Assembly: GCA_022797295.1 (NCBI GenBank) | Contig: JAAWKH010000001.1 | Location: 62,001 to 126,000, forward strand | Length of the DNA: 64,000 nucleotides | Source: Peptococcaceae bacterium | GTDB lineage: Bacteria; Bacillota; Dehalobacteriia; UBA4068; UBA4997 | Reading direction: 5' to 3' | Part shown: in pieces, positions 1-64,000 of the stretch | Numbering within the stretch: position 1 is the first letter of the stretch | Layout of the letters: every line of letters starts with the position of its first letter | Program-made: the position numbers and the translations under genes | The notes under the pieces: generated by a model | Told to the model about the DNA's origin: nothing | Databases searched by the model: none | Seen by the model: only the letters and a program-made list of their open reading frames with translations

Positions 1-214
1 GAATGGTAATGCCCAAGCTGGCTGGCAGGGCTATGCTTTGTAGTAGGGCTTTGCTTTCGGCGGAGGCAGTGGCCGGGTCGGTGAGGGCCGGGGCAATTTC
101 CTGTGGATACACTTTGCCGTATTCATCCACCGCGTAAGCGGGCGCGGCGCATAAAAGTAGGCCTAGCAGGCATATTAGTAGGGTTAGGCGAGCCAATGAT
201 TTGGTAAGTAACAT
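1..214 (-). CDS. Secreted protein, N-terminal part only (gene runs off the window)
   Basis: Translation from the ATG complementary to 212-214 gives a basic start, a long Leu-rich hydrophobic stretch ending in an A-P-A-Y-A signal-peptidase-I-like site near residue 29, then a mature start VDEYGKVYPQEIAPALTD. A purine-rich AAAGGATG ribosome-binding site precedes the ATG. Only about 71 codons are in the window, so the function cannot be named; it is probably an exported protein. It is separated from metQ by a hairpin and appears to have its own promoter. Confidence 0.7.
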   Translation of the reverse strand, partial: MLLTKSLARLTLLICLLGLLLCAAPAYAVDEYGKVYPQEIAPALTDPATASAESKALLQSIALPASLGITI

Positions 215-243
215 AAAAAACACATCCTTTCACTTTTGGTTAA

Positions 244-272
244 ATTATAGCATAAAAAAGGATATAAGTAAA
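244..272 (-). promoter_or_regulatory. Sigma-A-type promoter for the secreted-protein gene
   Basis: On the minus strand TTTACT (267-272) is followed after 17 bases by a perfect TATAAT (244-249), about 30 bases before the ATG at 214. The -35 matches consensus only in part. Confidence 0.5.
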
Positions 273-276
273 GCAA

Positions 277-305
277 AAGCCCCCGTGCCGTTAGCACAGG
301 GGCTT
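277..305 (-). terminator. Intrinsic terminator after metQ
   Basis: A 12-bp stem with one mismatch (277-288 against 294-305) around a 5-base loop lies just past the metQ stop. On the minus strand it is followed by a T-rich tract (CTTTTGCTTT). Confidence 0.75.
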
Positions 306-316
306 AAAATAGTTAA

Positions 317-1156
317 TTAAAATACAGTCTGAACGTTGCCATTGTAGGTTTCGTTGATGTAATTTTTAACAGTATCGCTGCACAGGGCTTCGGCCAGGGC
401 TTTCAGCTTAGGATCTTCCTCGTTGCCTTCTTTAATAGTCAGCACGTTGGCATAGTTGGTGGCAGCCAGGGAATCGGCAGCTTCGGAAACCAGCGCGTCG
501 GTAGCGGCGGACAACTCAGCCTGCAAAGCATAGTTGCCGTTGATTACCGCCATATCCAAATCAACCAGAGTGCGAGGCAACAGAGCAGCTTCCATCTCGT
601 TGAACTTCAGGTTCTTCGGATTGTCGGTCACGTCAAAAGGAGTGGCTTTCAGACCAGCTTCAGGGTCCAGAGTAATCAGGCCGGCAGCTTCCAGCAGCAA
701 CAAAGCGCGGGCTTCATTGGTGGGGTCGGAGGGGATACCGATAGTAGCGCCGTCCGGCAGTTCCTCAATGGTGGCAACCTTGCCAGGATACAGGCCCATC
801 GGCTCATAGTGCACCGAAGCCAAAGATACCAGATGGGTGCCGTTGCTTTCATTAAAATCATTCATATAGGTGATATGCTGGAAGTAGTTAGCGTCAATTT
901 CGCCATCCTCCAAAGCAGTGTTGGGGAACACATAATCGTTGTATTCCTTGATTTCCAGCTTGTAGCCTTTTTTAGCCAGGTCATCCTTAATAAGAGCCAA
1001 AATTTCTGCGTGCGGCGTGGGGCTGGCGCCAACTACGATTGGGGTTAGCTCAGTTTGTTGGCCATCTCCCTGCTTGCTGGGCTGGTCGTTGGAGCAGCCG
1101 GCAGCTACCAGCAGAGCAAAGCTCAGCACCAACACAAGTGACAAAAGTTTTTTCAT
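317..1156 (-). CDS. metQ: Methionine ABC transporter substrate-binding lipoprotein
   Basis: 279 residues of the NlpA/MetQ family, which captures D- and L-methionine at the outer face of the membrane and delivers it to MetI. A lipoprotein signal peptide ends in V-A-A-G-C with Cys21 as the lipidation site. The mature part carries family segments such as VVGASPTPHAEIL, a YFQH segment and an IGIPSDPTNEARALLLLE stretch. A strong AGGAGG site precedes the start. It is the last gene of metN-metI-metQ and lies 162 bases after metI, a gap holding two hairpins that could raise its expression or stabilise its mRNA relative to the other two genes (inference). Confidence 0.93.
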   Translation of the reverse strand: MKKLLSLVLVLSFALLVAAGCSNDQPSKQGDGQQTELTPIVVGASPTPHAEILALIKDDLAKKGYKLEIKEYNDYVFPNTALEDGEIDANYFQHITYMNDFNESNGTHLVSLASVHYEPMGLYPGKVATIEELPDGATIGIPSDPTNEARALLLLEAAGLITLDPEAGLKATPFDVTDNPKNLKFNEMEAALLPRTLVDLDMAVINGNYALQAELSAATDALVSEAADSLAATNYANVLTIKEGNEEDPKLKALAEALCSDTVKNYINETYNGNVQTVF

Positions 1157-1220
1157 TGCAAAATCCTCCTGAAAAATATAAATTAAAAATTTGAATAGAT
1201 TAATTATATAATAAATTTAA

Positions 1221-1280
1221 GCAAAAAGCTAGTCTTTTGCTGTGAATTTATACCATAAAAATTATAAAACATTTTTATGG
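1221..1280 (-). other. Two hairpins between metI and metQ
   Basis: GCAAAA (1221-1226) pairs with TTTTGC (1235-1240). A perfect 9-bp inverted repeat, 1253-1261 against 1272-1280, follows. Both are AT-rich and neither has a clear T tract in the minus direction, so processing or stabilisation is as likely as attenuation. Confidence 0.45.
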
Positions 1281-1318
1281 AAAGGTATAGATTTTGCTTA
1301 TAGGTTTTTGCTGCGTAC

Positions 1319-1978
1319 CTAAAGGCGCTTATCTAATTTGCGGGCCAGCCTGGTGCCAGCCTCCTGGAAAATCTGCACGATAATTACCAGCAAAATAACG
1401 GAAAGGTTCATAATTTCAGATTGATATTTATATAAGCCATAGTTTACGGCAATCTTGCCCAGGCCGCCGCCGCCGCAGAAGCCGGCCATAGCGGTGTAAC
1501 CCAAAATGGTGGTAATCGTAATTGCAAAACCAATCAACAGCGAGGGGCGGGCTTCGCCCAGCATAACCTTAGTGATGATTTTGCCGGTGGGCGCTCCCAT
1601 AGATTGGGCTGCTTCAATAATGCCGTGGTCAACCTCCTTGATAGAGCTTTCCACCATTCGGGCCACAAAGGGAGCGGCGGCTACAACCAGGGGAACGATT
1701 AAGCCGCGGTTGCCAGTGGCGGTGCCCACCAGATGCCTGGTAAACGGCATCATCCAAACCATTAAAATAAGGAAAGGAACAGAGCGGAGTATGTTTATAA
1801 TAATTCCCAAGCTGGTGTTTATTGCTTTGTTTGGGTGGATGCCGTCCTTATCAGTGAGCACCAGAATAATGCCCAACGGCAGGCCCAAAGCATAGGCCGC
1901 AACGGTGCTTACCAGCGTTAAGTATAAGGTGGTTACGGTTTCAGACGCCAAAAGGTTAATCAAGGTTTCCGTGTTCAT
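1319..1978 (-). CDS. metI: Methionine ABC transporter permease
   Basis: 219 residues with about five hydrophobic segments. The cytoplasmic EAA loop reads EAAQSMGAPTGKIITKV, the segment that docks on the MetN ATPase. Length and order are as expected for MetI. Its start overlaps the metN stop by four bases (ATGA-type), implying translational coupling. With MetN and MetQ it forms the high-affinity methionine importer of the cytoplasmic membrane. Confidence 0.93.
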   Translation of the reverse strand: MNTETLINLLASETVTTLYLTLVSTVAAYALGLPLGIILVLTDKDGIHPNKAINTSLGIIINILRSVPFLILMVWMMPFTRHLVGTATGNRGLIVPLVVAAAPFVARMVESSIKEVDHGIIEAAQSMGAPTGKIITKVMLGEARPSLLIGFAITITTILGYTAMAGFCGGGGLGKIAVNYGLYKYQSEIMNLSVILLVIIVQIFQEAGTRLARKLDKRL

Positions 1979-3015
1979 TGAGCATTCACCTCCCAGTTTT
2001 CGTCAGCCGTCAGCTCTTCTGCATTTAACCCTTGGGCTCGCAGATAACTCAGCATTTTGTTGGCAATGTCCGGGTCATCTGGCATTTGCAGCACAATTTG
2101 GCCAAATGCTTTGCCGTCAATGTTCTTGCTGTTGGCAAAGATAATGTTCACCGGTTGTTTAAACTGCAATATCATATTGGCAATATGCGGCTCAAATGAG
2201 GATTGGCCGTCATAAATTACCCGACAGCAATTTTTATTCAGCATAGTTTGCACATTATTATGCTTGGGGAAAACAAAGGATTTGGCAATATCGCTGTTGG
2301 GGTGGGCGAAGATTTCTCGCACCTCGCCGCATTCGGCAATCCGGCTTTTGTCGATGATGGCCACTCGCTGGCAGATTTTTTCTACCACGTTCATCTCATG
2401 AGTAATGATAACAATGGTAATACCCAGTTGCTTGTTAATCTCTTTCAGCAAATCCAGCACCGAGCGAGTGCTGGCAGGATCCAGCGCGGAGGTTGCCTCG
2501 TCGCAGAGTAACACCTGTGGGTTGGTGGCCAGGGCGCGGGCGATGGCCACCCGTTGTTTTTGGCCGCCGGAAAGCTGGGAGGGATAAGCGTTTGCTTTGT
2601 CGGAAAGGCCAACCAGCTCCAGCAGCTCCAGTGCGCGTTTGCGAGCCTCCTCCTTAGGTGTTTTGACAATTTCCAGTGGGAAACAGATGTTTTGTAATGC
2701 GGTTTTTTGCATTAGCAGGTTAAACTGCTGGAATATCATCCCAATAGAATGGCGCGCTTCATTAAGGCCCTGCTGGGAGAGTTCGCCCAGCTCCAGCCCG
2801 TTGACGAAAACCTCGCCTGATGTGGGGCGTTCCAGATAATTGATACAACGCACCAAAGTGCTTTTGCCTGCGCCGGAAAGCCCAATAATGCCAAAGATTT
2901 CCCCAGGCATTATTTCCAGATTAATGTTGTTTAGGGCGTGAACCGCGGTTTCACCCTTGCCATAAGTTTTGCTTAAATTTTGCAGGCGGATAATGGCCGA
3001 TTGATTAGCCGTCAT
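1975..3015 (-). CDS. metN: Methionine ABC transporter ATPase with NIL domain
   Basis: 346 residues. An N-terminal ABC ATPase domain (about 1-245) has Walker A GLSGAGKST, the signature LSGGQKQR, Walker B LLCDEATSALD and switch His in ITHEM. The C-terminal roughly 80 residues match the NIL (ACT-like) domain that binds methionine and trans-inhibits the importer. It is the first gene of the operon; a TTGCAA/TATAAT promoter lies about 50 bases upstream. No S-box (SAM-I) leader is visible in the short region between promoter and start, so if the operon is methionine-regulated the mechanism is not evident here. Confidence 0.94.
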   Translation of the reverse strand: MTANQSAIIRLQNLSKTYGKGETAVHALNNINLEIMPGEIFGIIGLSGAGKSTLVRCINYLERPTSGEVFVNGLELGELSQQGLNEARHSIGMIFQQFNLLMQKTALQNICFPLEIVKTPKEEARKRALELLELVGLSDKANAYPSQLSGGQKQRVAIARALATNPQVLLCDEATSALDPASTRSVLDLLKEINKQLGITIVIITHEMNVVEKICQRVAIIDKSRIAECGEVREIFAHPNSDIAKSFVFPKHNNVQTMLNKNCCRVIYDGQSSFEPHIANMILQFKQPVNIIFANSKNIDGKAFGQIVLQMPDDPDIANKMLSYLRAQGLNAEELTADENWEVNAQ

Positions 3016-3062
3016 TGGTGATAGACACCGCCTTTCCTGATATTTTGTTAAACGTAACCTAT

Positions 3063-3092
3063 ATTATATCATACCTTAACCCAAATTTGCAA
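3063..3092 (-). promoter_or_regulatory. Promoter of the metNIQ operon
   Basis: On the minus strand TTGCAA (3087-3092) is followed after 18 bases by a perfect TATAAT (3063-3068). The start of metN is 48 bases downstream. Confidence 0.6.
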
Positions 3093-3205
3093 TAAAAATC
3101 GTCAATTATTAATTTGGGGGAAATAATAAGAGAAAAAGAGGTTTAGCAGCCTAAATGCCGAATGCTACATTTAATATATTTAATATGTAAAGGAGCTGTT
3201 TGAAT

Positions 3206-4144
3206 ATGAAAAAAAATTTTAGCCTCTGGAAAAATATGTTTTGCTTGTTAGGAATAACCTTGTGCTTTGGTTTGGCAGGTTGCGCCAAGGATGAGCTATC
3301 GGCCAATCTGGATGAGCAGGCGGATGCTCCCGTTTTGTTATATTACTATAATGGAATTATCACTGCGGATGGTGAGTTGCTTTTTCCGCCCTGTGATAAG
3401 GAATATCGTATTTTGCAGGATAAACAAAATCGCCAGTGTTATGTGCTGGAAACGGAAAAACAAATTGACCCCAAGCGTTTAACCTATTACGGCGAGCCTT
3501 TGCTGGTTGGTTGCACTTTCCATATTTACGATGTGCAGGGCCGGCTGCAAAAGGAACTTTCTGTGCAGGCGGAGGGCAGCGTGGATGAGGCGGTGAGTTT
3601 TTACTTTGCGCCGGACGGCAGCTTGGAAAAAAGCTGCATTTTGGTGAACCGTTTGCTGACGGAGGGCAGGTTGCAAATTCTGGATTGCGATGGTAATGTT
3701 TTGTTGAATGAACAGATTGTTCCGCAGGAGGAATTGGCAAAATGGCAAAATGGCTATGCGCATTTGGAGGTGGCGGAAAATTTTATAAGAGTTTTTTATG
3801 ATTTGTATAGTAATGATGGTGATATGAAAAATGGCGGTCAGTTCTATGACCTGAACGGTCAGCCTTTGGAAATGGCCCAGGACTACAATTACACTTATAA
3901 TATGTATGATGAATATAACGGTTGTGTTTCTGGTTATTATGTGGCCAGTTATGTGGGGCCGCAGGGGCAAGATGTGTATGATGTGCTGAATAGCAATGGG
4001 CAGGTGGTTATTTCCGGCTTGACCTTTGTGGGGAATTTTTCAAACGGCTATTTGGTGGTGCAGCAGGGTTTTAGCCGTGGTCTGATGGATGTGCAGGGTA
4101 ATTGGGTTTATCAGGAATCACAGTTCACAGAGTTGGAGGATTAA
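3206..4144 (+). CDS. Tandem-family lipoprotein 1 (single module, YDxxG/WG-like repeats)
   Basis: About 312 residues; a lipoprotein signal peptide ends L-A-G-C at Cys26. The ATG at 3206 fits AGGAG at 3191 better than the upstream TTG. First of five neighbouring paralogues. The mature protein follows the family scheme: a YYNGII...GELLFPP opening, then short units centred on aromatic-D-x-x-G (YDVQGRL, LDCDGNVLLNEQ, YDLNGQPLEM, LNSNGQVVISGL) and a C-terminal GFSRGLMDVQGNWVYQES block ending in Leu-Glu-Asp. The repeat spacing suggests a beta-propeller-like fold related to WG repeats (inference). Expected on the outer face of the membrane. Function unknown. Its signal peptide differs from those of copies 3-5. 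Confidence 0.75.
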   Translation: MKKNFSLWKNMFCLLGITLCFGLAGCAKDELSANLDEQADAPVLLYYYNGIITADGELLFPPCDKEYRILQDKQNRQCYVLETEKQIDPKRLTYYGEPLLVGCTFHIYDVQGRLQKELSVQAEGSVDEAVSFYFAPDGSLEKSCILVNRLLTEGRLQILDCDGNVLLNEQIVPQEELAKWQNGYAHLEVAENFIRVFYDLYSNDGDMKNGGQFYDLNGQPLEMAQDYNYTYNMYDEYNGCVSGYYVASYVGPQGQDVYDVLNSNGQVVISGLTFVGNFSNGYLVVQQGFSRGLMDVQGNWVYQESQFTELED

Positions 4145-4145
4145 A

Positions 4146-5900
4146 ATGCGTAGATTGGTGATAGTGGCTTGTTTTCCAGCTTTGCTAGTGTTGCTGGGGC
4201 TGGCTGGTTGTGCTGAACAGATGGCGGAGGTAGAGCCGGGCCTGGTAATGTACCAGGATGATATTTTCAACACAGAGGGCGTGCGGATTACTGATTTGCA
4301 GCCAGACCAATCAGTAAAAATTCTTTGTGACCAAAATGGCCGTCAATGTTACGCTTTGCTGATTGAAGATAATTATGTGCTGCTGGAGCAGCAACGCTGG
4401 CTGGTGACTTTAGGCGAACCATCGGCTGACCCCGTGGCCGGTTTGCAGCCATTTGACCAGGTCGTTAAAAAGTACGATCTGGACAGCCGGATAACTGGCC
4501 GCAGCTTCCGTTTTTACGATTGCCGCGGCCAGCTTCAGCACACGATACAGATTGACGCGGCGCTTCCCGGTCCGGCGGATTTGGAGTTTTACTTTGCCCC
4601 AGACGGCGATTTGCAGAAAAGCCTTTTTTTGGTGAACAGGTTGAAAACCGAGGGGAAATATCAGCTGCTGGATATTGACGGTAATTTACTGGTGGAAAAG
4701 CAGTTGACGCCGCTCGGTCAGCCAATGCAGCCTGCGGATTTAAGACTTGGTACGCATATTGAATTGGTGCTGGGTGAGGAATTTGTGGCCTTGAATTACG
4801 CTTTTTACGATATGCTGGCGGCCTCCAACTCTTGCAAGCAGCTTGATGTTTACGATTTGCAGGGCAGGCCGCTGCCTATGCTGCAGGTCTATGACGAGTT
4901 GGAGCAGTTGGCGGGAACATCGCTTTACAAGGCGCATTATCGTAATGAAAAAGGCCGTCACCGCTATGACGTATTGGATGACAAGGGGCAGGTGTATTTG
5001 GCTAATTTGCTGAGAGTTGAGCATATTGGTAAGCAAGTGCTGGAGCTGCAACAGGGCTGGGGCGATTTGACCACCGGTCTGGCTGATTTGCAGGGCCGCT
5101 GGCTGAAGCCTGATTTGTGGGGCTTAAACCGGCCCTTGCAGGTTTTTTATTACAATGGCGATGTTTACAACACCTACGGCAAGCTGATTGCGAAAAATAA
5201 AGATATGGTGCCGGACGGGCAGGATATTGGTTTGGATATTTTGGGAGATAAATATGTGCTGGCTACGGAATATTTTTATCCTGAGAACAGTGACTGGGCG
5301 TGGAGCCGGCCGCAGCCCACTGCTTGCCAGCTTACTTTGTATGACGCTCACGGACGGCAGCTTTGGCAGCAGCCGCTGACATACACGGGGGCTAATCTGG
5401 TTCTTACGCCGTTGGGGAAATATGGACTGTTGAATTACCAGGCCCGGCTTTGGCTGGAGCGGGAGGTTAAACAGCCATATAAATTAGGCGTTATTGATTT
5501 GTTTTTGACGGATTATTTTGTGGTCGTGAAGCATTCGGAATTTGATGAGGAATTGCAGACCCAGCACGATTATGTAACTGTTTACGATTGGCTGGGCAAG
5601 GCCTTGCCAATGCCCAGAGAATATGTCTATTTGAACAACTTTTATGTTTGGGACTGGTGGCTTTATCAGAATCTTGAAGAACAAGTGAAATTTTTTGAAG
5701 CCGGCTATAAACTGCCGAATGGTCAGTGGTTGTTTGATGTTTTGGATGAGCGCGGCCGGCAGTGTCTGAGCGATTTGCAGCAGGTTGATTATCTGGGCCA
5801 GAGTGTTTTTGCGGTGCGCAAGGGGTTCAGCCGCGGCCTGATGAATGAAAAGGGCGAATGGTTGTATCAGGAAAGCATTTTTGTCGATTTGGAGGATTAA
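4146..5900 (+). CDS. Tandem-family lipoprotein 2 (double module)
   Basis: 584 residues from the ATG at 4146, one base after the preceding stop; the GGAGG that serves it lies inside the last codons of gene 1. The signal peptide ends G-L-A-G-C at Cys22. The body holds two family modules: roughly residues 30-330 (FYFAPDGDLQKSLFLVNRL, LLDIDGNLLVEKQL, YDLQGRPLPML, TGLADLQGRW) and 335-584, which restarts with FYYNGDVYNTYGKLIAK and ends with the GFSRGLMNEKGEWLYQES block and Leu-Glu-Asp. The doubling looks like fusion or duplication of single-module genes. Presumed surface lipoprotein, function unknown. Confidence 0.75.
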   Translation: MRRLVIVACFPALLVLLGLAGCAEQMAEVEPGLVMYQDDIFNTEGVRITDLQPDQSVKILCDQNGRQCYALLIEDNYVLLEQQRWLVTLGEPSADPVAGLQPFDQVVKKYDLDSRITGRSFRFYDCRGQLQHTIQIDAALPGPADLEFYFAPDGDLQKSLFLVNRLKTEGKYQLLDIDGNLLVEKQLTPLGQPMQPADLRLGTHIELVLGEEFVALNYAFYDMLAASNSCKQLDVYDLQGRPLPMLQVYDELEQLAGTSLYKAHYRNEKGRHRYDVLDDKGQVYLANLLRVEHIGKQVLELQQGWGDLTTGLADLQGRWLKPDLWGLNRPLQVFYYNGDVYNTYGKLIAKNKDMVPDGQDIGLDILGDKYVLATEYFYPENSDWAWSRPQPTACQLTLYDAHGRQLWQQPLTYTGANLVLTPLGKYGLLNYQARLWLEREVKQPYKLGVIDLFLTDYFVVVKHSEFDEELQTQHDYVTVYDWLGKALPMPREYVYLNNFYVWDWWLYQNLEEQVKFFEAGYKLPNGQWLFDVLDERGRQCLSDLQQVDYLGQSVFAVRKGFSRGLMNEKGEWLYQESIFVDLED

Positions 5901-5903
5901 ACA

Positions 5904-6824
5904 ATGCGAAAATGGATTATAGCGTTCAGCCTGCTTGCAGCGCTGCTGGGGCTGGCTGGCTGCGGTCAGTCTACTCCGAATGCTCATGTGCAAAATAATA
6001 ATCTTGAGGAAAAATTGCCGGTTTTACTGGCTTATAAAAATGGTGTTATCAACAGCGAGGGGCAAATAATCTTCCCGCCGGATTCTTCAAATTGTGCTTA
6101 TCAGATATGGCAGGACTGTGAGGGACGGCAGCTTTATGTTTTGGCAGAGGAACGAACCTATTCAGATACTTTGCTAGACGGATATAATGAGCCATTGGTG
6201 ATTGCCAAAAAATTTACGGTTTATGAAAATCCGGGCTGGCGTATCCTGAAGCAGGTTCAGGCTCCAGGCAACCAGACGAACTGTCAAATATTTTTGGATG
6301 GCAATTTGGACAAAAGTCTTGTTATGGTTAATTTGTTAAAGAATGAGCATAAATACCAGCTGCTTGATATGGACGGCGGTTTGCTGGTGGAAAAGCAGCT
6401 GGAGCCTTATGCCGAAGTGGGGCAGGCCTATACCAGCCTTTGTCTGGCAGACGATTTTTTGGCCGTCAATTATTATATTTACGATTTGGACTATAACTGC
6501 ACCAGCGGCGTTGATGTTTACGATTGGCAGGGCCAGCCTTTGGCGCTGGCGCGGGATTATAAATATATCTGGCGGCAAAGCTACTGGTTTTCTGGTGATT
6601 TTTTTGAAACGAAATATTATTGTGCAACCTATCAGGTTACGCCAGACAAGGAGCTTTGTGATATTTTGGACAGTCAGGGGCAGGTTTTGCTTAGCGGCCT
6701 GCGAGATGTGAACTGTGTTGGGCCAGGCCTCTTTTTGGTAGAGGATGGGTTCAGTCGCGGTTTGGTGAACGATAAGGGCGAATGGTTGTATCAGGAAAGC
6801 ATTTTTGATGGTTTGGAGGATTAA
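5904..6824 (+). CDS. Tandem-family lipoprotein 3 (single module)
   Basis: 306 residues; signal peptide MRKWIIAFSLLAALLGLAGC with Cys20, shared almost base for base with copies 4 and 5. One module: AYKNGVINSEGQIIFPP, then VMVNLLKNEHKYQLLDMDGG, VYDWQGQPLALARDYKYI, DILDSQGQVLLSGL and the closing GFSRGLVNDKGEWLYQES...LED. It starts three bases after gene 2, using GGAGG embedded in that gene's final codons. It is a 924-bp unit bounded on both sides by roughly 115-bp near-identical boundary sequence, so it could be lost or multiplied by homologous recombination (inference). Function unknown. Confidence 0.75.
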   Translation: MRKWIIAFSLLAALLGLAGCGQSTPNAHVQNNNLEEKLPVLLAYKNGVINSEGQIIFPPDSSNCAYQIWQDCEGRQLYVLAEERTYSDTLLDGYNEPLVIAKKFTVYENPGWRILKQVQAPGNQTNCQIFLDGNLDKSLVMVNLLKNEHKYQLLDMDGGLLVEKQLEPYAEVGQAYTSLCLADDFLAVNYYIYDLDYNCTSGVDVYDWQGQPLALARDYKYIWRQSYWFSGDFFETKYYCATYQVTPDKELCDILDSQGQVLLSGLRDVNCVGPGLFLVEDGFSRGLVNDKGEWLYQESIFDGLED

Positions 6825-6827
6825 GCA

Positions 6828-8561
6828 ATGCGAAAATGGATTATAGCGTTCAGTCTGCTTGCGGCCCTGCTGGGGCTGGCGGGCTGCGGCGGGCCGAAAG
6901 CGGAGGTTGGTTTGGCGGAGCAGCCATATCTTTTTAACTGGTTTGATAACAGTATTGTCGTAAACGCTAATGGCGAGCGTATTTTAGGGCCGGGGCGCGA
7001 CGGGGAATATACTATTTGGGAGGATTGCTATGGGCAGCAACGGTATATTTTGGCGCAGGAGAGCGTTTTGGCGGAGTATGAGCTGGGCTTTTGTGGTCGG
7101 CCCTGGCTGATTAGCGAAAAAATTACAGTATACGATTTGCAGGGGCGGTTGCTGAAAAATCTACAGGTTGAGGATGGCAAAACTTATTGGACGATTTATC
7201 CTGATGGTGATTTGCAGAAGAGCCTGCTTTTGCTGGATCGGGCCATAGGTGAGCAGCCGCAATACCAGGTTTTTGATTTTGACGGCAACCTGCTGCTGGA
7301 AAAGCCATTGACACAGGCAATCGGGGCTAGTGACAGTGAGAGTAATTTGTGCTTGGCAGAGGATTTTTTTGCAGTGGTTGTTCATTTATATTATGATGAC
7401 AAGCCGGCGGAAACGGTTTTAGACGTTTATAATTGGCAGGGTCAGCCTTTGGCTTGGGGGCAGGATTACGTCTACATAAGCTATGTTGATTATGTAGACG
7501 GTATGGGTTCGGCGGATAATCCTTATTATAATGCAGTGCGTCAGGACGCGCAGGGCAATGAGGAGCATTTGATATTGGACGGCCAGGGGCAGGCGCTGCT
7601 TTCCAGCCCAGATGAATTTTTCTATCTGGGTGATGATTTGTTTTTTGTGCGCTTAAATGAGCATTTTGGCATTGTCAACAAGCAGGGGCAATGGCTTTAT
7701 CCACAGAAAAAGCAGCCGCATATTCAGCAAGCGGAGGCAGATAAATCAAAGATTTATACAATTTACGGTTCTGGCATTGTTATTAATGGCGCGGGCGAAT
7801 TGGTTTTGGACTTGCAGGATGAGGTTTATGATTATTACATTCTGACAAACACCCAAAAGGAGCCGCAGGGCATTTTTGTCTGCAAAAATTTTTTTGACGA
7901 AAGCAGAGTAAATGAATACGGCACGGCGTATCATGTGGAAAATCAATATTATTTTTATGACCTTAATGGGGTTTTGCAGCACCAGCTGACCTTGCCGGTG
8001 CAGGGTTATCTTGCGGATAACAATTACTTCCAGGCCGCTTTGGATGGTGATTGGCGGCATAGTCTGTTTTTCGTCAGCAATTTGCAAAGCGCTGGTTCAT
8101 ATCAGGTTTTGGATATAAACGGCAGGCTTTTGCTTGAAAAACAGCTTTGCAATCCGGCTGAGCAGGGAGATTGCTATGCCCATATGAGATTGACGGATAA
8201 ATATATCATTGTAACTTATGTTCTTTATGCTAAGGAGCCTGACGAAACCGGCTGGTATCCCTTTGTCCAGCAAACCGACCTTTACCGGTTGGACGGGCAG
8301 CCGGTGGAGCTGCCCAAGCCTTATAATGATGTTGGCGAGATTGTGGATACTGAAAGCGGAGAAATTATCGGTTACTGGGGCAATTTGTCTTCTGGCGAGG
8401 AGGATTTGCTAGATAGAAATTTGCAGGTTTTGTTCAGCGGCAGATATGTGAGCAATGAAGTCATCCAGGGTCTGCTTCAGGCGGAGCAGGACGGGCAACG
8501 CGGCCTGATTGATATGCAGGGCAACTGGATTTATCGGGAGCCATTGCCAGAGGAGGATTAA
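6828..8561 (+). CDS. Tandem-family lipoprotein 4 (double module)
   Basis: 577 residues; lipobox L-A-G-C at Cys20. Two modules, about 25-285 (VYDLQGRLLKNLQVED, FDFDGNLLLEKPL, YNWQGQPLAWGQDY, ILDGQGQALLSS, GIVNKQGQWLYP) and 295-577 (IYGSGIVINGAGELVLD, YDLNGVLQHQL, LDINGRLLLEKQL, LDRNLQVLFSG, GLIDMQGNWIYREP). The end is Pro-Glu-Glu-Asp rather than Leu-Glu-Asp, yet the codons still give GGAGGA in front of the next start. Each module closes with a WG-like G-I/L-V/I-x-x-x-G-x-W motif. Exported and membrane-anchored; role unknown. Confidence 0.74.
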   Translation: MRKWIIAFSLLAALLGLAGCGGPKAEVGLAEQPYLFNWFDNSIVVNANGERILGPGRDGEYTIWEDCYGQQRYILAQESVLAEYELGFCGRPWLISEKITVYDLQGRLLKNLQVEDGKTYWTIYPDGDLQKSLLLLDRAIGEQPQYQVFDFDGNLLLEKPLTQAIGASDSESNLCLAEDFFAVVVHLYYDDKPAETVLDVYNWQGQPLAWGQDYVYISYVDYVDGMGSADNPYYNAVRQDAQGNEEHLILDGQGQALLSSPDEFFYLGDDLFFVRLNEHFGIVNKQGQWLYPQKKQPHIQQAEADKSKIYTIYGSGIVINGAGELVLDLQDEVYDYYILTNTQKEPQGIFVCKNFFDESRVNEYGTAYHVENQYYFYDLNGVLQHQLTLPVQGYLADNNYFQAALDGDWRHSLFFVSNLQSAGSYQVLDINGRLLLEKQLCNPAEQGDCYAHMRLTDKYIIVTYVLYAKEPDETGWYPFVQQTDLYRLDGQPVELPKPYNDVGEIVDTESGEIIGYWGNLSSGEEDLLDRNLQVLFSGRYVSNEVIQGLLQAEQDGQRGLIDMQGNWIYREPLPEED

Positions 8562-8564
8562 GCA

Positions 8565-9983
8565 ATGCGAAAATGGATTATAGCGTTCAGTCTGCTTGCG
8601 GCCCTACTGGGGCTGGCGGGCTGCGGCGGGCCGGAGGAGCAGGCGGCGACTCCTGCTATATGCTATTACAATGGAAGCTATTATAATTCTGAGGGGCAAA
8701 AGCTGGTGGAATTCGGCACGGACTGTCGAATTTTATGTGACGCCCAAGGCCATTCCTGCTATTTGTTGCAGAAATTGGGTTCTAGCTTTAAGATTTATGA
8801 CGTTTACGGCCAGTTGGTGCAAACTGTGGAGTTGCAGCAGGCGGTTCCTGATTCCGGCACGGCGTGGTTTTACTTTGCGCCGGACGGCAATTTATCTAAG
8901 AGCGTTTTTGTGCTAGATTTGCTACGCCAGGAGGGCCACTATCAGCTGTTGGATATTGAGGGCAATGTGCTGGTGGATAAGCCCCGACAGCTGCTGCGGC
9001 AGGGGTATGACGACAAGCTGCAGCTCAGCGTTATTGCTACGGATAGTTTTGTGGCTGTGAGTTATAATGATTTTAACCCGGCAACCCAGCTGGATAGAAC
9101 AAGTTATCTGGATATATACGATTGGCAGGGGCAACAGTTTGAAACTGAGCACGATTATTTTGAGCTGATGCCGCTGGGCGGTTTTAGATACGCGGATTTG
9201 CCATTTTACCTGGCCCATTATCGCAACAAAAATGGTTATTTGCGTTATGATATTTTGAATGCCCAGGGCCAAGTGCAGCTGGCTAATTTAAGCCTGGTGG
9301 ATTATTTGGGCGGCGGTGTGCTGGCGATTACGCTTGGTTGGGGCGATATGCGCAGTGGTTTTGCGGATTTGCAGGGGCGCTGGCTGGACGGCGGCCTGAT
9401 GAATTTAGGCCGGGAGTTGCGGATTTTCTACAGCGATAGCGGCATTTACAACACCAACGGCCTGTTGATTGCCGATAAGCAATTTTGGGCGGTGGACGGA
9501 GTTCAGCGGATGGCGCGGATAGTTAATAATCAGGTTTTGGTGGCGGAAACCTGTTCGGAGGCGGCGGATTTTCAGCCGACAATTTGTCGGCATTGTATTT
9601 ATGACGTATGGGGGCGGCTGCTGTTGCAGGAGGAGCATGAGCTGCTGGAGGGGGAAACCTGTTTTTGGTTTTCCGACATTTCATATGATAAGCCGAAGCT
9701 GCCCAAAAGGGTTTTGCAGAAATATCAGGATATTCGGGTTTTATATGATGAGTATGGTTTTGAACCATCCGGCCATTTTTACGCTTCTTTTGAAAATCCC
9801 TCCGAGAGATTTCAGTTTGATGTTTTGGACTCTCTTGGGCGGGTTGTTTTGACCAACGTTAAGAGTGCGGAATATCTTGGGCAGGATATTTTTGAGGTGC
9901 AGCAGGGATTTAGCCGCGGTTTGATGAATTGTAAGGGCGAATGGCTGTTTAGGGAGTCTGTTTTTGCCGATTTAGAGGATTAA
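8565..9983 (+). CDS. Tandem-family lipoprotein 5 (one and a half to two modules)
   Basis: 472 residues; the signal peptide DNA is almost identical to copy 4 (one difference over about 69 bases by eye). The first module (YYNGSYYNSEGQKLVE, IYDVYGQLVQTVE, FYFAPDGNLSKSVFVLDLL, LLDIEGNVLVDK, IYDWQGQQFETE, SGFADLQGRWLDGG) leads into a shorter second one (FYSDSGIYNTNGLLIADK, IYDVWGRLLLQEE, VLDSLGRVVLTN, GFSRGLMNCKGEWLFRES, LED). Last of the five. The next gene has its own GGGAGG site 24 bases after this stop, so the embedded-RBS scheme ends here although Leu-Glu-Asp is still present. Confidence 0.74.
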   Translation: MRKWIIAFSLLAALLGLAGCGGPEEQAATPAICYYNGSYYNSEGQKLVEFGTDCRILCDAQGHSCYLLQKLGSSFKIYDVYGQLVQTVELQQAVPDSGTAWFYFAPDGNLSKSVFVLDLLRQEGHYQLLDIEGNVLVDKPRQLLRQGYDDKLQLSVIATDSFVAVSYNDFNPATQLDRTSYLDIYDWQGQQFETEHDYFELMPLGGFRYADLPFYLAHYRNKNGYLRYDILNAQGQVQLANLSLVDYLGGGVLAITLGWGDMRSGFADLQGRWLDGGLMNLGRELRIFYSDSGIYNTNGLLIADKQFWAVDGVQRMARIVNNQVLVAETCSEAADFQPTICRHCIYDVWGRLLLQEEHELLEGETCFWFSDISYDKPKLPKRVLQKYQDIRVLYDEYGFEPSGHFYASFENPSERFQFDVLDSLGRVVLTNVKSAEYLGQDIFEVQQGFSRGLMNCKGEWLFRESVFADLED

Positions 9984-10013
9984 AGAGATATTGAGAAACG
10001 GGAGGTATTGATT

Positions 10014-10922
10014 ATGAGAAAATTTTTAGTTGTGCTGCTGCTGTTGTTGTGCGCTATGGGGCTGGCGGCCTGTAATGAGCAGAAGCCTGCTGAGCCGAAT
10101 GGCGGCCAGACCGGCGAAGCCCTGCTGAAGCTGGAGGAATATCCGCGGGTGGATGGCTCCACCGCCAATTTGCCGATGATGGCTCAAATTATGGCAGATA
10201 GTGTGGGGATTACTCTGGCGGAGGCAGAACAGCTGACCAGCTGCCGTAAAACGGCTGACGCTTGGCTAGCTTTGGCAGAGGGCGATGCAGACCTGCTGTT
10301 GGTTTATGAGGCGGCGGAGATGACCAAGCAGCAGTTGGCGGAAATTGGCACTGAGCTGACGATTGAGCCGATTGGCCGGGACGCTTTGGTGTTTATCGTC
10401 AATGAGGATAATCCGGTGCAAAGCTTAACTCAGGAGCAGTTGATTGGCATTTACAGCGGTGAGATTACCAACTGGAGCGAGGTTGGCGGGGATGATTTGC
10501 CGATTGTTCCGTTTCAGCGGCCGGATGAAAGCGGCAGCCAAAGCCTGTTTGTAAAGCTGCTTATGCAGGGGCGGCAGCCAATGGAAGCGCCGACGGAATT
10601 TCGTCCGGCGGAAATGGGCGGCCTGATTGAACAGCTTGCTTCCTATAATAATAGCGCCGACGCTTTAGGTTATTCTGTTTTCTATTATGCTTCTTATATG
10701 TATCAGCAGCCTGGCCTGCGCTTTTTGGCTGTTGATGGGGTGCTGCCAAGTGATGAAAGCATTGCCGATGGCAGTTATCCGCTGCTTAATGAATATTATC
10801 TGGCAGTGCGCAGCGCTGATTTGGTGGATGAACAATCCCCGGTGAGCAAGCTTTATCGCTGGATTTTGTCGGACGATGGCAAGCAGTCCATTCGACAAGC
10901 CGGCTACATTCCGCTCGATTAA
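10014..10922 (+). CDS. PstS-like substrate-binding lipoprotein
   Basis: 302 residues. The ATG at 10014 is 8 bases after GGAGG (10001-10005); a TTG six bases earlier is too close to that site. The signal peptide ends G-L-A-A-C at Cys20 and resembles those of the upstream lipoproteins. The mature part is a PBP-like domain of the phosphate-binding (PstS) superfamily: VDGSTANLPMM near the N-terminus, then VQSLTQEQLIGIYSGEITNW, then VPFQRPDESGSQSLF. No pstC, pstA or pstB is nearby, so it is an orphan binding protein or a sensor. Its position, 30 bases after the lipoprotein array and on the same strand, suggests co-transcription. Its ligand is unproven. Confidence 0.8.
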   Translation: MRKFLVVLLLLLCAMGLAACNEQKPAEPNGGQTGEALLKLEEYPRVDGSTANLPMMAQIMADSVGITLAEAEQLTSCRKTADAWLALAEGDADLLLVYEAAEMTKQQLAEIGTELTIEPIGRDALVFIVNEDNPVQSLTQEQLIGIYSGEITNWSEVGGDDLPIVPFQRPDESGSQSLFVKLLMQGRQPMEAPTEFRPAEMGGLIEQLASYNNSADALGYSVFYYASYMYQQPGLRFLAVDGVLPSDESIADGSYPLLNEYYLAVRSADLVDEQSPVSKLYRWILSDDGKQSIRQAGYIPLD

Positions 10923-10988
10923 GGAGAGAATGGCGCGCCTTTTGCTGGTCTGTGTATAAATTTGCCTCAAAAAAGCGGCTTACAATCA

Positions 10989-11060
10989 GTTGTCAACAAC
11001 CTTTTCCACATTTTCCACAGGTAAAGCCTGTGGATTGTTGGGGGAAAGTGGTGTGGAAAT
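10989..11060. promoter_or_regulatory. Cluster of four DnaA-box-like 9-mers between the lipoprotein operon and hpf
   Basis: Within the 302-base gap 10923-11224, TTTTCCACA occurs twice back to back (11002-11010, 11011-11019) and two inverted copies follow, TGTGGATTG (11029-11037) and TGTGGAAAT (11052-11060). Each differs from TTATCCACA at one to three positions. GTTGTCAACAAC sits just upstream. No dnaA or dnaN is nearby, so a minor DnaA-binding or titration site is more likely than the origin. The rest of the gap holds the hpf promoter region. Confidence 0.4.
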
Positions 11061-11162
11061 TTGCTAAAAAATGTCGGCAGCGCTGTTTGGCTGACTAAAT
11101 AGGGAATTTTTGTGTAAAAAGCAAATCTTTTTGCGCGTCTGGCAGGATTTTGCGCCTTAAAA

Positions 11163-11197
11163 TATAATTAATATACTGACAACCAAATCTTGGTTGT
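11163..11197 (+). promoter_or_regulatory. hpf -10 element and leader hairpin
   Basis: A perfect TATAAT at 11163-11168 has no good -35 partner. Just downstream ACAACCAA (11179-11186) and TTGGTTGT (11190-11197) form a perfect 8-bp stem with a 3-base loop, ending about 14 bases before the AGGAGGG ribosome-binding site. It would be at or near the 5' end of the mRNA and could be an operator or a stabilising hairpin. Confidence 0.4.
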
Positions 11198-11224
11198 TAA
11201 TATAGTAACCAGGAGGGACGATTT

Positions 11225-11743
11225 ATGAACATTAATGTAAGATCCAGAAAGAATGATGTGACGCCGGCAATGCGTGAATATGCCGAAAAGCGTCTGCGTA
11301 AATTTGACAAAATGCTGGGCGGTGTGGATGACGTTTCAGTTTTGCACGATGTAGTTAAGGATACGCACACGGTGGAGGTAACCATCAATGTGGATGGGGT
11401 TATCCTGCGCAGCGAGGTTTCCAGTTTGGATATGTATGTTTGCGTTGACCAAGCTGTTGACAAGCTGGAGCGCCAAGTGCGCAAGCATAAAACCCGTTTG
11501 GAAAAACGTTTCCGCAAGGAAGCGCAAAAGGCTTCTATGCAGGAATTGGAGGCCTTGCCGAATGAGCAAAAGCTGGTGCGCACCAAGCGTTTTGATAAAA
11601 AGCCTTTGGATGTGGACGAGGCCATCAGCCAGATGGAGCTTTTGGGCCACAACTTCTTCGCTTTTGTGAATGCAGAAACTGACGAAATCAATATTGTTTA
11701 CAAGCGCAAGGATGAAAATTATGGCTTGTTGCAGCCTGAATAA
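11225..11743 (+). CDS. hpf: Ribosome hibernation promoting factor, long form
   Basis: 172 residues, the length of long-form HPF, which dimerises idle 70S ribosomes into 100S particles. The N-terminal domain (about 1-100) opens with MNINVRSRKNDVTPAMREYAEKR, rewritten here in part as the S30AE start, and carries basic rRNA-contacting residues. After a linker rich in Lys and Glu, the C-terminal dimerisation domain (about 115-172) includes VRTKRFDKKPLDVDEAI, QMELLGHNFFAF and INIVYKRKDENYGL. A strong AGGAGGG site precedes the ATG. Monocistronic, closed by a terminator. Confidence 0.93.
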   Translation: MNINVRSRKNDVTPAMREYAEKRLRKFDKMLGGVDDVSVLHDVVKDTHTVEVTINVDGVILRSEVSSLDMYVCVDQAVDKLERQVRKHKTRLEKRFRKEAQKASMQELEALPNEQKLVRTKRFDKKPLDVDEAISQMELLGHNFFAFVNAETDEINIVYKRKDENYGLLQPE

Positions 11744-11759
11744 AGATTAGTTAAAACCT

Positions 11760-11792
11760 CCCTCAGTCAGCAGACTGGGGGATTGTTTTTTT
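11760..11792 (+). terminator. Intrinsic terminator after hpf
   Basis: A 9-bp GC-rich stem (11760-11768 against 11773-11781, one G-T pair) is followed by ATTGTTTTTTT. Confidence 0.85.
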
Positions 11793-11884
11793 CAGAAATT
11801 TGTTGTTGTAATTATACGACTGACAAAATTGGCTAAAAACGCCTAAAATCACTTATTATCACTCATTCTTAGTCAATATTCTCC

Positions 11885-11912
11885 GCAGGAAAAAAGCAGC
11901 GGGCGGGCGAAA
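11885..11912 (+). promoter_or_regulatory. Sigma-H-type promoter of the spoIIA operon
   Basis: GCAGGAAAA (11885-11893) fits the sigma-H -35 pattern RnAGGAwWW. After 12 bases GGCGAAA (11906-11912) fits RnnGAAT except at the last base. The spoIIA operon is a known sigma-H target in Bacillus, and the site lies 38 bases before spoIIAA. Confidence 0.6.
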
Positions 11913-11949
11913 CCTTATAGCAGCTTAATCAACAGAGGAGGCTGTGTTT

Positions 11950-12309
11950 ATGAGCTTTGGCTTTCAGATTAAGGATAACACGGTTTGGGCTTCAATCAGC
12001 GGCGAGGTGGACATGCAGATTGCCAGCCTTTGGCGCGAGGCATTGGAACAGCAGCTGAACAGCACCTTGGCCCGCAATTTAACCTTTGATTTTACCGGCG
12101 TGCGCTTTATTGATAGCTCCGGCCTTGGCGTGGTGTTGGGCCGTTACAAAAGGGTGGCCAGCCGCGGCGGCCGGGTGCGGATTGTTGGCGCTGGCCCGCA
12201 GGTTTACAAAATTTTGCAGTTATCCGGCTTTGCCGGCCTGATGGAAATTGAGCCGCCCGCCGGGTTGGAAGACCAGGAGGCCGGGCGGCAGGCAGGAGGG
12301 CGGATGTGA
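11950..12309 (+). CDS. spoIIAA: Anti-sigma-F factor antagonist
   Basis: 119 residues, a single STAS domain. The phosphorylatable serine lies in RFIDSSGLGV (D55-S-S-G58), the equivalent of Bacillus Ser58. Unphosphorylated SpoIIAA binds SpoIIAB and frees sigma-F in the forespore. AGGAGG (11936-11941) lies 8 bases before the ATG at 11950 and only 2 before an upstream GTG, so the ATG is preferred. First gene of spoIIAA-spoIIAB-sigF. The C-terminal tail after about residue 103 is Gly/Glu-rich and extra. Confidence 0.93.
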   Translation: MSFGFQIKDNTVWASISGEVDMQIASLWREALEQQLNSTLARNLTFDFTGVRFIDSSGLGVVLGRYKRVASRGGRVRIVGAGPQVYKILQLSGFAGLMEIEPPAGLEDQEAGRQAGGRM

Positions 12310-12806
12310 TGCGTGATAAGGCAATGGGATGTTCCGTTTTGGCATATGAAGAGCCAGAATTGAAATATGGCGAGTTGCTGAATAAGTTGCATTTGGATTT
12401 TGCAGCGCACAGTGAAAATGTGGCTTTGGCTCGTTCTCTGGTGGCGGCGTTGATTGCCAACTGCCAGCAGGCGGAGTGGGACATCACCCTTTCTGCTTTG
12501 GAGGAAATCAAGGTGGCTGTTTCAGAGGCTGTGTCCAATGCAATTATTCACGGTTATCAGGGGGAGCCTGGCCGTAGTGTACATATGGAGCTGCTTTTGT
12601 ATCAGTATGCTTTGCAGGTTAAGGTTTGCGATGATGGCGTGGGGATTGCCGATGTGCAGCAGGCAATGGAGCCGGAGTTTACCACCGGCGAGGAGCATCT
12701 GGGCTTGGGCTTTGCTTTTATGAGCTCTTTTATGGATGATGTGCAAGTGGATTCCCAGCTGGGCTGCGGCACCACCGTGACCATGTTGAAAAGAATTCAT
12801 CAATAG
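12309..12806 (+). CDS. spoIIAB: Anti-sigma-F factor, serine kinase
   Basis: 165 residues, some 20 longer than the Bacillus protein because of an N-terminal extension (MRDKAMGCSVLAYEEPELKY). It has GHKL/HATPase_c motifs: N box EAVSNAIIHGY, G1 box CDDGVGI and GLGFAFMSSFMDD. It binds sigma-F in the predivisional cell and phosphorylates SpoIIAA. The ATG overlaps the spoIIAA stop by one base and follows AGGAGGG by 7 bases, so translation is probably coupled. A shorter protein starting at the internal Met is possible. Confidence 0.92.
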   Translation: MRDKAMGCSVLAYEEPELKYGELLNKLHLDFAAHSENVALARSLVAALIANCQQAEWDITLSALEEIKVAVSEAVSNAIIHGYQGEPGRSVHMELLLYQYALQVKVCDDGVGIADVQQAMEPEFTTGEEHLGLGFAFMSSFMDDVQVDSQLGCGTTVTMLKRIHQ

Positions 12807-12815
12807 TGGCTGCCC

Positions 12816-13559
12816 ATGGCTAAGGAGAATATTGTCCTAAATGAGGAGCCGGAGATTTGGCAGCAGGTGCAATCCGGCAGCGCGGCGGAGCGGGCGGAGG
12901 CCAGGGAACGTTTGGTGGAGGCTAATATGCAGCTGGTTTTTTGGCTGGCTCGCCGTTTTGTTGGCCGTGGCTGTGATTGGGAGGACCTTTGCCAGATTGG
13001 CACCATTGGTTTGTTGAAAGCTATCGACCATTTTCAGCCGGCTTATAAAAACCGTTTTTCCACATATGCTGTGCCGATGATTTTAGGCGAGCTGCGTCGG
13101 GCTATTCGGGACGACGGCCTGTTGCACGTCAGCCGTTCCTACAAGGAGCGAATGGCCAAAATTATGCAGGCAAGTCAACGTTTTTTAGAGGAACAGGGGC
13201 GTGAGCCAACTATTTCTGAGCTGGCCTGTTTGCTTGATTTACCACAGGAACAGATTGTACTTGCTTTGGAGGCCAACCAACGCCCACTTTCTTTGCAAAC
13301 GCCTTTAGATAACCAGGATGGCGGCGAGGCTACCTTGCAGGAATTGGTGCCGGCGGCGGAGGGCGAGGATAACTGGGTGCAAAGTTTGGCTTTGCAGCAG
13401 GCCTTTGCCCGTTTGCCGGAACGCCTGTGTTATATTATGGAGGCTCGTTACTTTAAGGAACAAACGCAGCAACAGATTGCCAAGAGCTTGGGAGTTTCTC
13501 AGGTTCAGGTGTCCAGATTGGAAAAGCAGGCTTTGCGCTTGTTGCGTGATTATTTGTGA
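12816..13559 (+). CDS. sigF: Forespore RNA polymerase sigma-F factor
   Basis: 247 residues with sigma-70 regions 2, 3 and 4. Region 2 includes RRFVGRGCDWEDLCQIGTIG and LLKAIDHFQP; region 3 contains GREPTISELACLLD; the region 4 helix-turn-helix is QQIAKSLGVSQVQVSRLEKQ. Third gene of the spoIIA operon, nine bases after spoIIAB, which fixes it as sigma-F rather than sigma-G or sigma-B. It directs the first forespore-specific transcription. Confidence 0.92.
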   Translation: MAKENIVLNEEPEIWQQVQSGSAAERAEARERLVEANMQLVFWLARRFVGRGCDWEDLCQIGTIGLLKAIDHFQPAYKNRFSTYAVPMILGELRRAIRDDGLLHVSRSYKERMAKIMQASQRFLEEQGREPTISELACLLDLPQEQIVLALEANQRPLSLQTPLDNQDGGEATLQELVPAAEGEDNWVQSLALQQAFARLPERLCYIMEARYFKEQTQQQIAKSLGVSQVQVSRLEKQALRLLRDYL

Positions 13560-13630
13560 TTTTTCCACTAAAAATGTGTTTATATAATTTAGAATCTTTC
13601 AATTTTAATCTATCCCAATAATTCCCAGAG

Positions 13631-13668
13631 AGAACACATCGCTGACCGTTAGGTTGGCGGTGTGTTCT
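13631..13668 (+). terminator. Long hairpin after sigF, probable terminator
   Basis: 17 pairs including three G-T wobbles (13631-13647 against 13652-13668) close over a GTTA loop. The 3' side is followed by TGCTTAATG, so there is no clear T tract and another role is possible. Confidence 0.5.
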
Positions 13669-13791
13669 TGCTTAATGCCTTACTGGTTGCCCGGATAGTT
13701 TTTGGAAAAATTTGCGCTGAAAATAAAGGAAAAACGCGCCGTAAAGAGAATTAATATTAGATTAAACGAAAAAAATAATGGGGTTGAATTT

Positions 13792-14427
13792 ATGTTTGAT
13801 TTTTTTAACAATATTAACTGGCTGGAACTGGCTTTTTCTGTGCCGGCTTTGATGTTGGCGCTGACTTTTCACGAGTTTAGCCACGGTTTAGTCGCGTCCA
13901 TTTTGGGAGATGACACGCCGCGGGCGCAAGGCCGGCTGACCTTAAACCCAATCCGGCATTTGGATCCGGTTGGTACTTTGATGTTGTTTTTGTTCCGTTT
14001 TGGTTGGGCCAAACCGGTGGAGGTGGACGCCCGTAATTTTCGCGTTAACTACAAGCTGGGCATGGCTTTGGTTGCAGTGGCTGGGCCGCTTTCCAATATT
14101 TTGCTGGCCCTGTTTTCAGCCTACTGTATCAGCTTCATTAACAGCGGTTTAATCCCATCTAATATCTATTTTTCGGCATTTTTCAATATGTTGATGATGT
14201 ATAACGTTTGTTTTGCGGCTTTTAATATATTGCCATTTCCGCCACTGGACGGTTCAAAGGTTGTGGCCGCCATTGTGCCGGCAAGCTTTGCGGATTTTCT
14301 TTACAGCAACACGCAACTGTTTATGTTGCTTTTGGTGCTGTTCACCACCACGGGCTATGTGGGCAAGTTCATGACGCCCTTGGTGAATTGGTTCTATTAC
14401 TTCATTAATATGCTGGTTTTTGCTTAA
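13792..14427 (+). CDS. Site-2 protease family (M50) membrane metalloprotease
   Basis: About 211 residues from the ATG at 13792; an in-frame start 30 codons upstream would add a basic stretch unlike the family. HEFSH at residues 27-31 is the zinc-binding HExxH, and a C-terminal NILPFPPLDGSKV segment supplies the third ligand of the N/F-P-x-x-D-G type. Five or six hydrophobic segments are seen, as in the YwhC/FtsR-like short S2P proteins found near scpA in Firmicutes. It probably cleaves membrane-embedded substrates; the substrate is unknown. It precedes trpS-scpA-scpB on the same strand. Confidence 0.85.
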   Translation: MFDFFNNINWLELAFSVPALMLALTFHEFSHGLVASILGDDTPRAQGRLTLNPIRHLDPVGTLMLFLFRFGWAKPVEVDARNFRVNYKLGMALVAVAGPLSNILLALFSAYCISFINSGLIPSNIYFSAFFNMLMMYNVCFAAFNILPFPPLDGSKVVAAIVPASFADFLYSNTQLFMLLLVLFTTTGYVGKFMTPLVNWFYYFINMLVFA

Positions 14428-14466
14428 TTGCTTTGCCTAGATTAGATAAAATTGGGGTGTATTCAA

Positions 14467-15489
14467 ATGTCTACAGAAAATAAAGCAACTGAGAACAACG
14501 CTGTTGAAAACAAAGCGGTGCTGAGTGGTATGCGGCCCACCGGCCGTCTGCATTTAGGGCACTACAGCGTGTTGGAAAATTGGGCGGCTTTGCAGGAGCA
14601 ATATGACGCTTACTTTTTCATTGCTGATTATCATGCTCTGACGACCGCCTTTGATAACAGCTCTTCGATTGCGCAGAATGTTTATGATATGACGCTGGAT
14701 TGGTTGGCTGCTGGTTTGGATCCGGAAAAATCGGCTATCTTTGTGCAGTCTGATGTGCGGGAGCTGGCTGATATGCACATTTTGTTTTCTATGATTACGC
14801 CGCTTTCCTGGCTGGAGCGAGTGCCCACCTATAAGGATCAGGTGAACCAATTTGCCAATGGCGGCAAGGATATTATGACCTATGGCTTTTTGGGCTATCC
14901 CTTGCTGATGGCGGCGGATATTTTGCTTTATCGTGCTTTTGGCGTGCCGGTTGGTGAGGACCAGTTGCCGCATATTGAATTTTGCCGGGAATTGGCTCGT
15001 CGTTTTAATTATCTTTACAAAAAGCAGGTTTTCCCGGAGCCGCAGGCTTTGCTTTCCAAAATTAAGCAGTTGCCTGGTTTGGATGGCCGCAAAATGAGCA
15101 AGAGCTACGATAATTACATTATTTTAGGCGCTGACCAAAAAGAAATTGAGCAACGCGTGCGCCAGATGCTGACAGACCCGGCTCGTATTCGCAAGGATGA
15201 CCTTGGCCACCCAGAGGTGTGTATGGTTTACACCTATCATAAGATATATAACCCAGAAGAGCAGGCTGAAATTAAGTGCGAGTGTGAAAAGGGCGGCATT
15301 GGCTGTGTGGCTTGCAAGAAGCGTTTGGCAGCCAAACTGAATGAATATATGGAGCCAATTCGGGAGCGTCGGGAGCATTTTGCCGGCAAGCCGCAGCAGG
15401 TGCAGGAGATTTTGCAGGACGGTCAGCAAAAAGCCAGTCGTAAAGCGGCTGAAACTTTGGCGTTGGTGCGCGACGCGATGGGCATGTAA
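14467..15489 (+). CDS. trpS: Tryptophanyl-tRNA synthetase, predicted 4Fe-4S type
   Basis: 340 residues from the ATG at 14467, 7 bases after a GGGGTG site. Class Ic synthetase that charges tRNA-Trp. HLGH (29-32) and KMSKS (209-213) are the ATP-binding signatures. The C-terminal half has four cysteines spaced C252-x20-C273-x6-C280-x2-C283, matching the arrangement that binds a 4Fe-4S cluster near the anticodon-binding region of Thermotoga maritima TrpRS (C-x22-C-x6-C-x2-C). Cluster binding is inferred from this pattern. No T-box leader is present; it follows the M50 gene by 39 bases. Confidence 0.93.
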   Translation: MSTENKATENNAVENKAVLSGMRPTGRLHLGHYSVLENWAALQEQYDAYFFIADYHALTTAFDNSSSIAQNVYDMTLDWLAAGLDPEKSAIFVQSDVRELADMHILFSMITPLSWLERVPTYKDQVNQFANGGKDIMTYGFLGYPLLMAADILLYRAFGVPVGEDQLPHIEFCRELARRFNYLYKKQVFPEPQALLSKIKQLPGLDGRKMSKSYDNYIILGADQKEIEQRVRQMLTDPARIRKDDLGHPEVCMVYTYHKIYNPEEQAEIKCECEKGGIGCVACKKRLAAKLNEYMEPIRERREHFAGKPQQVQEILQDGQQKASRKAAETLALVRDAMGM

Positions 15490-15492
15490 GCA

Positions 15493-16263
15493 ATGGCTTA
15501 TGAAATTCATTTGGCAGCCTTTGACGGCCCCTTTGATTTGTTGTTGCATTTAATTCAAAAGAATGAAATTGATATTTACGATATACCGATTGCGGAGATA
15601 ACGGCGCAGTATTTGGATTATCTGGCTCAAATGGAAGCTTTGGATTTGGATATTGCCAGCGAATTTTTGGTGATGGCGGCCACGCTGCTTTCTATTAAAG
15701 CGCGTTTGTTGTTGCCCAAGCCGCCGCCGGAGCTTTTATCAGAGGATGAGGCGGCGGAGGATTACGACCCACGGCAGGAGCTGGTGCGCGATTTGTTGGA
15801 ATATAAGCGTATTAAGGAAGCCGCAGTGGTGTTGGCTGATTTTTACCAAAAACGGCAGTTGCAAATGGCCCGCCCTAACGACATCAGCCTTTACAGTGAC
15901 TTGTTTGGCGAGCCTAACCCGTTGGCCGGTAAAACGGTGGCGGATTTGGCGGCTGCTTTTCAGCCGATTTGGCAGCGGGCTAAAAATGCTGAGCAAATTC
16001 ACACCATTAAGCGGGAAGCCGTTAGCATTGGTTTGATGACAAATCGTTTGTTGCAGCGTTTGCGTCAGGCGCCGGCGGGGATTCGCTTTGAGGATGTTTT
16101 TACAGCAGTTTCGGCTAGCCGTTTGCAGGTAATTGTGGCTTTTTTGGCTCTGCTGGAGCTAACCAAAATTTCAGTGGTTAAGGTGCGCCAGGCGGCCCCT
16201 GACGCTGCTATCTATATTTTGCCGATTGATTTGGACAGGCTAAAGGAACAGGAGGGCGAATAA
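15493..16263 (+). CDS. scpA: Segregation and condensation protein A (kleisin)
   Basis: 256 residues. The N-terminal motif FDGPFDLLLHLIQKNEIDIYDIPI is typical of ScpA, here given in two overlapping parts FDGPFDLLLHLI and KNEIDIYDIPIAEI. The N-terminal helical domain binds the SMC neck and a C-terminal winged helix (about 180-250) binds the SMC head. A Pro/Glu-rich linker lies near residue 75. It starts 3 bases after trpS, and the scpB start follows its stop directly, so the three form one transcript. Confidence 0.93.
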   Translation: MAYEIHLAAFDGPFDLLLHLIQKNEIDIYDIPIAEITAQYLDYLAQMEALDLDIASEFLVMAATLLSIKARLLLPKPPPELLSEDEAAEDYDPRQELVRDLLEYKRIKEAAVVLADFYQKRQLQMARPNDISLYSDLFGEPNPLAGKTVADLAAAFQPIWQRAKNAEQIHTIKREAVSIGLMTNRLLQRLRQAPAGIRFEDVFTAVSASRLQVIVAFLALLELTKISVVKVRQAAPDAAIYILPIDLDRLKEQEGE

Positions 16264-16842
16264 GTGGCGGAAAGCTTGGACACCCAGCGGGAGCACTGGC
16301 GGCGTTTGCTGGAGGCTCTGTTGTTTGTGGCTTGGGAGCCGGCTCCGGTTAAAAGGCTGGCGGAGGCGTTGGGATTGGAGCCCAAGTTTACGCAGGAGTT
16401 GCTGTTGGAATTGCAGGAGGCTTATGTTGGGCGAGGTTTTCAGCTGGTGGAGATTGCCGGCGGTTGGCAGTTTTTAACACAGCCGGAGGCGGCGCCGTAT
16501 ATTGAGCGTTTATATAAACCGCGGGCGCAGCAGCTTTCCAAAGCGGCCTTGGAAACCTTGGCCATTGTGGCTTATCGTCAGCCGGTGACGCGAGCGGAAA
16601 TTGATAATATCCGACAGGTTAAATCCGATGCAATGCTGGCCAAATTGATGGAAAAAACGTTGGTTAAGGAGGTTGGCCGTTTGGATGCACCAGGCCGGCC
16701 AATTTTATACGGTACTACACAGGAGTTTTTGGCTGCCTTTGGTTTGGTATCCTTGCAGGAGTTGCCGCCTTTGGCGGATATTGATGAAAATGAAGAGATC
16801 AGCCTGTTTTCAGCGCTTCAACAGCAGTTGGAACAGGAATAA
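16264..16842 (+). CDS. scpB: Segregation and condensation protein B
   Basis: 192 residues with tandem winged-helix domains. The family core reads LSKAALETLAIVAYRQPVTR followed by AEIDNIRQV and, later, GRPILYGTTQEFLAAFGL. ScpB dimerises and stabilises ScpA within the SMC-ScpAB condensin that compacts and segregates origins. It starts with GTG immediately after the scpA stop, consistent with translational coupling. The tail is acidic. Confidence 0.93.
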   Translation: MAESLDTQREHWRRLLEALLFVAWEPAPVKRLAEALGLEPKFTQELLLELQEAYVGRGFQLVEIAGGWQFLTQPEAAPYIERLYKPRAQQLSKAALETLAIVAYRQPVTRAEIDNIRQVKSDAMLAKLMEKTLVKEVGRLDAPGRPILYGTTQEFLAAFGLVSLQELPPLADIDENEEISLFSALQQQLEQE

Positions 16843-16874
16843 ATATTTTATTAAACTTGATAGGAGTGTTGTTT

Positions 16875-17942
16875 ATGCAGGAAATTAAAGTAATCCCCAA
16901 TCCCAACCCACAGACCAAACCGGATGAGAATAAGCTGGGCTTTGGCAATTATTTTACCGACCATATGTTTGTGATGGATTATACCGAGGGTGTTGGCTGG
17001 CATGATCCCTCCATCATTCCATATGGCCCCATTCCGATGGAGCCTACTATGATGGTGTTCCATTATGCTCAGGAAACTTTTGAGGGTATGAAGGCTTATC
17101 GCCACGCAGACGGCAAAATTGTGCTTTTCCGGCCTTATATGAATGCCAAGCGGCATAACAATTCCAATGCGCGTTTGTGTATTCCGCAAATACCGGAGGA
17201 TGATTATGTTTACTATGTGAAGGAGTTTGTGAAGTATGAGCAGGATTGGGTGCCGCATTTGCCGGAAACTTCGCTTTACATCCGTCCGTTTTTCTTTGCC
17301 ACAGAGCTGGGCGTGGGCGTTCACCCAGCCCGTACTTACAAGTTTGTGATTGTGCTTTCTCCCTCTGGCAATTATTATGCTGAGGGTGTGAACCCGGTAA
17401 AAATTATGGTTGAGGATGAGCTGGTGCGTGCGGTTGTTGGCGGCACAGGCTTCACCAAATGCGGCGGCAACTATGCAGCTTCCATTTTGGCACAGCAGCG
17501 AGCCGCTGCGGCTGGTTATTCTCAGGTGCTTTGGTTGGACGGCGTGCATAAAAAGTACGTGGAAGAAGTGGGCACTATGAACATTATGTTCAAGATTGAT
17601 GGTGAGGTTATCACCGCTCCTTGCGAGGGTTCGGTGCTGCCTGGTATCACCCGTGATTCCATTCTGCACGTTTTGCGTGATTGGGGCATTAAAGCCACTG
17701 AGCGTCATCTCTCTATTGATGAGGTGATGGCGGCGGCTGACGCCGGCAAGCTGGAGGAGGTTTTCGGCACCGGTACGGCGGCGGTAATTTCTCCAGTTGG
17801 CGAGCTGAAATATAAGGACAAGGTTGTTACCATTAATGATTTCAAAACCGGCCCGCTGACTCAAAAGCTCTACGATTATTTGACTGGTATTCAGTGGGGC
17901 AAGGAAGAGGATAAATACGGCTGGATTTATCCGGTTGAATAA
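16875..17942 (+). CDS. ilvE: Branched-chain amino acid aminotransferase
   Basis: 355 residues from the ATG at 16875, preceded by AGGAGTG. PLP-dependent fold-type IV, group II (long) BCAT. It interconverts Leu, Ile and Val with their 2-oxo acids using glutamate. The PLP lysine is in GGTGFTKCGGNYA, the usual position for this class, and the EEVGTMNIMF segment is also conserved. Stand-alone, not part of an ilv operon; closed by a strong terminator. Confidence 0.93.
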   Translation: MQEIKVIPNPNPQTKPDENKLGFGNYFTDHMFVMDYTEGVGWHDPSIIPYGPIPMEPTMMVFHYAQETFEGMKAYRHADGKIVLFRPYMNAKRHNNSNARLCIPQIPEDDYVYYVKEFVKYEQDWVPHLPETSLYIRPFFFATELGVGVHPARTYKFVIVLSPSGNYYAEGVNPVKIMVEDELVRAVVGGTGFTKCGGNYAASILAQQRAAAAGYSQVLWLDGVHKKYVEEVGTMNIMFKIDGEVITAPCEGSVLPGITRDSILHVLRDWGIKATERHLSIDEVMAAADAGKLEEVFGTGTAAVISPVGELKYKDKVVTINDFKTGPLTQKLYDYLTGIQWGKEEDKYGWIYPVE

Positions 17943-17955
17943 AAAAACTAAATGT

Positions 17956-18000
17956 CAAGATTATGGCTGCCTGCGGAAAAATCTGCGGGCAGCCATCTTG
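17956..18000 (+). terminator. Terminator after ilvE
   Basis: ATGGCTGCC pairs perfectly with GGCAGCCAT, extended by CAAGA/TCTTG on the outside; a TTGCATTTT run follows. Confidence 0.7.
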
Positions 18001-18008
18001 CATTTTAG

Positions 18009-18040
18009 GTTATTTTTTGCCGAACTCTCTGCATATAAAT
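18009..18040 (+). promoter_or_regulatory. Possible sporulation (sigma-E-like) promoter of the cortex-protein cluster
   Basis: GTTATTTT (18009-18016), 15 bases, then CATATAAAT (18032-18040) resembles mother-cell sigma-E sites. The match is partial and no sigma-A promoter is evident. Confidence 0.28.
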
Positions 18041-18072
18041 ATACCACAAATTTTGCAGGGAGGTAATGGTTG

Positions 18073-18483
18073 ATGGTTGTTTATGATGATAATGAGCAGC
18101 AAATTAACACCGCGCCGGTTAATTCGTTTGGCTATTTAAAGGTTAATGTGTTCACCGCCAATCGGGCCTTACCGGTTTGTAATGCTCAGATTATGGTATA
18201 TAAAAGTTTGGAGGAAAGTCAGCAGGATTTGTTGGCGGTGTTGCAAACGGATTGCAGCGGGGAGACTGAAATGATTTCTCTGCCTGCTCCTCTGAAAGCA
18301 AATTCATTGCACCCAAATGAGCCGGGGCCGGTTGGCCAGCTGGGCGACAATGCTTATAACATATATTATGTGCGGATTATGGCGGCCAATTTCATCACTC
18401 GTGACCGTATGCCGGTGCAAATTTTTCCGGGAATACGCAGTGATTTGGCTGTTGATATGCAAGCGCCTATATATATAGGTTGA
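18073..18483 (+). CDS. Small beta-sandwich (carboxypeptidase-regulatory-like) protein of a spore cortex cluster
   Basis: 136 residues, no signal peptide or membrane segment. The sequence GYLKVNVFTANRALPVCNAQ followed by a repeat of short beta strands and IFPGIRSDLAVDMQ looks like the N-terminal domain that precedes the catalytic part of Clostridium SleC-type cortex-lytic enzymes. Here it is a separate gene 13 bases before a protein with a SpoIID-like domain and peptidoglycan-binding repeats, so it may act as a chaperone, pro-region or coat-associated partner (inference). Known family assignment is moderate; function uncertain. Confidence 0.55.
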   Translation: MVVYDDNEQQINTAPVNSFGYLKVNVFTANRALPVCNAQIMVYKSLEESQQDLLAVLQTDCSGETEMISLPAPLKANSLHPNEPGPVGQLGDNAYNIYYVRIMAANFITRDRMPVQIFPGIRSDLAVDMQAPIYIG

Positions 18484-18496
18484 AAGGGGAGATAAA

Positions 18497-19909
18497 ATGG
18501 TTTTAACCGCACCTTACGTGCCGGAAACGATTGTGGTACACTTGGGTTATCCCACGGCGGCGGCGCAAAATGTCACCGTATCTTTTTTAGACTATATAAA
18601 AAATGTGGCCAGTAGCGAGATTTATCCAACCTGGCCGGAGGCTGCGTTGCGTGCTAATATTTACGCGCAAATTTCCTTTACGCTTAATCGCATTTACACT
18701 GAATGGTATCGCAGCCAGGGATATGATTTTGATATTACCAACACCACCCAGTTTGATCACGCCTTTGTTTATGAGCGCAGCATTTTTGATACTGTATCCC
18801 AGATTGTGGATGAGCTTTTCACCACTTATATTCGCCGGATAGGGCAGGTGGCGCCTTTTCCCGCGCCATATTGTGATGGCCGGCAAACTCGCTGTGATGG
18901 CCTGGAGCAATGGGGCACAGTTTACTTGGCTGAACAGGGATATGATAGCTTTCAAATTTTGCAATATTATTATGGGGAGGATATTGAGTTGGTTCCAGAT
19001 ACGCCGGTGCTTAGCTACACGCCTTCATATCCCGGCACGCCGTTGGATTATGGCGATTACAACAATAATGTGCTGATTATTCAGTTTCAGTTAAACAGAA
19101 TTGCTGGTAATTATCCGGCTATTCCGAAAATTTCTCCGGCCAGAGGTGATTTCAATCTGATTACGGTGGCGGCGGTGCGCAAATTTCAAAGCATTTTTGG
19201 CTTGGCGTCCACGGGCACGGTGGATGAGGCCACTTGGTATCAGATTAGCTATATCTACACGGTGGTGAAGCGTTTGAGCGAATTGGAAAGCGAGGGCGTT
19301 GAATATACTTCGTACACGCAGATTTTACCAACCGAGATTGGTTTGGGCTATTCCGGGGTTGGCATTGACCTGTTGCAATATTTTCTTTCGGTTATTGGTT
19401 TGTTTAACAGCTCCTTTCCGCAGGTGCAGATAACCGGCGTTTTTGACAATGTCACTGAGGAAGCGGTGAAAGATCTGCAAATTAATAATGCTCTGCCAGT
19501 GACTGGCGTGGTGGATAAGACCACCTGGGATTTGCTTTATGACCAATTTTTGGGTATTAGCTTTATTTTGCCATCATTGCTTACCCGCGTGCCGATTGAG
19601 CCATATGACGGCGTGGTGCTGCGTCAGGGCAGCACGGGCGAGCGGGTGGAGCTTTTGCAGCGTTATCTGAATGGTGTTGCGGCGGTTTACACCGATGTGC
19701 CAACGGTGGAGGTGCTGGGCATTTTTGGCCCGCAGACTTATAACTCTGTGCTGCAATTTCAGCGTATGTTTGGTTTGACGGCAGATGGCGTGGTGGGCAG
19801 AAATACTTGGGAAATGCTGCTGGATGTTTATGAATCCACCCTGCGCCGACAAAATCCAGATGTTCCGCAGTATCCAGGCTATCCACTATTGGAGGGTATG
19901 AGCGATTAA
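18497..19909 (+). CDS. SpoIID-like domain plus tandem peptidoglycan-binding domains, SleC-like
   Basis: 470 residues without an obvious signal peptide. Residues about 1-165 resemble a SpoIID/LytB fold: YPTWPEAALRANIYAQISF contains the Glu at the position of SpoIID's catalytic residue, and DGRQTRCDGLEQWGTVYLAE has the paired Cys of the family. Three PG_binding_1 repeats follow (about 185-260, 285-350, 370-450), each with the FQ..FGL..TG.VD..TW pattern. The architecture matches clostridial cortex-lytic transglycosylases such as SleC, which open the spore cortex at germination. Whether it is active is not provable from sequence. Confidence 0.65.
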   Translation: MVLTAPYVPETIVVHLGYPTAAAQNVTVSFLDYIKNVASSEIYPTWPEAALRANIYAQISFTLNRIYTEWYRSQGYDFDITNTTQFDHAFVYERSIFDTVSQIVDELFTTYIRRIGQVAPFPAPYCDGRQTRCDGLEQWGTVYLAEQGYDSFQILQYYYGEDIELVPDTPVLSYTPSYPGTPLDYGDYNNNVLIIQFQLNRIAGNYPAIPKISPARGDFNLITVAAVRKFQSIFGLASTGTVDEATWYQISYIYTVVKRLSELESEGVEYTSYTQILPTEIGLGYSGVGIDLLQYFLSVIGLFNSSFPQVQITGVFDNVTEEAVKDLQINNALPVTGVVDKTTWDLLYDQFLGISFILPSLLTRVPIEPYDGVVLRQGSTGERVELLQRYLNGVAAVYTDVPTVEVLGIFGPQTYNSVLQFQRMFGLTADGVVGRNTWEMLLDVYESTLRRQNPDVPQYPGYPLLEGMSD

Positions 19910-19941
19910 TTTTATGTAAATAAATACAAGGAGGTGGGCTT

Positions 19942-20487
19942 TTGAATATAGTTTACTGCGATAAAAATTCGCTGGGCCGCTGGTTTCGGCCGATTGAGGC
20001 TATGCAGTATAATTTGCGCAGTATCAGCCGGGTTTACCAAAATATTCCCACGGCCTTGGTGAACGGCCGCTTTGGGCCGGAAACCACCGCGGCGGTGAGT
20101 GGTTTTCAGGCGGAGTTTGATTTACCGGTTAGCGGACAAATTAATTATGCCACCTGGGAGCTGATTATGTTGGTTTACCAAAATTTGGAAAGTTTGCAGA
20201 TGGGAGCCGGTGGGTTAAATTTGGCGATTGCTCCCGGCCGCACCGTGGTTTGGGAGGCGGATAATCCCAACTGCGAGCCGGTGCTTTCCGTGGTGCAGGC
20301 CGTTTTGAACAATCTGGCCTGTGATTTTGTTAATCTTTCTGAGGTGACTTCAAATTGCAAACCGGCCGTAAATGCCAAAGCGATTGCCGCTTTTCAAAAA
20401 ATTGCTAATTTGCCAGCCACTGGGGTTTTGGACCGTAACACCTGGAATATTATGCTGCGCTTTTACAGCAATAATATCATTCAATAA
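19942..20487 (+). CDS. Two-repeat peptidoglycan-binding protein
   Basis: 181 residues, TTG start 5 bases after AAGGAGGTG. Two PG_binding_1 repeats: about 20-75 (VNGRFGPETTAAVSGFQAEF, then LPVSGQINYATWELIM) and about 115-175 (AFQKIANLPATGVLDRNTWNIML). No catalytic domain. Third gene of the cluster, 32 bases after the SleC-like protein and closed by a terminator; probably a cortex-binding accessory of the same system (inference). Confidence 0.7.
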   Translation: MNIVYCDKNSLGRWFRPIEAMQYNLRSISRVYQNIPTALVNGRFGPETTAAVSGFQAEFDLPVSGQINYATWELIMLVYQNLESLQMGAGGLNLAIAPGRTVVWEADNPNCEPVLSVVQAVLNNLACDFVNLSEVTSNCKPAVNAKAIAAFQKIANLPATGVLDRNTWNIMLRFYSNNIIQ

Positions 20488-20490
20488 GCG

Positions 20491-20526
20491 CAACAGAGCC
20501 GCCTGCAAAGCAGAGCGGCTCTGTTG
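20491..20526 (+). terminator. Hairpin terminator after the cortex cluster
   Basis: A perfect 12-bp stem, 20491-20502 against 20515-20526. The T tract is weak (TTGTTAG). Confidence 0.6.
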
Positions 20527-20544
20527 TTAGCATAAAATTAACTT

Positions 20545-20673
20545 TTAGCCTTTATATGCGACCAAAATGACGTTTTTGCCGCACTCGGAACAAAATTCAT
20601 CCTGCAACTGACTCAGCTTGTCCAAATCGCCTGCGTTCAGGATGGCGGGATTATCCAAAATGCTTTCATTCAT
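20545..20673 (-). CDS. 42-residue CxxC protein
   Basis: Reads MNESILDNPAILNAG, then DLDKLSQLQDEF, then CSECGKNVILVAYKG. The ATG is preceded by a strong AAAAAGGAG site at ideal spacing, which supports real translation. A C-x-x-C knuckle sits near the C-terminus; with one pair of cysteines it could bind zinc as a dimer or be a redox motif. Acidic helical N-terminus. No family recognised. It is transcribed alone, convergent with the cortex cluster. Confidence 0.65.
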   Translation of the reverse strand: MNESILDNPAILNAGDLDKLSQLQDEFCSECGKNVILVAYKG

Positions 20674-20978
20674 AGTGAGTTCTCCTTTTTTTAAGCGGGA
20701 AAAAGTTGACTTTGTCCCGTTGATATAATAAAATAATGATGAAATGCTAAAATATTAATTGCGACTCGATTAGTTGCAAGTGCAATTAATTAAAATGCTT
20801 TTGCAAGCATGCTTATTGTGGCATTAGCGTTGCTTTTTTAATCAGGTAATTTTTAAGGACAAAAGCAAAAAAAGGCTGTACAAAATTGATTTTTAATGGT
20901 AAAATTAATATGGTAAACAAATCTGTATAATCTGGTTTTGATTACTAGATAATAAAAGCAGCTGGAGGATATAATGTA
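20674..20978. other. Divergent AT-rich intergenic region (305 bp)
   Basis: It lies between the 42-residue gene and tcdA. It holds a perfect 9-bp inverted repeat ATTAATTGC...GCAATTAAT (20754-20762 and 20782-20790), an AAGCATGCTT palindrome near 20815, and TATAAT at 20925-20930 that may serve tcdA without a clear -35. No further gene seen. Confidence 0.45.
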
Positions 20979-21722
20979 ATGTGGGAACAATTTTCGCGGA
21001 CGGAAATGCTGTTGGGTAGTCAGGCAATGCAAGCTTTGGCAGCGGCCCACGTGGCAGTTTTTGGCGTGGGCGGCGTGGGCGGCTACGTGGTGGAAGCTCT
21101 GGCCCGCAGCGGTGTTGGTGCATTAACGCTGGTGGACGCCGACGTGGTTGACCGCAGCAATTTAAACCGTCAGATAATCGCCCTATTGCCGGATGTTGGC
21201 CGGCCCAAGGTTCAGGTTGCGGCGGAGCGTGTTGCTGCTATCAATCCAGAAGCCCAGGTTGAATGCCGGCAAATTTTTTATGCGCCGGATACGGCAAACC
21301 AGTTTGATATGGCAAATTTTACTTATGTGGTGGATGCTATCGATTCGGTGTCTGGTAAACTGGCTTTAGTTCAGCAGGCGCAGGCGGCCGGCACGCCGAT
21401 TATCAGCAGTATGGGAGCCGGCAACAAGCTTAATCCAATGGCTTTTCAAGTGGCCGATATATATGCTACCAGCGTTTGTCCACTGGCTCGGGTTATGCGG
21501 AGTAAATTGCGTAAGCTGGGCGTTGACAAGCTGAAAGTGGTATATTCCACCGAGGAGCCGGTGCAGCCAAAGCTGACAGACGCGCAGGCGAATGTAAAAC
21601 TGCCGCCGGGTAGCGTGGCTTTTGTGCCTTCAGCGGCTGGCTTGTTACTGGCGGCTGAGGTGGTTAAGGATATAATCCGGCAGGCAGTGGCTACTGAAGT
21701 TAAAATTGATAGTGAATATTAG
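20979..21722 (+). CDS. tcdA: tRNA threonylcarbamoyladenosine dehydratase (ThiF/E1-like)
   Basis: 247 residues of the YgdL/TcdA branch of E1-like enzymes, which cyclises t6A37 of tRNA to ct6A using ATP. GVGGVGGYVVEALARSGVG is the nucleotide-binding loop and VDADVVDRSNLNRQ is the family motif that follows; MGAGNKLNP and VYSTEEPV are also conserved. A GGAGG lies 10 bases before the ATG. Not next to thiS or moaD, which argues against ThiF or MoeB. The 3' end overlaps no coding start; a hemolysin III gene follows 20 bases on. Confidence 0.88.
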   Translation: MWEQFSRTEMLLGSQAMQALAAAHVAVFGVGGVGGYVVEALARSGVGALTLVDADVVDRSNLNRQIIALLPDVGRPKVQVAAERVAAINPEAQVECRQIFYAPDTANQFDMANFTYVVDAIDSVSGKLALVQQAQAAGTPIISSMGAGNKLNPMAFQVADIYATSVCPLARVMRSKLRKLGVDKLKVVYSTEEPVQPKLTDAQANVKLPPGSVAFVPSAAGLLLAAEVVKDIIRQAVATEVKIDSEY

Positions 21723-21741
21723 GGTGAGGGGAAGAAAAAAA

Positions 21742-22404
21742 ATGGCGATAGATGTAACTAAATTTAATCGGCAAAGCCTGGGGGAGGAGATTGCGAACTC
21801 CATATCTCACGGGCTGGGAGCCTCGCTGGCTATTGGCGGCACGCCGGTGTTGATTGTTTGGGCGGCGCGGCACGGTGATGCGTTAAGCGTGGTTAGCGCT
21901 TCTTTATACGGCGCTAGTCTGATTTTGCTTTATTTGTTTTCAACCTTATATCACGCGATAACCAACCGCAGTGGTAAACGGGTTTTGCAGGTTTTTGATC
22001 ATTCCTCAATTTTTCTTTTAATTTTGGGTACTTATATTCCGGTTTGTCTGGGCTTGCTTCGTGGTTGGCTTGGTTGGACTTTATTTGGTATAAACGTGGC
22101 CGTGGCGGTGGTGGGCATTACCTTAAATGCCATTAGTGTGCGGCGCTTTCATAAAATTTCGCTGGTGCTGTATCTACTTTCTGGTTGGTCTGTGTTGCCG
22201 GCTATTAAGCCGGTGGCCGCTTTGCTTGATTGGCGGGGCTTTGTGTTGGTGCTGGCTGGCGGACTGTTTTACACCGTGGGCGTTATTTTTTATCGCAAGG
22301 AAGAGGTGCGTTATATGCACCTGGTTTGGCATTTGTTTGTGCTGGCTGGTAGTTTGTGTCATTATTTCTTTGTGTTGTTTTATTGTCTTAATGGCCCAAT
22401 TTAA
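21742..22404 (+). CDS. Hemolysin III / PAQR-family membrane protein
   Basis: 220 residues from the ATG at 21742, after a GAGGGGAAG site. Seven hydrophobic segments. Conserved PAQR residues are visible: NSISHGLG, STLYHAI, FDHSSIFLLILGTY and the late HLVWHLFVLAGSLCHYF, whose His residues are predicted metal ligands. Called hemolysin III by homology; in bacteria the physiological role is unclear and haemolysis should not be assumed. Same strand and close to tcdA. Confidence 0.88.
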   Translation: MAIDVTKFNRQSLGEEIANSISHGLGASLAIGGTPVLIVWAARHGDALSVVSASLYGASLILLYLFSTLYHAITNRSGKRVLQVFDHSSIFLLILGTYIPVCLGLLRGWLGWTLFGINVAVAVVGITLNAISVRRFHKISLVLYLLSGWSVLPAIKPVAALLDWRGFVLVLAGGLFYTVGVIFYRKEEVRYMHLVWHLFVLAGSLCHYFFVLFYCLNGPI

Positions 22405-22433
22405 GCGTCAGATGAGGAGAGGAGCGGGGTATT

Positions 22434-23021
22434 ATGCGCTTGGCAGAGGTTTTGGCTGTTTCCGGTTTGGCCAAAAAAGCGCCTTTTCATCTGCTGCCGG
22501 CTGGATCGGAATATCAGGGGGCGCATTGCCGATTTATTTCACAGGCAGAGCTGCAAATTTGGCTGAATGAACGTAAGCAACCGGAATTTCCGCCGGATGA
22601 GCAGGAGCGGGGTATTTATCTGCCTGATGTTTATGCCAGTGATTTTTACTTTTGTGAACAGCAGCATAATTATATTAGTACATTGGCTTATATGCGAATG
22701 ATTAATGATTTGCTGCCTTTGGAGATTGAAAACTATGAGCTGGCCTTTGCCGCTTTTGTCTTGTTGCATGAATATGGCCATTGGCTGCATTTTCGTCGTT
22801 GTCATAAAAGTGGTTTGGATTATGTTTTGTGGCTGAATAAATTTTTGGCCCCGGTGGAGCGGCAACGCGAGATTTTGGATTTGTTGCCCAACACAGAGCC
22901 AGTAAAAGAAGCATTGGTGGCAGAGCATATTGATGTTTACAATGCAATGCCGCAGGAGCTATCCGCTAATAAATATGCTTTAAAACATGTAGCCGGGCTT
23001 TATGCCAAGTTAATTAAATAG
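22434..23021 (+). CDS. Uncharacterised HEYGH protein, putative zinc metallopeptidase
   Basis: 195 residues, no signal peptide. A hydrophobic helix ending FVLLHEYGHWLHF carries HExxH at H112-E-Y-G-H116. Third-ligand candidates are acidic residues downstream (for example EHIDVYNAM, about 165-172). An AGGAGAGGAG site precedes the ATG. I do not recognise a named family. The last codons form the left arm of an 18-bp terminator stem, so the C-terminal sequence is constrained by RNA structure. A cytoplasmic peptidase role is inferred only from the motif. Confidence 0.7.
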   Translation: MRLAEVLAVSGLAKKAPFHLLPAGSEYQGAHCRFISQAELQIWLNERKQPEFPPDEQERGIYLPDVYASDFYFCEQQHNYISTLAYMRMINDLLPLEIENYELAFAAFVLLHEYGHWLHFRRCHKSGLDYVLWLNKFLAPVERQREILDLLPNTEPVKEALVAEHIDVYNAMPQELSANKYALKHVAGLYAKLIK

Positions 23022-23039
23022 ACTTGGCATAAAGCCCGG
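22993..23039 (+). terminator. Terminator overlapping the end of the HEYGH gene
   Basis: A perfect 18-bp stem (22993-23010 against 23022-23039), loop containing the stop codon, followed by TTTTAATTT. It may also serve cdaR from the other side. Confidence 0.85.
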
Positions 23040-23061
23040 TTTTAATTTAAGGCTATTATTG

Positions 23062-24270
23062 TTAATTTTCTTTGCTGCTGACATTTACCTCAATAAACAG
23101 CGGTTGAGCGGAAACAATTTCCAGATTGCTGTTGGTGGAAAGTTGCAAAAAGCCTTGATTTATGCCAATACCAAAATCGGCGGCGTTTAGCTGCGCGGAA
23201 ATGGCCGAGTTGCGAACGTTGCTAATATCAGAAGCCGGGCCGCGCACCACCACATCCACGGTGTTGGTGCTTAAATTGTAATTGTAAGCTGCGTTGGTGT
23301 TGGTTAGGGAAACCACCACATCATTTACCGTTGTGGTTTCCTCACGTTCAATCACTACCATAACTTTAAAGCGTAGGCTGGTATCCACCGTGACGCCGTT
23401 GGCGTTCAGTAGGGTAACTTCCTCTGTTACAGTGTTGGTGGCGCCATTGATGTTGATGGCAGAGGTGTAGACGTAATCCACATTGTCAAGCGCTTTCTGT
23501 GCACCCATAATAACGGCAACGGCAGGGTCGGCTACAATGCGAGATACTACATAACCGTTTGCAGGCTGGCCGCTTAGGGTGACGTTGACCGGTACCGTTT
23601 TGCTGGGTTGGCTGGAAACCACTGGCACCAGCACGTCTAGCATTGCCGGTTGGGGAGTAATCCAGTGCAGCAAAGAGTTTCCCGCGCTGTCCTGAACATT
23701 CACCGGCAGACTTGCGCGGTAATTGCTGTTGGCTTCATCCAGATTAACACTGATAAAAACTTTGTTGATTAAGGCCAGTTTATCTTCCGGGCCGGAAAGT
23801 ACAATTTCTGTTGGCGAAACGCTGGCTGGCAGGGTCATATAACCGTCAGCGGCCGTGCCGGTGTATTCCACCTGCACTTGGTGCTGCACTTGGGCCAGTT
23901 CATCAATTAGGACAGTAACCTCAGATCGTTCAGCTGAGGAAAGTTGCACACCGGCGGGCAAGTCAAAATTTAACCGGGCGGTATATTGGCCTAAGGTGGC
24001 GCCGGATAAATCGGCATAGGCATTGATGTCTGAGGCGGAAAGATTATCCAGCACACTGGAGGTTGCATTCAGTCGTAGCTTGATGTTGCTAGGTTTATCA
24101 CTAATTGCCAGATTATCTGCCAGATTGATATAATCCACCGGAACTTCAAAAAGACGTTCTTCCTGTGGGTTATCCTGAATTGTCACAAAGCCCCAAAGCA
24201 TAATGGCTAAAGCCAAAGCCAAGGCTAAATAACCCCAGTTTATTTGCTTGAAATCATTCATTTTTGCCAC
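23062..24270 (-). CDS. cdaR: CdaA regulator (YbbR domain protein)
   Basis: 402 residues: one N-terminal membrane segment (YLALALALAIMLWGFVTI, about 13-30) then four YbbR beta-rich domains outside the membrane, each with recurring motifs such as VPVDYINLADNLAIS and VPVNVTLSGQPANGYVV. CdaR binds and modulates the diadenylate cyclase CdaA. It overlaps cdaA by 17 bases. glmM, the usual third gene, is not present downstream; instead a convergent terminator follows. Confidence 0.9.
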   Translation of the reverse strand: MAKMNDFKQINWGYLALALALAIMLWGFVTIQDNPQEERLFEVPVDYINLADNLAISDKPSNIKLRLNATSSVLDNLSASDINAYADLSGATLGQYTARLNFDLPAGVQLSSAERSEVTVLIDELAQVQHQVQVEYTGTAADGYMTLPASVSPTEIVLSGPEDKLALINKVFISVNLDEANSNYRASLPVNVQDSAGNSLLHWITPQPAMLDVLVPVVSSQPSKTVPVNVTLSGQPANGYVVSRIVADPAVAVIMGAQKALDNVDYVYTSAININGATNTVTEEVTLLNANGVTVDTSLRFKVMVVIEREETTTVNDVVVSLTNTNAAYNYNLSTNTVDVVVRGPASDISNVRNSAISAQLNAADFGIGINQGFLQLSTNSNLEIVSAQPLFIEVNVSSKEN

Positions 24271-25087
24271 CTCTTTTCAGGCGAAAACGGGCTTGGATTT
24301 GTTTGACGCCACCGCCAAAGTGTTGGCTTAAATGTTGGCGCAAGGCCTTTTCATCTAGGTTGACGTAAATATGCCCATCCTTGGCCACTGATATGGCGCC
24401 GGTTTCCTCGGAAACAATCACCACCAAGGCGTCAGAAACCTCTGATAAACCAATGCCTGAGCGATGCCGCGTGCCGAAAGACATATCTAAATTTGGATTG
24501 TCGGAAAGAGGTAAAAAGCAGGCGGCCGCCAAAATTCGATTGCCGCGGATGATTGCCGCGCCGTCATGCAACGGCGTGTTGTGTACGAATATATTGATTA
24601 AGGTTTGCTCGGAAACCAAACAGTCCATTTTAATACCAGTGGCCACATAATCGTTCAGGCCGATTTCTCTCTCCAACACCAGCAACATGCCAACGTTATG
24701 TTTGGATTCCTCCACGGCTGCTTTGATTACGGCTTCATGCACATTTTGCAGGTCTGTATCCGTGTTTTCAATAAACGGTTTGATATAAAGGCGACTGCGG
24801 CCGATTTGTTCCAGGGCCCGCCGCAGTTCCGGTTGAAATATAACAGCCAAAGCAACCAGGGACGCTGCCCATAGTTGATTGAGCAGCCAGCTGAGGGCGT
24901 GCAGTTGCAGCCAGTTGCTTAAAGCAACCACCAGCACCAAAATTACCAAACCTTTAATTAGTTGCACTGCTCTGGTGCCCTGAATGGTCATAAACAGGCA
25001 ATAAAATAAAACTGTCACCACGCCGATGTCCAGCAGCATAGAGAAAGCTTTGGCTAGGGTTAAGCTTTGCAACAAACTATTTAACAA
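24254..25087 (-). CDS. cdaA: Diadenylate cyclase (c-di-AMP synthase)
   Basis: 277 residues with three N-terminal membrane segments (about 10-75) and a DisA_N domain. The catalytic motifs LHDGAAIIRGNRI and GTRHRSGIGLSE are intact, followed by VVIVSEETGAISVAKDG. It converts two ATP to c-di-AMP, which controls potassium and osmolyte uptake and wall homeostasis. Start is a TTG 9 bases after GGAGG. Confidence 0.94.
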   Translation of the reverse strand: MLNSLLQSLTLAKAFSMLLDIGVVTVLFYCLFMTIQGTRAVQLIKGLVILVLVVALSNWLQLHALSWLLNQLWAASLVALAVIFQPELRRALEQIGRSRLYIKPFIENTDTDLQNVHEAVIKAAVEESKHNVGMLLVLEREIGLNDYVATGIKMDCLVSEQTLINIFVHNTPLHDGAAIIRGNRILAAACFLPLSDNPNLDMSFGTRHRSGIGLSEVSDALVVIVSEETGAISVAKDGHIYVNLDEKALRQHLSQHFGGGVKQIQARFRLKRGGKNE

Positions 25088-25259
25088 AATTGAGCGCCTC
25101 CAAATGCCATCTTCAACTATAAATTAAACCACAAATAAAAATTACCCTAAAAAATGCACATTAAAAATATTCTACATTTTGAGGCTCATTCCTGCCGTGG
25201 CCGACTATAAAATCGGCTTATTATGCTGGATAAAAATATGCTAAAATACAAAATTGCTA

Positions 25260-25288
25260 TTGTTATCTGCTGATTTTAATAGTATAAT
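25260..25288 (+). promoter_or_regulatory. Promoter of the DUF881-sbp-DUF881 operon
   Basis: TTGTTA (25260-25265), 17 bases, perfect TATAAT (25283-25288); 84 bases before the first start. Confidence 0.6.
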
Positions 25289-25371
25289 AGATGATATACA
25301 CATTTTGTTAAGCAAACCTTAATTTAGTTTTTGGCAGGTTTAAATGAAGCCCTTAGGAGCAATAATTTAGC

Positions 25372-26112
25372 ATGACTGAATTTTTCAAAAAAAATCGTAA
25401 TGTTTTAAGCGTATCTTTGCTTTTTTTGCTGGCTGGTGCGGCGATGAGCATTTGGCTGCGGGCCTGGTCAATCAATGTGGCCACGGGGCCGGGTGGGCAG
25501 AGCCAATCCCTGGTGGATGTAATCAATCAGCTGGAGGCGGAAAATAAAGGATTAGAGGCGGAGATTGACACTTTGCGCAGCCGGATCAGCGGTCAGATTT
25601 TATCCAGTGCGGAAAGTGATGAATATATTGCTAGGCTGCGCCAGGAGCTGGCCCAGCTGCAATTAATTTCCGGTCAAACCGCAGTTTGTGGCAGTGGCTT
25701 GGTAATAACCATTAATGATAACACGGCCGGCGCTGAGGCTGCTAAACAGCTAGATCCCGCCAATTTTTATCCAGAAAATTACATTATTCACGACAGCAAT
25801 CTGCGCTATCTGCTGAACGATATTGTTTATCTGGCGGATGCGGTGGCCATCAATGGTCAACGGATTGTGGATTTGTCGGAAATTCGTTGCGTTGGCACGG
25901 TGATTATTATTAATTCCACTCGTGTTGCACCGCCATATGAAATTAGCCTGATTGGACCGGCGGCTTTGTTGGAGGGCGCTTTGCAGGAGTCATCACAGTA
26001 TATTTATCTGCATAATAAAAATATGCCCATTCGGGTAACCCGTGAGGATAATTTAACCCTGCCGGCTTACACAGGCGCAACAATGCCTAATTTTGCTAAG
26101 CTGGCCGAGTAG
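25372..26112 (+). CDS. DUF881 (YlxW/YlxX-like) membrane-anchored protein
   Basis: 246 residues: short basic N-terminus, one membrane segment (about 13-35), a coiled coil (LEAENKGLEAEIDTLRSRIS and on to about 100), then the globular DUF881 domain (VCGSGLVITINDN, LLNDIVYLADAVAINGQRI, GTVIIINST). In Bacillus such proteins lie beside sbp between divIB and ftsZ and associate with the division or septation apparatus. Role inferred from that context. Confidence 0.85.
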   Translation: MTEFFKKNRNVLSVSLLFLLAGAAMSIWLRAWSINVATGPGGQSQSLVDVINQLEAENKGLEAEIDTLRSRISGQILSSAESDEYIARLRQELAQLQLISGQTAVCGSGLVITINDNTAGAEAAKQLDPANFYPENYIIHDSNLRYLLNDIVYLADAVAINGQRIVDLSEIRCVGTVIIINSTRVAPPYEISLIGPAALLEGALQESSQYIYLHNKNMPIRVTREDNLTLPAYTGATMPNFAKLAE

Positions 26113-26143
26113 GGGCAGGCGTTAAGGAGAGGAAAACACAAAA

Positions 26144-26818
26144 ATGTATAAGCTTATTTTGCCGCTGGGCAGTCTGGCGGTTGGTGCCATTTTTGGCTCC
26201 ATTCTCACGGTAAATGCTTCTTTGGGCATTGCCAAATATCTTTCAATCGCTATTTTGGCGGCTCTGGATTCAGTGCTGGGCGGTGCGCGGGCTTTGTTGG
26301 AGGATAGCTTTGACAGCCTGATTATGCTTTCCGGCTTTTTTGTCAATGCTTTGTTGGCAATGTTGTTGGCTTTTTTGGGCGACCAAATTGGTATAGATAT
26401 GTTTATGGCGGCCAGCATTTGTTTTGCCTTGCGCATTTTTTCCAATCTGGCTTTTATTCGTCGGGATATTATTTCCAATTATCGTTTGAAGTATGCTCAG
26501 CGTAACGCTCAAAAGCAGGCGGAAGCCGAGGTACAAGCGTCGGCTGCTACTGCTCCGCTGCAAAAAATTCGTTTGATAAGCGCGACAAAGGCGGTTGAGA
26601 TTAAACCGGCTGAGCCTAAGCCGGATGCGGCTCCAAATTTGGAGAATACCATTTCCGGCCTGTTGTTGGATACACTGCCTTTGGAGGAGTTGAAAACGGA
26701 AAGCTGGGATTTGCCGGAAGCGGAAACTGAGTCTGCTGAGGTTGAGGATAAGCTTGACCAAAGTCCGGTTAAGGTGAAGGCCATCATCAGCCCGGATAAG
26801 AAAAATGAGGAGTCCTGA
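26144..26818 (+). CDS. sbp: Small basic protein (DUF1290) with an unusual 100-residue tail
   Basis: 224 residues. The first about 120 (GSLAVGAIFGSILTVNASL, LVGGARALLED-like and DQIGIDMFMAASICFALRIF) match the three-segment membrane protein Sbp, which is usually only about 110-120 residues long. The extra C-terminal half is soluble, Ala/Glu/Lys-rich and low-complexity, and probably disordered in the cytoplasm. It lies between two DUF881 genes, an arrangement like ylxX-sbp-ylxW. Confidence 0.82.
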   Translation: MYKLILPLGSLAVGAIFGSILTVNASLGIAKYLSIAILAALDSVLGGARALLEDSFDSLIMLSGFFVNALLAMLLAFLGDQIGIDMFMAASICFALRIFSNLAFIRRDIISNYRLKYAQRNAQKQAEAEVQASAATAPLQKIRLISATKAVEIKPAEPKPDAAPNLENTISGLLLDTLPLEELKTESWDLPEAETESAEVEDKLDQSPVKVKAIISPDKKNEES

Positions 26819-26819
26819 A

Positions 26820-27521
26820 ATGCCTGAAAAATCGCCTAAAACCAGCCGTTTGCTTTCCTTTTGCGTAGCGTTGACCTTTTTAAGTTTCGCTATTGTTTGC
26901 CAAATCAATTTTGAGTCCAACAGTGTGCAATCTTTGGAAAGTCAGAGCACTGAAAATTTGGTGGCAATGGTGCGTAGCTTGAATGATTATCGTAATCGCT
27001 TAAATGCCGAGCTGGCCGTGCTGGAGCGCACGGAATCATCGCGCAGTGTTACGGTTAGCCTGGAGCAACAGTTGAACAGCGCCCGGATTTTTTCCGGTGC
27101 GGTTGCTGTCAGCGGGCCGGGAATTAGCGTTACTATCACAGCGGATTATGATCTTTACAGCACTGATGTGATAGATATTGTGAATGAGATGAAAGTAAGC
27201 GGGGCGGAAGCTATTGCTATTAACAATCAGCGAGTAACTAATAAAAGTAGAATAACCCAAGAAACTGATTTGGATGAACATCTGTTTTTGGCTTTGGATG
27301 GCGAGCGCTTGCTGACGCCTATTGTTATTACAGCGATTGGCGATCCGGCTACGCTGGAAAAGGGTTTGATTTTTACCGGTGGCATTGTGGATAATTTGAA
27401 CACATTGTATGGCATATATCCGATTGTGCGCCAGGAGGAGCAGGTGACTATGCCGGCGGCCAGACTAAACGTCACTCCGACTTATATGCGTTTGCCGACA
27501 GATGGCTCGGAGCCTGCTTAA
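26820..27521 (+). CDS. DUF881 protein, second copy
   Basis: 233 residues from the ATG at 26820, 7 bases after GAGGAG located inside the end of sbp. N-terminal membrane segment (about 12-30), coiled coil (about 40-85), DUF881 domain (ISVTITADYDLYSTDVIDIV, SGAEAIAINNQRVTN, LEKGLIFTGGIVDNLNTLYG). Paralogue of the protein at 25372 on the same transcript. Confidence 0.85.
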   Translation: MPEKSPKTSRLLSFCVALTFLSFAIVCQINFESNSVQSLESQSTENLVAMVRSLNDYRNRLNAELAVLERTESSRSVTVSLEQQLNSARIFSGAVAVSGPGISVTITADYDLYSTDVIDIVNEMKVSGAEAIAINNQRVTNKSRITQETDLDEHLFLALDGERLLTPIVITAIGDPATLEKGLIFTGGIVDNLNTLYGIYPIVRQEEQVTMPAARLNVTPTYMRLPTDGSEPA

Positions 27522-27551
27522 ACTGATAAAATATTTTGAAAGGAAGAATTT

Positions 27552-28031
27552 ATGCTAGATTGGTTTTCTGAAACTGCGTTGCGTCAACTGCTGGGCACCT
27601 TGTTGGTGTCAGTGGTGCCGGTGATTGAGCTGCGCGGAGCCATTCCCATTGGGGTGGCGTTGGGCCTGCATCCTTTTTGGGCAATGCTGGCCAGCATCGT
27701 TGGCAATATGCTGCCGGTGCCTTTTATTATTTTGTTTGTGCGTCATGTTTTCACCTGGTTGAAACGGCACAGCCCTTTGTTGGGGCGGTTGGTGCAAAAG
27801 CTGGAGGATAAGGCGCATAACAAAAGCGCTGTGGTTATTAAATATCGGGCGATTGGCCTTTGTTTGCTGGTGGCTGTGCCCTTTCCGGGCACTGGGGCCT
27901 GGACGGGTTCGCTGGTGGCGGCTTTGCTGGATATACCGCTGCGCGAGGCGGTGCCGACTATTTTGCTTGGGGTAATTATTGCCGGCCTGATTGTCACTGG
28001 TGTTACCTGTGGCGTGATTACCATTTTTTAA
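27552..28031 (+). CDS. Small multidrug export family membrane protein (COG2426)
   Basis: 159 residues, about four hydrophobic segments. PVIELRGAIPIGVALGL near the start and AVPFPGTGAWTGSLVAALL in the middle are the two conserved family motifs. The family name reflects homology only; transport substrate is unknown. Last gene of the DUF881-sbp transcript, closed by a bidirectional terminator. Confidence 0.85.
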   Translation: MLDWFSETALRQLLGTLLVSVVPVIELRGAIPIGVALGLHPFWAMLASIVGNMLPVPFIILFVRHVFTWLKRHSPLLGRLVQKLEDKAHNKSAVVIKYRAIGLCLLVAVPFPGTGAWTGSLVAALLDIPLREAVPTILLGVIIAGLIVTGVTCGVITIF

Positions 28032-28049
28032 TTTATCTTAATATTACAT

Positions 28050-28092
28050 AAAAGCCGCTAATCACCTATTTTGTAGGTTGTTAGCGGCTTTT
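28050..28092. terminator. Bidirectional terminator
   Basis: Perfect 12-bp stem AAAAGCCGCTAA (28050-28061) against 28081-28092 with an inner ACCTA/TAGGT stem. T runs flank both directions; shared by the convergent genes at 27552 and 28110. Confidence 0.85.
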
Positions 28093-28109
28093 AATGTTTG
28101 CAGACTGGA

Positions 28110-28346
28110 TTAATCATCGATAAAGAACTTATCAACGGGGACGTCCAATTTTTCGGCTATGGTGAACAAGGTTTCCAGTGAAACGCCCTTGATTTTGACG
28201 CCGTTGTTAGCCTCCACTTGACTGACAAAGGACCAGCTTTTATCAATCAGCTCAGCAAACTGTTCCTGGGTGTAGCCCCGTTTTTTGCGATAATAGGCAA
28301 TTTTTAAGCCCAACAAGCGATATTTTTCCCGAAAACGCTCCTGCAT
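28110..28346 (-). CDS. Small Xre-family transcriptional regulator
   Basis: 78 residues, essentially one Cro/C1-type helix-turn-helix: LKIAYYRKKRGYTQEQFAEL, then SFVSQVEANNGV, LETLFTIAEKLDVPVDKFF. No sensory domain. Single gene; the target is unknown, though autoregulation is common in such proteins. Confidence 0.85.
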   Translation of the reverse strand: MQERFREKYRLLGLKIAYYRKKRGYTQEQFAELIDKSWSFVSQVEANNGVKIKGVSLETLFTIAEKLDVPVDKFFIDD

Positions 28347-28480
28347 TTCATCACCCCACTAATTTAGCATAGATTATTTAGCGGTATATTATTACAGGCT
28401 TATAGTGAAAAATTATTTACTTTTAGCGAGTGTTGTGTTATAATATGATGAATAATGGATTAAAAAGGGGAGTGGTGCGC

Positions 28481-28642
28481 TTGCTTTGGCTGGTTTTGGC
28501 AACTCTTTGTTTGCTTTTGGGCAGCTGTTCAATGGATATAAAAATTGCGGTGCTTTGTACATTTTGCGTCACCGGCAATCCTTTGTTGTTTGGCTGTTTG
28601 CTGTTTTTGTTGTTTGATTGCGGGCGTTTTGATTATATTTAA
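28481..28642 (+). CDS. Predicted small membrane or lipoprotein-like peptide
   Basis: 53 residues from a TTG at 28481, 8 bases after AGGGGAG (28466-28472). TTTACT-17-TATAAT (-10 at 28439-28444) puts transcription start near 28451, which excludes the upstream ATG codons. The start LWLVLATLCLLLGSC is a signal-like segment with a lipobox-like L-G-S-C, then a second hydrophobic stretch with several Cys. A hairpin follows. No homologue recognised. Confidence 0.4.
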   Translation: MLWLVLATLCLLLGSCSMDIKIAVLCTFCVTGNPLLFGCLLFLLFDCGRFDYI

Positions 28643-28650
28643 AATAGAAA

Positions 28651-28672
28651 GGAGCAGGAAAAAGCCTACTCC
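28651..28672. terminator. Short bidirectional terminator
   Basis: GGAGCAGG (28651-28658) pairs with CCTACTCC (28665-28672) with one wobble; T-rich sequence follows on both strands. Lies between the convergent small ORF and lipoprotein gene. Confidence 0.55.
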
Positions 28673-28682
28673 ATAGTTATTA

Positions 28683-29480
28683 TTATTCGGATATAGTTGT
28701 TTTGCCTAAATAGATGATTTCGCCTTTTTCACTAAAGGTGAAGTAAATATCATACTCGTTTGTAACGGTAAATGGTTCTGGCATTTCCTGGGCGTTGGCG
28801 ATAATTTCCCGAACATTATCTGGGGGATACTCAATGGAATCTCCAGTATTATTATAGGCCAACATATCAGCACAGTAAATGATTTGTCCCGCTGTATTTT
28901 CTAAGGTTAGGTTGGCTAATTCCCACACAGGGGCCTCTGCCCAACTGGTGGCTGGATAATAGTAATATTCGCCGTCAAAATCCAATTTGAAAATGTGACC
29001 GGGCTTCGGTGTTGGTGTATCTAGGCCGCAACGAGTTTGGAGAAAATCATGCACATAAGCTGCGGAAAGCTTTTCCGGGGTTTGCTCATGGTCTATATTG
29101 CCATAGCTTTCCCAAATTATAGCTTGCGCCAGCACCCAATATAGGTAGTCGTCCAATTCCTCTATGGAAATTGGCTTCTCGTTCAGTGCCTGGTCTGCTT
29201 CATAATCTTTAGCAGGCATAAAATCCAAGCGATCTTGTTGAGCTAAATCAAAGAAAGCTGCACGTAAATCAGGCGTAATTTCCACTTCGCACCTGCCGTC
29301 TGTATGCAACGCTCCAGCGTCGCCTGCCGTTAGCTGTTGAATTTGCGTGGCGGCGGAGGGAGGCGGCGTTGCGTCCTGCTGCGGTTGCTTATCGCCTCTT
29401 TCCGAGGTTACAATGGTGTCGCAGGCGGCCAAAAACAGGCACAGGCTTAAACTCAGGCAGCAGAGCAGTATTTTTTTCAT
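28683..29480 (-). CDS. Uncharacterised lipoprotein
   Basis: 265 residues from the ATG at 29480, which follows AGGAGG. Signal peptide with lipobox L-A-A-C (Cys20), a Ser/Thr/Gln/Pro-rich linker to about residue 50, then a globular domain (ITPDLRAAFFDLAQQDRLDF, YVHDFLQTRCGLDTPTP, FDGEYYYYPATSWAEAPVW, YDIYFTFSEKGEIIYLGK). No family recognised. It follows dacF on the same strand after 33 bases and may be co-transcribed with it. Confidence 0.72.
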   Translation of the reverse strand: MKKILLCCLSLSLCLFLAACDTIVTSERGDKQPQQDATPPPSAATQIQQLTAGDAGALHTDGRCEVEITPDLRAAFFDLAQQDRLDFMPAKDYEADQALNEKPISIEELDDYLYWVLAQAIIWESYGNIDHEQTPEKLSAAYVHDFLQTRCGLDTPTPKPGHIFKLDFDGEYYYYPATSWAEAPVWELANLTLENTAGQIIYCADMLAYNNTGDSIEYPPDNVREIIANAQEMPEPFTVTNEYDIYFTFSEKGEIIYLGKTTISE

Positions 29481-29513
29481 TTCAAAACCTCCTATCACAT
29501 TAAAAAAGCTAAA

Positions 29514-30674
29514 TTAGCTGAACGGCACCACAAACACTTGCCAAACGCTTTGGAAAGATTGGCGCACCACCAGGCGCAGGTTGTAGCGGCCCACGTCCTT
29601 AGCGGCCAGCAAGTTGGTACTGTAGGTGTAGCCGTTTTCATCGGTGTAGGTGACGGAGCCGATAACCTCGCCGCGGTGAATGGGCGCAGGCACAGAGTTT
29701 GGCAAATCCAGGCTTTCCTGCACATTGATGTTTTCATCCGTGCGCATTACTGAATAAAGCGATTTTTCGGCAATCACTTCCACCTGATTGCGGCCGCCGT
29801 TCAGCACCTTGACGTTGGCTTTTACTTCATTGGCGCTCACCAGCAGGTTGTGCTGGGAGTTGTCAAAGCCCCATTCCAGCAGTGCTTGGCTTTCCTCATA
29901 GATATTGGGGCTATTTAGTACCACAACAATCAGTTGCATATCATTTTTGGTGGCGCTGGCTACAATACAGTTACCGGCCTGACGGGTGTAGCCGGTTTTG
30001 ATACCGTCCGCATATTCATATTGACTGAGCAAGCCGTTGCGGTTTCCGACAGTGAAATTATCTTCGCCATTAAGTTTGCGTACTGTGAAAGAATCGGTAG
30101 TGACAATGCGCCGAAACTCTGGGTTATCCATTGCCACGCGGGCAATCATTGCCAAATCATAGGCCGAGGTGTAGTGATCTTCATTATGTAGGCCGTGGGG
30201 ATTGCAGAAATGAGTGTGTTGTAAACCCAGGGCGGACACTCGTTGATTCATCATTTCCACAAAGGCTTCTTCTGTGCCGGCCACGCCGATTGCCAACGCC
30301 TGCCCAGCGTCGTTGGCGGAGTACAGCATCAATGCCATCAGCAGCTCCTCCACGGTTTGGCGAGCGCCCGCCTTTAGGCCAATGCTGGTTTCGCCTACGT
30401 TGACGTAATCCTCAGGCAGGGTGATTTTGTCGTCAATATCCATATTTTCCAGGGTTAAAAGGGCCGTCAGCACCTTTGTGGTGCTGGCCGGATAATGCTC
30501 GGCATTCATATCCTTATCGTAAAGCACCTTGCCGCTGGCTTGGTCGATTACCACTGCCGCCACCGCGCTAATCTGCGGCGGGGCGTCTGCCTTGGCCAGT
30601 AAAGCCGGCAGGCAGATTAGGGCAAACAGACCGAAAACCAGGGGCAGGGTAAATTTGGCTAATTTGTTGAACAT
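29514..30674 (-). CDS. dacF: D-alanyl-D-alanine carboxypeptidase (DacF type)
   Basis: 386 residues. Signal peptide to about A29; peptidase S11 domain with S64-T-T-K67, S119-A-N121 and K226-T-G228, then the C-terminal beta-rich PBP5-like domain (about 285-375). It trims the terminal D-Ala of peptidoglycan stem peptides. The neighbour gerW and the sporulation theme point to DacF, which shapes cortex cross-linking, rather than the vegetative DacA, though this is inference. Overlaps the gerW stop by 16 bases. Confidence 0.9.
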   Translation of the reverse strand: MFNKLAKFTLPLVFGLFALICLPALLAKADAPPQISAVAAVVIDQASGKVLYDKDMNAEHYPASTTKVLTALLTLENMDIDDKITLPEDYVNVGETSIGLKAGARQTVEELLMALMLYSANDAGQALAIGVAGTEEAFVEMMNQRVSALGLQHTHFCNPHGLHNEDHYTSAYDLAMIARVAMDNPEFRRIVTTDSFTVRKLNGEDNFTVGNRNGLLSQYEYADGIKTGYTRQAGNCIVASATKNDMQLIVVVLNSPNIYEESQALLEWGFDNSQHNLLVSANEVKANVKVLNGGRNQVEVIAEKSLYSVMRTDENINVQESLDLPNSVPAPIHRGEVIGSVTYTDENGYTYSTNLLAAKDVGRYNLRLVVRQSFQSVWQVFVVPFS

Positions 30675-31057
30675 TCTTGATGGTTATCCTTTTTTAGTAT
30701 ATTTTCCAGCTTGGTTAAAAGGCTTGGGGTCATATCCACCAGCTTTTCCAAAGGCTCCTGACCGCTCACGGGAATATAACGCAGCTGGCCGTTTGGCGCG
30801 CTGGTTAAAAAGCCCACCGGTGACACTGCCAGGCCGCCGCCAGAGCCGCCGCCAAAAGCAGGGTCGGCTGTTGGCTGTGTTTTTTGGCCATATTCACCGC
30901 CGCCTGCCACAAAGCCCAGGCTAACTTTGGATATGGGAATGATGGTGGTGTCGCCGGCAAAAATCGGGGCTCCTACCACAGTGTTCACCTGCACCATTCC
31001 ATTCAGTTTTTCCATTGCCGTATCCAGCAGGCCGGCAATATTCTGCTCACCTGTCAT
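30659..31057 (-). CDS. gerW: Sporulation protein YtfJ / GerW
   Basis: 132 residues. Family landmarks: ALDTAMEKLNGMVQVNTVVG-like opening (seen as LLDTAMEKLNGMVQVNTVVG), then TTIIPISKVSLGFVAGGGEY, a Gly-rich loop GGGSGGGLAVSPVGFL and a C-terminal basic region. YtfJ is needed for normal germination with some germinants in Bacillus. Order DUF2953-ytfJ-dacF is as in many spore-formers. Confidence 0.9.
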   Translation of the reverse strand: MTGEQNIAGLLDTAMEKLNGMVQVNTVVGAPIFAGDTTIIPISKVSLGFVAGGGEYGQKTQPTADPAFGGGSGGGLAVSPVGFLTSAPNGQLRYIPVSGQEPLEKLVDMTPSLLTKLENILKKDNHQECSTN

Positions 31058-31073
31058 AAATCATACCGCCTCT

Positions 31074-31556
31074 CTAAATTTTATCTGATGAGCTTAGTTT
31101 TAACCGGCGGTGGCCAAAATATGCAGCCAAACGCAGGGCGGCGGTGATTATTACCCAAAGTGGCAATGAAATTTTAAGAAATATTTCGCCTGAAAAGCTG
31201 TTTTCCAGCGGCATTTTTTCATTTGCGACGAGCTGCAAGTGCAAATCAGGGCTGGGGCAGTTGGCGGCCGCGGCCAATCCGTGTAAGGCCGCCAAAAGAC
31301 AACCGCCAGCCATTGCGCAAACATCTGGTCGTCCGGCCAACTGAAGCTGACAATGCAGTTGTTTTAAATGCAGACGTTTTAACAAAAATTTTGCTAAACG
31401 CAGACAAAATGGCCAATCTGCCTTGTTAAATGGCTGGCGCGGTTTGGCGGCCAGAGGGTAGGTCAAGCGCAGGGAAAAGCGCAAACGTATTTGTGAGGCT
31501 ACTAGCAAGAATAGGAGCAGCCCAGGCACGATTAAGTTGGTATAAAATGGCGTCAT
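31074..31556 (-). CDS. DUF2953 protein (YtfI-like)
   Basis: 160 residues, one N-terminal membrane segment (LIVPGLLLFLLVASQI, about 8-23), a basic middle and a hydrophobic C-terminal stretch (PLWVIITAALRLAAYF). Placed directly before gerW, as ytfI precedes ytfJ in Bacillus, which is the main support for the assignment. Function unknown, likely sporulation-associated. Confidence 0.7.
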   Translation of the reverse strand: MTPFYTNLIVPGLLLFLLVASQIRLRFSLRLTYPLAAKPRQPFNKADWPFCLRLAKFLLKRLHLKQLHCQLQLAGRPDVCAMAGGCLLAALHGLAAAANCPSPDLHLQLVANEKMPLENSFSGEIFLKISLPLWVIITAALRLAAYFGHRRLKLSSSDKI

Positions 31557-31571
31557 ACGCCTAGTTTGGCT

Positions 31572-34034
31572 TTATTTGGCTACAATATTCACCAGTTTGT
31601 CTGGAACAATAATAATTTTTGCAGCTTGTTTATCGCCTAGCCATTTAGTAAAGTCTGGCAGGGCGCGCACATGGGCCTCGGCGGCTGCTTTGTCTAGGCC
31701 GGTGGGGATTGTAACGCGGGCTTTCAGTTTGCCGTTTACCTGCACGGCAATTTCCACCTCGGCCTGTTGCAGATAATCCTCATTGTAGGCCGGCCAGGCA
31801 GCATTGTAAACCACGTCGGTGTGTCCGGTGGCCTGCCAAAGCTCGTCGGCAATGTGAGGCGCAAACGGGGAAAGCATGATTAGCAGCTTTTCGGCCGCGT
31901 CCAACAGAACCGTGGCGTTGGCGGCCTCGCCCTCTGCGTCGCGGTAAGCGGTCATTGCGTTTACCAGCTCCATCATAGAGCTAATAGCGGTGTTGAAGTT
32001 AAAGCGGTCGGCAATATCAGCCGTTACCTTTTTCAGCGTTTGGTGCACGGCTCGGCGCAGGTCGCAATCGGCGGGGGTGAGCTCGCGGGTTTGATAGCCA
32101 GCCTCAAAAATTCCCAAAACCAGCTTCCAGATACGGTTCAGGAAACGATAGCAGCCTTCCACGGCGGAATCATTCCATTCCAAATCGCGTTCCGGCGGGG
32201 CGGCAAAGAGGATGAACAAACGAGCAGTGTCTGCACCATATTTGTCGATAATTTCCTCCGGGCTTACCACGTTGCCTAAGCTTTTGCTCATCTTGGTGCC
32301 GTCTTTGAGAACCATGCCCTGCGTCAACAGGTTGGTGAACGGTTCCTCCACGCCAATCAGGCCAAAATCGTACATTGCTTTGGTGAAAAAGCGGGAATAC
32401 ATTAAATGTAAAATAGCATGCTCCACACCGCCGATGTACTGGTCAACTGCCATCCAGTAATTAGTTTTGGCTTTATCCCAGGGTTTTTCCGCATTGTGGG
32501 CGTCGCAGTAGCGCATATAGTACCAGGATGAGCACATAAAGGTGTCCATAGTGTCCATTTCGCGGGTGGCTGGGCCGCCGCAGCAGGGGCAGGTGGCGTG
32601 GCCAAAGGTGGGGCTGGTTTTCAATGGGGATTCGCCAACGGGCAGAAATTCCACGTCGGTGGGCAGCAAAATCGGCAATTCCTCCTCTGGCACTGGCTGC
32701 ATACCGCATTTTTCACAGTAAACCATTGGAATGGGCGCGCCCCAGTAACGTTGGCGGCTAATCAGCCAATCACGCAGACGGTAATTGATTACTTTTTTGC
32801 CTTTGCCCTCAGCTTCCAGCCAATCGGCAATGGCGTTGATTGCGTCCGGCTTGTTGGTTAGACCGTTAAATTGGGCGGAGTTTACCAGCACGCCCAAATC
32901 AACATAGGCTTCCTCCAGCGGTTCGTCAGCCGAGGCTGCGTCTTTGGCGATAACTCTAATAATCGGCAGGTTATATTTGTGGGCAAAATCGAAGTCGCGT
33001 TCGTCGTGGGATGGCACGCCCATAACCGCGCCGGTGCCGTAATCCATAAGCACGTAGTTGGTGATCCAAATTGGCACCTTTTCACCATTCACCGGATTGA
33101 TAGCGTAAGCGCCAATGAACATGCCCTCCTTTTCCAGATTGCCAGAGGTGCGGTCAATATTGGAAAGTTGCTGCACCTTGCGGGTAAATTCCGCCACGGG
33201 CTGTTCATATTCCGTGCCCTTGGTGAGCTTGGCCACCATAGGATGTTCTGGAGCCAGAACCATATAGGTTACGCCGAAGATGGTGTCAACGCGGGTGGTG
33301 AAAACCGGCAGCTCGTCGCCAGCCTCGGTTTTAAACATTGCCTCCACACCCTCGCTGCGGCCAATCCAGTTGTTCTGCATTGTTTTTACCTTTTCCGGCC
33401 AACCGGGCAGCTTTTCCAGGTCGTCCAGCAAACGCTGGGCGTAATCGGTGATTTTGAAAAACCACTGGTCTAAATCCTTTTTCTCCACTACAGCGTCGCA
33501 ACGTTCGCAATGGCCGTCCACCACCTGCTCGTTAGCCAGCACCGTGGCGCAGGAGGGGCACCAGTTGACGGCGGCATGCTTTTTGTAGGCCAGGCCGTGC
33601 TTGTAAAGCTGCAAAAACAGCCATTGCGTCCATTTATAATATTCCGGCAGGCAGGTGGCCACTTCACGGTTCCAGTCGTAGCTGAGGCCCATGCTTTGCA
33701 GCTGGCTGCGCATATTGTCGATATTGGAGAGCGTCCAATCCCGCGGAAAAACGCCGTGTTTGATGGCCGCATTTTCCGCCGGCAGGCCAAAGGAATCCCA
33801 GCCCATCGGGTGCAACACATTATAACCCTGCATATGCTTAAAGCGAGCCACCACATCGCCGATTGAATAATTGCGCACATGGCCCATATGCAGGTTGCCG
33901 GAAGGGTAGGGGAACATCTCCAGCACGTAGTATTTAGGCTTGTCCGCGTCCTCCTGCACCTTGTAGATTTCATCGGCAGCCCATTTTTGCTGCCATTTGC
34001 TTTCTATCTCCCGAAAATTATAATGTCTTTCCAT
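31572..34034 (-). CDS. leuS: Leucyl-tRNA synthetase
   Basis: 820 residues, normal bacterial length. Class Ia motifs: [15 protein letters not shown] (HIGH) and [10 protein letters not shown] (KMSKS). The CP1 editing insert is intact, with [20 protein letters not shown] holding the conserved Asp that keeps Leu-tRNA from hydrolysis. Two zinc-type Cys pairs are present (WCPSC...CERC near 158-180 and CEKC...CPCC further on). GGAGG lies 8 bases before the ATG. No T-box leader in the 78-base upstream gap. Confidence 0.96.
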
Positions 34035-34112
34035 CGTGATACCTCCAACAAGTTAATCTTTTTGTTTATCTTTTTATTTTAACGCAAAATACGCCAAATA
34101 GCAAGGACTATT

Positions 34113-34985
34113 TTAGGTTAAATCAATAATAACCAGTTCCGGCCGGTTGAAAAGGCGCGGTATCCGGGTGCTTTCCCTAGCCAGACCGCGGCTGACCAGC
34201 ATTGTGCAGGCGGCCTGCTGATAAATTCCGCCGGCATATTTGGGCCAAAGCCCTTGTCCGGGCGCGTAAACGCCGTTAATTAGGCCGGGCAGCCGCCATT
34301 GGCCGCCGTGAGCGTGGCCGCAAAGCGCCAAATCAAAGCCGTAATCAGCATAAAGCTGAAAATATTCCGGCCGGTGGGCCAGCAAAATGGTGTAATGGCC
34401 GTTTTGGCTTTTGGCTTGCACCTGCGTCAGCTGCTCCTGAAAATTGGCAATGCCGTCGCGCTGGTTGGCCGCTTTGCCGGCGTGGCTCATAATCCGATAC
34501 ATATCCGGGTCGTCCACGCCGGCCAGATTAATGGTTTGGCCGTTGACGGTGATCGTTGCCACCTGGCCGTCCAAACGTTTAACGTTGTAATCAGCTAAAA
34601 TCTGCATTTTAGCGTCAAATGCCGCCGGGCCGGCCCAATATTCGTGATTGCCGGTGACGTAGTAGCAGGGATATTGCTCAGATACGGCTTTAAGCAGCGC
34701 GGCGGTGTTGTCGTCGGCAATTTGGTCGTCAAAAATATCGCCCACCAGCAGTAATATATCCGGCTGTTCGGCGTTGATTGCTTCCACCAGCTGCTGTTCA
34801 TTTTCGCCATAGCGGCAGGAATGTAAATCCGTTAGCAGGCACAGCCGCACTGGTTGGCTGATTGCCGCCGCTTCCACGGTATAATGCTGGATTTTTAAAC
34901 GATTGTCTAGCGCGATTGCCAGCAACAACAGCAACAGCAAGCCGGCGGTTAGCCAAAGACGCTTCCTTTTAATGAAATTTTTCAT
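34113..34985 (-). CDS. Membrane-anchored calcineurin-like phosphoesterase (YkuE-type)
   Basis: About 290 residues from the ATG at 34985, five bases after the upstream gene's stop; no clear ribosome-binding site, so reinitiation is likely. One N-terminal membrane segment (LWLTAGLLLLLLLAIAL), then metallophosphoesterase motifs in order: LLTDLHSCRYG, LLVGDIFDD, YVTGNHEYW and LCGHAHGGQWRLPG. These bind two metal ions. The substrate is unknown; related proteins act on UDP-linked lipids (LpxH-like) or other envelope molecules. Confidence 0.85.
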   Translation of the reverse strand: MKNFIKRKRLWLTAGLLLLLLLAIALDNRLKIQHYTVEAAAISQPVRLCLLTDLHSCRYGENEQQLVEAINAEQPDILLLVGDIFDDQIADDNTAALLKAVSEQYPCYYVTGNHEYWAGPAAFDAKMQILADYNVKRLDGQVATITVNGQTINLAGVDDPDMYRIMSHAGKAANQRDGIANFQEQLTQVQAKSQNGHYTILLAHRPEYFQLYADYGFDLALCGHAHGGQWRLPGLINGVYAPGQGLWPKYAGGIYQQAACTMLVSRGLARESTRIPRLFNRPELVIIDLT

Positions 34986-34990
34986 ATATT

Positions 34991-36241
34991 TTAAATCAGA
35001 CCGGCTTGCCAACATTCCTGCAAGGTGCGGCAAACGGCCAGCTTGGCGTGCCAGCGGTTTAGGCCTCCTTGGAAATAGGCAATATAAGGCGGGCGCATAG
35101 GCGCGTCGGCGGAAAGTTCAATGGAGCTGCCGCTGACAAACGCGCCGCTGGCCATCACCACCTGATCGGTGTAGCCTGGCATATCCCAAGGCTCTGGCCG
35201 CACGTAGGAATCCACCGGGGAATATTTTTGAATACCCTGACAAAAAGCCAGCAACAACTCTGGCTTTTCCAAACAAATCGCCTCAACAATATCAGAGCGG
35301 GTTTCTGTTGAGCTGGGCGAGGCGGCAAAGCCCAACGCCTCAAACATAGCCGCGGTGAACACAGCACCGCAGAGAGCTTCCTGCACCACCAGCGGCGCCA
35401 TAAACAGCCCTTGATAGAACACTCTTTGGCCTAGCAGAGAGCTGCCCACCTCCGCGCCAATGCCGGGCGCGGTGAGTCGGGCTGCTGCTCGCTCCACCAA
35501 ATCGACACGGCCGGCCACATAACCGCCGCCGGGGGCAATGCCGCCGCCGGGGTTTTTAATCAGGGAGCCGGCAATTAAATCCGCACCCAGTTCGGTCGGC
35601 TCCTGTTCACAGACAAATTCACCATAGCAGTTATCCACAAAAACGATAATCTCCGGCCGGGCTTGGTGAACTGCCTTAATGATTTCCGCCAGCAAGCCGA
35701 GGGAAAGGGCTGGCCGCCAGGCATAACCGCGGGAGCGTTGCAAGGCTAAAATTTTGGTTTGAGGTTGCAAAGCGGCAACAATTTGGGCCGGGTTGGGCTT
35801 GGCAAAATCAAAATCCACCTCCCGATATTGCACACCGCTTTCCAGCAGGCTGCCGGGCGTTTCACCTTGCAAGCCGATTACCTTGCAAAGGGTGTCATAT
35901 GGCCGGCCGACATATAAAAGCTCGTCGCCGGGCAGTAAATTGCCCAGCAAAGCCAGCGTGATAGCGTGAGTGCCAGAAACAATTTGCTGGCGCAACAGGC
36001 AGGCTTCCGCGCCCATAACTTGAGCAAAAACGGCCTCCAATGCGTCGCGCCCCACGTCGCCGTAGCCGTAGCCGGTGCTGCCTTGCAGGTGGTTCTCGCT
36101 AATTTTGGCGGCCCGCATAGCGTCCAGCACTTTGGCAAAATTTTTCTCCGCCACGGGGGCGTAGGCCAGCGCAAATTGTTGCATAGCCTGTTCGGCCTGA
36201 GCGGCGGCTTTATCTATGGTTGTTTGGTCAATCTTTTTCAT
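34991..36241 (-). CDS. PLP-dependent methionine gamma-lyase-like protein (aluminium-resistance family, YnbB)
   Basis: 416 residues of the PF06838-type fold-I PLP family. The PLP lysine is in AGSLIKNPGGGIAPGGGYVAG (given here up to 20 residues as SLIKNPGGGIAPGGGYVAG), with VDNCYGEF and SSTETRSD also conserved. In Firmicutes this gene often sits near hfq-miaA-mutSL, as here. The physiological reaction is unsettled; the aluminium-resistance label is historical. Confidence 0.85.
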   Translation of the reverse strand: MKKIDQTTIDKAAAQAEQAMQQFALAYAPVAEKNFAKVLDAMRAAKISENHLQGSTGYGYGDVGRDALEAVFAQVMGAEACLLRQQIVSGTHAITLALLGNLLPGDELLYVGRPYDTLCKVIGLQGETPGSLLESGVQYREVDFDFAKPNPAQIVAALQPQTKILALQRSRGYAWRPALSLGLLAEIIKAVHQARPEIIVFVDNCYGEFVCEQEPTELGADLIAGSLIKNPGGGIAPGGGYVAGRVDLVERAAARLTAPGIGAEVGSSLLGQRVFYQGLFMAPLVVQEALCGAVFTAAMFEALGFAASPSSTETRSDIVEAICLEKPELLLAFCQGIQKYSPVDSYVRPEPWDMPGYTDQVVMASGAFVSGSSIELSADAPMRPPYIAYFQGGLNRWHAKLAVCRTLQECWQAGLI

Positions 36242-36271
36242 ATGGTTTTTAGTCTTCTTTCCTAAATTATA

Positions 36272-37867
36272 TTAACGTAGGCTGTATATTTTGTAGTTGC
36301 TGGCCGGGCGGCATAGCCAACCAATTATGGTTAAAGCCAGCCAAACCAGCGCAATGGGAAAAACTTGATACTGACCAGAGCGGGCAAAAAGGGTTAGCGT
36401 GGGAGAGAGGCCTATTTCAGCCACGGCTGCTCGGTTATTTATACTGCGGGCTAAAATCCGGCCTTGATTGTCAATGATAGCGGAAATGCCGCCGTTGGTG
36501 CTGTTGACAAGTGGCAAACCGTATTCAACAGCCCGCATTACTGAATGATTAAGATGCTGATAGGTTAGGGTGGTGCCGCGATACCAAACGTCATTGGAGG
36601 CGGCCAGCAACAGTTGCGCGCCATCTTGCACCGCCTGGCGGGGATAAGCCGCAAAACAAACATCATAGCAAATCATGGGGGCTGTGATTAAACGGCGACC
36701 ATTAGGTAGGTTAATTGCCGCTCCGCCCTGTTGTGGACCGGCCTGTAGACGGCCGACGGGGAAACTTTCCCAAAAGCTTTGGGGCAACAGCTTGTCTAGC
36801 AGCCCTTGTAGGGGGATATATTCGCCAAACGGCACTAGGGCTCGTTTTTGGTAAATTTCAGTTAGCTTACCGCCTTGAGCGCTGAACAGGCTGTTGTAGG
36901 TTCCGGCTGGATGCTCGGCAAAGCCGCCGGCCACAATGGTCAGCTGATGTTTGGCGGCTAGCTGCAAATATTGGGCGCCATAACCGTCGCTAGCTTGCAG
37001 GGTGTAAGGCAAAATAGTTTCCGGCAGCAGCATTAATTGCACTCCCTCGGCTTGGGCGGCAGCGGCTTGCCCGGCGATTATGGCAAAAATGTCAGCGTCA
37101 AAGCTGCCATCCCAGCGGTCGCTTAGGGCGACGTCGGCATGAGCGGCGGCAACGGAGAGGGTTTGCGTCGGTTGGCTCTGAAAATGCCAGTCCACCAGGC
37201 CGGAGATGATATTGACAATGAATATGGCTACAGCTAGCAGCAGATAACGCCAACGGCGGCATAGAAAAGCGGCGGCCAGCAAAACGTTGATTAAAATTAG
37301 CAACGCGGAAAGACCCAACGCACCCCAGCAGGCAGCGCTTTGACAAAGCAATGGATAGGCTCCTTGGCTAGAGCCAAGGCTGATGGCGGGAAAGCCGCCA
37401 AAAAGATGACCTTGCAACCACTCAATCAGATAACAGGTTAGCGGCCAAAAACCAAAGGAGACTGGCACCGGCGGCTTGGCAAAGCCAAAAATCAGGGCGG
37501 CGGCCAGCCACAACAGGCTAAGTCCCAGCACACAAAGGGCCGTAAGTCCCAGCACCAGCAGGCCTGCTTGCCAACGCGGCAGGTTAATGTGGTCGGCAAC
37601 TTGCAGCAAGCCGGCCAATGCCACGCCATAATAGCAGCCGGCAAACAGCGCCGCCCGCCAGAGATATTCCCGCAATGGTTTGTGGGGATCTAATAGCATT
37701 GAGAACAGAAAACCAGCCGGGGCCAGCCAGGCTAGCCACGCGAATAAAGGATGAAGCAAAGATATGCCGGACAAAATGCCGGATATGGCGGCGCAAATTC
37801 GCCAAATCCAAACATTCCAGGCCTCCAGCGGCGGTTTGTTTACATAATTGAGAGCAGAATTTTCCAT
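36272..37867 (-). CDS. lnt: Apolipoprotein N-acyltransferase
   Basis: 531 residues: six to seven N-terminal membrane segments (about 20-225), a carbon-nitrogen hydrolase domain (about 235-490) and a final membrane helix. The catalytic triad of the family is visible: Glu in LPETILPY, Lys in YQKRALVPFGEYIPL and Cys in MICYDVCFAA. It adds the third acyl chain to the lipoprotein N-terminal Cys. Lnt is typical of diderms and actinobacteria and sporadic in Bacillota; at least eight predicted lipoproteins lie in this window. The ATG at 37867 is chosen over the TTG two codons upstream. Confidence 0.9.
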   Translation of the reverse strand: MENSALNYVNKPPLEAWNVWIWRICAAISGILSGISLLHPLFAWLAWLAPAGFLFSMLLDPHKPLREYLWRAALFAGCYYGVALAGLLQVADHINLPRWQAGLLVLGLTALCVLGLSLLWLAAALIFGFAKPPVPVSFGFWPLTCYLIEWLQGHLFGGFPAISLGSSQGAYPLLCQSAACWGALGLSALLILINVLLAAAFLCRRWRYLLLAVAIFIVNIISGLVDWHFQSQPTQTLSVAAAHADVALSDRWDGSFDADIFAIIAGQAAAAQAEGVQLMLLPETILPYTLQASDGYGAQYLQLAAKHQLTIVAGGFAEHPAGTYNSLFSAQGGKLTEIYQKRALVPFGEYIPLQGLLDKLLPQSFWESFPVGRLQAGPQQGGAAINLPNGRRLITAPMICYDVCFAAYPRQAVQDGAQLLLAASNDVWYRGTTLTYQHLNHSVMRAVEYGLPLVNSTNGGISAIIDNQGRILARSINNRAAVAEIGLSPTLTLFARSGQYQVFPIALVWLALTIIGWLCRPASNYKIYSLR

Positions 37868-37905
37868 AACCAAACAACTCTTTATTCTTAATATTATGAT
37901 TTATG

Positions 37906-38133
37906 TCAGTACTCGTTGGGAAAATCTATCGGTATGGTTGGGGATATTGTCGATATAGCTTGCTGAAACAGCATCTGCTTTTTGCCGCCGGATTCAACGA
38001 TTAAAACCTCGTCGTCATAATGCAGCAAAATTCCTTTAAGCTGAAAACCGTTCAGCAGGAAAAACGTGGTGGGCGTGCGGCCAAACTGTAATTCGTCCAG
38101 CACATATTCACAGATATTATAGCATTCTTTCAA
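37906..38133 (-). CDS. hfq: RNA chaperone Hfq, divergent
   Basis: 75 residues. Sm1 region TTFFLLNGFQLKGILLHYDD fits Hfq; Sm2 reads QMLFQQAISTISP where most Hfq have YKHAISTVVP, so the K-H pair of the proximal RNA-binding pore is replaced by Q-Q. The N-terminal helix is shortened and lacks the usual QDxFLN. Position between miaA and lnt in the mutS-mutL-miaA-hfq order makes the identification firm. RNA-binding specificity may differ from the model proteins. Confidence 0.85.
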   Translation of the reverse strand: MKECYNICEYVLDELQFGRTPTTFFLLNGFQLKGILLHYDDEVLIVESGGKKQMLFQQAISTISPTIPIDFPNEY

Positions 38134-38200
38134 GGCTGCTCCCTCCCGCTGCTTTGGCTATCCCTACATTTTATTGGCGGCGGGTGGGTTAGGTGCAAGG

Positions 38201-39160
38201 TCATCTCAAAGCAAAGCGTTCCTGGGCCAGGCGGAGCATTGCTTCCAGCGCTTTTTCTGGTGATTGCTCGCTCAGGTTAAACCAATGGATGCGCTCCTCG
38301 CGCCGCCACCAGGTTAGCTGACGTTTGGCAAAGCGCCGAGTGTCGCGCTTAATCAAGCGCACCATTTCCGGCCTGCTCAGCAAACCTTGCAGATACCAGA
38401 TGGCTTGACGATAACCCAAACCTTGCAGTGGTTTCAACTCCGGGTTTAGGCCGGCGGCCAACAGCCGGGCGGTTTCTTGCAGCAGGCCGGCGGTCAGCAT
38501 AACATCCACACGCTGTTCAATGCGTTGGTAAAGCTCGGCGCGTTCTCTGGTTAAGCCAAGCAGCAACAGCTCATAGGGAGATTTCGCCGCCCGGCCTTGG
38601 GCAGAAATTGGCCGGCCCGTCAGCTGCCAAACCTCCAAAGCCCGCAGCAAGCGTTTTTCATCCTGAGGGGCAATTTTGGCGGCGGCAACGGCGTCCACTT
38701 GCGCCAGTTGGCGGTGCATTTCCGCCGCCCCCAGGCTTTGGTAAGCCTGGCGCAGCTCCTGGCGCAGCTTTTCATCCGCCGGCGCTGCTTCGTTTAGTTG
38801 AAAACCGTCGCAAAGGGCTTGGATATAAAGGCCGGTGCCGCCCACCAGCAGGGGCAAACGCCCGCGCTGGTGAATTTCGGCAATTAAGCGGGCGGCGTCC
38901 TGCTGAAAATCCGCCGCACTGTAGGGTTCGTCTGGATTACAAATGTCGATTAAATGGTGCGTAATTAGCTGGCCGTTGCTGGTCAGCATTTCTGGCGGCC
39001 GAATTTTTGCCGTGCCAATATCCAGCCAGCGATAAAACTGCATTGAGTCGCCGGAGATAATCTCTGCGTTCAGACTAGCGGCCAGCTCCACGGAAAGGGC
39101 GGTTTTGCCCACGGCGGTGGGGCCTAACAAGACAATTAAAGGTAATTTAGCTTGGTTCAT
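38201..39160 (-). CDS. miaA: tRNA dimethylallyltransferase
   Basis: 319 residues from the ATG at 39160, 7 bases after the mutL stop and 5 after GAGG. P-loop LLGPTAVGKTALS, then ISGDSMQFYRWLDIGTAK, then GGTGLYIQAL. It transfers a dimethylallyl group to A37 of tRNAs reading U-initial codons. Part of mutS-mutL-miaA-hfq. The C-terminal region has the RRxxKRQLTWW motif (RRFAKRQLTWW). Confidence 0.95.
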   Translation of the reverse strand: MNQAKLPLIVLLGPTAVGKTALSVELAASLNAEIISGDSMQFYRWLDIGTAKIRPPEMLTSNGQLITHHLIDICNPDEPYSAADFQQDAARLIAEIHQRGRLPLLVGGTGLYIQALCDGFQLNEAAPADEKLRQELRQAYQSLGAAEMHRQLAQVDAVAAAKIAPQDEKRLLRALEVWQLTGRPISAQGRAAKSPYELLLLGLTRERAELYQRIEQRVDVMLTAGLLQETARLLAAGLNPELKPLQGLGYRQAIWYLQGLLSRPEMVRLIKRDTRRFAKRQLTWWRREERIHWFNLSEQSPEKALEAMLRLAQERFALR

Positions 39161-39167
39161 AGCTGCC

Positions 39168-41336
39168 TCAGCTGCGCATAAAGCGGCGGCGGATTTCTGC
39201 ATCCGTCAATTTGATAAAGGTGGGGCGGCCGTGCGGGCAGGTTTGGGGCTTGTCGCATTCCGCCAGATTGTAAAGCAGCCAGGATATTTCCTGCCCATTC
39301 AAATGCTCGTTGGCTTTAACCGCGCTTTTGCAGGCCTTGGTGAAAAGCTCCTGCTGGCTCAGGCGGGAAACGTCCAGTTGGTCGGTTTCCGTGTTTTGCA
39401 AAAGCAGCTCGAAAATGTCCAGGAAAAAGCCTTTAATATCATTATCGTAAATGCTGGATTTGCGTTTGTGGTCGCTTTCCGCGCCTCGCACATACCACAA
39501 TGGCACCGCTCGGATTACAAACTGGCTGCCGCCGAAATGTTCCAGCACAAAGCCGCAATCGGCTAGGCGGGCGATGTTGTTGAGCAACAATTCCGCGTGC
39601 AGATTACCAACGTCAACGCTGACAGGCGAAGCCAGCTGAGATGAATCCCGGCAATCCAGCGCGTAGGCCAGAGAAAATTCCTCATATAAAATACGCTCAT
39701 GGGCGGCGTGTTGGTCAATGATATAGAGATCCTCATTTAAGGTTGCAATTATATAGGAATTATTCAGCTGTCCCAATGGCTTTAAAGCTAAAAACAGATT
39801 ATCCGGTTGTTGAGCAAAAAGGCTGGTTTGTTTGCTTTCCGGCTCGTCCAAATAGGTTACGCCGTAATTTTCGGCCAGCCACTCTCCGTCGTCGCGTTTG
39901 TATTCCACCTTGGTGCCGGGCGCGTTAGCCATCAGATTTTGGAAAAGTTTGGCGGCAAAGCCAGGCTCCTGCTGCTTTTGATTGGTCAACAGTTCCTTAA
40001 TATCAGAACCGTTCATTTGCTGCAAATTTGGTAGCTCTTCCGCCGGGCTGTTTGGCGGAGCGGCGGGCTGGGGGTTTGGCGTTAGTTCAACGCCGCCTAG
40101 CTTTAAGGGTGGTTCAGCGGCTTTGGCTGTCTGGCCTGGTTGGGTCAGGAAAAAGTTTAGCAAGTCCAGGCCGTTGGCCTCAGGTTGTGTATTATCAGCC
40201 GTATTTTGATTGGTGGGCGGCGTGTTGTTCATATTATCTTCTCCAATTTGCGTATTTTCTAATTCAATATGTTCAATAGAGCTGGTTTTGGGCAGCAATG
40301 CTTCCCGCAGAGCGGTTAAAATTGCCTCGCGCACTGTAGCTAGCTGCTTAAAGCGAATTTCCGTTTTGGCCGGGTGAACGTTGATGTCTACGCTTTCGGT
40401 TGGCAACTGTAAGCTCAAAATAACCAACGGATAGCGTCCTGCGGGCAGCAGACTTTGATAAGCGTCGTCAACCACGGCGTTTAGCTCAGGGCTTTTGATT
40501 AGTCGGCCGTTGACGAAAAAGTGATAGTAACGGCGAGAGGCGCGGGCAAAGGGCGGCATTGAAGCAAAGCCGCTAATGACCGTATGCTTGGCGTTTAGCT
40601 GAACCGGCCGCAGCTCGGCCAACACCTGAGCGCCGTAAACAGCCAGCGTGGCTTTGCTGAGCGCCTGGTTGCCTGCTGTCGAGCCGTGGGAACGCAAAAC
40701 CTGTCTGCCATCAATTTGCAGGCTGAAAGCAATATCCGGCCGGGCTAGTATAAAATCGCCCAACAGCTTGGTAATTGTTCCAGTTTCGGTGGCGTAGGAT
40801 TTCAAAAACTTTCGGCGGGCCGGTGTGTTATAGAACAAATCACGCACAATAACGCGCGTTCCCTGCGCCAAAGCGGCTTCCTCAGGCTGGCTGATTTGGC
40901 CATCTGCCGCCTGCACCTGCCAGGCGTAAGCCTCGCCCTTGGCACAGCTGGTGATTTCCACTCGGCTAACTGCGGCGATGGAGGGCAAAGCTTCGCCCCG
41001 AAAGCCTAGCGTGCGCACTGAACTTAGCTCCTCGGCTAGGCTTAGCTTGCTGGTGGCGTGCCGGCCAAAAGCCAGCGGTAAATCCACCGGCAAAATGCCG
41101 CAACCGTTGTCTACCACTTGGATTTCTGCAATATGCTGTTGGCCGCTTTCTTGGTTCAGATTGCCGGTCAGTTGCACGTCTATCCGGCTGGCGGCGGCGT
41201 CTATGGCGTTTTCCACCAGCTCTTTCACCACGGAGAGGGGCCGCTCAACCACCTCGCCGGCGGCAATCTGGCTGGCGGTTAAGCTGTCTAGCTGGCGGAT
41301 AATGCCGCTTTGGGCGGCGGTTGTATCACTGGTCAT
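39168..41336 (-). CDS. mutL: DNA mismatch repair protein MutL (endonuclease type)
   Basis: 722 residues. The N-terminal GHKL ATPase (about 1-340) has ELVENAIDA, DNGCGI and TLGFRGEALPS. A Pro/Gln/Asn-rich linker follows (about 370-520). The C-terminal domain has the endonuclease motif DQHAAHERILYEE, plus ACKSAVKANEHL and CPHGRPT, found in organisms lacking MutH. It nicks the daughter strand after MutS recognition. Second gene after mutS, 60 bases apart. Confidence 0.95.
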   Translation of the reverse strand: MTSDTTAAQSGIIRQLDSLTASQIAAGEVVERPLSVVKELVENAIDAAASRIDVQLTGNLNQESGQQHIAEIQVVDNGCGILPVDLPLAFGRHATSKLSLAEELSSVRTLGFRGEALPSIAAVSRVEITSCAKGEAYAWQVQAADGQISQPEEAALAQGTRVIVRDLFYNTPARRKFLKSYATETGTITKLLGDFILARPDIAFSLQIDGRQVLRSHGSTAGNQALSKATLAVYGAQVLAELRPVQLNAKHTVISGFASMPPFARASRRYYHFFVNGRLIKSPELNAVVDDAYQSLLPAGRYPLVILSLQLPTESVDINVHPAKTEIRFKQLATVREAILTALREALLPKTSSIEHIELENTQIGEDNMNNTPPTNQNTADNTQPEANGLDLLNFFLTQPGQTAKAAEPPLKLGGVELTPNPQPAAPPNSPAEELPNLQQMNGSDIKELLTNQKQQEPGFAAKLFQNLMANAPGTKVEYKRDDGEWLAENYGVTYLDEPESKQTSLFAQQPDNLFLALKPLGQLNNSYIIATLNEDLYIIDQHAAHERILYEEFSLAYALDCRDSSQLASPVSVDVGNLHAELLLNNIARLADCGFVLEHFGGSQFVIRAVPLWYVRGAESDHKRKSSIYDNDIKGFFLDIFELLLQNTETDQLDVSRLSQQELFTKACKSAVKANEHLNGQEISWLLYNLAECDKPQTCPHGRPTFIKLTDAEIRRRFMRS

Positions 41337-41396
41337 TGTTATCTCCTTATTTTGGCTTAATTAACAAATTTATATGAACGAAAACGAAAACAAAAA

Positions 41397-44108
41397 TTAA
41401 TTGTTTAATTCCTGCTGCCATTTTTCGATGTATAACAAGGCTTCAATGGGCCGCAGGTTGCTTAATTGTAGCTGCTTGATTTCCTCCAGCACCGGCGATG
41501 TTGGTGCGGATTCTGCCGGCGTTTGGCAGGCCTCAGTTGACAGTTCTGTCGGCAGGCTGCCGCTGATTTGCGGGCTTTCTGCGCCGGCGCTTTCCAACTG
41601 ATGCAGAATTTCATCCGCCCGTTTGGTCACCACGGCTGGCAGGCCAGCCAATTTGGCTACATGCACGCCATAGCTTTTGTCGGTGCCGCCGGGCACAATT
41701 TTACGCAGAAAGACTACTTCATTGCCTTTGTCCCGCACTTGCACGGAAAAATTCTGAACCTGCGGGTGGCTTGCCGCCAGCTCAATCAGCTCGTGATAAT
41801 GGGTGGCGAACAGGGTTTTGGGGCAGGCCTCCGGCCGTAACAGGTATTCCGAAACTGCCCAGGCAATGCTTAGGCCGTCATAGGTGCTGGTGCCGCGGCC
41901 GATTTCATCCAGAATAACCAGGCTTTGGCTGGTGGCGCTGCGCAGAATGTTGGCGGTTTCGCTCATCTCCACCATAAAAGTGCTTTGGCCAGCGGAAAGG
42001 TCGTCGCTGGCGCCAACGCGGGTGAAGATACGGTCAATGCGGCCGATATGAGCTCGCTCCGCTGGAATATAGCTGCCAATGCGGGCCAAAATCACGGCCA
42101 GCGCCACTTGCCGCATATAGGTTGACTTGCCGGCCATATTGGGGCCGGTAATTAGGGCGAAGCGTTGGTTTTCGTTTTTTAGTTCGGTATCGTTGGGAAT
42201 ATAGTTTTCCCGGCCAATGGCTAGCTCCACCATTGGGTGACGAGCGGCTTGCAGGGTAAGGTTGTCGCTATCGTCCACCTGTGGGCGGCAGTAGCCGTTT
42301 TCATCTGCAAGGCGAGCAAGCCCGGCCAGGCAATCCAGAATAGCCACGCATTTAGCAGTGTGCTGAATGCGCGCCGTCTGGTTGATAATTTCCTCCCGCA
42401 GGCCGGCCAAAAGCCGCTGTTCAATGGTTTGCAAGCGTTCGCCGGCGCTCAGCAGCTTTTCCTCCAGCTCCTTTAGCTCGGTGGTGCTGAAGCGTTCGCT
42501 GTTTGCCAGGGTTTGCCGTCGGTCATAATCTTCTGGCACCAGGTTTAAGCTACCCTTGCGCACTTCAATATAGTAACCAAAAACCTTGTTATAGCAAATG
42601 CGCAAGGCTTTAATGCCGGTGCGTTCCCGTTCTTTGGCTTCCAGGGCCAAAATCAAATCGGAGCTTTCCGTTTGCAGGCGGCGCAGTTCATCTACCTCGG
42701 CATTGCAACCAGGCTTGATGATTTTGCCGCCGGTCTTGTCCTTTTTGCTTCCCAGTTTGGGTTGGCCTTCCGCTGTTGGCTCGTCAAACAAGGTGTCCTC
42801 TATTTTTTGCCAAACGTCTTGCAAATTGTCAAATTGTTGATATAACTGACGGAAAATATCAGCCTGTAAGGAAACCATAGTTTTTTCCAACTGGGGCAGC
42901 AGGGCAAAGGAATGTTTCATTGCCAGCAAATCCCTTGGCGTGGCGTTGCCGTAAACTACACGACTAATTAAGCGCTCAATGTCGGCAATATTTTTTAGGG
43001 CGGCTCGCATTTGTTCATGCAACAGCGGTTGGGCTAAAAGCTCCTGAATACCATCCAGACGCATATTTACCATAGCGCTGTTGAGCAGGGGTTTTTCCAG
43101 CCATTGCCGCAGCAGACGCGAGCCGGGAGCAGTCAGGCATTTGTCACAAACGCCAAACAGGGAACCAGCCTTTTTGCCGGTGTTCACTGCGGCCGTCAGC
43201 TCCAGGTTGCGGCGGCAGTTGGCGTCTAAAATCAGGAAATTATCAATATGATAAACCTGCAACTTATTTAGATAGGTTAAATCGCGCTTTTGCGTTAGCT
43301 GACAAAAGTAGAGTAGGGCTGCCGCCGCTTGCACCGCGCCGGGCAAATCGGCCAGGCCCAAAGCCTGTAATGATGGCAGTTTGAAGTGTGTTAAAAGCAA
43401 AGTCTCGGCATTTTTGCGCACAAAAAATTCATCCTTGGCCGGGCTGATGGTGACGCTGCCGTTAAGATCCCAGGCGTGGGCGGTGAAGTAGGGCTCATCT
43501 AGCAGGGCCTTTGGCAAAATGCACTCCCTGGGGGCGATGGCCGCCAGCTCATCGCCAATTTGGGCCAAAGCGTCCTCGGCGTTGGTTTGAGCCGCAAAAA
43601 ATTCACCAGTGGAAATATCCGCATAAGCCAGGCCGTAGCCCTTGGCCAGCGGAAAAACTGCCGCCAGATAGTTGGCGCCGTCCTCCGGCAAAAGCTCGCT
43701 GTCCATTAGGGTGCCCGGGGTGATGACCCGGATAACCTCCCGCTTTACCAGGCCTTTAGCCAGCTTTGGGTCCTCCATCTGCTCACAGATAGCCACCTTA
43801 AAGCCTTGTTCCATCAGTTTGGTTAGGTAAACGTCGGCCGCGTGGTAAGGCACGCCGCACATGGGCATTGCATTTTCCGCCTTACCTTTGGTGTTGCGGG
43901 CGGTTAGGGTGATGTTCAGCGCCTTGGAGGCCACCAGCGCGTCATCGCCAAACATCTCATAAAAATCACCCATGCGGTAAAACAGCAGGCAATCCTGATA
44001 ATCCTTTTTAATTTCGGCGTATTGGGTTTGCATCGGGGTTTGGGGCGCGCCGTCAGATTTTTTGGCGTTTTGTTTTTTCGTTTGCTTTATATTATCGTTG
44101 TTTTTCAC
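41397..44108 (-). CDS. mutS: DNA mismatch repair protein MutS
   Basis: About 903 residues. A GTG at 44108 is 6 bases after GGAG and gives MKNNDNIKQTKKQ; it is favoured over an upstream TTG with no site. The mismatch-reading motif is DFYEMFGDDA; the ATPase has Walker A ITGPNMAGKSTYMRQ, LDEIGRGTSTYDG and the C-terminal THYHEL. A Lys/Gln-rich N-terminal extension of about 25 residues precedes the usual start (MQTQYAEIKKDY). The tail carries the MutL/clamp-region helix PIEALLYIEKWQQEL. Confidence 0.95.
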   Translation of the reverse strand: MKNNDNIKQTKKQNAKKSDGAPQTPMQTQYAEIKKDYQDCLLFYRMGDFYEMFGDDALVASKALNITLTARNTKGKAENAMPMCGVPYHAADVYLTKLMEQGFKVAICEQMEDPKLAKGLVKREVIRVITPGTLMDSELLPEDGANYLAAVFPLAKGYGLAYADISTGEFFAAQTNAEDALAQIGDELAAIAPRECILPKALLDEPYFTAHAWDLNGSVTISPAKDEFFVRKNAETLLLTHFKLPSLQALGLADLPGAVQAAAALLYFCQLTQKRDLTYLNKLQVYHIDNFLILDANCRRNLELTAAVNTGKKAGSLFGVCDKCLTAPGSRLLRQWLEKPLLNSAMVNMRLDGIQELLAQPLLHEQMRAALKNIADIERLISRVVYGNATPRDLLAMKHSFALLPQLEKTMVSLQADIFRQLYQQFDNLQDVWQKIEDTLFDEPTAEGQPKLGSKKDKTGGKIIKPGCNAEVDELRRLQTESSDLILALEAKERERTGIKALRICYNKVFGYYIEVRKGSLNLVPEDYDRRQTLANSERFSTTELKELEEKLLSAGERLQTIEQRLLAGLREEIINQTARIQHTAKCVAILDCLAGLARLADENGYCRPQVDDSDNLTLQAARHPMVELAIGRENYIPNDTELKNENQRFALITGPNMAGKSTYMRQVALAVILARIGSYIPAERAHIGRIDRIFTRVGASDDLSAGQSTFMVEMSETANILRSATSQSLVILDEIGRGTSTYDGLSIAWAVSEYLLRPEACPKTLFATHYHELIELAASHPQVQNFSVQVRDKGNEVVFLRKIVPGGTDKSYGVHVAKLAGLPAVVTKRADEILHQLESAGAESPQISGSLPTELSTEACQTPAESAPTSPVLEEIKQLQLSNLRPIEALLYIEKWQQELNN

Positions 44109-44172
44109 AATTAACTCCAAATCAGTTTCTAAATAAGACAAAATATTACTAAAAACAATAAATAAAAAATGA

Positions 44173-44201
44173 TTGACTATTCAGACAAAAAAGTATACTA
44201 T
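44173..44201 (+). promoter_or_regulatory. Promoter of the ttcA-like gene
   Basis: TTGACT (44173-44178), 17 bases, TACTAT (44196-44201). It predicts a start near 44208, which supports the TTG start at 44266. Confidence 0.55.
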
Positions 44202-44265
44202 TATAATAAAATTCGGCAGGTTGGTAAAATTTCCTGCCTTAAAAGCAGCAAAGAGGTGGCTTAAA

Positions 44266-45021
44266 TTGAGCGCAGCAGAAAAAAAAATTATGAAATATTT
44301 CCGGCGGGCGGTAATTGATTACGACCTGTTGGGTGATGAGCAGGGCGTGCTGGTGGGCCTTTCCGGCGGCAAAGACAGCCTGACCTTGCTTTGTATGCTA
44401 AAGCTGTTTTTGCGCAGCTCTAAATATAAATATCCATTGGCGGCCGGTTATGTTGATTTGGGCTTTGGCGCGGATATTGAGCCGTTGCGCCAGTTTTGCC
44501 GCCGGCTGGAGGTGCCGCTGCTGGTGGAACCCACCGCTATCAGTCAAATTGTTTTTGATTACCGGCAGGAGCAAAATCCGTGCTCGCTTTGCGCTAATAT
44601 GCGCCGGGGCGCCTTAAACAGCTTGGCCGTGCGGCACGGCTTTGCCAAGGTGGCGTTGGGCCATCATCTGGACGACGTGGCGGAAACGGTGCTGCTAAAT
44701 ATGTGCTTCAATGCTAGGGTGGATTGCTTTAAGCCCAAAACCTGGCTTTCCAGCCGAGAAATTACGGTTATTAGGCCGCTTGTGTACGTAGATGAGCGCA
44801 GCATCGCCACCTATGCTCGCCAGCAGCAGCTTCCAGTTATCAACAGCTGTTGCCCGGCTAACGGGCGCACCAAAAGGCAGGATATGAAAGAAGCCTTGAG
44901 TCAAATTCAGGGGTTTGCGCCTATCGCTAAAAATCGCATTTTGGCCGCTTTGCAAAATCTGCCCGGTAATGAATGGCATGATATGTTGCGTCAACGGCCG
45001 GACACTAACGGCAAAGCCTAG
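44266..45021 (+). CDS. TtcA-like tRNA 2-thiolation enzyme (PP-loop ATPase)
   Basis: 251 residues from a TTG at 44266, 7 bases after GAGGTGG. PP-loop LVGLSGGKDSLTLL activates the base with ATP; C-x-x-C in PCSLCANMRRG and a later Cys pair (SCCPANGR) are the positions that hold the Fe-S cluster or carry sulfur in TtcA/TtuA proteins. Likely makes 2-thiocytidine or another 2-thio base in tRNA; the exact target is not decided by sequence. Convergent with rqcH, overlapping by 4 bases. Confidence 0.85.
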   Translation: MSAAEKKIMKYFRRAVIDYDLLGDEQGVLVGLSGGKDSLTLLCMLKLFLRSSKYKYPLAAGYVDLGFGADIEPLRQFCRRLEVPLLVEPTAISQIVFDYRQEQNPCSLCANMRRGALNSLAVRHGFAKVALGHHLDDVAETVLLNMCFNARVDCFKPKTWLSSREITVIRPLVYVDERSIATYARQQQLPVINSCCPANGRTKRQDMKEALSQIQGFAPIAKNRILAALQNLPGNEWHDMLRQRPDTNGKA

Positions 45022-46805
45022 ATTTCCTCCGCCTCTGGCGTTAAATCAGCCGGGCGTACGTACAATGTTTGTTGCTCAAAGTAAATAACCATACCTGGGC
45101 GGGCGCCGTTGGGCTTTTTTACATTGTGAACCTCAGTGTAATCCACCGGCACTTTGTCTGCCTGCCGGGCTTGGCTATGCCAGGCGGCCAATGCGGCGGC
45201 TTCCAGCAGGGCGTTTTCTGTAAAAGGTCTGTTGGCTTCTCGCTTTAAAATTACGTGGCTGCCGGGAATTTTTTGCGTGTGTAGCCAGATGTCGTCCGGG
45301 GCGGCCAGCTTGGTAGTTAAACGGTCGTTCTGGCGGTTGTTACGGCCCAGCAGCAGCAAAAAGCCATCCGTGGTGCGAAAACGGCGGGGCTGATTGGCGG
45401 CGGCGTTTGGTTTGGTTACCTTTTGTTTGCCGTCGGCCTTGCTGGCTTTGCTGCTTAAATAGCCTGCTGCGCGTAATTCCTGCTCCAGGGCTTGCAAATC
45501 GGCCAAATTTTCCGCCTCCGTCAGGGCGGCGCTGAGGCTTTGCAGATAATCAAACTCGGCCCGGTTCAGTTCCAACTGTCGGGTTATTTGTTTTTCGGCA
45601 TTTTTGGCCTTGTTGTAGCGGTGGAAGTAACGCTTGGCATTCTCCGCTGGTGAAAGCTCTGGCTTCAGGCTGATTTTCACCAGCTCATCTGGGTTGTAAA
45701 AGCTGGGCAACTCCGTTTGTTTTTGGCCGGGTTGCAGTAAATGCAGGTAGGCGGTCAGCAGTTCGCCGGCATTTTTGAATTTTTCTGCATTGCCGGCGGC
45801 TTCCAAGTCGGTTTCTTCCAACTTTATTTTTTTGCGTAAACGCTGCTCCTCTTTATCCACCAGCTTGGCCAGCCGGCGGTGCTCATTGTCAAAGGCCTGG
45901 CGTTCCTCGCGGGCCTGATAAAAATGGTCAAGAGCCTGGCTCAGACTGGCAAATTGCGGCTGCTCAAGGTTTGCCTTGGATTGCAGCGGTAGCGGGTAAA
46001 AGCCTTGATAAACATCTTGCGGTTGGCCTGCTTGGTGCAGCAGCACTGCTTGAAATTGGCCCTCAGTTATAATTTGGTGCAGCTGTTGAATTTGCTGATT
46101 TAAGCGTTCCAGCTCATATGCGCCTAGCTCCTCACAATTTGCCAGGTTTTGCAGGCCAGCCCGATAGCAGATTTCCTGCGCCATTTGGCTGGATAGACCG
46201 CTGAGCCTGCTTTGTAACAGTCGGGCTGGCGGCAGGCTTAAATCGCCGGCCAAAAGCTGTGCGGCCAGCCTTTCCTCTGCTAGCGTGTGCCAAACGGGCA
46301 GCTCGCTTGCGGGCGGCGCCAGATAAGTAACCCCTGGCAAAACTTCCCGGTGGCGAGAAACATTGTGGGAATAACGCCGCGCCGCGTCGATAATTTGTCC
46401 AGATGGTGTGTCCAACAGCAGCAGGTTGCTGTGCTTGCCCATAATCTCCAACACTATGGTGCGGGCGGTGGGCGTGCCGATTTCATCATGGGCGGCAAAA
46501 TCCAGCCGCACAATGCGCTCGTCCGGCACCTGCTGCACAGCCAGCAGGCGGGCGTTTTCCAAATGTTTGCGCAGCACCATACAGAACAGCGGCGGTTTGG
46601 CCGGGTTCTCTGCGCTGTGTTCAGTTAGCTGTAAGCGGCCGTTTTCTGGATTGGCGCAAAGCAGCAGCCGGCGGTTGCCGGCCGGGCCGTATAGCCGCAG
46701 CATAATGGTGTGTTTGTCCGGTTGGTTAATTTTGGTTATCTTACAGCCCAGCAGCGTTTGGCAATCTTGCACGGCGGCGGCCAGGCATAGGCTGTCGAAT
46801 GGCAT
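45018..46805 (-). CDS. rqcH: Ribosome quality control protein RqcH (NFACT / fibronectin-binding-like)
   Basis: 595 residues. NFACT-N (about 1-190) opens MPFDSLCLAAAVQDCQTLLG; a helix-hairpin region and long coiled coil follow (about 290-440, KLVDKEEQRLRKKIKLEE); NFACT-R (about 460-570) has the signature DDIWLHTQKIPGSHVILK. RqcH binds stalled 50S-peptidyl-tRNA and adds C-terminal alanine tails as a degradation signal. Preceded by GGGAGG. Promoter with TTGTAA/TACAAT upstream. Confidence 0.93.
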   Translation of the reverse strand: MPFDSLCLAAAVQDCQTLLGCKITKINQPDKHTIMLRLYGPAGNRRLLLCANPENGRLQLTEHSAENPAKPPLFCMVLRKHLENARLLAVQQVPDERIVRLDFAAHDEIGTPTARTIVLEIMGKHSNLLLLDTPSGQIIDAARRYSHNVSRHREVLPGVTYLAPPASELPVWHTLAEERLAAQLLAGDLSLPPARLLQSRLSGLSSQMAQEICYRAGLQNLANCEELGAYELERLNQQIQQLHQIITEGQFQAVLLHQAGQPQDVYQGFYPLPLQSKANLEQPQFASLSQALDHFYQAREERQAFDNEHRRLAKLVDKEEQRLRKKIKLEETDLEAAGNAEKFKNAGELLTAYLHLLQPGQKQTELPSFYNPDELVKISLKPELSPAENAKRYFHRYNKAKNAEKQITRQLELNRAEFDYLQSLSAALTEAENLADLQALEQELRAAGYLSSKASKADGKQKVTKPNAAANQPRRFRTTDGFLLLLGRNNRQNDRLTTKLAAPDDIWLHTQKIPGSHVILKREANRPFTENALLEAAALAAWHSQARQADKVPVDYTEVHNVKKPNGARPGMVIYFEQQTLYVRPADLTPEAEEI

Positions 46806-46837
46806 AGAAGTTCCTCCCTAAATTTAAGTATTTATAT

Positions 46838-46866
46838 ATTGTACCTCTTTTGACGAACAATTACAA
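46838..46866 (-). promoter_or_regulatory. Promoter of rqcH
   Basis: Minus strand TTGTAA (46861-46866), 17 bases, TACAAT (46838-46843), 33 bases before the rqcH start. Confidence 0.5.
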
Positions 46867-46985
46867 GTTTTCTGTTGATTTTTTGCTCAGATTCTAATTT
46901 TTGTTACATTTTAGCAGGATTTTGCAGAAATTTTATAGAATAAATAAAAACCAATTTTAACAGAAGTAAAAAAGGGGTGGCAAGC

Positions 46986-47888
46986 TTGCTTAAAAGCATG
47001 ACAAGCTTTGGCCGGGGTGCGGCTGCCGGGGCCAATTTTAAGCTGACTGTGGAGCTGAAATCTGTCAACAATCGCTATTTGGAGGTTGTTGTGCATTCGC
47101 CGCGGCTGCTTTTGTTTTTGGAGCAGGCTATGAAAAGCCAGGTGGCTCAATTTGCTGCTCGTGGCAAGGTTGATGTTTTTGTGCAGCTGGAAAGTTTGGG
47201 CGAACGCACGCCGCGCTTAAAAACGGATAAAGCGCTGGCTGCGGCTTATTTGGAAGCGGCGCGGGAATTGGCAAACGCTTTAAAGCAACCGTTGGTTGTT
47301 AAGCTGACCTTGGAAAATTTGCTGACGTTGCCAGGGCTTTTAACGATGGAGCAGGCCAATGAGGTTGAAGAAGCGGAAAATCAGGCAGAGCTTACGCAGG
47401 TTTTGAATCAGGCTTTAAGCGAAGCTTTGCAAGCCTTTGCCGCAATGCGGGCCCAAGAGGGCGAGCGTTTGCAGACCGATTTGCTGCGCCGGGCTGAGGT
47501 TGTGACGGATTTGGTGCACCAGATTGACGGATTTGCTGAACAGGTTGTGGCGGAATATCAAACCAAGCTGCTAGCGCGAATTGGCGAGCTGTTGCCGGAG
47601 AATGTACCGTTGGATGAAACACGCCTGGCCAATGAGGTGGCTTACTTTGCGGACAGGGCTTGTATTAATGAGGAATTGGTGCGTTTGGAGAGCCATTTGG
47701 TGCAGTTGCGGCAGCTGTTGCAGGCTGAGGAACCGGTGGGCCGCAAGCTGGATTTTCTTTTGCAGGAACTAAACCGGGAAATCAACACGATTGGTTCCAA
47801 AGCCAACTCATTGCCGATTAATCAGCTGGTGATTGAAGCTAAAAGCGAGCTGGAAAAAATCCGGGAGCAAATTCAAAATATTGAGTAA
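46986..47888 (+). CDS. yicC: YicC-family endoribonuclease
   Basis: 300 residues. The TTG at 46986, 6 bases after GGGGTGG, gives MLKSMTSFGRG, the normal YicC start. YicC-N (about 1-155, with TVELKSVNNRYLEV) and the C-terminal DUF1732 domain (about 210-300, with VYFADR-like AYFADRACINEELVRLESH and KLDFLLQELNREINTIGSK) are complete. YicC proteins are RNases linked to small-RNA turnover. Typical neighbour of remA-gmk-rpoZ. Confidence 0.92.
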   Translation: MLKSMTSFGRGAAAGANFKLTVELKSVNNRYLEVVVHSPRLLLFLEQAMKSQVAQFAARGKVDVFVQLESLGERTPRLKTDKALAAAYLEAARELANALKQPLVVKLTLENLLTLPGLLTMEQANEVEEAENQAELTQVLNQALSEALQAFAAMRAQEGERLQTDLLRRAEVVTDLVHQIDGFAEQVVAEYQTKLLARIGELLPENVPLDETRLANEVAYFADRACINEELVRLESHLVQLRQLLQAEEPVGRKLDFLLQELNREINTIGSKANSLPINQLVIEAKSELEKIREQIQNIE

Positions 47889-47919
47889 TCCGAAACGTTT
47901 TAGATAGCCAAAATAGAGA

Positions 47920-47966
47920 TATAATTATACGGGCTAATTAAAATTGATTTTATAAGATTTTAATTA
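47920..47966 (+). promoter_or_regulatory. mIHF promoter -10 and 10-bp inverted repeat
   Basis: TATAAT at 47920-47925 has a poor -35. Just downstream TAATTAAAAT (47935-47944) and ATTTTAATTA (47957-47966) form a perfect 10-bp AT-rich inverted repeat, at the predicted start of the mRNA of the DNA-bending protein; it could be a self-binding site or a leader hairpin. Confidence 0.35.
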
Positions 47967-48005
47967 ATTTTGCATAAAGCAGAAAATGAAGAAAGGTTGT
48001 TATTT

Positions 48006-48317
48006 ATGTCTATTCCTAAGCTAAGCGCTGAGCAGCGAGCAAACGCCCTGCAAAAAGCTCAGCAAATGCGCACTGAGCGCATGATTCTTCGGCAGGAGCT
48101 GAAAACCGGCCGGATGACTTTGGCCGAGGTGTTGGAGCGTGCCGAGGAGGAGCTGGTGGGCAAAATGCGGGTGAAGTACCTGCTGGAAAGTCTGCCGCAG
48201 GTTGGTAAAATTACTGCCGCCAAATTGATGGCCGAAATTGGCATAGATGAGGTGCGCCGCGTTCAGGGGTTGGGGAGCCGCCAGAAAGCGGATTTGTTGC
48301 AACGATTTGCTGATTAA
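48006..48317 (+). CDS. Integration host factor, actinobacterial type (mIHF)
   Basis: 103 residues from the ATG at 48006, after AAAGG. A long basic N-terminal helix (about 15-45, RMILRQELKTGRM) leads into an H2TH-type helix-two-turn-helix: LLESLPQVGKITAAKLMAEI, then VRRVQGLGSRQKADLLQRF. This is the sIHF/mIHF fold known from Actinobacteria, where it bends DNA in the nucleoid and sits beside gmk; the same linkage is seen here (mIHF-remA-gmk). Unrelated in sequence to HU/IHF. Confidence 0.85.
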   Translation: MSIPKLSAEQRANALQKAQQMRTERMILRQELKTGRMTLAEVLERAEEELVGKMRVKYLLESLPQVGKITAAKLMAEIGIDEVRRVQGLGSRQKADLLQRFAD

Positions 48318-48326
48318 AGCTGTTGA

Positions 48327-48384
48327 ACCGTTAGGCGTTTGAGCCTAAAACTGAAAAAAGTGTATTTTAAGTTTTTAGAACGGT
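48327..48384 (+). other. Possible structured leader of remA
   Basis: ACCGTT (48327-48332) can pair with AACGGT (48379-48384), enclosing two further stems, TAGGC/GCCTA (48332-48347) and AAAACT/AGTTTT (48347-48375): a compact three-way junction in the 93-base gap before remA. Folding by eye only. Confidence 0.25.
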
Positions 48385-48410
48385 AGCAGGTAAAAAGGGA
48401 GGGGTTTTAA

Positions 48411-48710
48411 GTGACTTCATTGATTAATATCGGTTTTGGCAATATGGTTGCCGCTGAAAGGGTTATTGCCATCGTTAGCCCGGAATCCTCGCCTATTAAG
48501 CGGATTATTCAGGAGGCCCGCGAGGGGCAGGGCAGCTTGATTGATGCAACCTATGGCCGCCGCACGCGTGCGGTTTTGGTTATGGATAGCGGCCATATTG
48601 TGCTTTCGCCCATTCAGCCGGAAACCATCTCGCACCGTTTTGTGGATGTGACGGCGGCGGTTTCTGCCACCGCTTCAGTTCATGTGGATACGGAGGCGGC
48701 AAATGTCTAA
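48411..48710 (+). CDS. remA: Extracellular matrix regulator RemA (DUF370)
   Basis: 99 residues, GTG start after AGGGAGGGG. The family core is intact: [65 protein letters not shown]. In Bacillus RemA forms DNA-binding rings that activate matrix and osmoprotection genes. The gmk start lies inside its last codons. A 10-residue tail extends past the usual end. Confidence 0.92.
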
Positions 48711-49278
48711 ACAGACAGCACTTTATGTTATATCCGGCCCCTCAGGCGTTGGTAAAGGCACCGTTTGCAAGGCTTTGTTGGCTGAATTGGGCGAGGGGCC
48801 AAACCGCCAGCTTACGCTTTCCATATCAGCAACCACACGGCCGATGCGTCCTGGCGAGGTTGACGGCGTTAATTATCATTTTTTGAGCCAGGAAGATTTT
48901 TTGCGCCGGGTTGATAACGGTGAGTTTTTAGAATACGCCACGGTTTACGGCAATTACTATGGAACCTTGCGTAGCGCTGTGCAGCAGGAGTTGGCGGAGG
49001 GGCGCAATGTTTTGTTGGAAATTGATACCGACGGCGCCCGGCAAATAAAAAAGCTGATGCCGGAGGCGGAGCTGATTTTTTTAGCGCCACCCTCGCCGGA
49101 GGAGTTGTTGCGCCGTTTGCAGGGCCGCAACACGGACAGTGCGGCGGAAATTGCCCGCCGGCAACAATGCCTTGAGGCGGAGCTGGCTCAACAGGTATAT
49201 TATGACTATGTTGTGGTTAATGATGTAGTTGAGGATACAGTGGCGCAAATTCGTCAGATTATGGCCAAAGGGCTGTAA
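48703..49278 (+). CDS. gmk: Guanylate kinase
   Basis: 191 residues. The ATG at 48703, 6 bases after GGAGG, overlaps remA by 8 bases; coupled translation is likely. P-loop [13 protein letters not shown], then [19 protein letters not shown] (GMP-binding region) and [12 protein letters not shown]. It phosphorylates GMP to GDP. Confidence 0.95.
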
Positions 49279-49294
49279 CATTAGGGAGGAAAAG

Positions 49295-49609
49295 ATGAAC
49301 AAGCCTTATATTGACAGTATTATTACTAAGAGCGATTCCAAATATCTTTTGATTGTGGCGGCTGCCAAGCGAGCCCGTCAGATTACGCTGACAGAACCGG
49401 AGCTGACTCGTTCCGGCAAAATCAATCCAGTTTCGGCGGCTTTGCATGAGATTAACGATGATGAGCTAAGCTGGGAAATTGGTCAGCCTCTTGCAGCTGA
49501 GGAGGCCGAGGCGGCTTTGCTGGAAGATGAAACTGTGTCGGAGGAGCCGGCAGAAGTATTGGAAGCCGCAGATATAGCGGAAGAAGCTGCGGAAACTTTG
49601 GTGGATTAG
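49295..49609 (+). CDS. rpoZ: RNA polymerase omega subunit
   Basis: 104 residues from the ATG at 49295, 6 bases after GGGAGG. The core KSDSKYLLIVAAAKRARQI and SAALHEINDDELSW fit the family. The last about 35 residues form a Glu/Ala-rich acidic tail not found in short omegas. Lies between gmk and coaBC, its usual place. Omega assists beta-prime folding and polymerase assembly. Confidence 0.92.
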   Translation: MNKPYIDSIITKSDSKYLLIVAAAKRARQITLTEPELTRSGKINPVSAALHEINDDELSWEIGQPLAAEEAEAALLEDETVSEEPAEVLEAADIAEEAAETLVD

Positions 49610-49613
49610 GGCA

Positions 49614-50849
49614 ATGGAAAAATTTGCAAACAAGAAAGTTGTGTTGGCTGTTAGCGGAGGCATTGCGGCTTACAAGGCGGCGGATGTGGCTAGCTGGCTG
49701 ACTAAAAACGGCGCTCAGGTACACTGCGTGCTGACCAAAGCAGCGACGGAATTTGTTTCGCCGTTGGTTTTGCAGTCTTTAACCGGTCATCCTGTGGTGC
49801 AGGATGAGTTTGTCACTGGGCCGGGCTGGGGGATAGTGCATATTGAACTGGCTGCGGAGGCGGATTTGTTGGCGGTTATACCAGCCACGGCCAATATTAT
49901 CGCTAAAATTGCCGCGGGCATTGCTGACGATGCGCTGACTTCCACTGTGTTGGCCGCCACCTGTCCGTTGTTTATGGCCCCAGCGATGAATACGCATATG
50001 TATGAAAACCCGGCTACTCAGCAAAATTTGCAAACTTTGCGCCAACGTGGTTGGCAGGTTATGTCGCCGGCCAATGGGCGTTTGGCTTGTGGTGCAGTGG
50101 GCCGGGGTAAGCTGCCGGCTGTGGAGGAGATTGAGCAGGAGTTGGAACGCCTGTTTTTGGCGGCCGGGACAAAGGCTGAGAAATCAGACCGCTTGGATTT
50201 GGCCGGCAAAAAGGTGCTGGTGACGGCCGGGCCAACCACAGAGGCCATTGACCCAGTGCGTTATATTAGCAACCGCAGCAGTGGCAAAATGGGCTATGCA
50301 GTGGCCAGTCAGGCGGCGGCGCGCGGCGCTGAGGTGTTGCTGGTCAGCGGGCCCACTGCTTTGCAGCCGCCGGCCGGGGTGCGTTTTGTACAGGTTGAAA
50401 GCGCCTGCCAGATGCGCGAAGCGGTGTTGGCGGAATATGCTAAATGTGATGTGGTGATAATGGCTGCCGCTGTGGCGGATTATCGAGTGGCGGAGCCGGC
50501 GGATCATAAAATTAAAAAAACTGGCGATAATCAGGAGATGACTTTGCGTTTGTTGCGTAATCCAGATATTTTGCAGGAGTTAGGCGAGACCAAACAGCAG
50601 CAGTTTTTGGTGGGCTTTGCTGCGGAAACGCATAATCTTGAGGAGTATGCCAGGGGAAAGCTAGCAGCCAAACACGCGGATTTGCTGGTGGCTAATGACG
50701 TTAGCCGGGCCGACGCTGGTTTTGACGTGGATACCAACCAGATTATTATTTTTGCCGCAGACGGCGGCCGGCAGGCTTATCCTTTGACAACTAAGTTGGC
50801 GGCCGCTGATTATATTTTGGATGCGGTTGTTGAAAAAATTAATATTTAA
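49614..50849 (+). CDS. coaBC: Bifunctional phosphopantothenoylcysteine decarboxylase / phosphopantothenate-cysteine ligase
   Basis: 411 residues. CoaC (about 1-180): VLAVSGGIAAYKAADVAS, the FMN-binding and catalytic-His segment GWGIVHIELAAEADL, APAMNTHMYENPATQ, GRLACGAVGRGKLP. CoaB (about 190-411): VLVTAGPTTEAIDPVRYISN, NRSSGKMGYAVA, AAAVADYRV, KIKKTGDN. Two steps of coenzyme A synthesis. Four bases after rpoZ. Confidence 0.95.
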   Translation: MEKFANKKVVLAVSGGIAAYKAADVASWLTKNGAQVHCVLTKAATEFVSPLVLQSLTGHPVVQDEFVTGPGWGIVHIELAAEADLLAVIPATANIIAKIAAGIADDALTSTVLAATCPLFMAPAMNTHMYENPATQQNLQTLRQRGWQVMSPANGRLACGAVGRGKLPAVEEIEQELERLFLAAGTKAEKSDRLDLAGKKVLVTAGPTTEAIDPVRYISNRSSGKMGYAVASQAAARGAEVLLVSGPTALQPPAGVRFVQVESACQMREAVLAEYAKCDVVIMAAAVADYRVAEPADHKIKKTGDNQEMTLRLLRNPDILQELGETKQQQFLVGFAAETHNLEEYARGKLAAKHADLLVANDVSRADAGFDVDTNQIIIFAADGGRQAYPLTTKLAAADYILDAVVEKINI

Positions 50850-50892
50850 GCAGTAAATTTGCTACATTATAAAATACGAGGAGGTATGAAAG

Positions 50893-52014
50893 ATGAATAG
50901 AATTTTTACTTCTGAATCAGTGACGGAAGGACATCCTGATAAGATTGCTGATACTATATCAGACGCTATTTTGGATTCTGCACTGGAACAGGACCCTAAC
51001 TCCCGCGTGGCCTGTGAAACCTTTACCAATACCGGTATGGTTTTGGTGGGCGGTGAGATTACCACCAAGGGCTATATGGATATTCCCAAAATTGCCCGCG
51101 ATACAATCCGGGAGATTGGTTATACAGGCTCCAGCATGGGCTTTGACGCTGATACCTGTGCGATTTTGACTAATATTGACGAGCAAAGCTCAGATATTGC
51201 TATGGGCGTTGATGTGGGCGGCGCGGGCGACCAAGGCCTGATGTTTGGCTATGCCTGCCGGGAAACGCCGGAGCTGATGCCAATGCCGATTATGCTGGCT
51301 CATAAGCTGGTGCAGGAGCTGACCAGAATGCGCAAGGACGGCGATTTGCCTTGGCTGCGGCCGGACGGTAAATCTCAGGTGACGGTGGAATATGATGAAA
51401 AAGGCATGCCCTGCCATATTCCGGCGGTTGTGGTTTCTGCTCAGCATGACCCGGTGATTGAAATTGAAGAACTGCGCCAGGAGCTGCGTGACAAGCTGAT
51501 TAAAAAGATTTTGCCGGCTGAAATGCTTTCCGAGCAGACAGTGTACCATATCAATCCAACCGGCCGTTTTGTTATTGGCGGCCCGCAGGGTGATAGCGGC
51601 CTGACCGGGCGCAAAATTATCGTTGATACATACGGTGGAATGGCGCGCCATGGCGGCGGTTGCTTCTCCGGCAAGGATTGTACTAAAGTTGACCGCTCAG
51701 CGGCTTATATGGCGCGCTATATTGCCAAAAACTGCGTGGCGGCTGGCTTGGCGGACCGCTTGGAAATTCAGCTGGCCTATGCTATTGGTGTGGCGGAGCC
51801 TGTATCGGTGATGGTTGACACATTTGGCACTGGCAAAATGAGTGAAAACGAGATTGCCGCCAAAATTCGGGCCAATTTTGATATGACCCCGGCTGGTATT
51901 ATCAACACCTTTGGCTTGCGTCGGCCTATCTTTAAGCAAACTGCGGCTTATGGCCATTTTGGCCGGCCGGAACTGCCTTGGGAACAGCTGGATATGGTTG
52001 ATAAACTGGGTTGA
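50893..52014 (+). CDS. metK: S-adenosylmethionine synthetase
   Basis: 373 residues, about 20 short of many MetK because of trimmed loops. [46 protein letters not shown] (up to 19 residues) and [19 protein letters not shown] hold the methionine-, ATP- and metal-binding residues. GAGGAGG precedes the ATG. No SAM riboswitch fits in the 43-base gap from coaBC. Confidence 0.95.
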
Positions 52015-52045
52015 TTTTTCTTACAATTTAATTTTGAATTATCTA

Positions 52046-52081
52046 CAGGACTGCTGCTTTGATTTTAAGGCGGCAGTCCTG
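52046..52081 (+). terminator. Hairpin after metK
   Basis: 15-bp stem (52046-52060 against 52067-52081, three wobble pairs) with a 6-base loop. No T tract follows, so weak or Rho-type ending, or a barrier in front of the spore gene. Confidence 0.5.
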
Positions 52082-52124
52082 CTGCTATTCCCAGCTGCAT
52101 ATATTAGGGAGAGGAGGGCGGATA

Positions 52125-53276
52125 ATGAATATTTACGTTGTGCAGGCTGGCGATACGGTACAAAGCATTGGGGGGGCTTTTGGTTTATCGCCGGAGGAAA
52201 TTATCTATCTAAATCAGCTGGCTTATCCCTATGGCTTGGCGTTAGGCCAGGCATTGCTGCTGCCAACGCCTGGAATTAACAGTGGAAGCATTTTTCAAAG
52301 GCAATTTTTTAGCTTTGGTTATGCCTATCCTTTTATTGACGAGCAGGTTTTGCAGGAAACTTTGCCGTATCTTTCGGCTTTGGCGGTATTCTCATATGGC
52401 TTTAGCGCGGAGGGGGAGCTGGTGCCGCCGCAACTGCCGGATGAACCTTTGGTGGAGGCGGCTTTGGCGGTCAATGTCAGGCCGATTTTGACTTTAACGC
52501 CTTTTGGACCGGATGGTAATTTTAATAATTATTTGGTATCTGCGGTGTTGAATGATTTGGCAGCCCGGCAGCGGTTATTTAGGGAGCTGCTGGCCGTGGT
52601 GCAGCTGAAGGGCTATTTGGGCGTGGATGTGGATTTTGAATATGTTCTGCCGGAGGATCGGCAGGCTTTTTCCGCCTTTGTGCAGGAGTTGGCAGATTTG
52701 CTGCACAGTCAGGGGCTGACTGTTTCCGTAGCTTTGGCTCCCAAAACCTATGCCGAACAACCGGGCTTGCTTTACGAGGGGCAGGATTATGCTGCTTTGG
52801 GTGCGGCGGCGGATTACGTGTTGTTGATGACCTATGAATGGGGCTACACCTACAGCGAGCCAATGCCGATTGCGCCGCTAAATTGGGTGCGCCGGGTTTT
52901 GGCATATGCGGTGCAGGAAATTCCGCCGGCCAAAATTAATTTGGGCATTCCCAACTACGCCTATGATTGGACGTTGCCCTATGTTAAAGGGGAAAGCCGG
53001 GCGCGCACACTGGGCGTTGTGGAGGCTATGCAGCAGGCGGTGGAGGTTGGGGCGGAAATTTTTTTTGATGAAACAGCCCAAACGCCTTATTATAATTACT
53101 GGCAGAATGGTCAGGAACATCAGGTTTGGTTTGAGGATGTGCGCAGCCTGGCTGCTCGTTTTCAGTTAATCAATGAGTTTGGCTTGCGCGGCGGCGGTTG
53201 GTGGCAGTTGATGCGTCTGTTTCGGGCTGGCTGGCGGCTGCTGGCCGGCTCCTTTTATATTGATAAAATTTTGTGA
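52125..53276 (+). CDS. LysM-GH18 spore peptidoglycan hydrolase (SleL/YaaH-like)
   Basis: 383 residues from the ATG at 52125, after GGAGG; no signal peptide, as for spore coat or cortex enzymes made in the mother cell. One LysM (about 1-48, IYVVQAGDTVQSIGGAFGLS) then a glycoside hydrolase 18 barrel with the catalytic D-x-D-x-E in GYLGVDVDFEYV and VLLMTYEWGYTYSEP further on. SleL/YaaH are N-acetylglucosaminidases acting on cortex fragments in germination. Substrate inferred from architecture. Confidence 0.87.
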   Translation: MNIYVVQAGDTVQSIGGAFGLSPEEIIYLNQLAYPYGLALGQALLLPTPGINSGSIFQRQFFSFGYAYPFIDEQVLQETLPYLSALAVFSYGFSAEGELVPPQLPDEPLVEAALAVNVRPILTLTPFGPDGNFNNYLVSAVLNDLAARQRLFRELLAVVQLKGYLGVDVDFEYVLPEDRQAFSAFVQELADLLHSQGLTVSVALAPKTYAEQPGLLYEGQDYAALGAAADYVLLMTYEWGYTYSEPMPIAPLNWVRRVLAYAVQEIPPAKINLGIPNYAYDWTLPYVKGESRARTLGVVEAMQQAVEVGAEIFFDETAQTPYYNYWQNGQEHQVWFEDVRSLAARFQLINEFGLRGGGWWQLMRLFRAGWRLLAGSFYIDKIL

Positions 53277-53296
53277 AAAAATTTACCAAAAAGCTA

Positions 53297-53325
53297 TTGA
53301 CAAACACTTGAAGTGATGTTAGAAT
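53297..53325 (+). promoter_or_regulatory. Consensus promoter with an operator palindrome in its spacer
   Basis: TTGACA (53297-53302), 17 bases, TAGAAT (53320-53325). The spacer contains the perfect palindrome CACTT-G-AAGTG (53305-53315), and CCAAGTGTG recurs at 53336. A repressor bound here would block polymerase; the downstream GntR protein is the obvious candidate (inference). Confidence 0.65.
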
Positions 53326-53405
53326 ATAAGCGTACCAAGTGTGTTAAGTGAATTAATACAGTTGAATGTATTGATACGGTTAAGGTTGTGTGAGTTTTGG
53401 AGGGT

Positions 53406-53465
53406 ATGGTTGTGTATATCGCATTTTTAGCTTTTTTGCTGCTATGGTGGGATTTGCTGCCATAG
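53406..53465 (+). CDS. Hydrophobic 17-19-residue leader peptide
   Basis: GGAGGG (53399-53404) is followed by ATG (53406) and, at better spacing (7 bases), in-frame GTG (53412). The peptide is MVVYIAFLAFLLLWWDLLP or its shorter form, then TAG. It lies in the predicted 5' leader about 70 bases after the transcription start and would insert in the membrane. Too short for homology; small membrane peptide or translation-sensing leader. Confidence 0.4.
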   Translation: MVVYIAFLAFLLLWWDLLP

Positions 53466-53500
53466 AAGCATTTGTGAATGGTTTGTGTGAGTTTTTAGTT

Positions 53501-53707
53501 GATGTGTGTAGTTTGTGTAAGCTTTTTGTGTAGTGTATGAGTTTTATGTGATGTGTGTAGTTCGTGTAAGCTTTTTGTGTAGTGTATGAGTTTTATGTGA
53601 TGTGTGTAGTTCGTGTAAGCTTTTTGTGTAGTGTATGAGTTTTTATGTGGTGTTTATAGTTTGTGTGAGTTTTTATGTGATGTGTGGGTTTGTGTGAGCT
53701 TTTTTTG
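53501..53707 (+). repeat. 49-bp G/T-rich tandem repeats in the leader
   Basis: Copies start at 53501, 53550 and 53599 (period 49; the third has one extra T) and degenerate copies run to about 53707. The unit opens GATGTGTGTAGTTCGTGTAA and contains GCTTTTTGTGTAGTGTATGA. The plus strand from about 53340 to 53720 is almost free of C. The unit length is not a multiple of 3 and each copy has stops, so it is non-coding. Confidence 0.85.
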
Positions 53708-53788
53708 TGTTAGTGCGGAGGTGTAAGTTTTGTGCAGTTGACAGTGTATAGAGATGTAAGCAATACGCAAAGAGAGGAGGCGCCAAAC

Positions 53789-54202
53789 GTGATGATTACG
53801 ATTGATTACAAGGACCGACGGCCGCTTTACCAGCAGCTGATGGAAAAAATTGAGGAGCTGGCCTTAAACGGTTTAATTCAAGCCGATGAGCAGCTGCCAT
53901 CAGTGCGCAGTCTGGCGGTGGAGTTGGCAATCAATCCCAACACAATTCAACGTGCCTATGGTGAGTTGGAAAAAAAGGGCATTGTTTATTCTGTGCCTGG
54001 TCGTGGCAGTTTTTTGGCGGCCAGTCAGGAGGCATTGCTTTCACAATCACGTGAGGTTATCTTGCGGGAACTGGCCCAGCTGATTGACCGGGCCAAATCT
54101 TGCGGTTTAAGCCGGGAGGTTTTTTTGGCAGAGGCTGCTAAATTTTATAATGAAGGGAATGATCTGAGTGATAGTGACTCAAAATATCAGCAAACGCTTT
54201 AA
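53789..54202 (+). CDS. GntR-family regulator, YtrA type
   Basis: 137 residues from GTG at 53789 (8 bases after GGAGG) or the next-codon ATG. Winged helix (about 8-75): RRPLYQQLMEKIEELALNGL, LPSVRSLAVELAINPNTIQR, YGELEKKGIVYSVPGRGSF; then the short helical YtrA tail. YtrA regulators repress an ABC exporter operon often induced by cell-wall antibiotics. Here the last codons run past the point where the ATPase gene would start, into the damaged region. Confidence 0.88.
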   Translation: MMITIDYKDRRPLYQQLMEKIEELALNGLIQADEQLPSVRSLAVELAINPNTIQRAYGELEKKGIVYSVPGRGSFLAASQEALLSQSREVILRELAQLIDRAKSCGLSREVFLAEAAKFYNEGNDLSDSDSKYQQTL

Positions 54203-54218
54203 TGATGTGCAAGCATTT
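54168..54218 (+). pseudogene. N-terminal remnant of an ABC transporter ATPase
   Basis: Overlapping the end of gntR, a GTG opens VIVTQNISKRFNDVQAF, which looks like the first 17 residues of an ABC ATPase (pattern I-x-K-x-F/Y-x-x-x-x-A). The frame hits a stop soon after, and no Walker A, signature or Walker B follows; the permease reading frame begins at once. It suggests a deletion from within the ATPase gene into the permease gene. Confidence 0.5.
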
Positions 54219-54226
54219 GGCTGCCG

Positions 54227-56401
54227 GTGTTGGCGATGTTAGGCTTTGTGCTGGCCTTTCCGGTGTCCACAGCGTTGTGTATTAACAACTTTATGTCCTA
54301 CAATGGTTGGAACAATGTGGAACCTTTCTGCCGTGATTTGCTGTTGCTGTGGCAGGGGTTTTCAGTTTGTATAATTGTGGTTGGAGCTTTGCTTTCCGCT
54401 TTTGTGTTGTTCCGCTATCTGCACGTGCGCAAACAGGTGGATTTTTACCATAGCTTGCCGGTGCGGCGGGAAAAGTTCTTTTTCAGCAATCTTCTGGCTG
54501 GTTTGCTGGTGTTTTTGGCTCCGTATCTGGCCGCCATTTTGCTTAATTTTCTGGTGTTGGCGGTCAGCGGCTGGCTATCCTATCTGTCAGTTGGTCACTA
54601 TTTGCAGTATATTCTGTTTAATGTGCTGGTGTATTTATTATTCTTTGGCTGCGGCAGCCTGGCAATGCAGCTTTCCGGCACTATGCCGTCGGCCTTTAAG
54701 GTTTTGCTGCTGACTTTTGGCTTGGCTCCACTGTTTGCCTGTATGTTTGAGCTGTTGGGCGCTTGCTTTTTTGACACTTGGGTTTCGTTCTTCTCGCCAG
54801 TTTCGGTTGTTATGTTGAAAGCCTCAGTGATTGAGCGTTATGTTTGGGTAAGCGCTATGGCCGGTTCTCTATACAACATTACCTGGCAGGATTGGCTGGC
54901 CGCGCTGCTGCTCACTGGCGGCACGCTGGGCGCCAGCTTGTGGCTTTATCTGCGCCGCCGCTCCGAGGCGGCCGGCAGCACGCTGGCATTTGCTTGGCAA
55001 AAACCCTTTTACAAGTATCCGTTGGTGATTTGCGGTGGCATAATGCTGGGTGTGTTCTTCTTCCTGATGGGTGATCGCAGCTCGCTGTGGATGTATTTTG
55101 GCGCGGTGCTGGGCACAATGTTTATGGCTTTGCTAATGGAGATTTTCATTCAGAGTGATTTTAAGGCTATCAAAAAAGGCTGGAAAGCGGCCTTGGCAAC
55201 CTCGGCGGCGGTGTGCGTGCTGCTCTCGGTTTACGCTTTTGACTTAACCGGTTTTGATAGCAAAGTGCCGGACGCTGATAAGGTGCAGACAGTGTATATT
55301 AGCAGTAACAGCTTAGACAACCTGATGGGCAATAATTACTATAGCGATTATTATTTAGACCAAGATTACTTTGAAACCTATTGGGTATATTCAACTAACC
55401 AATTTTTAGAAAGAAACAATATGCTCCATTTCAGTGATTCAGACAATGTGGCTGCTGCTTTGACAATGGTTGACGAGGCGCAAAACACCAACGCCAACTT
55501 TGAATATGATGATTATTCCTGGGATGGGCTGGTAATGACGGAAAGCATGCTGGTGATTTGCAAGATGGACAACGGCTCCGTGTTTGCGCGGCGTTACTGG
55601 ACTTACAATGTGCTGGATGAGGTGCATCAGCAGGCTTTTGAGCAGTTGGTGGGCAGCCAGGAATGGCGCGAACAGTTGACGGTGAACAAGCTTCCTTTGG
55701 ATAAGCTAGTGCTGACAAATGTTTCCTGTTACGCCATTGGTCAAACGGAAAATCTTTACTTGCAGGATCAACCGAATGATGATTTGGCTAAACAGCTGGT
55801 GCAGACAATGCAGGCTGAATATGCTAAGCTGAGCGCGGACGATATTTTATATAGCGCGCCGCTGGGCAGTGTGGAAATCAGCACTTATGATAGCCGCGAG
55901 TATGTACCAGAGGAAAATTGGTATAACTATACTGGTATGCGCCGTTGTGATGTTATGATTTTCCCGCAGATGACGGAAACGATTGCTTTGCTGAATGAGC
56001 ACTTTGATAATATTATGCAGCTTGATATTGATTTGGCTAATGTTTTTGAGGTGCGGGAATATCACAAAATTTCGCAGATGGCGGAAGCATACGAGGAGGC
56101 AATGCCGACGCCGGTGGTGGAAACTACTAGGGGCGATAGTTTTGTGGCGGCAGTTTACAAGCCGGACGCCGACGCAGCCGCTATTGAGCAGATTTTGCGA
56201 AACAGCGTGCGGGAGCAGGCCATTTGGAAGAGCGCCTTTTGGAGTCCTCGAATGTATGACACTTATTATGAGGTAAGTTATTACGATGATGGCGAATATG
56301 CTGAGGATGTTGCTTACAACGCAAGCCGCGATCTGTTGACCATAACATTGTATTCCACACCGAACAAGGAATTGTGGAATCGCTTGATTTACGGTGAATA
56401 G
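54227..56401 (+). CDS. ABC-2-type permease with large extracellular domain, probably truncated at the N-terminus
   Basis: 724 residues as read from GTG at 54227, with no ribosome-binding site. It opens inside the first membrane helix (LAMLGFVLAFPVSTALCI), lacking the usual cytoplasmic start; in-frame codons back to a stop at 54203 add only A-S-I-W-L-P. Six membrane segments occur by about residue 265, one or two more at about 270-335, then a roughly 370-residue extracytoplasmic domain rich in Tyr and Asp. Partner ATPase is missing here. Fits permeases of YtrA-regulated exporters. Confidence 0.72.
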   Translation: MLAMLGFVLAFPVSTALCINNFMSYNGWNNVEPFCRDLLLLWQGFSVCIIVVGALLSAFVLFRYLHVRKQVDFYHSLPVRREKFFFSNLLAGLLVFLAPYLAAILLNFLVLAVSGWLSYLSVGHYLQYILFNVLVYLLFFGCGSLAMQLSGTMPSAFKVLLLTFGLAPLFACMFELLGACFFDTWVSFFSPVSVVMLKASVIERYVWVSAMAGSLYNITWQDWLAALLLTGGTLGASLWLYLRRRSEAAGSTLAFAWQKPFYKYPLVICGGIMLGVFFFLMGDRSSLWMYFGAVLGTMFMALLMEIFIQSDFKAIKKGWKAALATSAAVCVLLSVYAFDLTGFDSKVPDADKVQTVYISSNSLDNLMGNNYYSDYYLDQDYFETYWVYSTNQFLERNNMLHFSDSDNVAAALTMVDEAQNTNANFEYDDYSWDGLVMTESMLVICKMDNGSVFARRYWTYNVLDEVHQQAFEQLVGSQEWREQLTVNKLPLDKLVLTNVSCYAIGQTENLYLQDQPNDDLAKQLVQTMQAEYAKLSADDILYSAPLGSVEISTYDSREYVPEENWYNYTGMRRCDVMIFPQMTETIALLNEHFDNIMQLDIDLANVFEVREYHKISQMAEAYEEAMPTPVVETTRGDSFVAAVYKPDADAAAIEQILRNSVREQAIWKSAFWSPRMYDTYYEVSYYDDGEYAEDVAYNASRDLLTITLYSTPNKELWNRLIYGE

Positions 56402-56410
56402 TTAAAGAAA

Positions 56411-56441
56411 AACAGGGCTCTGCCAACGGCAGGGCCCTGTT
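56411..56441. terminator. Bidirectional terminator between permease and bioA
   Basis: A 14-bp stem with one wobble (56411-56424 against 56428-56441), GC-rich, with A/T tracts on both sides; shared by convergent genes. Confidence 0.8.
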
Positions 56442-56458
56442 TATGCGTAATTTTAAGG

Positions 56459-57646
56459 TTATCTGTTAAACCAAGCTTTCATAGTGTCGAATATCTGCAC
56501 TAGCTCCTCATCCTTGATGATATAAGGCACCATAGAATACATATAACGCAGGAAAGGCCGACAGAAAACGCCGCGCTCATAGGCGAAGTGCTGGAAGCCC
56601 TCCAAATCCGCGCTGTCAAAAACCTCAATGCAGGCGCAGCCGCCCAGCACACGCACATCCTTAATATGTGGGTCGGTAAAGCCGAGCAGCTCCCGGCGGG
56701 AAACCTCCTCAATGTGGCGGATTTTACTCATATAATCATCGCGTTCAAAAATCTCAATGCCTTTCAGGGCCACGGCGCAGGCCAGAGCGTTGCCCATAAA
56801 AGTGGGGCCGTGCATTAAGGCGTGGCGGTCATTGTCGCTGTAAAAAGCGTCAAAAACCTTGTGGTTGGCCACTGTGGCGGCGTGGCCGATGTAGCCGCCG
56901 GTGAGGGCCTTGCCCAGCACCAGAATGTCCGGCAGCACCAAATCCGCCACAAAGCGGTGGCCGGTGCGGCCAAAGCCGGTGGCAACCTCATCAAAAATCA
57001 GCAGCACGTCGTATTCCGTGCAAAGCTCCCGCGCACGCTGCAAAAAGGGCAGGTCATACATCAGCATACCGCCGGCCCCTTGCAGCAGCGGCTCCACGAT
57101 AAAGCAATTCAGCTGGTCGTGATATTTGGCAAACGCTTCTTCAAGCGCCGGGATTTCCGTTGGGATGTGCAGCACGCCGCTTTTTTGCTCAAAGGCAAAA
57201 TGGTAATCTTCGTCGTCGCCAACCTCCATCGCCTTAAAGGTGTCGCCGTGGTAAGCGTGCTCCAGTGCCAGAACCAGCGGACGTTTGCGGCCTTGGTTGG
57301 TGTTGTATTGCAAGGCCATTTTTAGGGAAACTTCCACCGCCACGCTGCCGGAATCGGAAAAAAAGCAGTAATCCAAATCGCCGGGTAAAAACTCTTGCAG
57401 TTTGGCGGAAAGCTTCTGCACTGGTTCATGGGTCAGGCCGCCCAGCATCACGTGGCAGAAATTGTCCGCCTGTTGCTTGATGGCTTCGGTCAGCTCCGGG
57501 TGTTTGTAGCCGTGAATCATACACCACCAGGAGGAAACGGAATCAATCAGCTTTTGGTCGGCGGTGTAAAGATGAACGCCGTTGGCGTCCAAAATTTTGT
57601 AGGGCTGGCGCATATTTTTCATTTGCTCATAAGGATACCAAATCAT
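56459..57646 (-). CDS. bioA: Adenosylmethionine-8-amino-7-oxononanoate aminotransferase
   Basis: 395 residues from the ATG at 57646, after GAGGTG. Fold-I class III aminotransferase of biotin synthesis, using S-adenosylmethionine as amino donor. WYPYEQM near the start and SWWCMIHGYKHPELTEAI are BioA-specific; the PLP lysine is in LVLGKALTGGYIGHAA and the metal/PLP Asp in LLIFDEVATGFGRTGH. No bioB, bioD or bioF adjoins it, so the pathway must be completed elsewhere or is partial. Confidence 0.9.
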   Translation of the reverse strand: MIWYPYEQMKNMRQPYKILDANGVHLYTADQKLIDSVSSWWCMIHGYKHPELTEAIKQQADNFCHVMLGGLTHEPVQKLSAKLQEFLPGDLDYCFFSDSGSVAVEVSLKMALQYNTNQGRKRPLVLALEHAYHGDTFKAMEVGDDEDYHFAFEQKSGVLHIPTEIPALEEAFAKYHDQLNCFIVEPLLQGAGGMLMYDLPFLQRARELCTEYDVLLIFDEVATGFGRTGHRFVADLVLPDILVLGKALTGGYIGHAATVANHKVFDAFYSDNDRHALMHGPTFMGNALACAVALKGIEIFERDDYMSKIRHIEEVSRRELLGFTDPHIKDVRVLGGCACIEVFDSADLEGFQHFAYERGVFCRPFLRYMYSMVPYIIKDEELVQIFDTMKAWFNR

Positions 57647-57672
57647 TTTAATCACCTCGTAAATAAGTTTAC

Positions 57673-57723
57673 TATCTGATATATTTTGTTTACAATTATA
57701 ACACGCACGGCAAGCTGTGTCAA
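57673..57723 (-). promoter_or_regulatory. bioA promoter with possible BirA site
   Basis: On the minus strand a full-consensus TTGACA (57718-57723), 17 bases, TATAAT (57695-57700). Directly downstream TTGTAAAC, 15 bases, GTAAACTTA partly fits the BirA palindrome TTGTTAAC-N15-GTTAACAA; a second TTGTAAAC lies upstream of the -35. The promoter is firm, the operator is tentative. Confidence 0.6.
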
Positions 57724-57772
57724 CTGCAAAATCAAATATGGTTTACAAATTTTACTCTTCAAAACAAAGGCC

Positions 57773-57801
57773 TTGCAGAGGCCAGGCCAAACTGTTATAA
57801 T
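57773..57801 (+). promoter_or_regulatory. Promoter of the ferredoxin-flavodoxin gene
   Basis: TTGCAG (57773-57778), 17 bases, TATAAT (57796-57801), about 31 bases before the start. Confidence 0.6.
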
Positions 57802-57832
57802 AAAAACATTATAAAAATTGGAGGGGAAGAAA

Positions 57833-58594
57833 ATGCAGCTCACTCAGATTGTTTTTAGCCCAACCGGCGGCACTCAGCAGGTGGTGGATATTTTAACGGA
57901 GGCTTTGGGGTTGCCGTTTAGCCAAATCGACCTTACCGACGCCCAAAAGGACTTTGCCGCTGTTAGCTTGCCTGCCGATTCGCTGGCGATGATTGCCGTT
58001 CCGGCCTATGCTGGGCGGGTGCCGGCGGTGGCTGCGCAAAGGCTGACTCAAATCCAGGGCAATCAGTCCCGCTGCGTGTTGGTTAGCGTTTATGGTAATC
58101 GGGCCTTTGAGGATACGTTGGTTGAATTGCAGGATGTGGCGGAGAAAGCAGGTTTTCAGGTGCTTGCCGCAGTGGCGGCGATTGCTGAACATTCCATTAT
58201 GCACCAATATGCGGCAGGCCGTCCAGACGCGGTGGATAAGCAGCAGCTGCGCGGCTTTGCGGAGCAAATACAAGCCCGCTTTAATCAGCAGGGCGCAGGG
58301 GGATTGGCTCTTCCGGGCAATCGGCCATATAAGACGGCGGCTCCGTTGCCGATGACTCCCAAAGCAGGCGGCGATTGCGTTGGCTGCGGCCTTTGTGCGG
58401 AAATATGTCCGGTGCAGGCAATTAGTCGGGAGCAACCGCAGAAAACAGACGCGAAAAAATGTATTTCCTGCATGCGCTGTGTGGCGCGGTGCCCAAAAGG
58501 AGCGCGCAAGGTGAATGGGGCATTGGTTGCAATGGCGGCAATGAAGCTGAAAAAAGCCTGTTCAGCGAGGAAAGAGAATGAGCTCTTTATCTAA
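57833..58594 (+). CDS. EFR1-type protein: flavodoxin-like domain with two 4Fe-4S clusters
   Basis: 253 residues from the ATG at 57833, after GGAGGGG. The N-terminal flavodoxin-like fold (about 1-165) has the FMN loop FSPTGGTQQ; the C-terminal ferredoxin domain has CVGCGLCAEICP and CISCMRCVARCP, two complete C-x-x-C-x-x-C-x-x-x-C-P motifs. Electron carrier or reductase of anaerobes; its partner is unknown. Transcribed alone, divergent from bioA. Confidence 0.85.
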   Translation: MQLTQIVFSPTGGTQQVVDILTEALGLPFSQIDLTDAQKDFAAVSLPADSLAMIAVPAYAGRVPAVAAQRLTQIQGNQSRCVLVSVYGNRAFEDTLVELQDVAEKAGFQVLAAVAAIAEHSIMHQYAAGRPDAVDKQQLRGFAEQIQARFNQQGAGGLALPGNRPYKTAAPLPMTPKAGGDCVGCGLCAEICPVQAISREQPQKTDAKKCISCMRCVARCPKGARKVNGALVAMAAMKLKKACSARKENELFI

Positions 58595-58611
58595 GCGGAT
58601 TTGTGAAAAAC

Positions 58612-58640
58612 TTGACAAACTTAAATCTCTATTGTATAAT
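58612..58640 (+). promoter_or_regulatory. Promoter of the methyltransferase gene
   Basis: TTGACA (58612-58617), 17 bases, TATAAT (58635-58640): full consensus, 34 bases before the ATG. Confidence 0.75.
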
Positions 58641-58673
58641 TAGGAACATTATTTTGGGATAGGGGTGTTTGAA

Positions 58674-59351
58674 ATGGATGTGGAACAACAGTTTAATCTC
58701 ATTGCCGCTGAATATGATGCTAACCGGCGGAAATTCATTCCTTGCTTTGATGATTTTTACCAAAGCACAACGGAGCTGCTTGCCGGTAATCTGCCTGCGC
58801 CGCGGCGGGTTCTGGATTTGGGGGCGGGTACTGGCCTGCTTGCTTACTTTTGGTATCAGCATTTTCCGGCAGCGGAATATCTGCTGGTGGATATAGCGGA
58901 TGAAATGTTGAAAGTAGCCCGGCAGCGGTTTGCCGGTCTGGCCAATGTTTCCTATCAGATATTGGATTATGCGGAGGCATTGCCAGTGCAGCATTTTGAT
59001 GTGATTATTTCCGCTTTGTCAATTCATCACCTGACGGATGAGGAAAAGGAGCGGCTGTTTTCCCGCATTTATGCCAAATTGCCCAGCGGCGGCTTGTTTG
59101 TGAATTACGACCAGTTTTGTGCCGAACAGCCGCAAATCAACGCCTGGTTCAACGCTTACTGGGAAAATCAGCTACGCGCAAGCGGCCTTACGGCAAAGGA
59201 TATAGAGCTTTGGCAGGAACGCCGTAAGTTGGATAAGGAATGTTCGGTGGAAGCTGAAGTTGCAATGTTGCAGGCTCCTGCGGCTGATTTCCGGGAGGTT
59301 AAATGCCTTTATTCCTGCCATAAATTTTCGGTGATTGCGGCAATAAAATAA
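58674..59351 (+). CDS. Class I SAM-dependent methyltransferase
   Basis: 225 residues from the ATG at 58674, after AGGGG. Rossmann motifs: I RRVLDLGAGTGLLAYF, II EYLLVDIADEML, IV FDVIISALSIHHLTDEEK. The N-terminus (FNLIAAEYDANRRKFIPCFD) matches small-molecule UbiE/Methyltransf_25-type enzymes. Substrate unknown. A DNA methyltransferase gene follows 30 bases on and may share its promoter. Confidence 0.85.
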   Translation: MDVEQQFNLIAAEYDANRRKFIPCFDDFYQSTTELLAGNLPAPRRVLDLGAGTGLLAYFWYQHFPAAEYLLVDIADEMLKVARQRFAGLANVSYQILDYAEALPVQHFDVIISALSIHHLTDEEKERLFSRIYAKLPSGGLFVNYDQFCAEQPQINAWFNAYWENQLRASGLTAKDIELWQERRKLDKECSVEAEVAMLQAPAADFREVKCLYSCHKFSVIAAIK

Positions 59352-59381
59352 GGAGATAGTTTAATAGTAAAGGAGCAAAAA

Positions 59382-60341
59382 ATGGCTAAAATTAAAGCAA
59401 GCCGAAACAAAACTATTGATACGCCGCTGAATGAGGGGGAGGTCTGGCTGAACCGTTGTTTGCGTTTGAACGGGCGGCCGCAAAGCCTGGACGCTGTGTT
59501 GGACAAAATCATTTTAGGAGATTTTTTTGCCACCGCGCCCTTGCTGCCGCCGGCTTGCGCGGATTTGATTGTGGTTGACCCGCCCTATAACTTAACCAAA
59601 TCCTTTAACGGCACTGTTTTTAGCAAAAAAAATAAAGCCGATTACGAGGCTTACACCAGGCGTTGGCTTAGTTTGTTACAAGGTTTGCTAAAGGATACCG
59701 GCTCCATTTATGTTTGCTGTGATTGGCAATCCAGCTTGATTATCGGCAATGTTTTGGCGGATTTTTTTCAGGTGCGCAATCGCATAACCTGGCAGCGGGA
59801 AAAGGGGCGGGGTGCGCAGGCCAACTGGAAAAACAGCCAGGAAGATATTTGGTTTGCCACCAAAAGCAACGCTTACATTTTTAATTTGGACGCGGTAAAA
59901 ATGCGCCGGCGGGTGCTGGCTCCATATCGGGCGGCGGGTCAGCCCAAGGATTGGCAGCCGACGGCCGGCGGCAATTATCGCGACACCTGCCCATCCAATT
60001 TTTGGGATGATATAACCGTGCCTTTTTGGTCTATGCCGGAAAACACGGCTCATCCCACTCAAAAGCCGGAGAAGCTGCTGGCTAAAATTATTCTGGCCAG
60101 CTCCAACCCCGGCGATGTGGTGCTAGATCCTTTTTTAGGCTCTGGTTCCACCAGTGTGGCGGCTAAAAAGTTAGGCCGGCATTATATTGGTATTGAGGTT
60201 GAGCCGCAATATTGCCTGTGGGCGGAGCAGAGGCTGGCGCAGGCGGAGGCTAACCCAACCATTCAGGGCTATGCAGACGGCGTTTTTTGGGAGCGCAACT
60301 CTCTGGCGGAGCGGCAGCGTTTGGCTAATCAGCCGGAGTGA
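59382..60341 (+). CDS. Orphan DNA methyltransferase (N4-C / N6-A, beta-type motif order)
   Basis: 319 residues. Catalytic D66-P-P-Y69 comes first and the SAM motif DPFLGSGSTS (from D249) last, the beta order of PF01555 enzymes. The DPPY form is compatible with N6-adenine or N4-cytosine methylation. Conserved NRITWQREKGRGA and HPTQKPEKLL are present; the target-recognition region is about 130-210. No endonuclease gene is adjacent, so it acts as an orphan epigenetic or anti-restriction methylase, or pairs with a distant enzyme. It overlaps the convergent MFS gene by 13 bases. Confidence 0.87.
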   Translation: MAKIKASRNKTIDTPLNEGEVWLNRCLRLNGRPQSLDAVLDKIILGDFFATAPLLPPACADLIVVDPPYNLTKSFNGTVFSKKNKADYEAYTRRWLSLLQGLLKDTGSIYVCCDWQSSLIIGNVLADFFQVRNRITWQREKGRGAQANWKNSQEDIWFATKSNAYIFNLDAVKMRRRVLAPYRAAGQPKDWQPTAGGNYRDTCPSNFWDDITVPFWSMPENTAHPTQKPEKLLAKIILASSNPGDVVLDPFLGSGSTSVAAKKLGRHYIGIEVEPQYCLWAEQRLAQAEANPTIQGYADGVFWERNSLAERQRLANQPE

Positions 60342-61552
60342 GCGGTTCTGTGCATTTGCTTGCTTCGTCTAACAAACAGCGCGCAGCCAAGCAATCCCAG
60401 GCCGGAAGCAACCATCAGCCATTGTAGAGGCATAATATCTGCCAGCGGGCCAAAAACGGCCATACCAAGCGGCAGAAAACCAGCATACATAGAGCTCATC
60501 AGGCCAAAAATGCGCCCTTGAATGTTTGCCAGCGCATTTTCCTGGATGAGAGTGGTTACTGCGGTTTGCACACAGGTGAGGGCAATGCCAAAAAGCAACA
60601 TCAGCAGCAGATAAAGCTGAAAGTTTGCTGACATGCCCAGCCCGATTGCCAGCAAGCCGAAGCAGGCCAGGCTGCTTGCCAGCGTGCGCAGGCGGCTGCT
60701 GAAGCCACCCCAAATACTCATCAGCAGGCCGCCCAGCGTCATTCCGGCAAAGCCGACCAGCTCCACAGCGGTTAAATACCAATAATCACTGCCAAAAATG
60801 CGGCTGACCAACAGCCCGGCCATAAAGCCCGCCGGCACGCATAACAGCACAAACAAACCGTAAATCATTAGTAATCGGCCAATCAGCGGCTCTTTAAAAG
60901 AGTAGCTTAGGCCGATTTTTAAATCGCTCCAAAGGTCTGTTGGTTCTGCTGTTTGCTTTGCTTGTGAGGGAATTAGCAGGCAGCTGAACAGACCGATGCC
61001 GAGGGCGGCTGTTAAAACGTCAATTAGCAGTGTTGTGTGCAGGCTGCTGATACTTAAAACTGCTCCGGCAGCGGCTGGGGCGGCAAAATTTACCACGGAT
61101 TGCATAGCGGCGTTCAGCCCGTTGTAGCGCATAAGCTGTCCTGCTGGCACCAGCTGAGGTAAAACCGCATTTACGGCGGGTGTTTGCACACCTGCTCCCA
61201 GGGAGCGGATAACAGACATTACCAGCAGTGCGCCAAGCAGTAGCGGTTGGTTGGTCAGATACGGCATAATAAGGTACATAAGCAGGGTGACGGCTGCAAT
61301 CAGGCAGTCGGAGAGGATAATCAGCCGTTTGCGGTTGTAGCGGTCGGCCCAAACGCCGCCGATAAAAGAGATTAAAAATTGCGGCAGGTAGGAGCAGACA
61401 GAAAAGGCAGCCAGCCAGAGGCCGCTGGCAGTTTGCAGAGTGACATACCAAACAATGGCCATTTGCACCAGGGTGGAGCCGAAAAGGGTTATACATTGAC
61501 TAATCAGAAAAAGCAGGGTGCGGCGCTGCCAGTTAGGCGTGATTTGCAGCAT
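60329..61552 (-). CDS. MFS transporter (macrolide-efflux-like)
   Basis: 407 residues from the ATG at 61552, 9 bases after GGAGG inside the preceding gene. About 12 membrane segments. The loop 2-3 signature reads GGVWADRYNRKRLIILSD, and the family (MFS_3, MefA-like) fits ISQCITLFGSTLVQMAIVWY. Likely a drug or metabolite exporter. Its start overlaps the AraC-GNAT gene by 20 bases, so the two are one transcript and the regulator may control the pump. Confidence 0.85.
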   Translation of the reverse strand: MLQITPNWQRRTLLFLISQCITLFGSTLVQMAIVWYVTLQTASGLWLAAFSVCSYLPQFLISFIGGVWADRYNRKRLIILSDCLIAAVTLLMYLIMPYLTNQPLLLGALLVMSVIRSLGAGVQTPAVNAVLPQLVPAGQLMRYNGLNAAMQSVVNFAAPAAAGAVLSISSLHTTLLIDVLTAALGIGLFSCLLIPSQAKQTAEPTDLWSDLKIGLSYSFKEPLIGRLLMIYGLFVLLCVPAGFMAGLLVSRIFGSDYWYLTAVELVGFAGMTLGGLLMSIWGGFSSRLRTLASSLACFGLLAIGLGMSANFQLYLLLMLLFGIALTCVQTAVTTLIQENALANIQGRIFGLMSSMYAGFLPLGMAVFGPLADIMPLQWLMVASGLGLLGCALFVRRSKQMHRTAHSG

Positions 61553-62399
61553 AAGCCATCGCCTCCTTGGTTTGGGCTGGCAGTTTAAACCGCTGGGTGG
61601 GGTAGCCAAATTCCACCAACAGCTCAGCCTCCTGAAAGCCCAGACGGCGGTATTCATTACGCCAGCCGGTGTCTGCCTTGTCGCCGGCTCGATAGGTGGT
61701 TAGACTGAGAGCATGGCCTGGCTGTAGCTCCTGGCTCAGTTTTGCTATAAACAGCTGGGTTAAGCCTAGATTGCGATATTGTGGATGAATTGCTAAAAAG
61801 TCAATGCTGTCAGTAGCAACAGAAAAAGTCATAGCTCCAATGGCAGTTTGGCCAATTTGCAGAACCAGGGCTTGTTGGCTGTTTATATATTGTTGCAGTT
61901 TGGTCAGATATTCGGTTTTTTTCAGACAAGGATAGCCGTCAACGGTTAGGTTCACCAGCTCCAGCCAGGCAGGTATATCTGCGGTTTGGGCTGGTTTTAT
62001 GTCGCTCAGCTTAAATTTAATTGGTGTGATTGCAGTTTTTAGCTGTGCTGGCAGCTGCAATGGATAAAAAAACTCTTTAGCTCGAAATTCTGCCGGGCTG
62101 ATTTTATACATTGCTTTGAAAATGTCGGAAAATGCTTGCTGACTGGCATAGCCACTGTTCAACGCAATTTCAATGATAGGAAGCGTTGAATTTACCAAAA
62201 GCCGGGCGGCTTCTGTTAGCTGACGCCTTTGAGCATAGGAATGTAGTGTGAGGCCCAGCGTTTGGTTGAAGGTGCGGTGTAAGTAAAATTTGGAGTAGTG
62301 CAGTGCGTTGGCAATAGTTGTTAAATCTAGCCTGCTGTTCAGATTGGCTTCAATATAGTTGATTGCCTGAGTGGTTAGGCTGATATTAGGTTTGGGCAT
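61533..62399 (-). CDS. AraC-type DNA-binding domain fused to a GNAT acetyltransferase
   Basis: 288 residues. N-terminal AraC/XylS double helix-turn-helix (about 8-108): RLDLTTIANALHYSKFYLHR and IALNSGYASQQAFSDIFKAM, PAEFR. C-terminal GNAT domain (about 135-275): VLQIGQTAIGAMTFSV, IDFLAIHPQYRNLGLTQLFI (the acetyl-CoA loop is relaxed, Q-x-x-N-x-G-L). Instead of the usual effector domain, the sensor is an acetyltransferase fold. Co-transcribed with the MFS pump. AAGGAG precedes the ATG. Confidence 0.82.
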   Translation of the reverse strand: MPKPNISLTTQAINYIEANLNSRLDLTTIANALHYSKFYLHRTFNQTLGLTLHSYAQRRQLTEAARLLVNSTLPIIEIALNSGYASQQAFSDIFKAMYKISPAEFRAKEFFYPLQLPAQLKTAITPIKFKLSDIKPAQTADIPAWLELVNLTVDGYPCLKKTEYLTKLQQYINSQQALVLQIGQTAIGAMTFSVATDSIDFLAIHPQYRNLGLTQLFIAKLSQELQPGHALSLTTYRAGDKADTGWRNEYRRLGFQEAELLVEFGYPTQRFKLPAQTKEAMAYAANHA

Positions 62400-62512
62400 T
62401 TTGTTCTCCTTTCTGAATTTTTTTGTTGAGTTTATATTATATCGTAACCAACGCGCGTTTTCTTCATTAATCTTGCTGTGATTATAAGCAGCTTTGTTTT
62501 ATTAAATTATTT

Positions 62513-62540
62513 CACGCAAAAACCCAGCCAAATGGCTGGG
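62513..62540 (-). terminator. Terminator after the GyrI-like gene
   Basis: Minus strand CCCAGCC-ATTT-GGCTGGG (62523-62540) followed by TTTTTGCG. It ends the tetR/GyrI-like transcript. Confidence 0.75.
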
Positions 62541-62557
62541 ATATGTGATAAAAAGAT

Positions 62558-63019
62558 TTATTTTTTTACTGATATGTAGAGATAGCAATGAGCTTGGCCG
62601 TCTGGAGCTTGCGCAGCCGGTAGGCAGCTTTCATAGTCGTAGGTGAAAGCGCGGCGGATTTTCTCTGTTCGTTGGTCAGCCCAAACTGCTTCCCAGGCTT
62701 TTTGGGTGCATTTTTTCAGGTTGCCTTTGGGATCGCTGGCTTCATATTTTTTCAAAAAACCGCAGGCTGTTTGCTGTTCCAGCTGTTCAATGAATTTGGT
62801 GGTTACTGCTAAAATGCTCATATCATAATCAGCCTCTGCGCCGTTTTCATAATTGCAGTATTCCACTAAGGGAATAATATCCGGCCGTGGGTTGTGTTCA
62901 CTATCAAAAAGCAGAGGAAGCTTGCCGCTTAAAATATCCTGCCAAAGCTCGGAAAGTTGTTGTATGCCTTCGTCAGTATTGTTGGTGCAGATGGTGACTT
63001 GTTCAAGGAAATAGGTCAT
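62558..63019 (-). CDS. GyrI-like small-molecule-binding domain protein
   Basis: 153 residues, one domain. The pattern with VTICTNNTDEGIQQLSELWQ at the start and AFTYDYESCLPAAQAPDG then AHCYLYISVKK at the end resembles the effector-binding (GyrI/SOUL-like) domain of some AraC regulators, here free-standing. No catalytic motif. It directly follows the TetR gene (10 bases), so it may bind the same ligand. Assignment moderate. Confidence 0.55.
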   Translation of the reverse strand: MTYFLEQVTICTNNTDEGIQQLSELWQDILSGKLPLLFDSEHNPRPDIIPLVEYCNYENGAEADYDMSILAVTTKFIEQLEQQTACGFLKKYEASDPKGNLKKCTQKAWEAVWADQRTEKIRRAFTYDYESCLPAAQAPDGQAHCYLYISVKK

Positions 63020-63029
63020 TTTGAACCTC

Positions 63030-63641
63030 CTAATTTTTGTGTTCAGTTGGATGATTCTTTGGTCGTGTTAATTCCTGATTGGCTTCAGTCTTGCCGTTTA
63101 AGCTGTGATTAACAACGAAAATAAAATTGTCAATAACTTCTTCCGGGGTTTCCAGCATACCGTTTTTTACCCAATCAAACAGGTAATTGCTGAGGGCATA
63201 GGTGTAAAAACGGGCGGTGAAATCCAGATATTTTTCTGGAATTTGGTTTTGGGGAAGAGAGCGTAAAATGATTTTGCGGACAATCTCATAAATGCTGTTG
63301 TGCAGGCTTAAAATCAACTGATCACGAGCCAGGCCGCAAACAATACATTGGCAGATATATTTGTTCTGGCTAATATATTTGACTGAGCCAGCAAAAATTT
63401 CCTCCCAGGTGTACTCTGGTTTTTGCAGATAACTATCAATAAAACGAAACTCCTCCTGAAAGCTCCATTCCAGCAAATCGTAAATATCTTTGAAATGATA
63501 GTAAAAAGTTTGGCGGTTTAAGCCGCAGGTGTCAGTAATATCTTTAATGGTTATCTTATTGATAGATTTGGTGGTAATCAGTTTTTTTAAGGCGTGATAC
63601 ATTGCCTGTTTGGTGAACAGGGCCTTGTTGGCGTGGCTCAT
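63030..63641 (-). CDS. TetR/AcrR-family regulator
   Basis: 203 residues. The N-terminal helix-turn-helix (about 10-58) reads KSINKITIKDITDTCGLNRQ then TFYYHFKDIYDLLEWSF, typical of the TetR_C_7/DhaS-like group. The C-terminal ligand domain is variable. It leads a two-gene transcript with the GyrI-like protein. Target unknown. Confidence 0.86.
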   Translation of the reverse strand: MSHANKALFTKQAMYHALKKLITTKSINKITIKDITDTCGLNRQTFYYHFKDIYDLLEWSFQEEFRFIDSYLQKPEYTWEEIFAGSVKYISQNKYICQCIVCGLARDQLILSLHNSIYEIVRKIILRSLPQNQIPEKYLDFTARFYTYALSNYLFDWVKNGMLETPEEVIDNFIFVVNHSLNGKTEANQELTRPKNHPTEHKN

Positions 63642-63671
63642 AGTAAACTTTGATTAGCCTCCTGGTTAGTA

Positions 63672-64000
63672 TTATCGATAATTGTTGGTGTCTATCGGCA
63701 GTTTTTTGCGTTTCAGCTTGGTTTCCACAGTGTTTTTCACAATCATATAAATGGTAGCAAAGATTGGCACACCGATGAACATGCCAACAATGCCTAACAT
63801 TCCGCCCATCACAATTACAGCAAAGATAACCCAAAAAGCGGTGAGGCCGGTGGCGTCGCCTAAAATTTTTGGTCCCAGAATGTTGCCGTCAAACTGTTGC
63901 AGAACCAGCACAAAAATAGCGAAAATTAACGCTTTTTGTGGTGAAACAATCAACAACAGCAAAATGCTTGGTATGGCGCCGATAAATGGGCCGAAGAAAG
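63672..64000 (-). CDS. AI-2E family transporter, C-terminal part (5' end outside the window)
   Basis: The reading frame is open to the window edge. FFGPFIGAIPSILLLLIVSP, then DGNILGPKILGDATGL, are the family hallmark loops; at least three membrane segments and a basic tail (KLKRKKLPID) are seen. Members export autoinducer-2 or act as sodium/proton antiporters; which applies here cannot be told. Confidence 0.87.
   Translation of the reverse strand, partial: FFGPFIGAIPSILLLLIVSPQKALIFAIFVLVLQQFDGNILGPKILGDATGLTAFWVIFAVIVMGGMLGIVGMFIGVPIFATIYMIVKNTVETKLKRKKLPIDTNNYR

Follow-up and report, generated by a model that had tools for sequence, protein, structure and literature searches.

A tandem array of DUF5046 lipoprotein genes is followed by an orphan PstS-like binding-protein gene in a Peptococcaceae genome

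We analysed a 64,000-nucleotide stretch of DNA (hereafter the window) from a Peptococcaceae genome (G000). Between positions 3206 and 9983, five consecutive co-directional ORFs on the + strand encode lipoproteins, here called P1 to P5, with only 1-3 bases between each stop codon and the next start. P1 (3206-4144), which holds the first (founder) position in the array, and P3 (5904-6824) contain a single module. P2 (4146-5900), P4 (6828-8561) and P5 (8565-9983) contain two, the second being shortened in P5. The next gene, SBP (10014-10922, + strand), starts 30 nt after P5 and encodes an orphan PstS-like substrate-binding lipoprotein of the DGSTANLP...QRPxxSGSQ type. All six proteins carry a signal peptide ending in a lipobox of the form [LV]-x-[GA]-C, namely LAGC in P1-P5 and LAAC in SBP. 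Divergent from the array lies a methionine-type ABC transporter operon (317-3015; ATPase, permease and binding lipoprotein), which is found beside the array in the genus of the window genome and not at the corresponding loci of families f4, f5 and f57.

The array proteins are 33-40% identical to P1 and BLASTP between them gave pairs down to E=1e-80, so that they are related far beyond chance. A module HMM built from the single-module proteins detected eight copies of one module of about 290 residues, one each in P1 and P3 and two each in P2, P4 and P5, and aligned along the whole length of P3. A sequence-only reading of this DNA had described five adjacent exported lipoprotein genes sharing one module, and the ORFs, the LAGC signals and the mutual similarity bear this out; the module is present in each of the five genes, the total being eight rather than five. 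The core of the repeat had been given as aromatic-D-x-x-G. A repeat of this kind is indeed enriched, but it is better stated as hydrophobic-[DN]-x-x-G, which occurs 5, 12, 6, 13 and 11 times in P1-P5 and 1.4-2.7 times in shuffled versions, an enrichment of three to six times (P = 0.0125, <0.0005, 0.002, <0.0005 and <0.0005, respectively). When the first residue was required to be strictly aromatic, the counts in P1 and P3 were not significant against shuffles. The closing block GFSRGL-(M/V) was found literally in P1, P2, P3 and P5 and as a variant, GQRGLIDMQGNWIYRE, in P4. A search of the rest of the window genome with an alignment model found no further copies of the array family.

Comparison with Pfam placed four of the five proteins above the gathering cut-off (25 bits) of DUF5046 (PF16465), with 28.0 bits for P1, 33.3 for P2, 30.6 for P4 and 31.5 for P5. 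P3 fell just under it, at 23.3 bits, yet aligns over its full length with the other array proteins. The matches lay largely in the C-terminal portion of the profile (175-260 in P1 and 146-254 in P4, for a profile length of 264). Because DUF5046 was above cut-off in four of five cases, the array has a confident match to a described family, and the earlier suggestion that the family was not yet described did not survive. To our knowledge, DUF5046 has no assigned function; the family is not mentioned by name in the literature searched, and we found no solved structure related to the array proteins by sequence. The likeness to WG repeats that had been proposed holds for the hydrophobic-D-x-x-G turns and the closing G-x-W, but not for the profile scores, which remained below the WG_beta_rep (PF14903) cut-off of 25.6 bits (P1 20.4, P3 13.4; P2, P4 and P5 not listed). 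The WG-repeat label is weakly supported for these proteins, and a literature search on WG repeats was uninformative, returning matches on unrelated WG/GW motifs. NCBIfam matches to Type IX sorting domains were dropped, being sub-threshold and overlapping the repeats. The window genome also encodes a true WG-repeat protein on contig C35 (L003:724-2667; 112.1 bits, four repeats), whose long C-terminal region has no Pfam match and looks DUF3298-like by eye.

An AlphaFold model of P1, computed from 29 module sequences, was all-beta with about 22 strands (pLDDT 89.4, pTM 0.81), and that of P2 (pLDDT 79.3) repeated one and the same strand pattern in its two halves. In P1 and in each half of P2, successive strands are antiparallel and arranged like blades. 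Beta-propellers dominated the best Foldseek matches of P1 (E 1e-5 to 1e-3), including WD40, sortilin, TolB, clathrin terminal domain and DUF4221 structures, and propellers were again returned for P2, with low TM-scores. Propeller-like blades in the array modules are thus well supported by the predicted structures. The beta-propeller-like fold proposed earlier stands as far as these confident blades and matches go. A closed propeller is not established, because the best TM-score listed was 0.39, a poor global superposition compared with the >0.5 expected for closed propellers; a mismatch in blade number may lower this score, and the blade number itself is likewise not well supported.

The survey of gene order in relatives that the sequence-only reading had called for was carried out with ORF and HMM scans. 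In 16 of 17 informative loci, SBP immediately follows the DUF5046 gene or genes on the same strand; this conserved partner directly downstream of the array is absent from the earlier reading. The paired loci come from eight genomes of the window's genus (family f1), from G012, G015 and G017 (f4), G013 (f5) and G357, G427 and G429 (f57), and from a human-faecal record, MT838100.1, and thus span four families of the phylum plus one human-faecal contig. Two further genomes, G003 and G431, stand outside the 17, as their contigs end before the next gene. The lone exception was G426, where VanY follows DUF5046 and SBP is present elsewhere, unlinked. Apart from the DUF5046-SBP pair, the neighbourhoods in f1, f4/f5 and f57 differ. 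In a 398-genome sample of the phylum, nine genomes carried DUF5046, and the same nine and no others gave an SBP match above 500 bits, the rest scoring 295 bits or less; as all nine belong to only three genera, they do not represent nine independent events. G009, from another genus of the same family as the window genome, has neither DUF5046 nor SBP. In MT838100.1 (L080), SBP lies 12 nt after a canonical, full-length DUF5046 gene (108.7 bits, profile 1-263) and is 47% identical to the SBP of the window. This unverified record was deposited as 'Bacteriophage sp.' from human faeces and carries NTP-transferase, MATE, DUF5046 and SBP genes; it looks like bacterial DNA. The occurrence of the pair almost everywhere that DUF5046 was found suggests a two-part surface binding device, while the pairing can also reflect shared regulation only.

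We searched for a Pst transporter to which SBP could belong. SBP matched PF12849 (PBP_like_2) with 107.4 bits and remained below the NCBIfam PstS cut-offs (TIGR02136, 120.2 versus 206.6; TIGR00975, 18.1 versus 205). PstC (TIGR02138) was below cut-off in G000, G001, G003 and G005. Five genomes of the genus had a PstC above cut-off, always on another contig and with its own PstS-type protein adjoining. In G000, G001 and G005, the linked SBP was the only PBP_like_2 protein found. The absence of Pst from the window genome is not certain, since this genome is 93% complete; G001, which is 98% complete, also lacks Pst. A partial alignment with solved PstS structures (4gd5, 4q8r) placed an Arg and an SGS/SGT-type motif of SBP at the presumed anion-binding loop, with an Asp upstream; conservation at the loop is partial. 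These residues would suit accessory scavenging of phosphate or another oxyanion, in which SBP would supply an ABC permease encoded elsewhere and the DUF5046 proteins would gather substrate at the surface. We consider this unlikely, given the sub-threshold PstC, the lack of a second PstS-type protein, the separate PstS of those Pst systems that are present and the unmet PstS cut-off. Omp85 was not found in the window genome. The cell is therefore probably monoderm, with the lipoproteins most likely anchored on the outside of its single membrane; export to a diderm surface was rejected on this ground.

Rates of change were determined against the sister species G006, which keeps the array in the same order with one extra gene; a scan of a genome-contig collection returned this one locus only. 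Flanking genes are 88-96% identical between the two species (dN 0.019-0.068), SBP is 90% identical (dN 0.064) and P2 86%. P1, P3, P4 and P5 are only 64, 48, 42 and 59% identical to their counterparts, P4 being the furthest diverged, with dN of 0.23-0.57 and raised dS of 0.9-1.8, values above 1 being near saturation. The raised dS suggests that these copies predate the species split or were replaced independently of it. The dN/dS of the array genes (0.18-0.37) exceeds that of the flanking genes, and does not at these values prove positive selection; the fast change could reflect relaxed constraint.

Genomes of the genus carry between one and six copies of the array family. In the tree, P1 clustered with the genes in first position in G006, G001 and G007 (support 100/99), and at least three independent expansions were apparent, in the G000/G006/G007 line, in G003 and in G005. 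Expansion by duplication, as foreseen from the sequence, is thus supported. Near-identical repeats lie at the gene junctions. The 143-nt repeats (family D4) at the P2/P3 (5823-5965, + strand) and P3/P4 (6747-6889, + strand) junctions, which are 90% identical, comprise the closing block, stop codon, spacer and next signal peptide. A 92-nt repeat (family D2) at the P4/P5 junction (8552-8643, + strand) is 95% identical to 6815-6906, with a third copy at 5891-5982 (84%); these 92-nt copies, at the junctions before P3, P4 and P5, are 84-95% identical. P3, P4 and P5 share their first 21 residues exactly, their mature parts being about 30-40% identical, whereas the signal peptides of the G006 counterparts differ. 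From this we infer that recombination or conversion has recently acted at the junctions.

Other origins and signals were looked for. The G+C content of the array (0.41-0.52) resembles that of its flanks, and recent horizontal transfer was rejected on this ground. No plasmid match was found, a phage-collection search gave MT838100.1 as its sole match, and a scan of viral contigs found no SBP relative; a phage or plasmid origin was rejected, the single phage-collection record looking bacterial. PADLOC returned no match for P1-P5 and SBP, and a known anti-phage defence system was rejected on this basis. No Rfam match to a structured RNA was found in positions 1-14000 of the window, and scans for promoters and terminators gave about as many hits as in shuffled sequence.

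Building on the family membership, lipid-anchor signals, operon-like layout, gene pairing, co-occurrence and rate difference that the sequences establish, we propose that the array and SBP form a transport-independent, lipid-anchored extracytoplasmic two-part binding module, a reading to which we give about an even chance. The constant part would be a periplasmic-binding-protein lipoprotein of the PstS type, no longer in its transporter context, whose ligand is probably phosphate or a phosphorylated or other oxyanion. The variable part would consist of one or more DUF5046 propeller-like lipoproteins, anchored beside SBP on the outer face of the membrane, perhaps in contact with it, and offering changeable binding surfaces. 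The DUF5046 genes would duplicate in tandem and recombine through the near-identical junction repeats, their bodies diverging quickly while SBP is held nearly constant. Such a variable part may face a changing partner outside the cell, for example a polymer, a host, a phage or a rival.

The surface lipid anchor, the repeat architecture, the rapid divergence and the changes in copy number would also suit adhesins, the DUF5046 lipoproteins mainly sticking cells to a substrate or host with SBP as an operon passenger. However, this leaves unexplained why SBP accompanies DUF5046 across families and on a distant gut contig, and why it is so strongly conserved. In addition, Pfam and NCBIfam scans revealed no wall-anchoring domain in P1-P5, and a lipoprotein anchored in the membrane has little reach through the wall of a Gram-positive cell; we regard a mainly adhesive role as improbable.

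More distant SBP relatives have other neighbours. In two f2 genomes, such an SBP adjoins another lipoprotein, one of which (L061) scores for WG repeats (30.3 bits), and still more distant SBPs adjoin lipoproteins that weakly resemble DUF3298 or PdaC. In RsiV, the DUF4163/DUF3298 region is a lysozyme-binding domain (PMC5014341). Together with the lineage-specific expansion, divergence and junction recombination, these PdaC/DUF3298-type neighbours could point to envelope protection or immunity, in which the variable lipoproteins would inactivate attacking enzymes, bacteriocins or phage at the membrane, with SBP as co-receptor or scaffold. We think this quite improbable, as the six proteins had no PADLOC match, no toxin-like gene was seen beside the array and DUF3298 did not reach its Pfam cut-off. 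Plain amplification of a dispensable lipoprotein family under weak selection, with no specific mechanism, would fit the copy numbers and the elevated dN/dS but is very improbable, because all nine genomes of the genus retain at least one copy, the listed copies have no internal stop, the P1-P5 order is kept in G006 and P2 is still 86% identical there.

PstS-like domains were also seen in other settings. In L067-L073, from other members of the phylum, the domain is found at the C-terminal end of larger proteins, several of which carry hydrophobic segments at the N-terminus, which suggests a wider group of membrane-held PstS-like proteins. A G020 protein (L079:1489-3306) combines the domain with an S-layer homology (SLH) region in one fusion, possibly a wall-anchored version of the same theme. 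The gene for a membrane-fused SBP relative of 505 residues (L081, NZ_OL790696.1, 3275-4792; 36.7% identity in the matched part) is flanked by genes resembling those for glycogen phosphorylase and glycerol-3-phosphate dehydrogenase, and three unannotated ORFs (236, 255 and 201 aa) follow; 3347 of 5426 E. coli genomes carry matching DNA on the chromosome.

The two-part binding module could, tentatively, be extended to a widespread and so far undescribed Bacillota surface recognition system, with a PstS-derived constant subunit released from transport, interchangeable lipoprotein partners and arrays diversified by junction-repeat recombination, a generalisation that we find rather doubtful. Its partners, with the same doubt, would be DUF5046 propellers here and WG-type or PdaC/DUF3298-type lipoproteins elsewhere. 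If the two-part module is real, a transport binding protein has been re-used as the fixed part of a rapidly remodelled surface recognition device, and caution would be needed before annotating every PstS-like lipoprotein as phosphate uptake. The pairing with a transporter-less SBP gives a first handle on DUF5046, in the form of a candidate partner and a ligand class.

Compared with known systems, the array represents a named family in tandem and diversified form, and what is new is the SBP partner and the rate contrast. It resembles DUF5046 in scores and in that the canonical member L080 has the same SBP partner, and differs in being a five-gene array with doubled modules and one protein, P3, just below cut-off. 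WG_beta_rep proteins share the hydrophobic-D-x-x-G turns and closing G-x-W, whereas the array is sub-threshold and the true WG protein of the genome is encoded separately. Lipoproteins of the RsiV/PdaC type (DUF4163/DUF3298) likewise adjoin a related PstS-like lipoprotein in other families, but they belong to a different partner family with sub-threshold DUF3298 scores, and their SBPs are much more distant (about 260-295 bits versus >500). Finally, SBP resembles PstS/PBP_like_2 proteins in its PF12849 match and its partial alignment with the solved structures, and differs from them in its NCBIfam scores, in being unlinked to PstC, PstA and PstB, and in having a DUF5046 partner.
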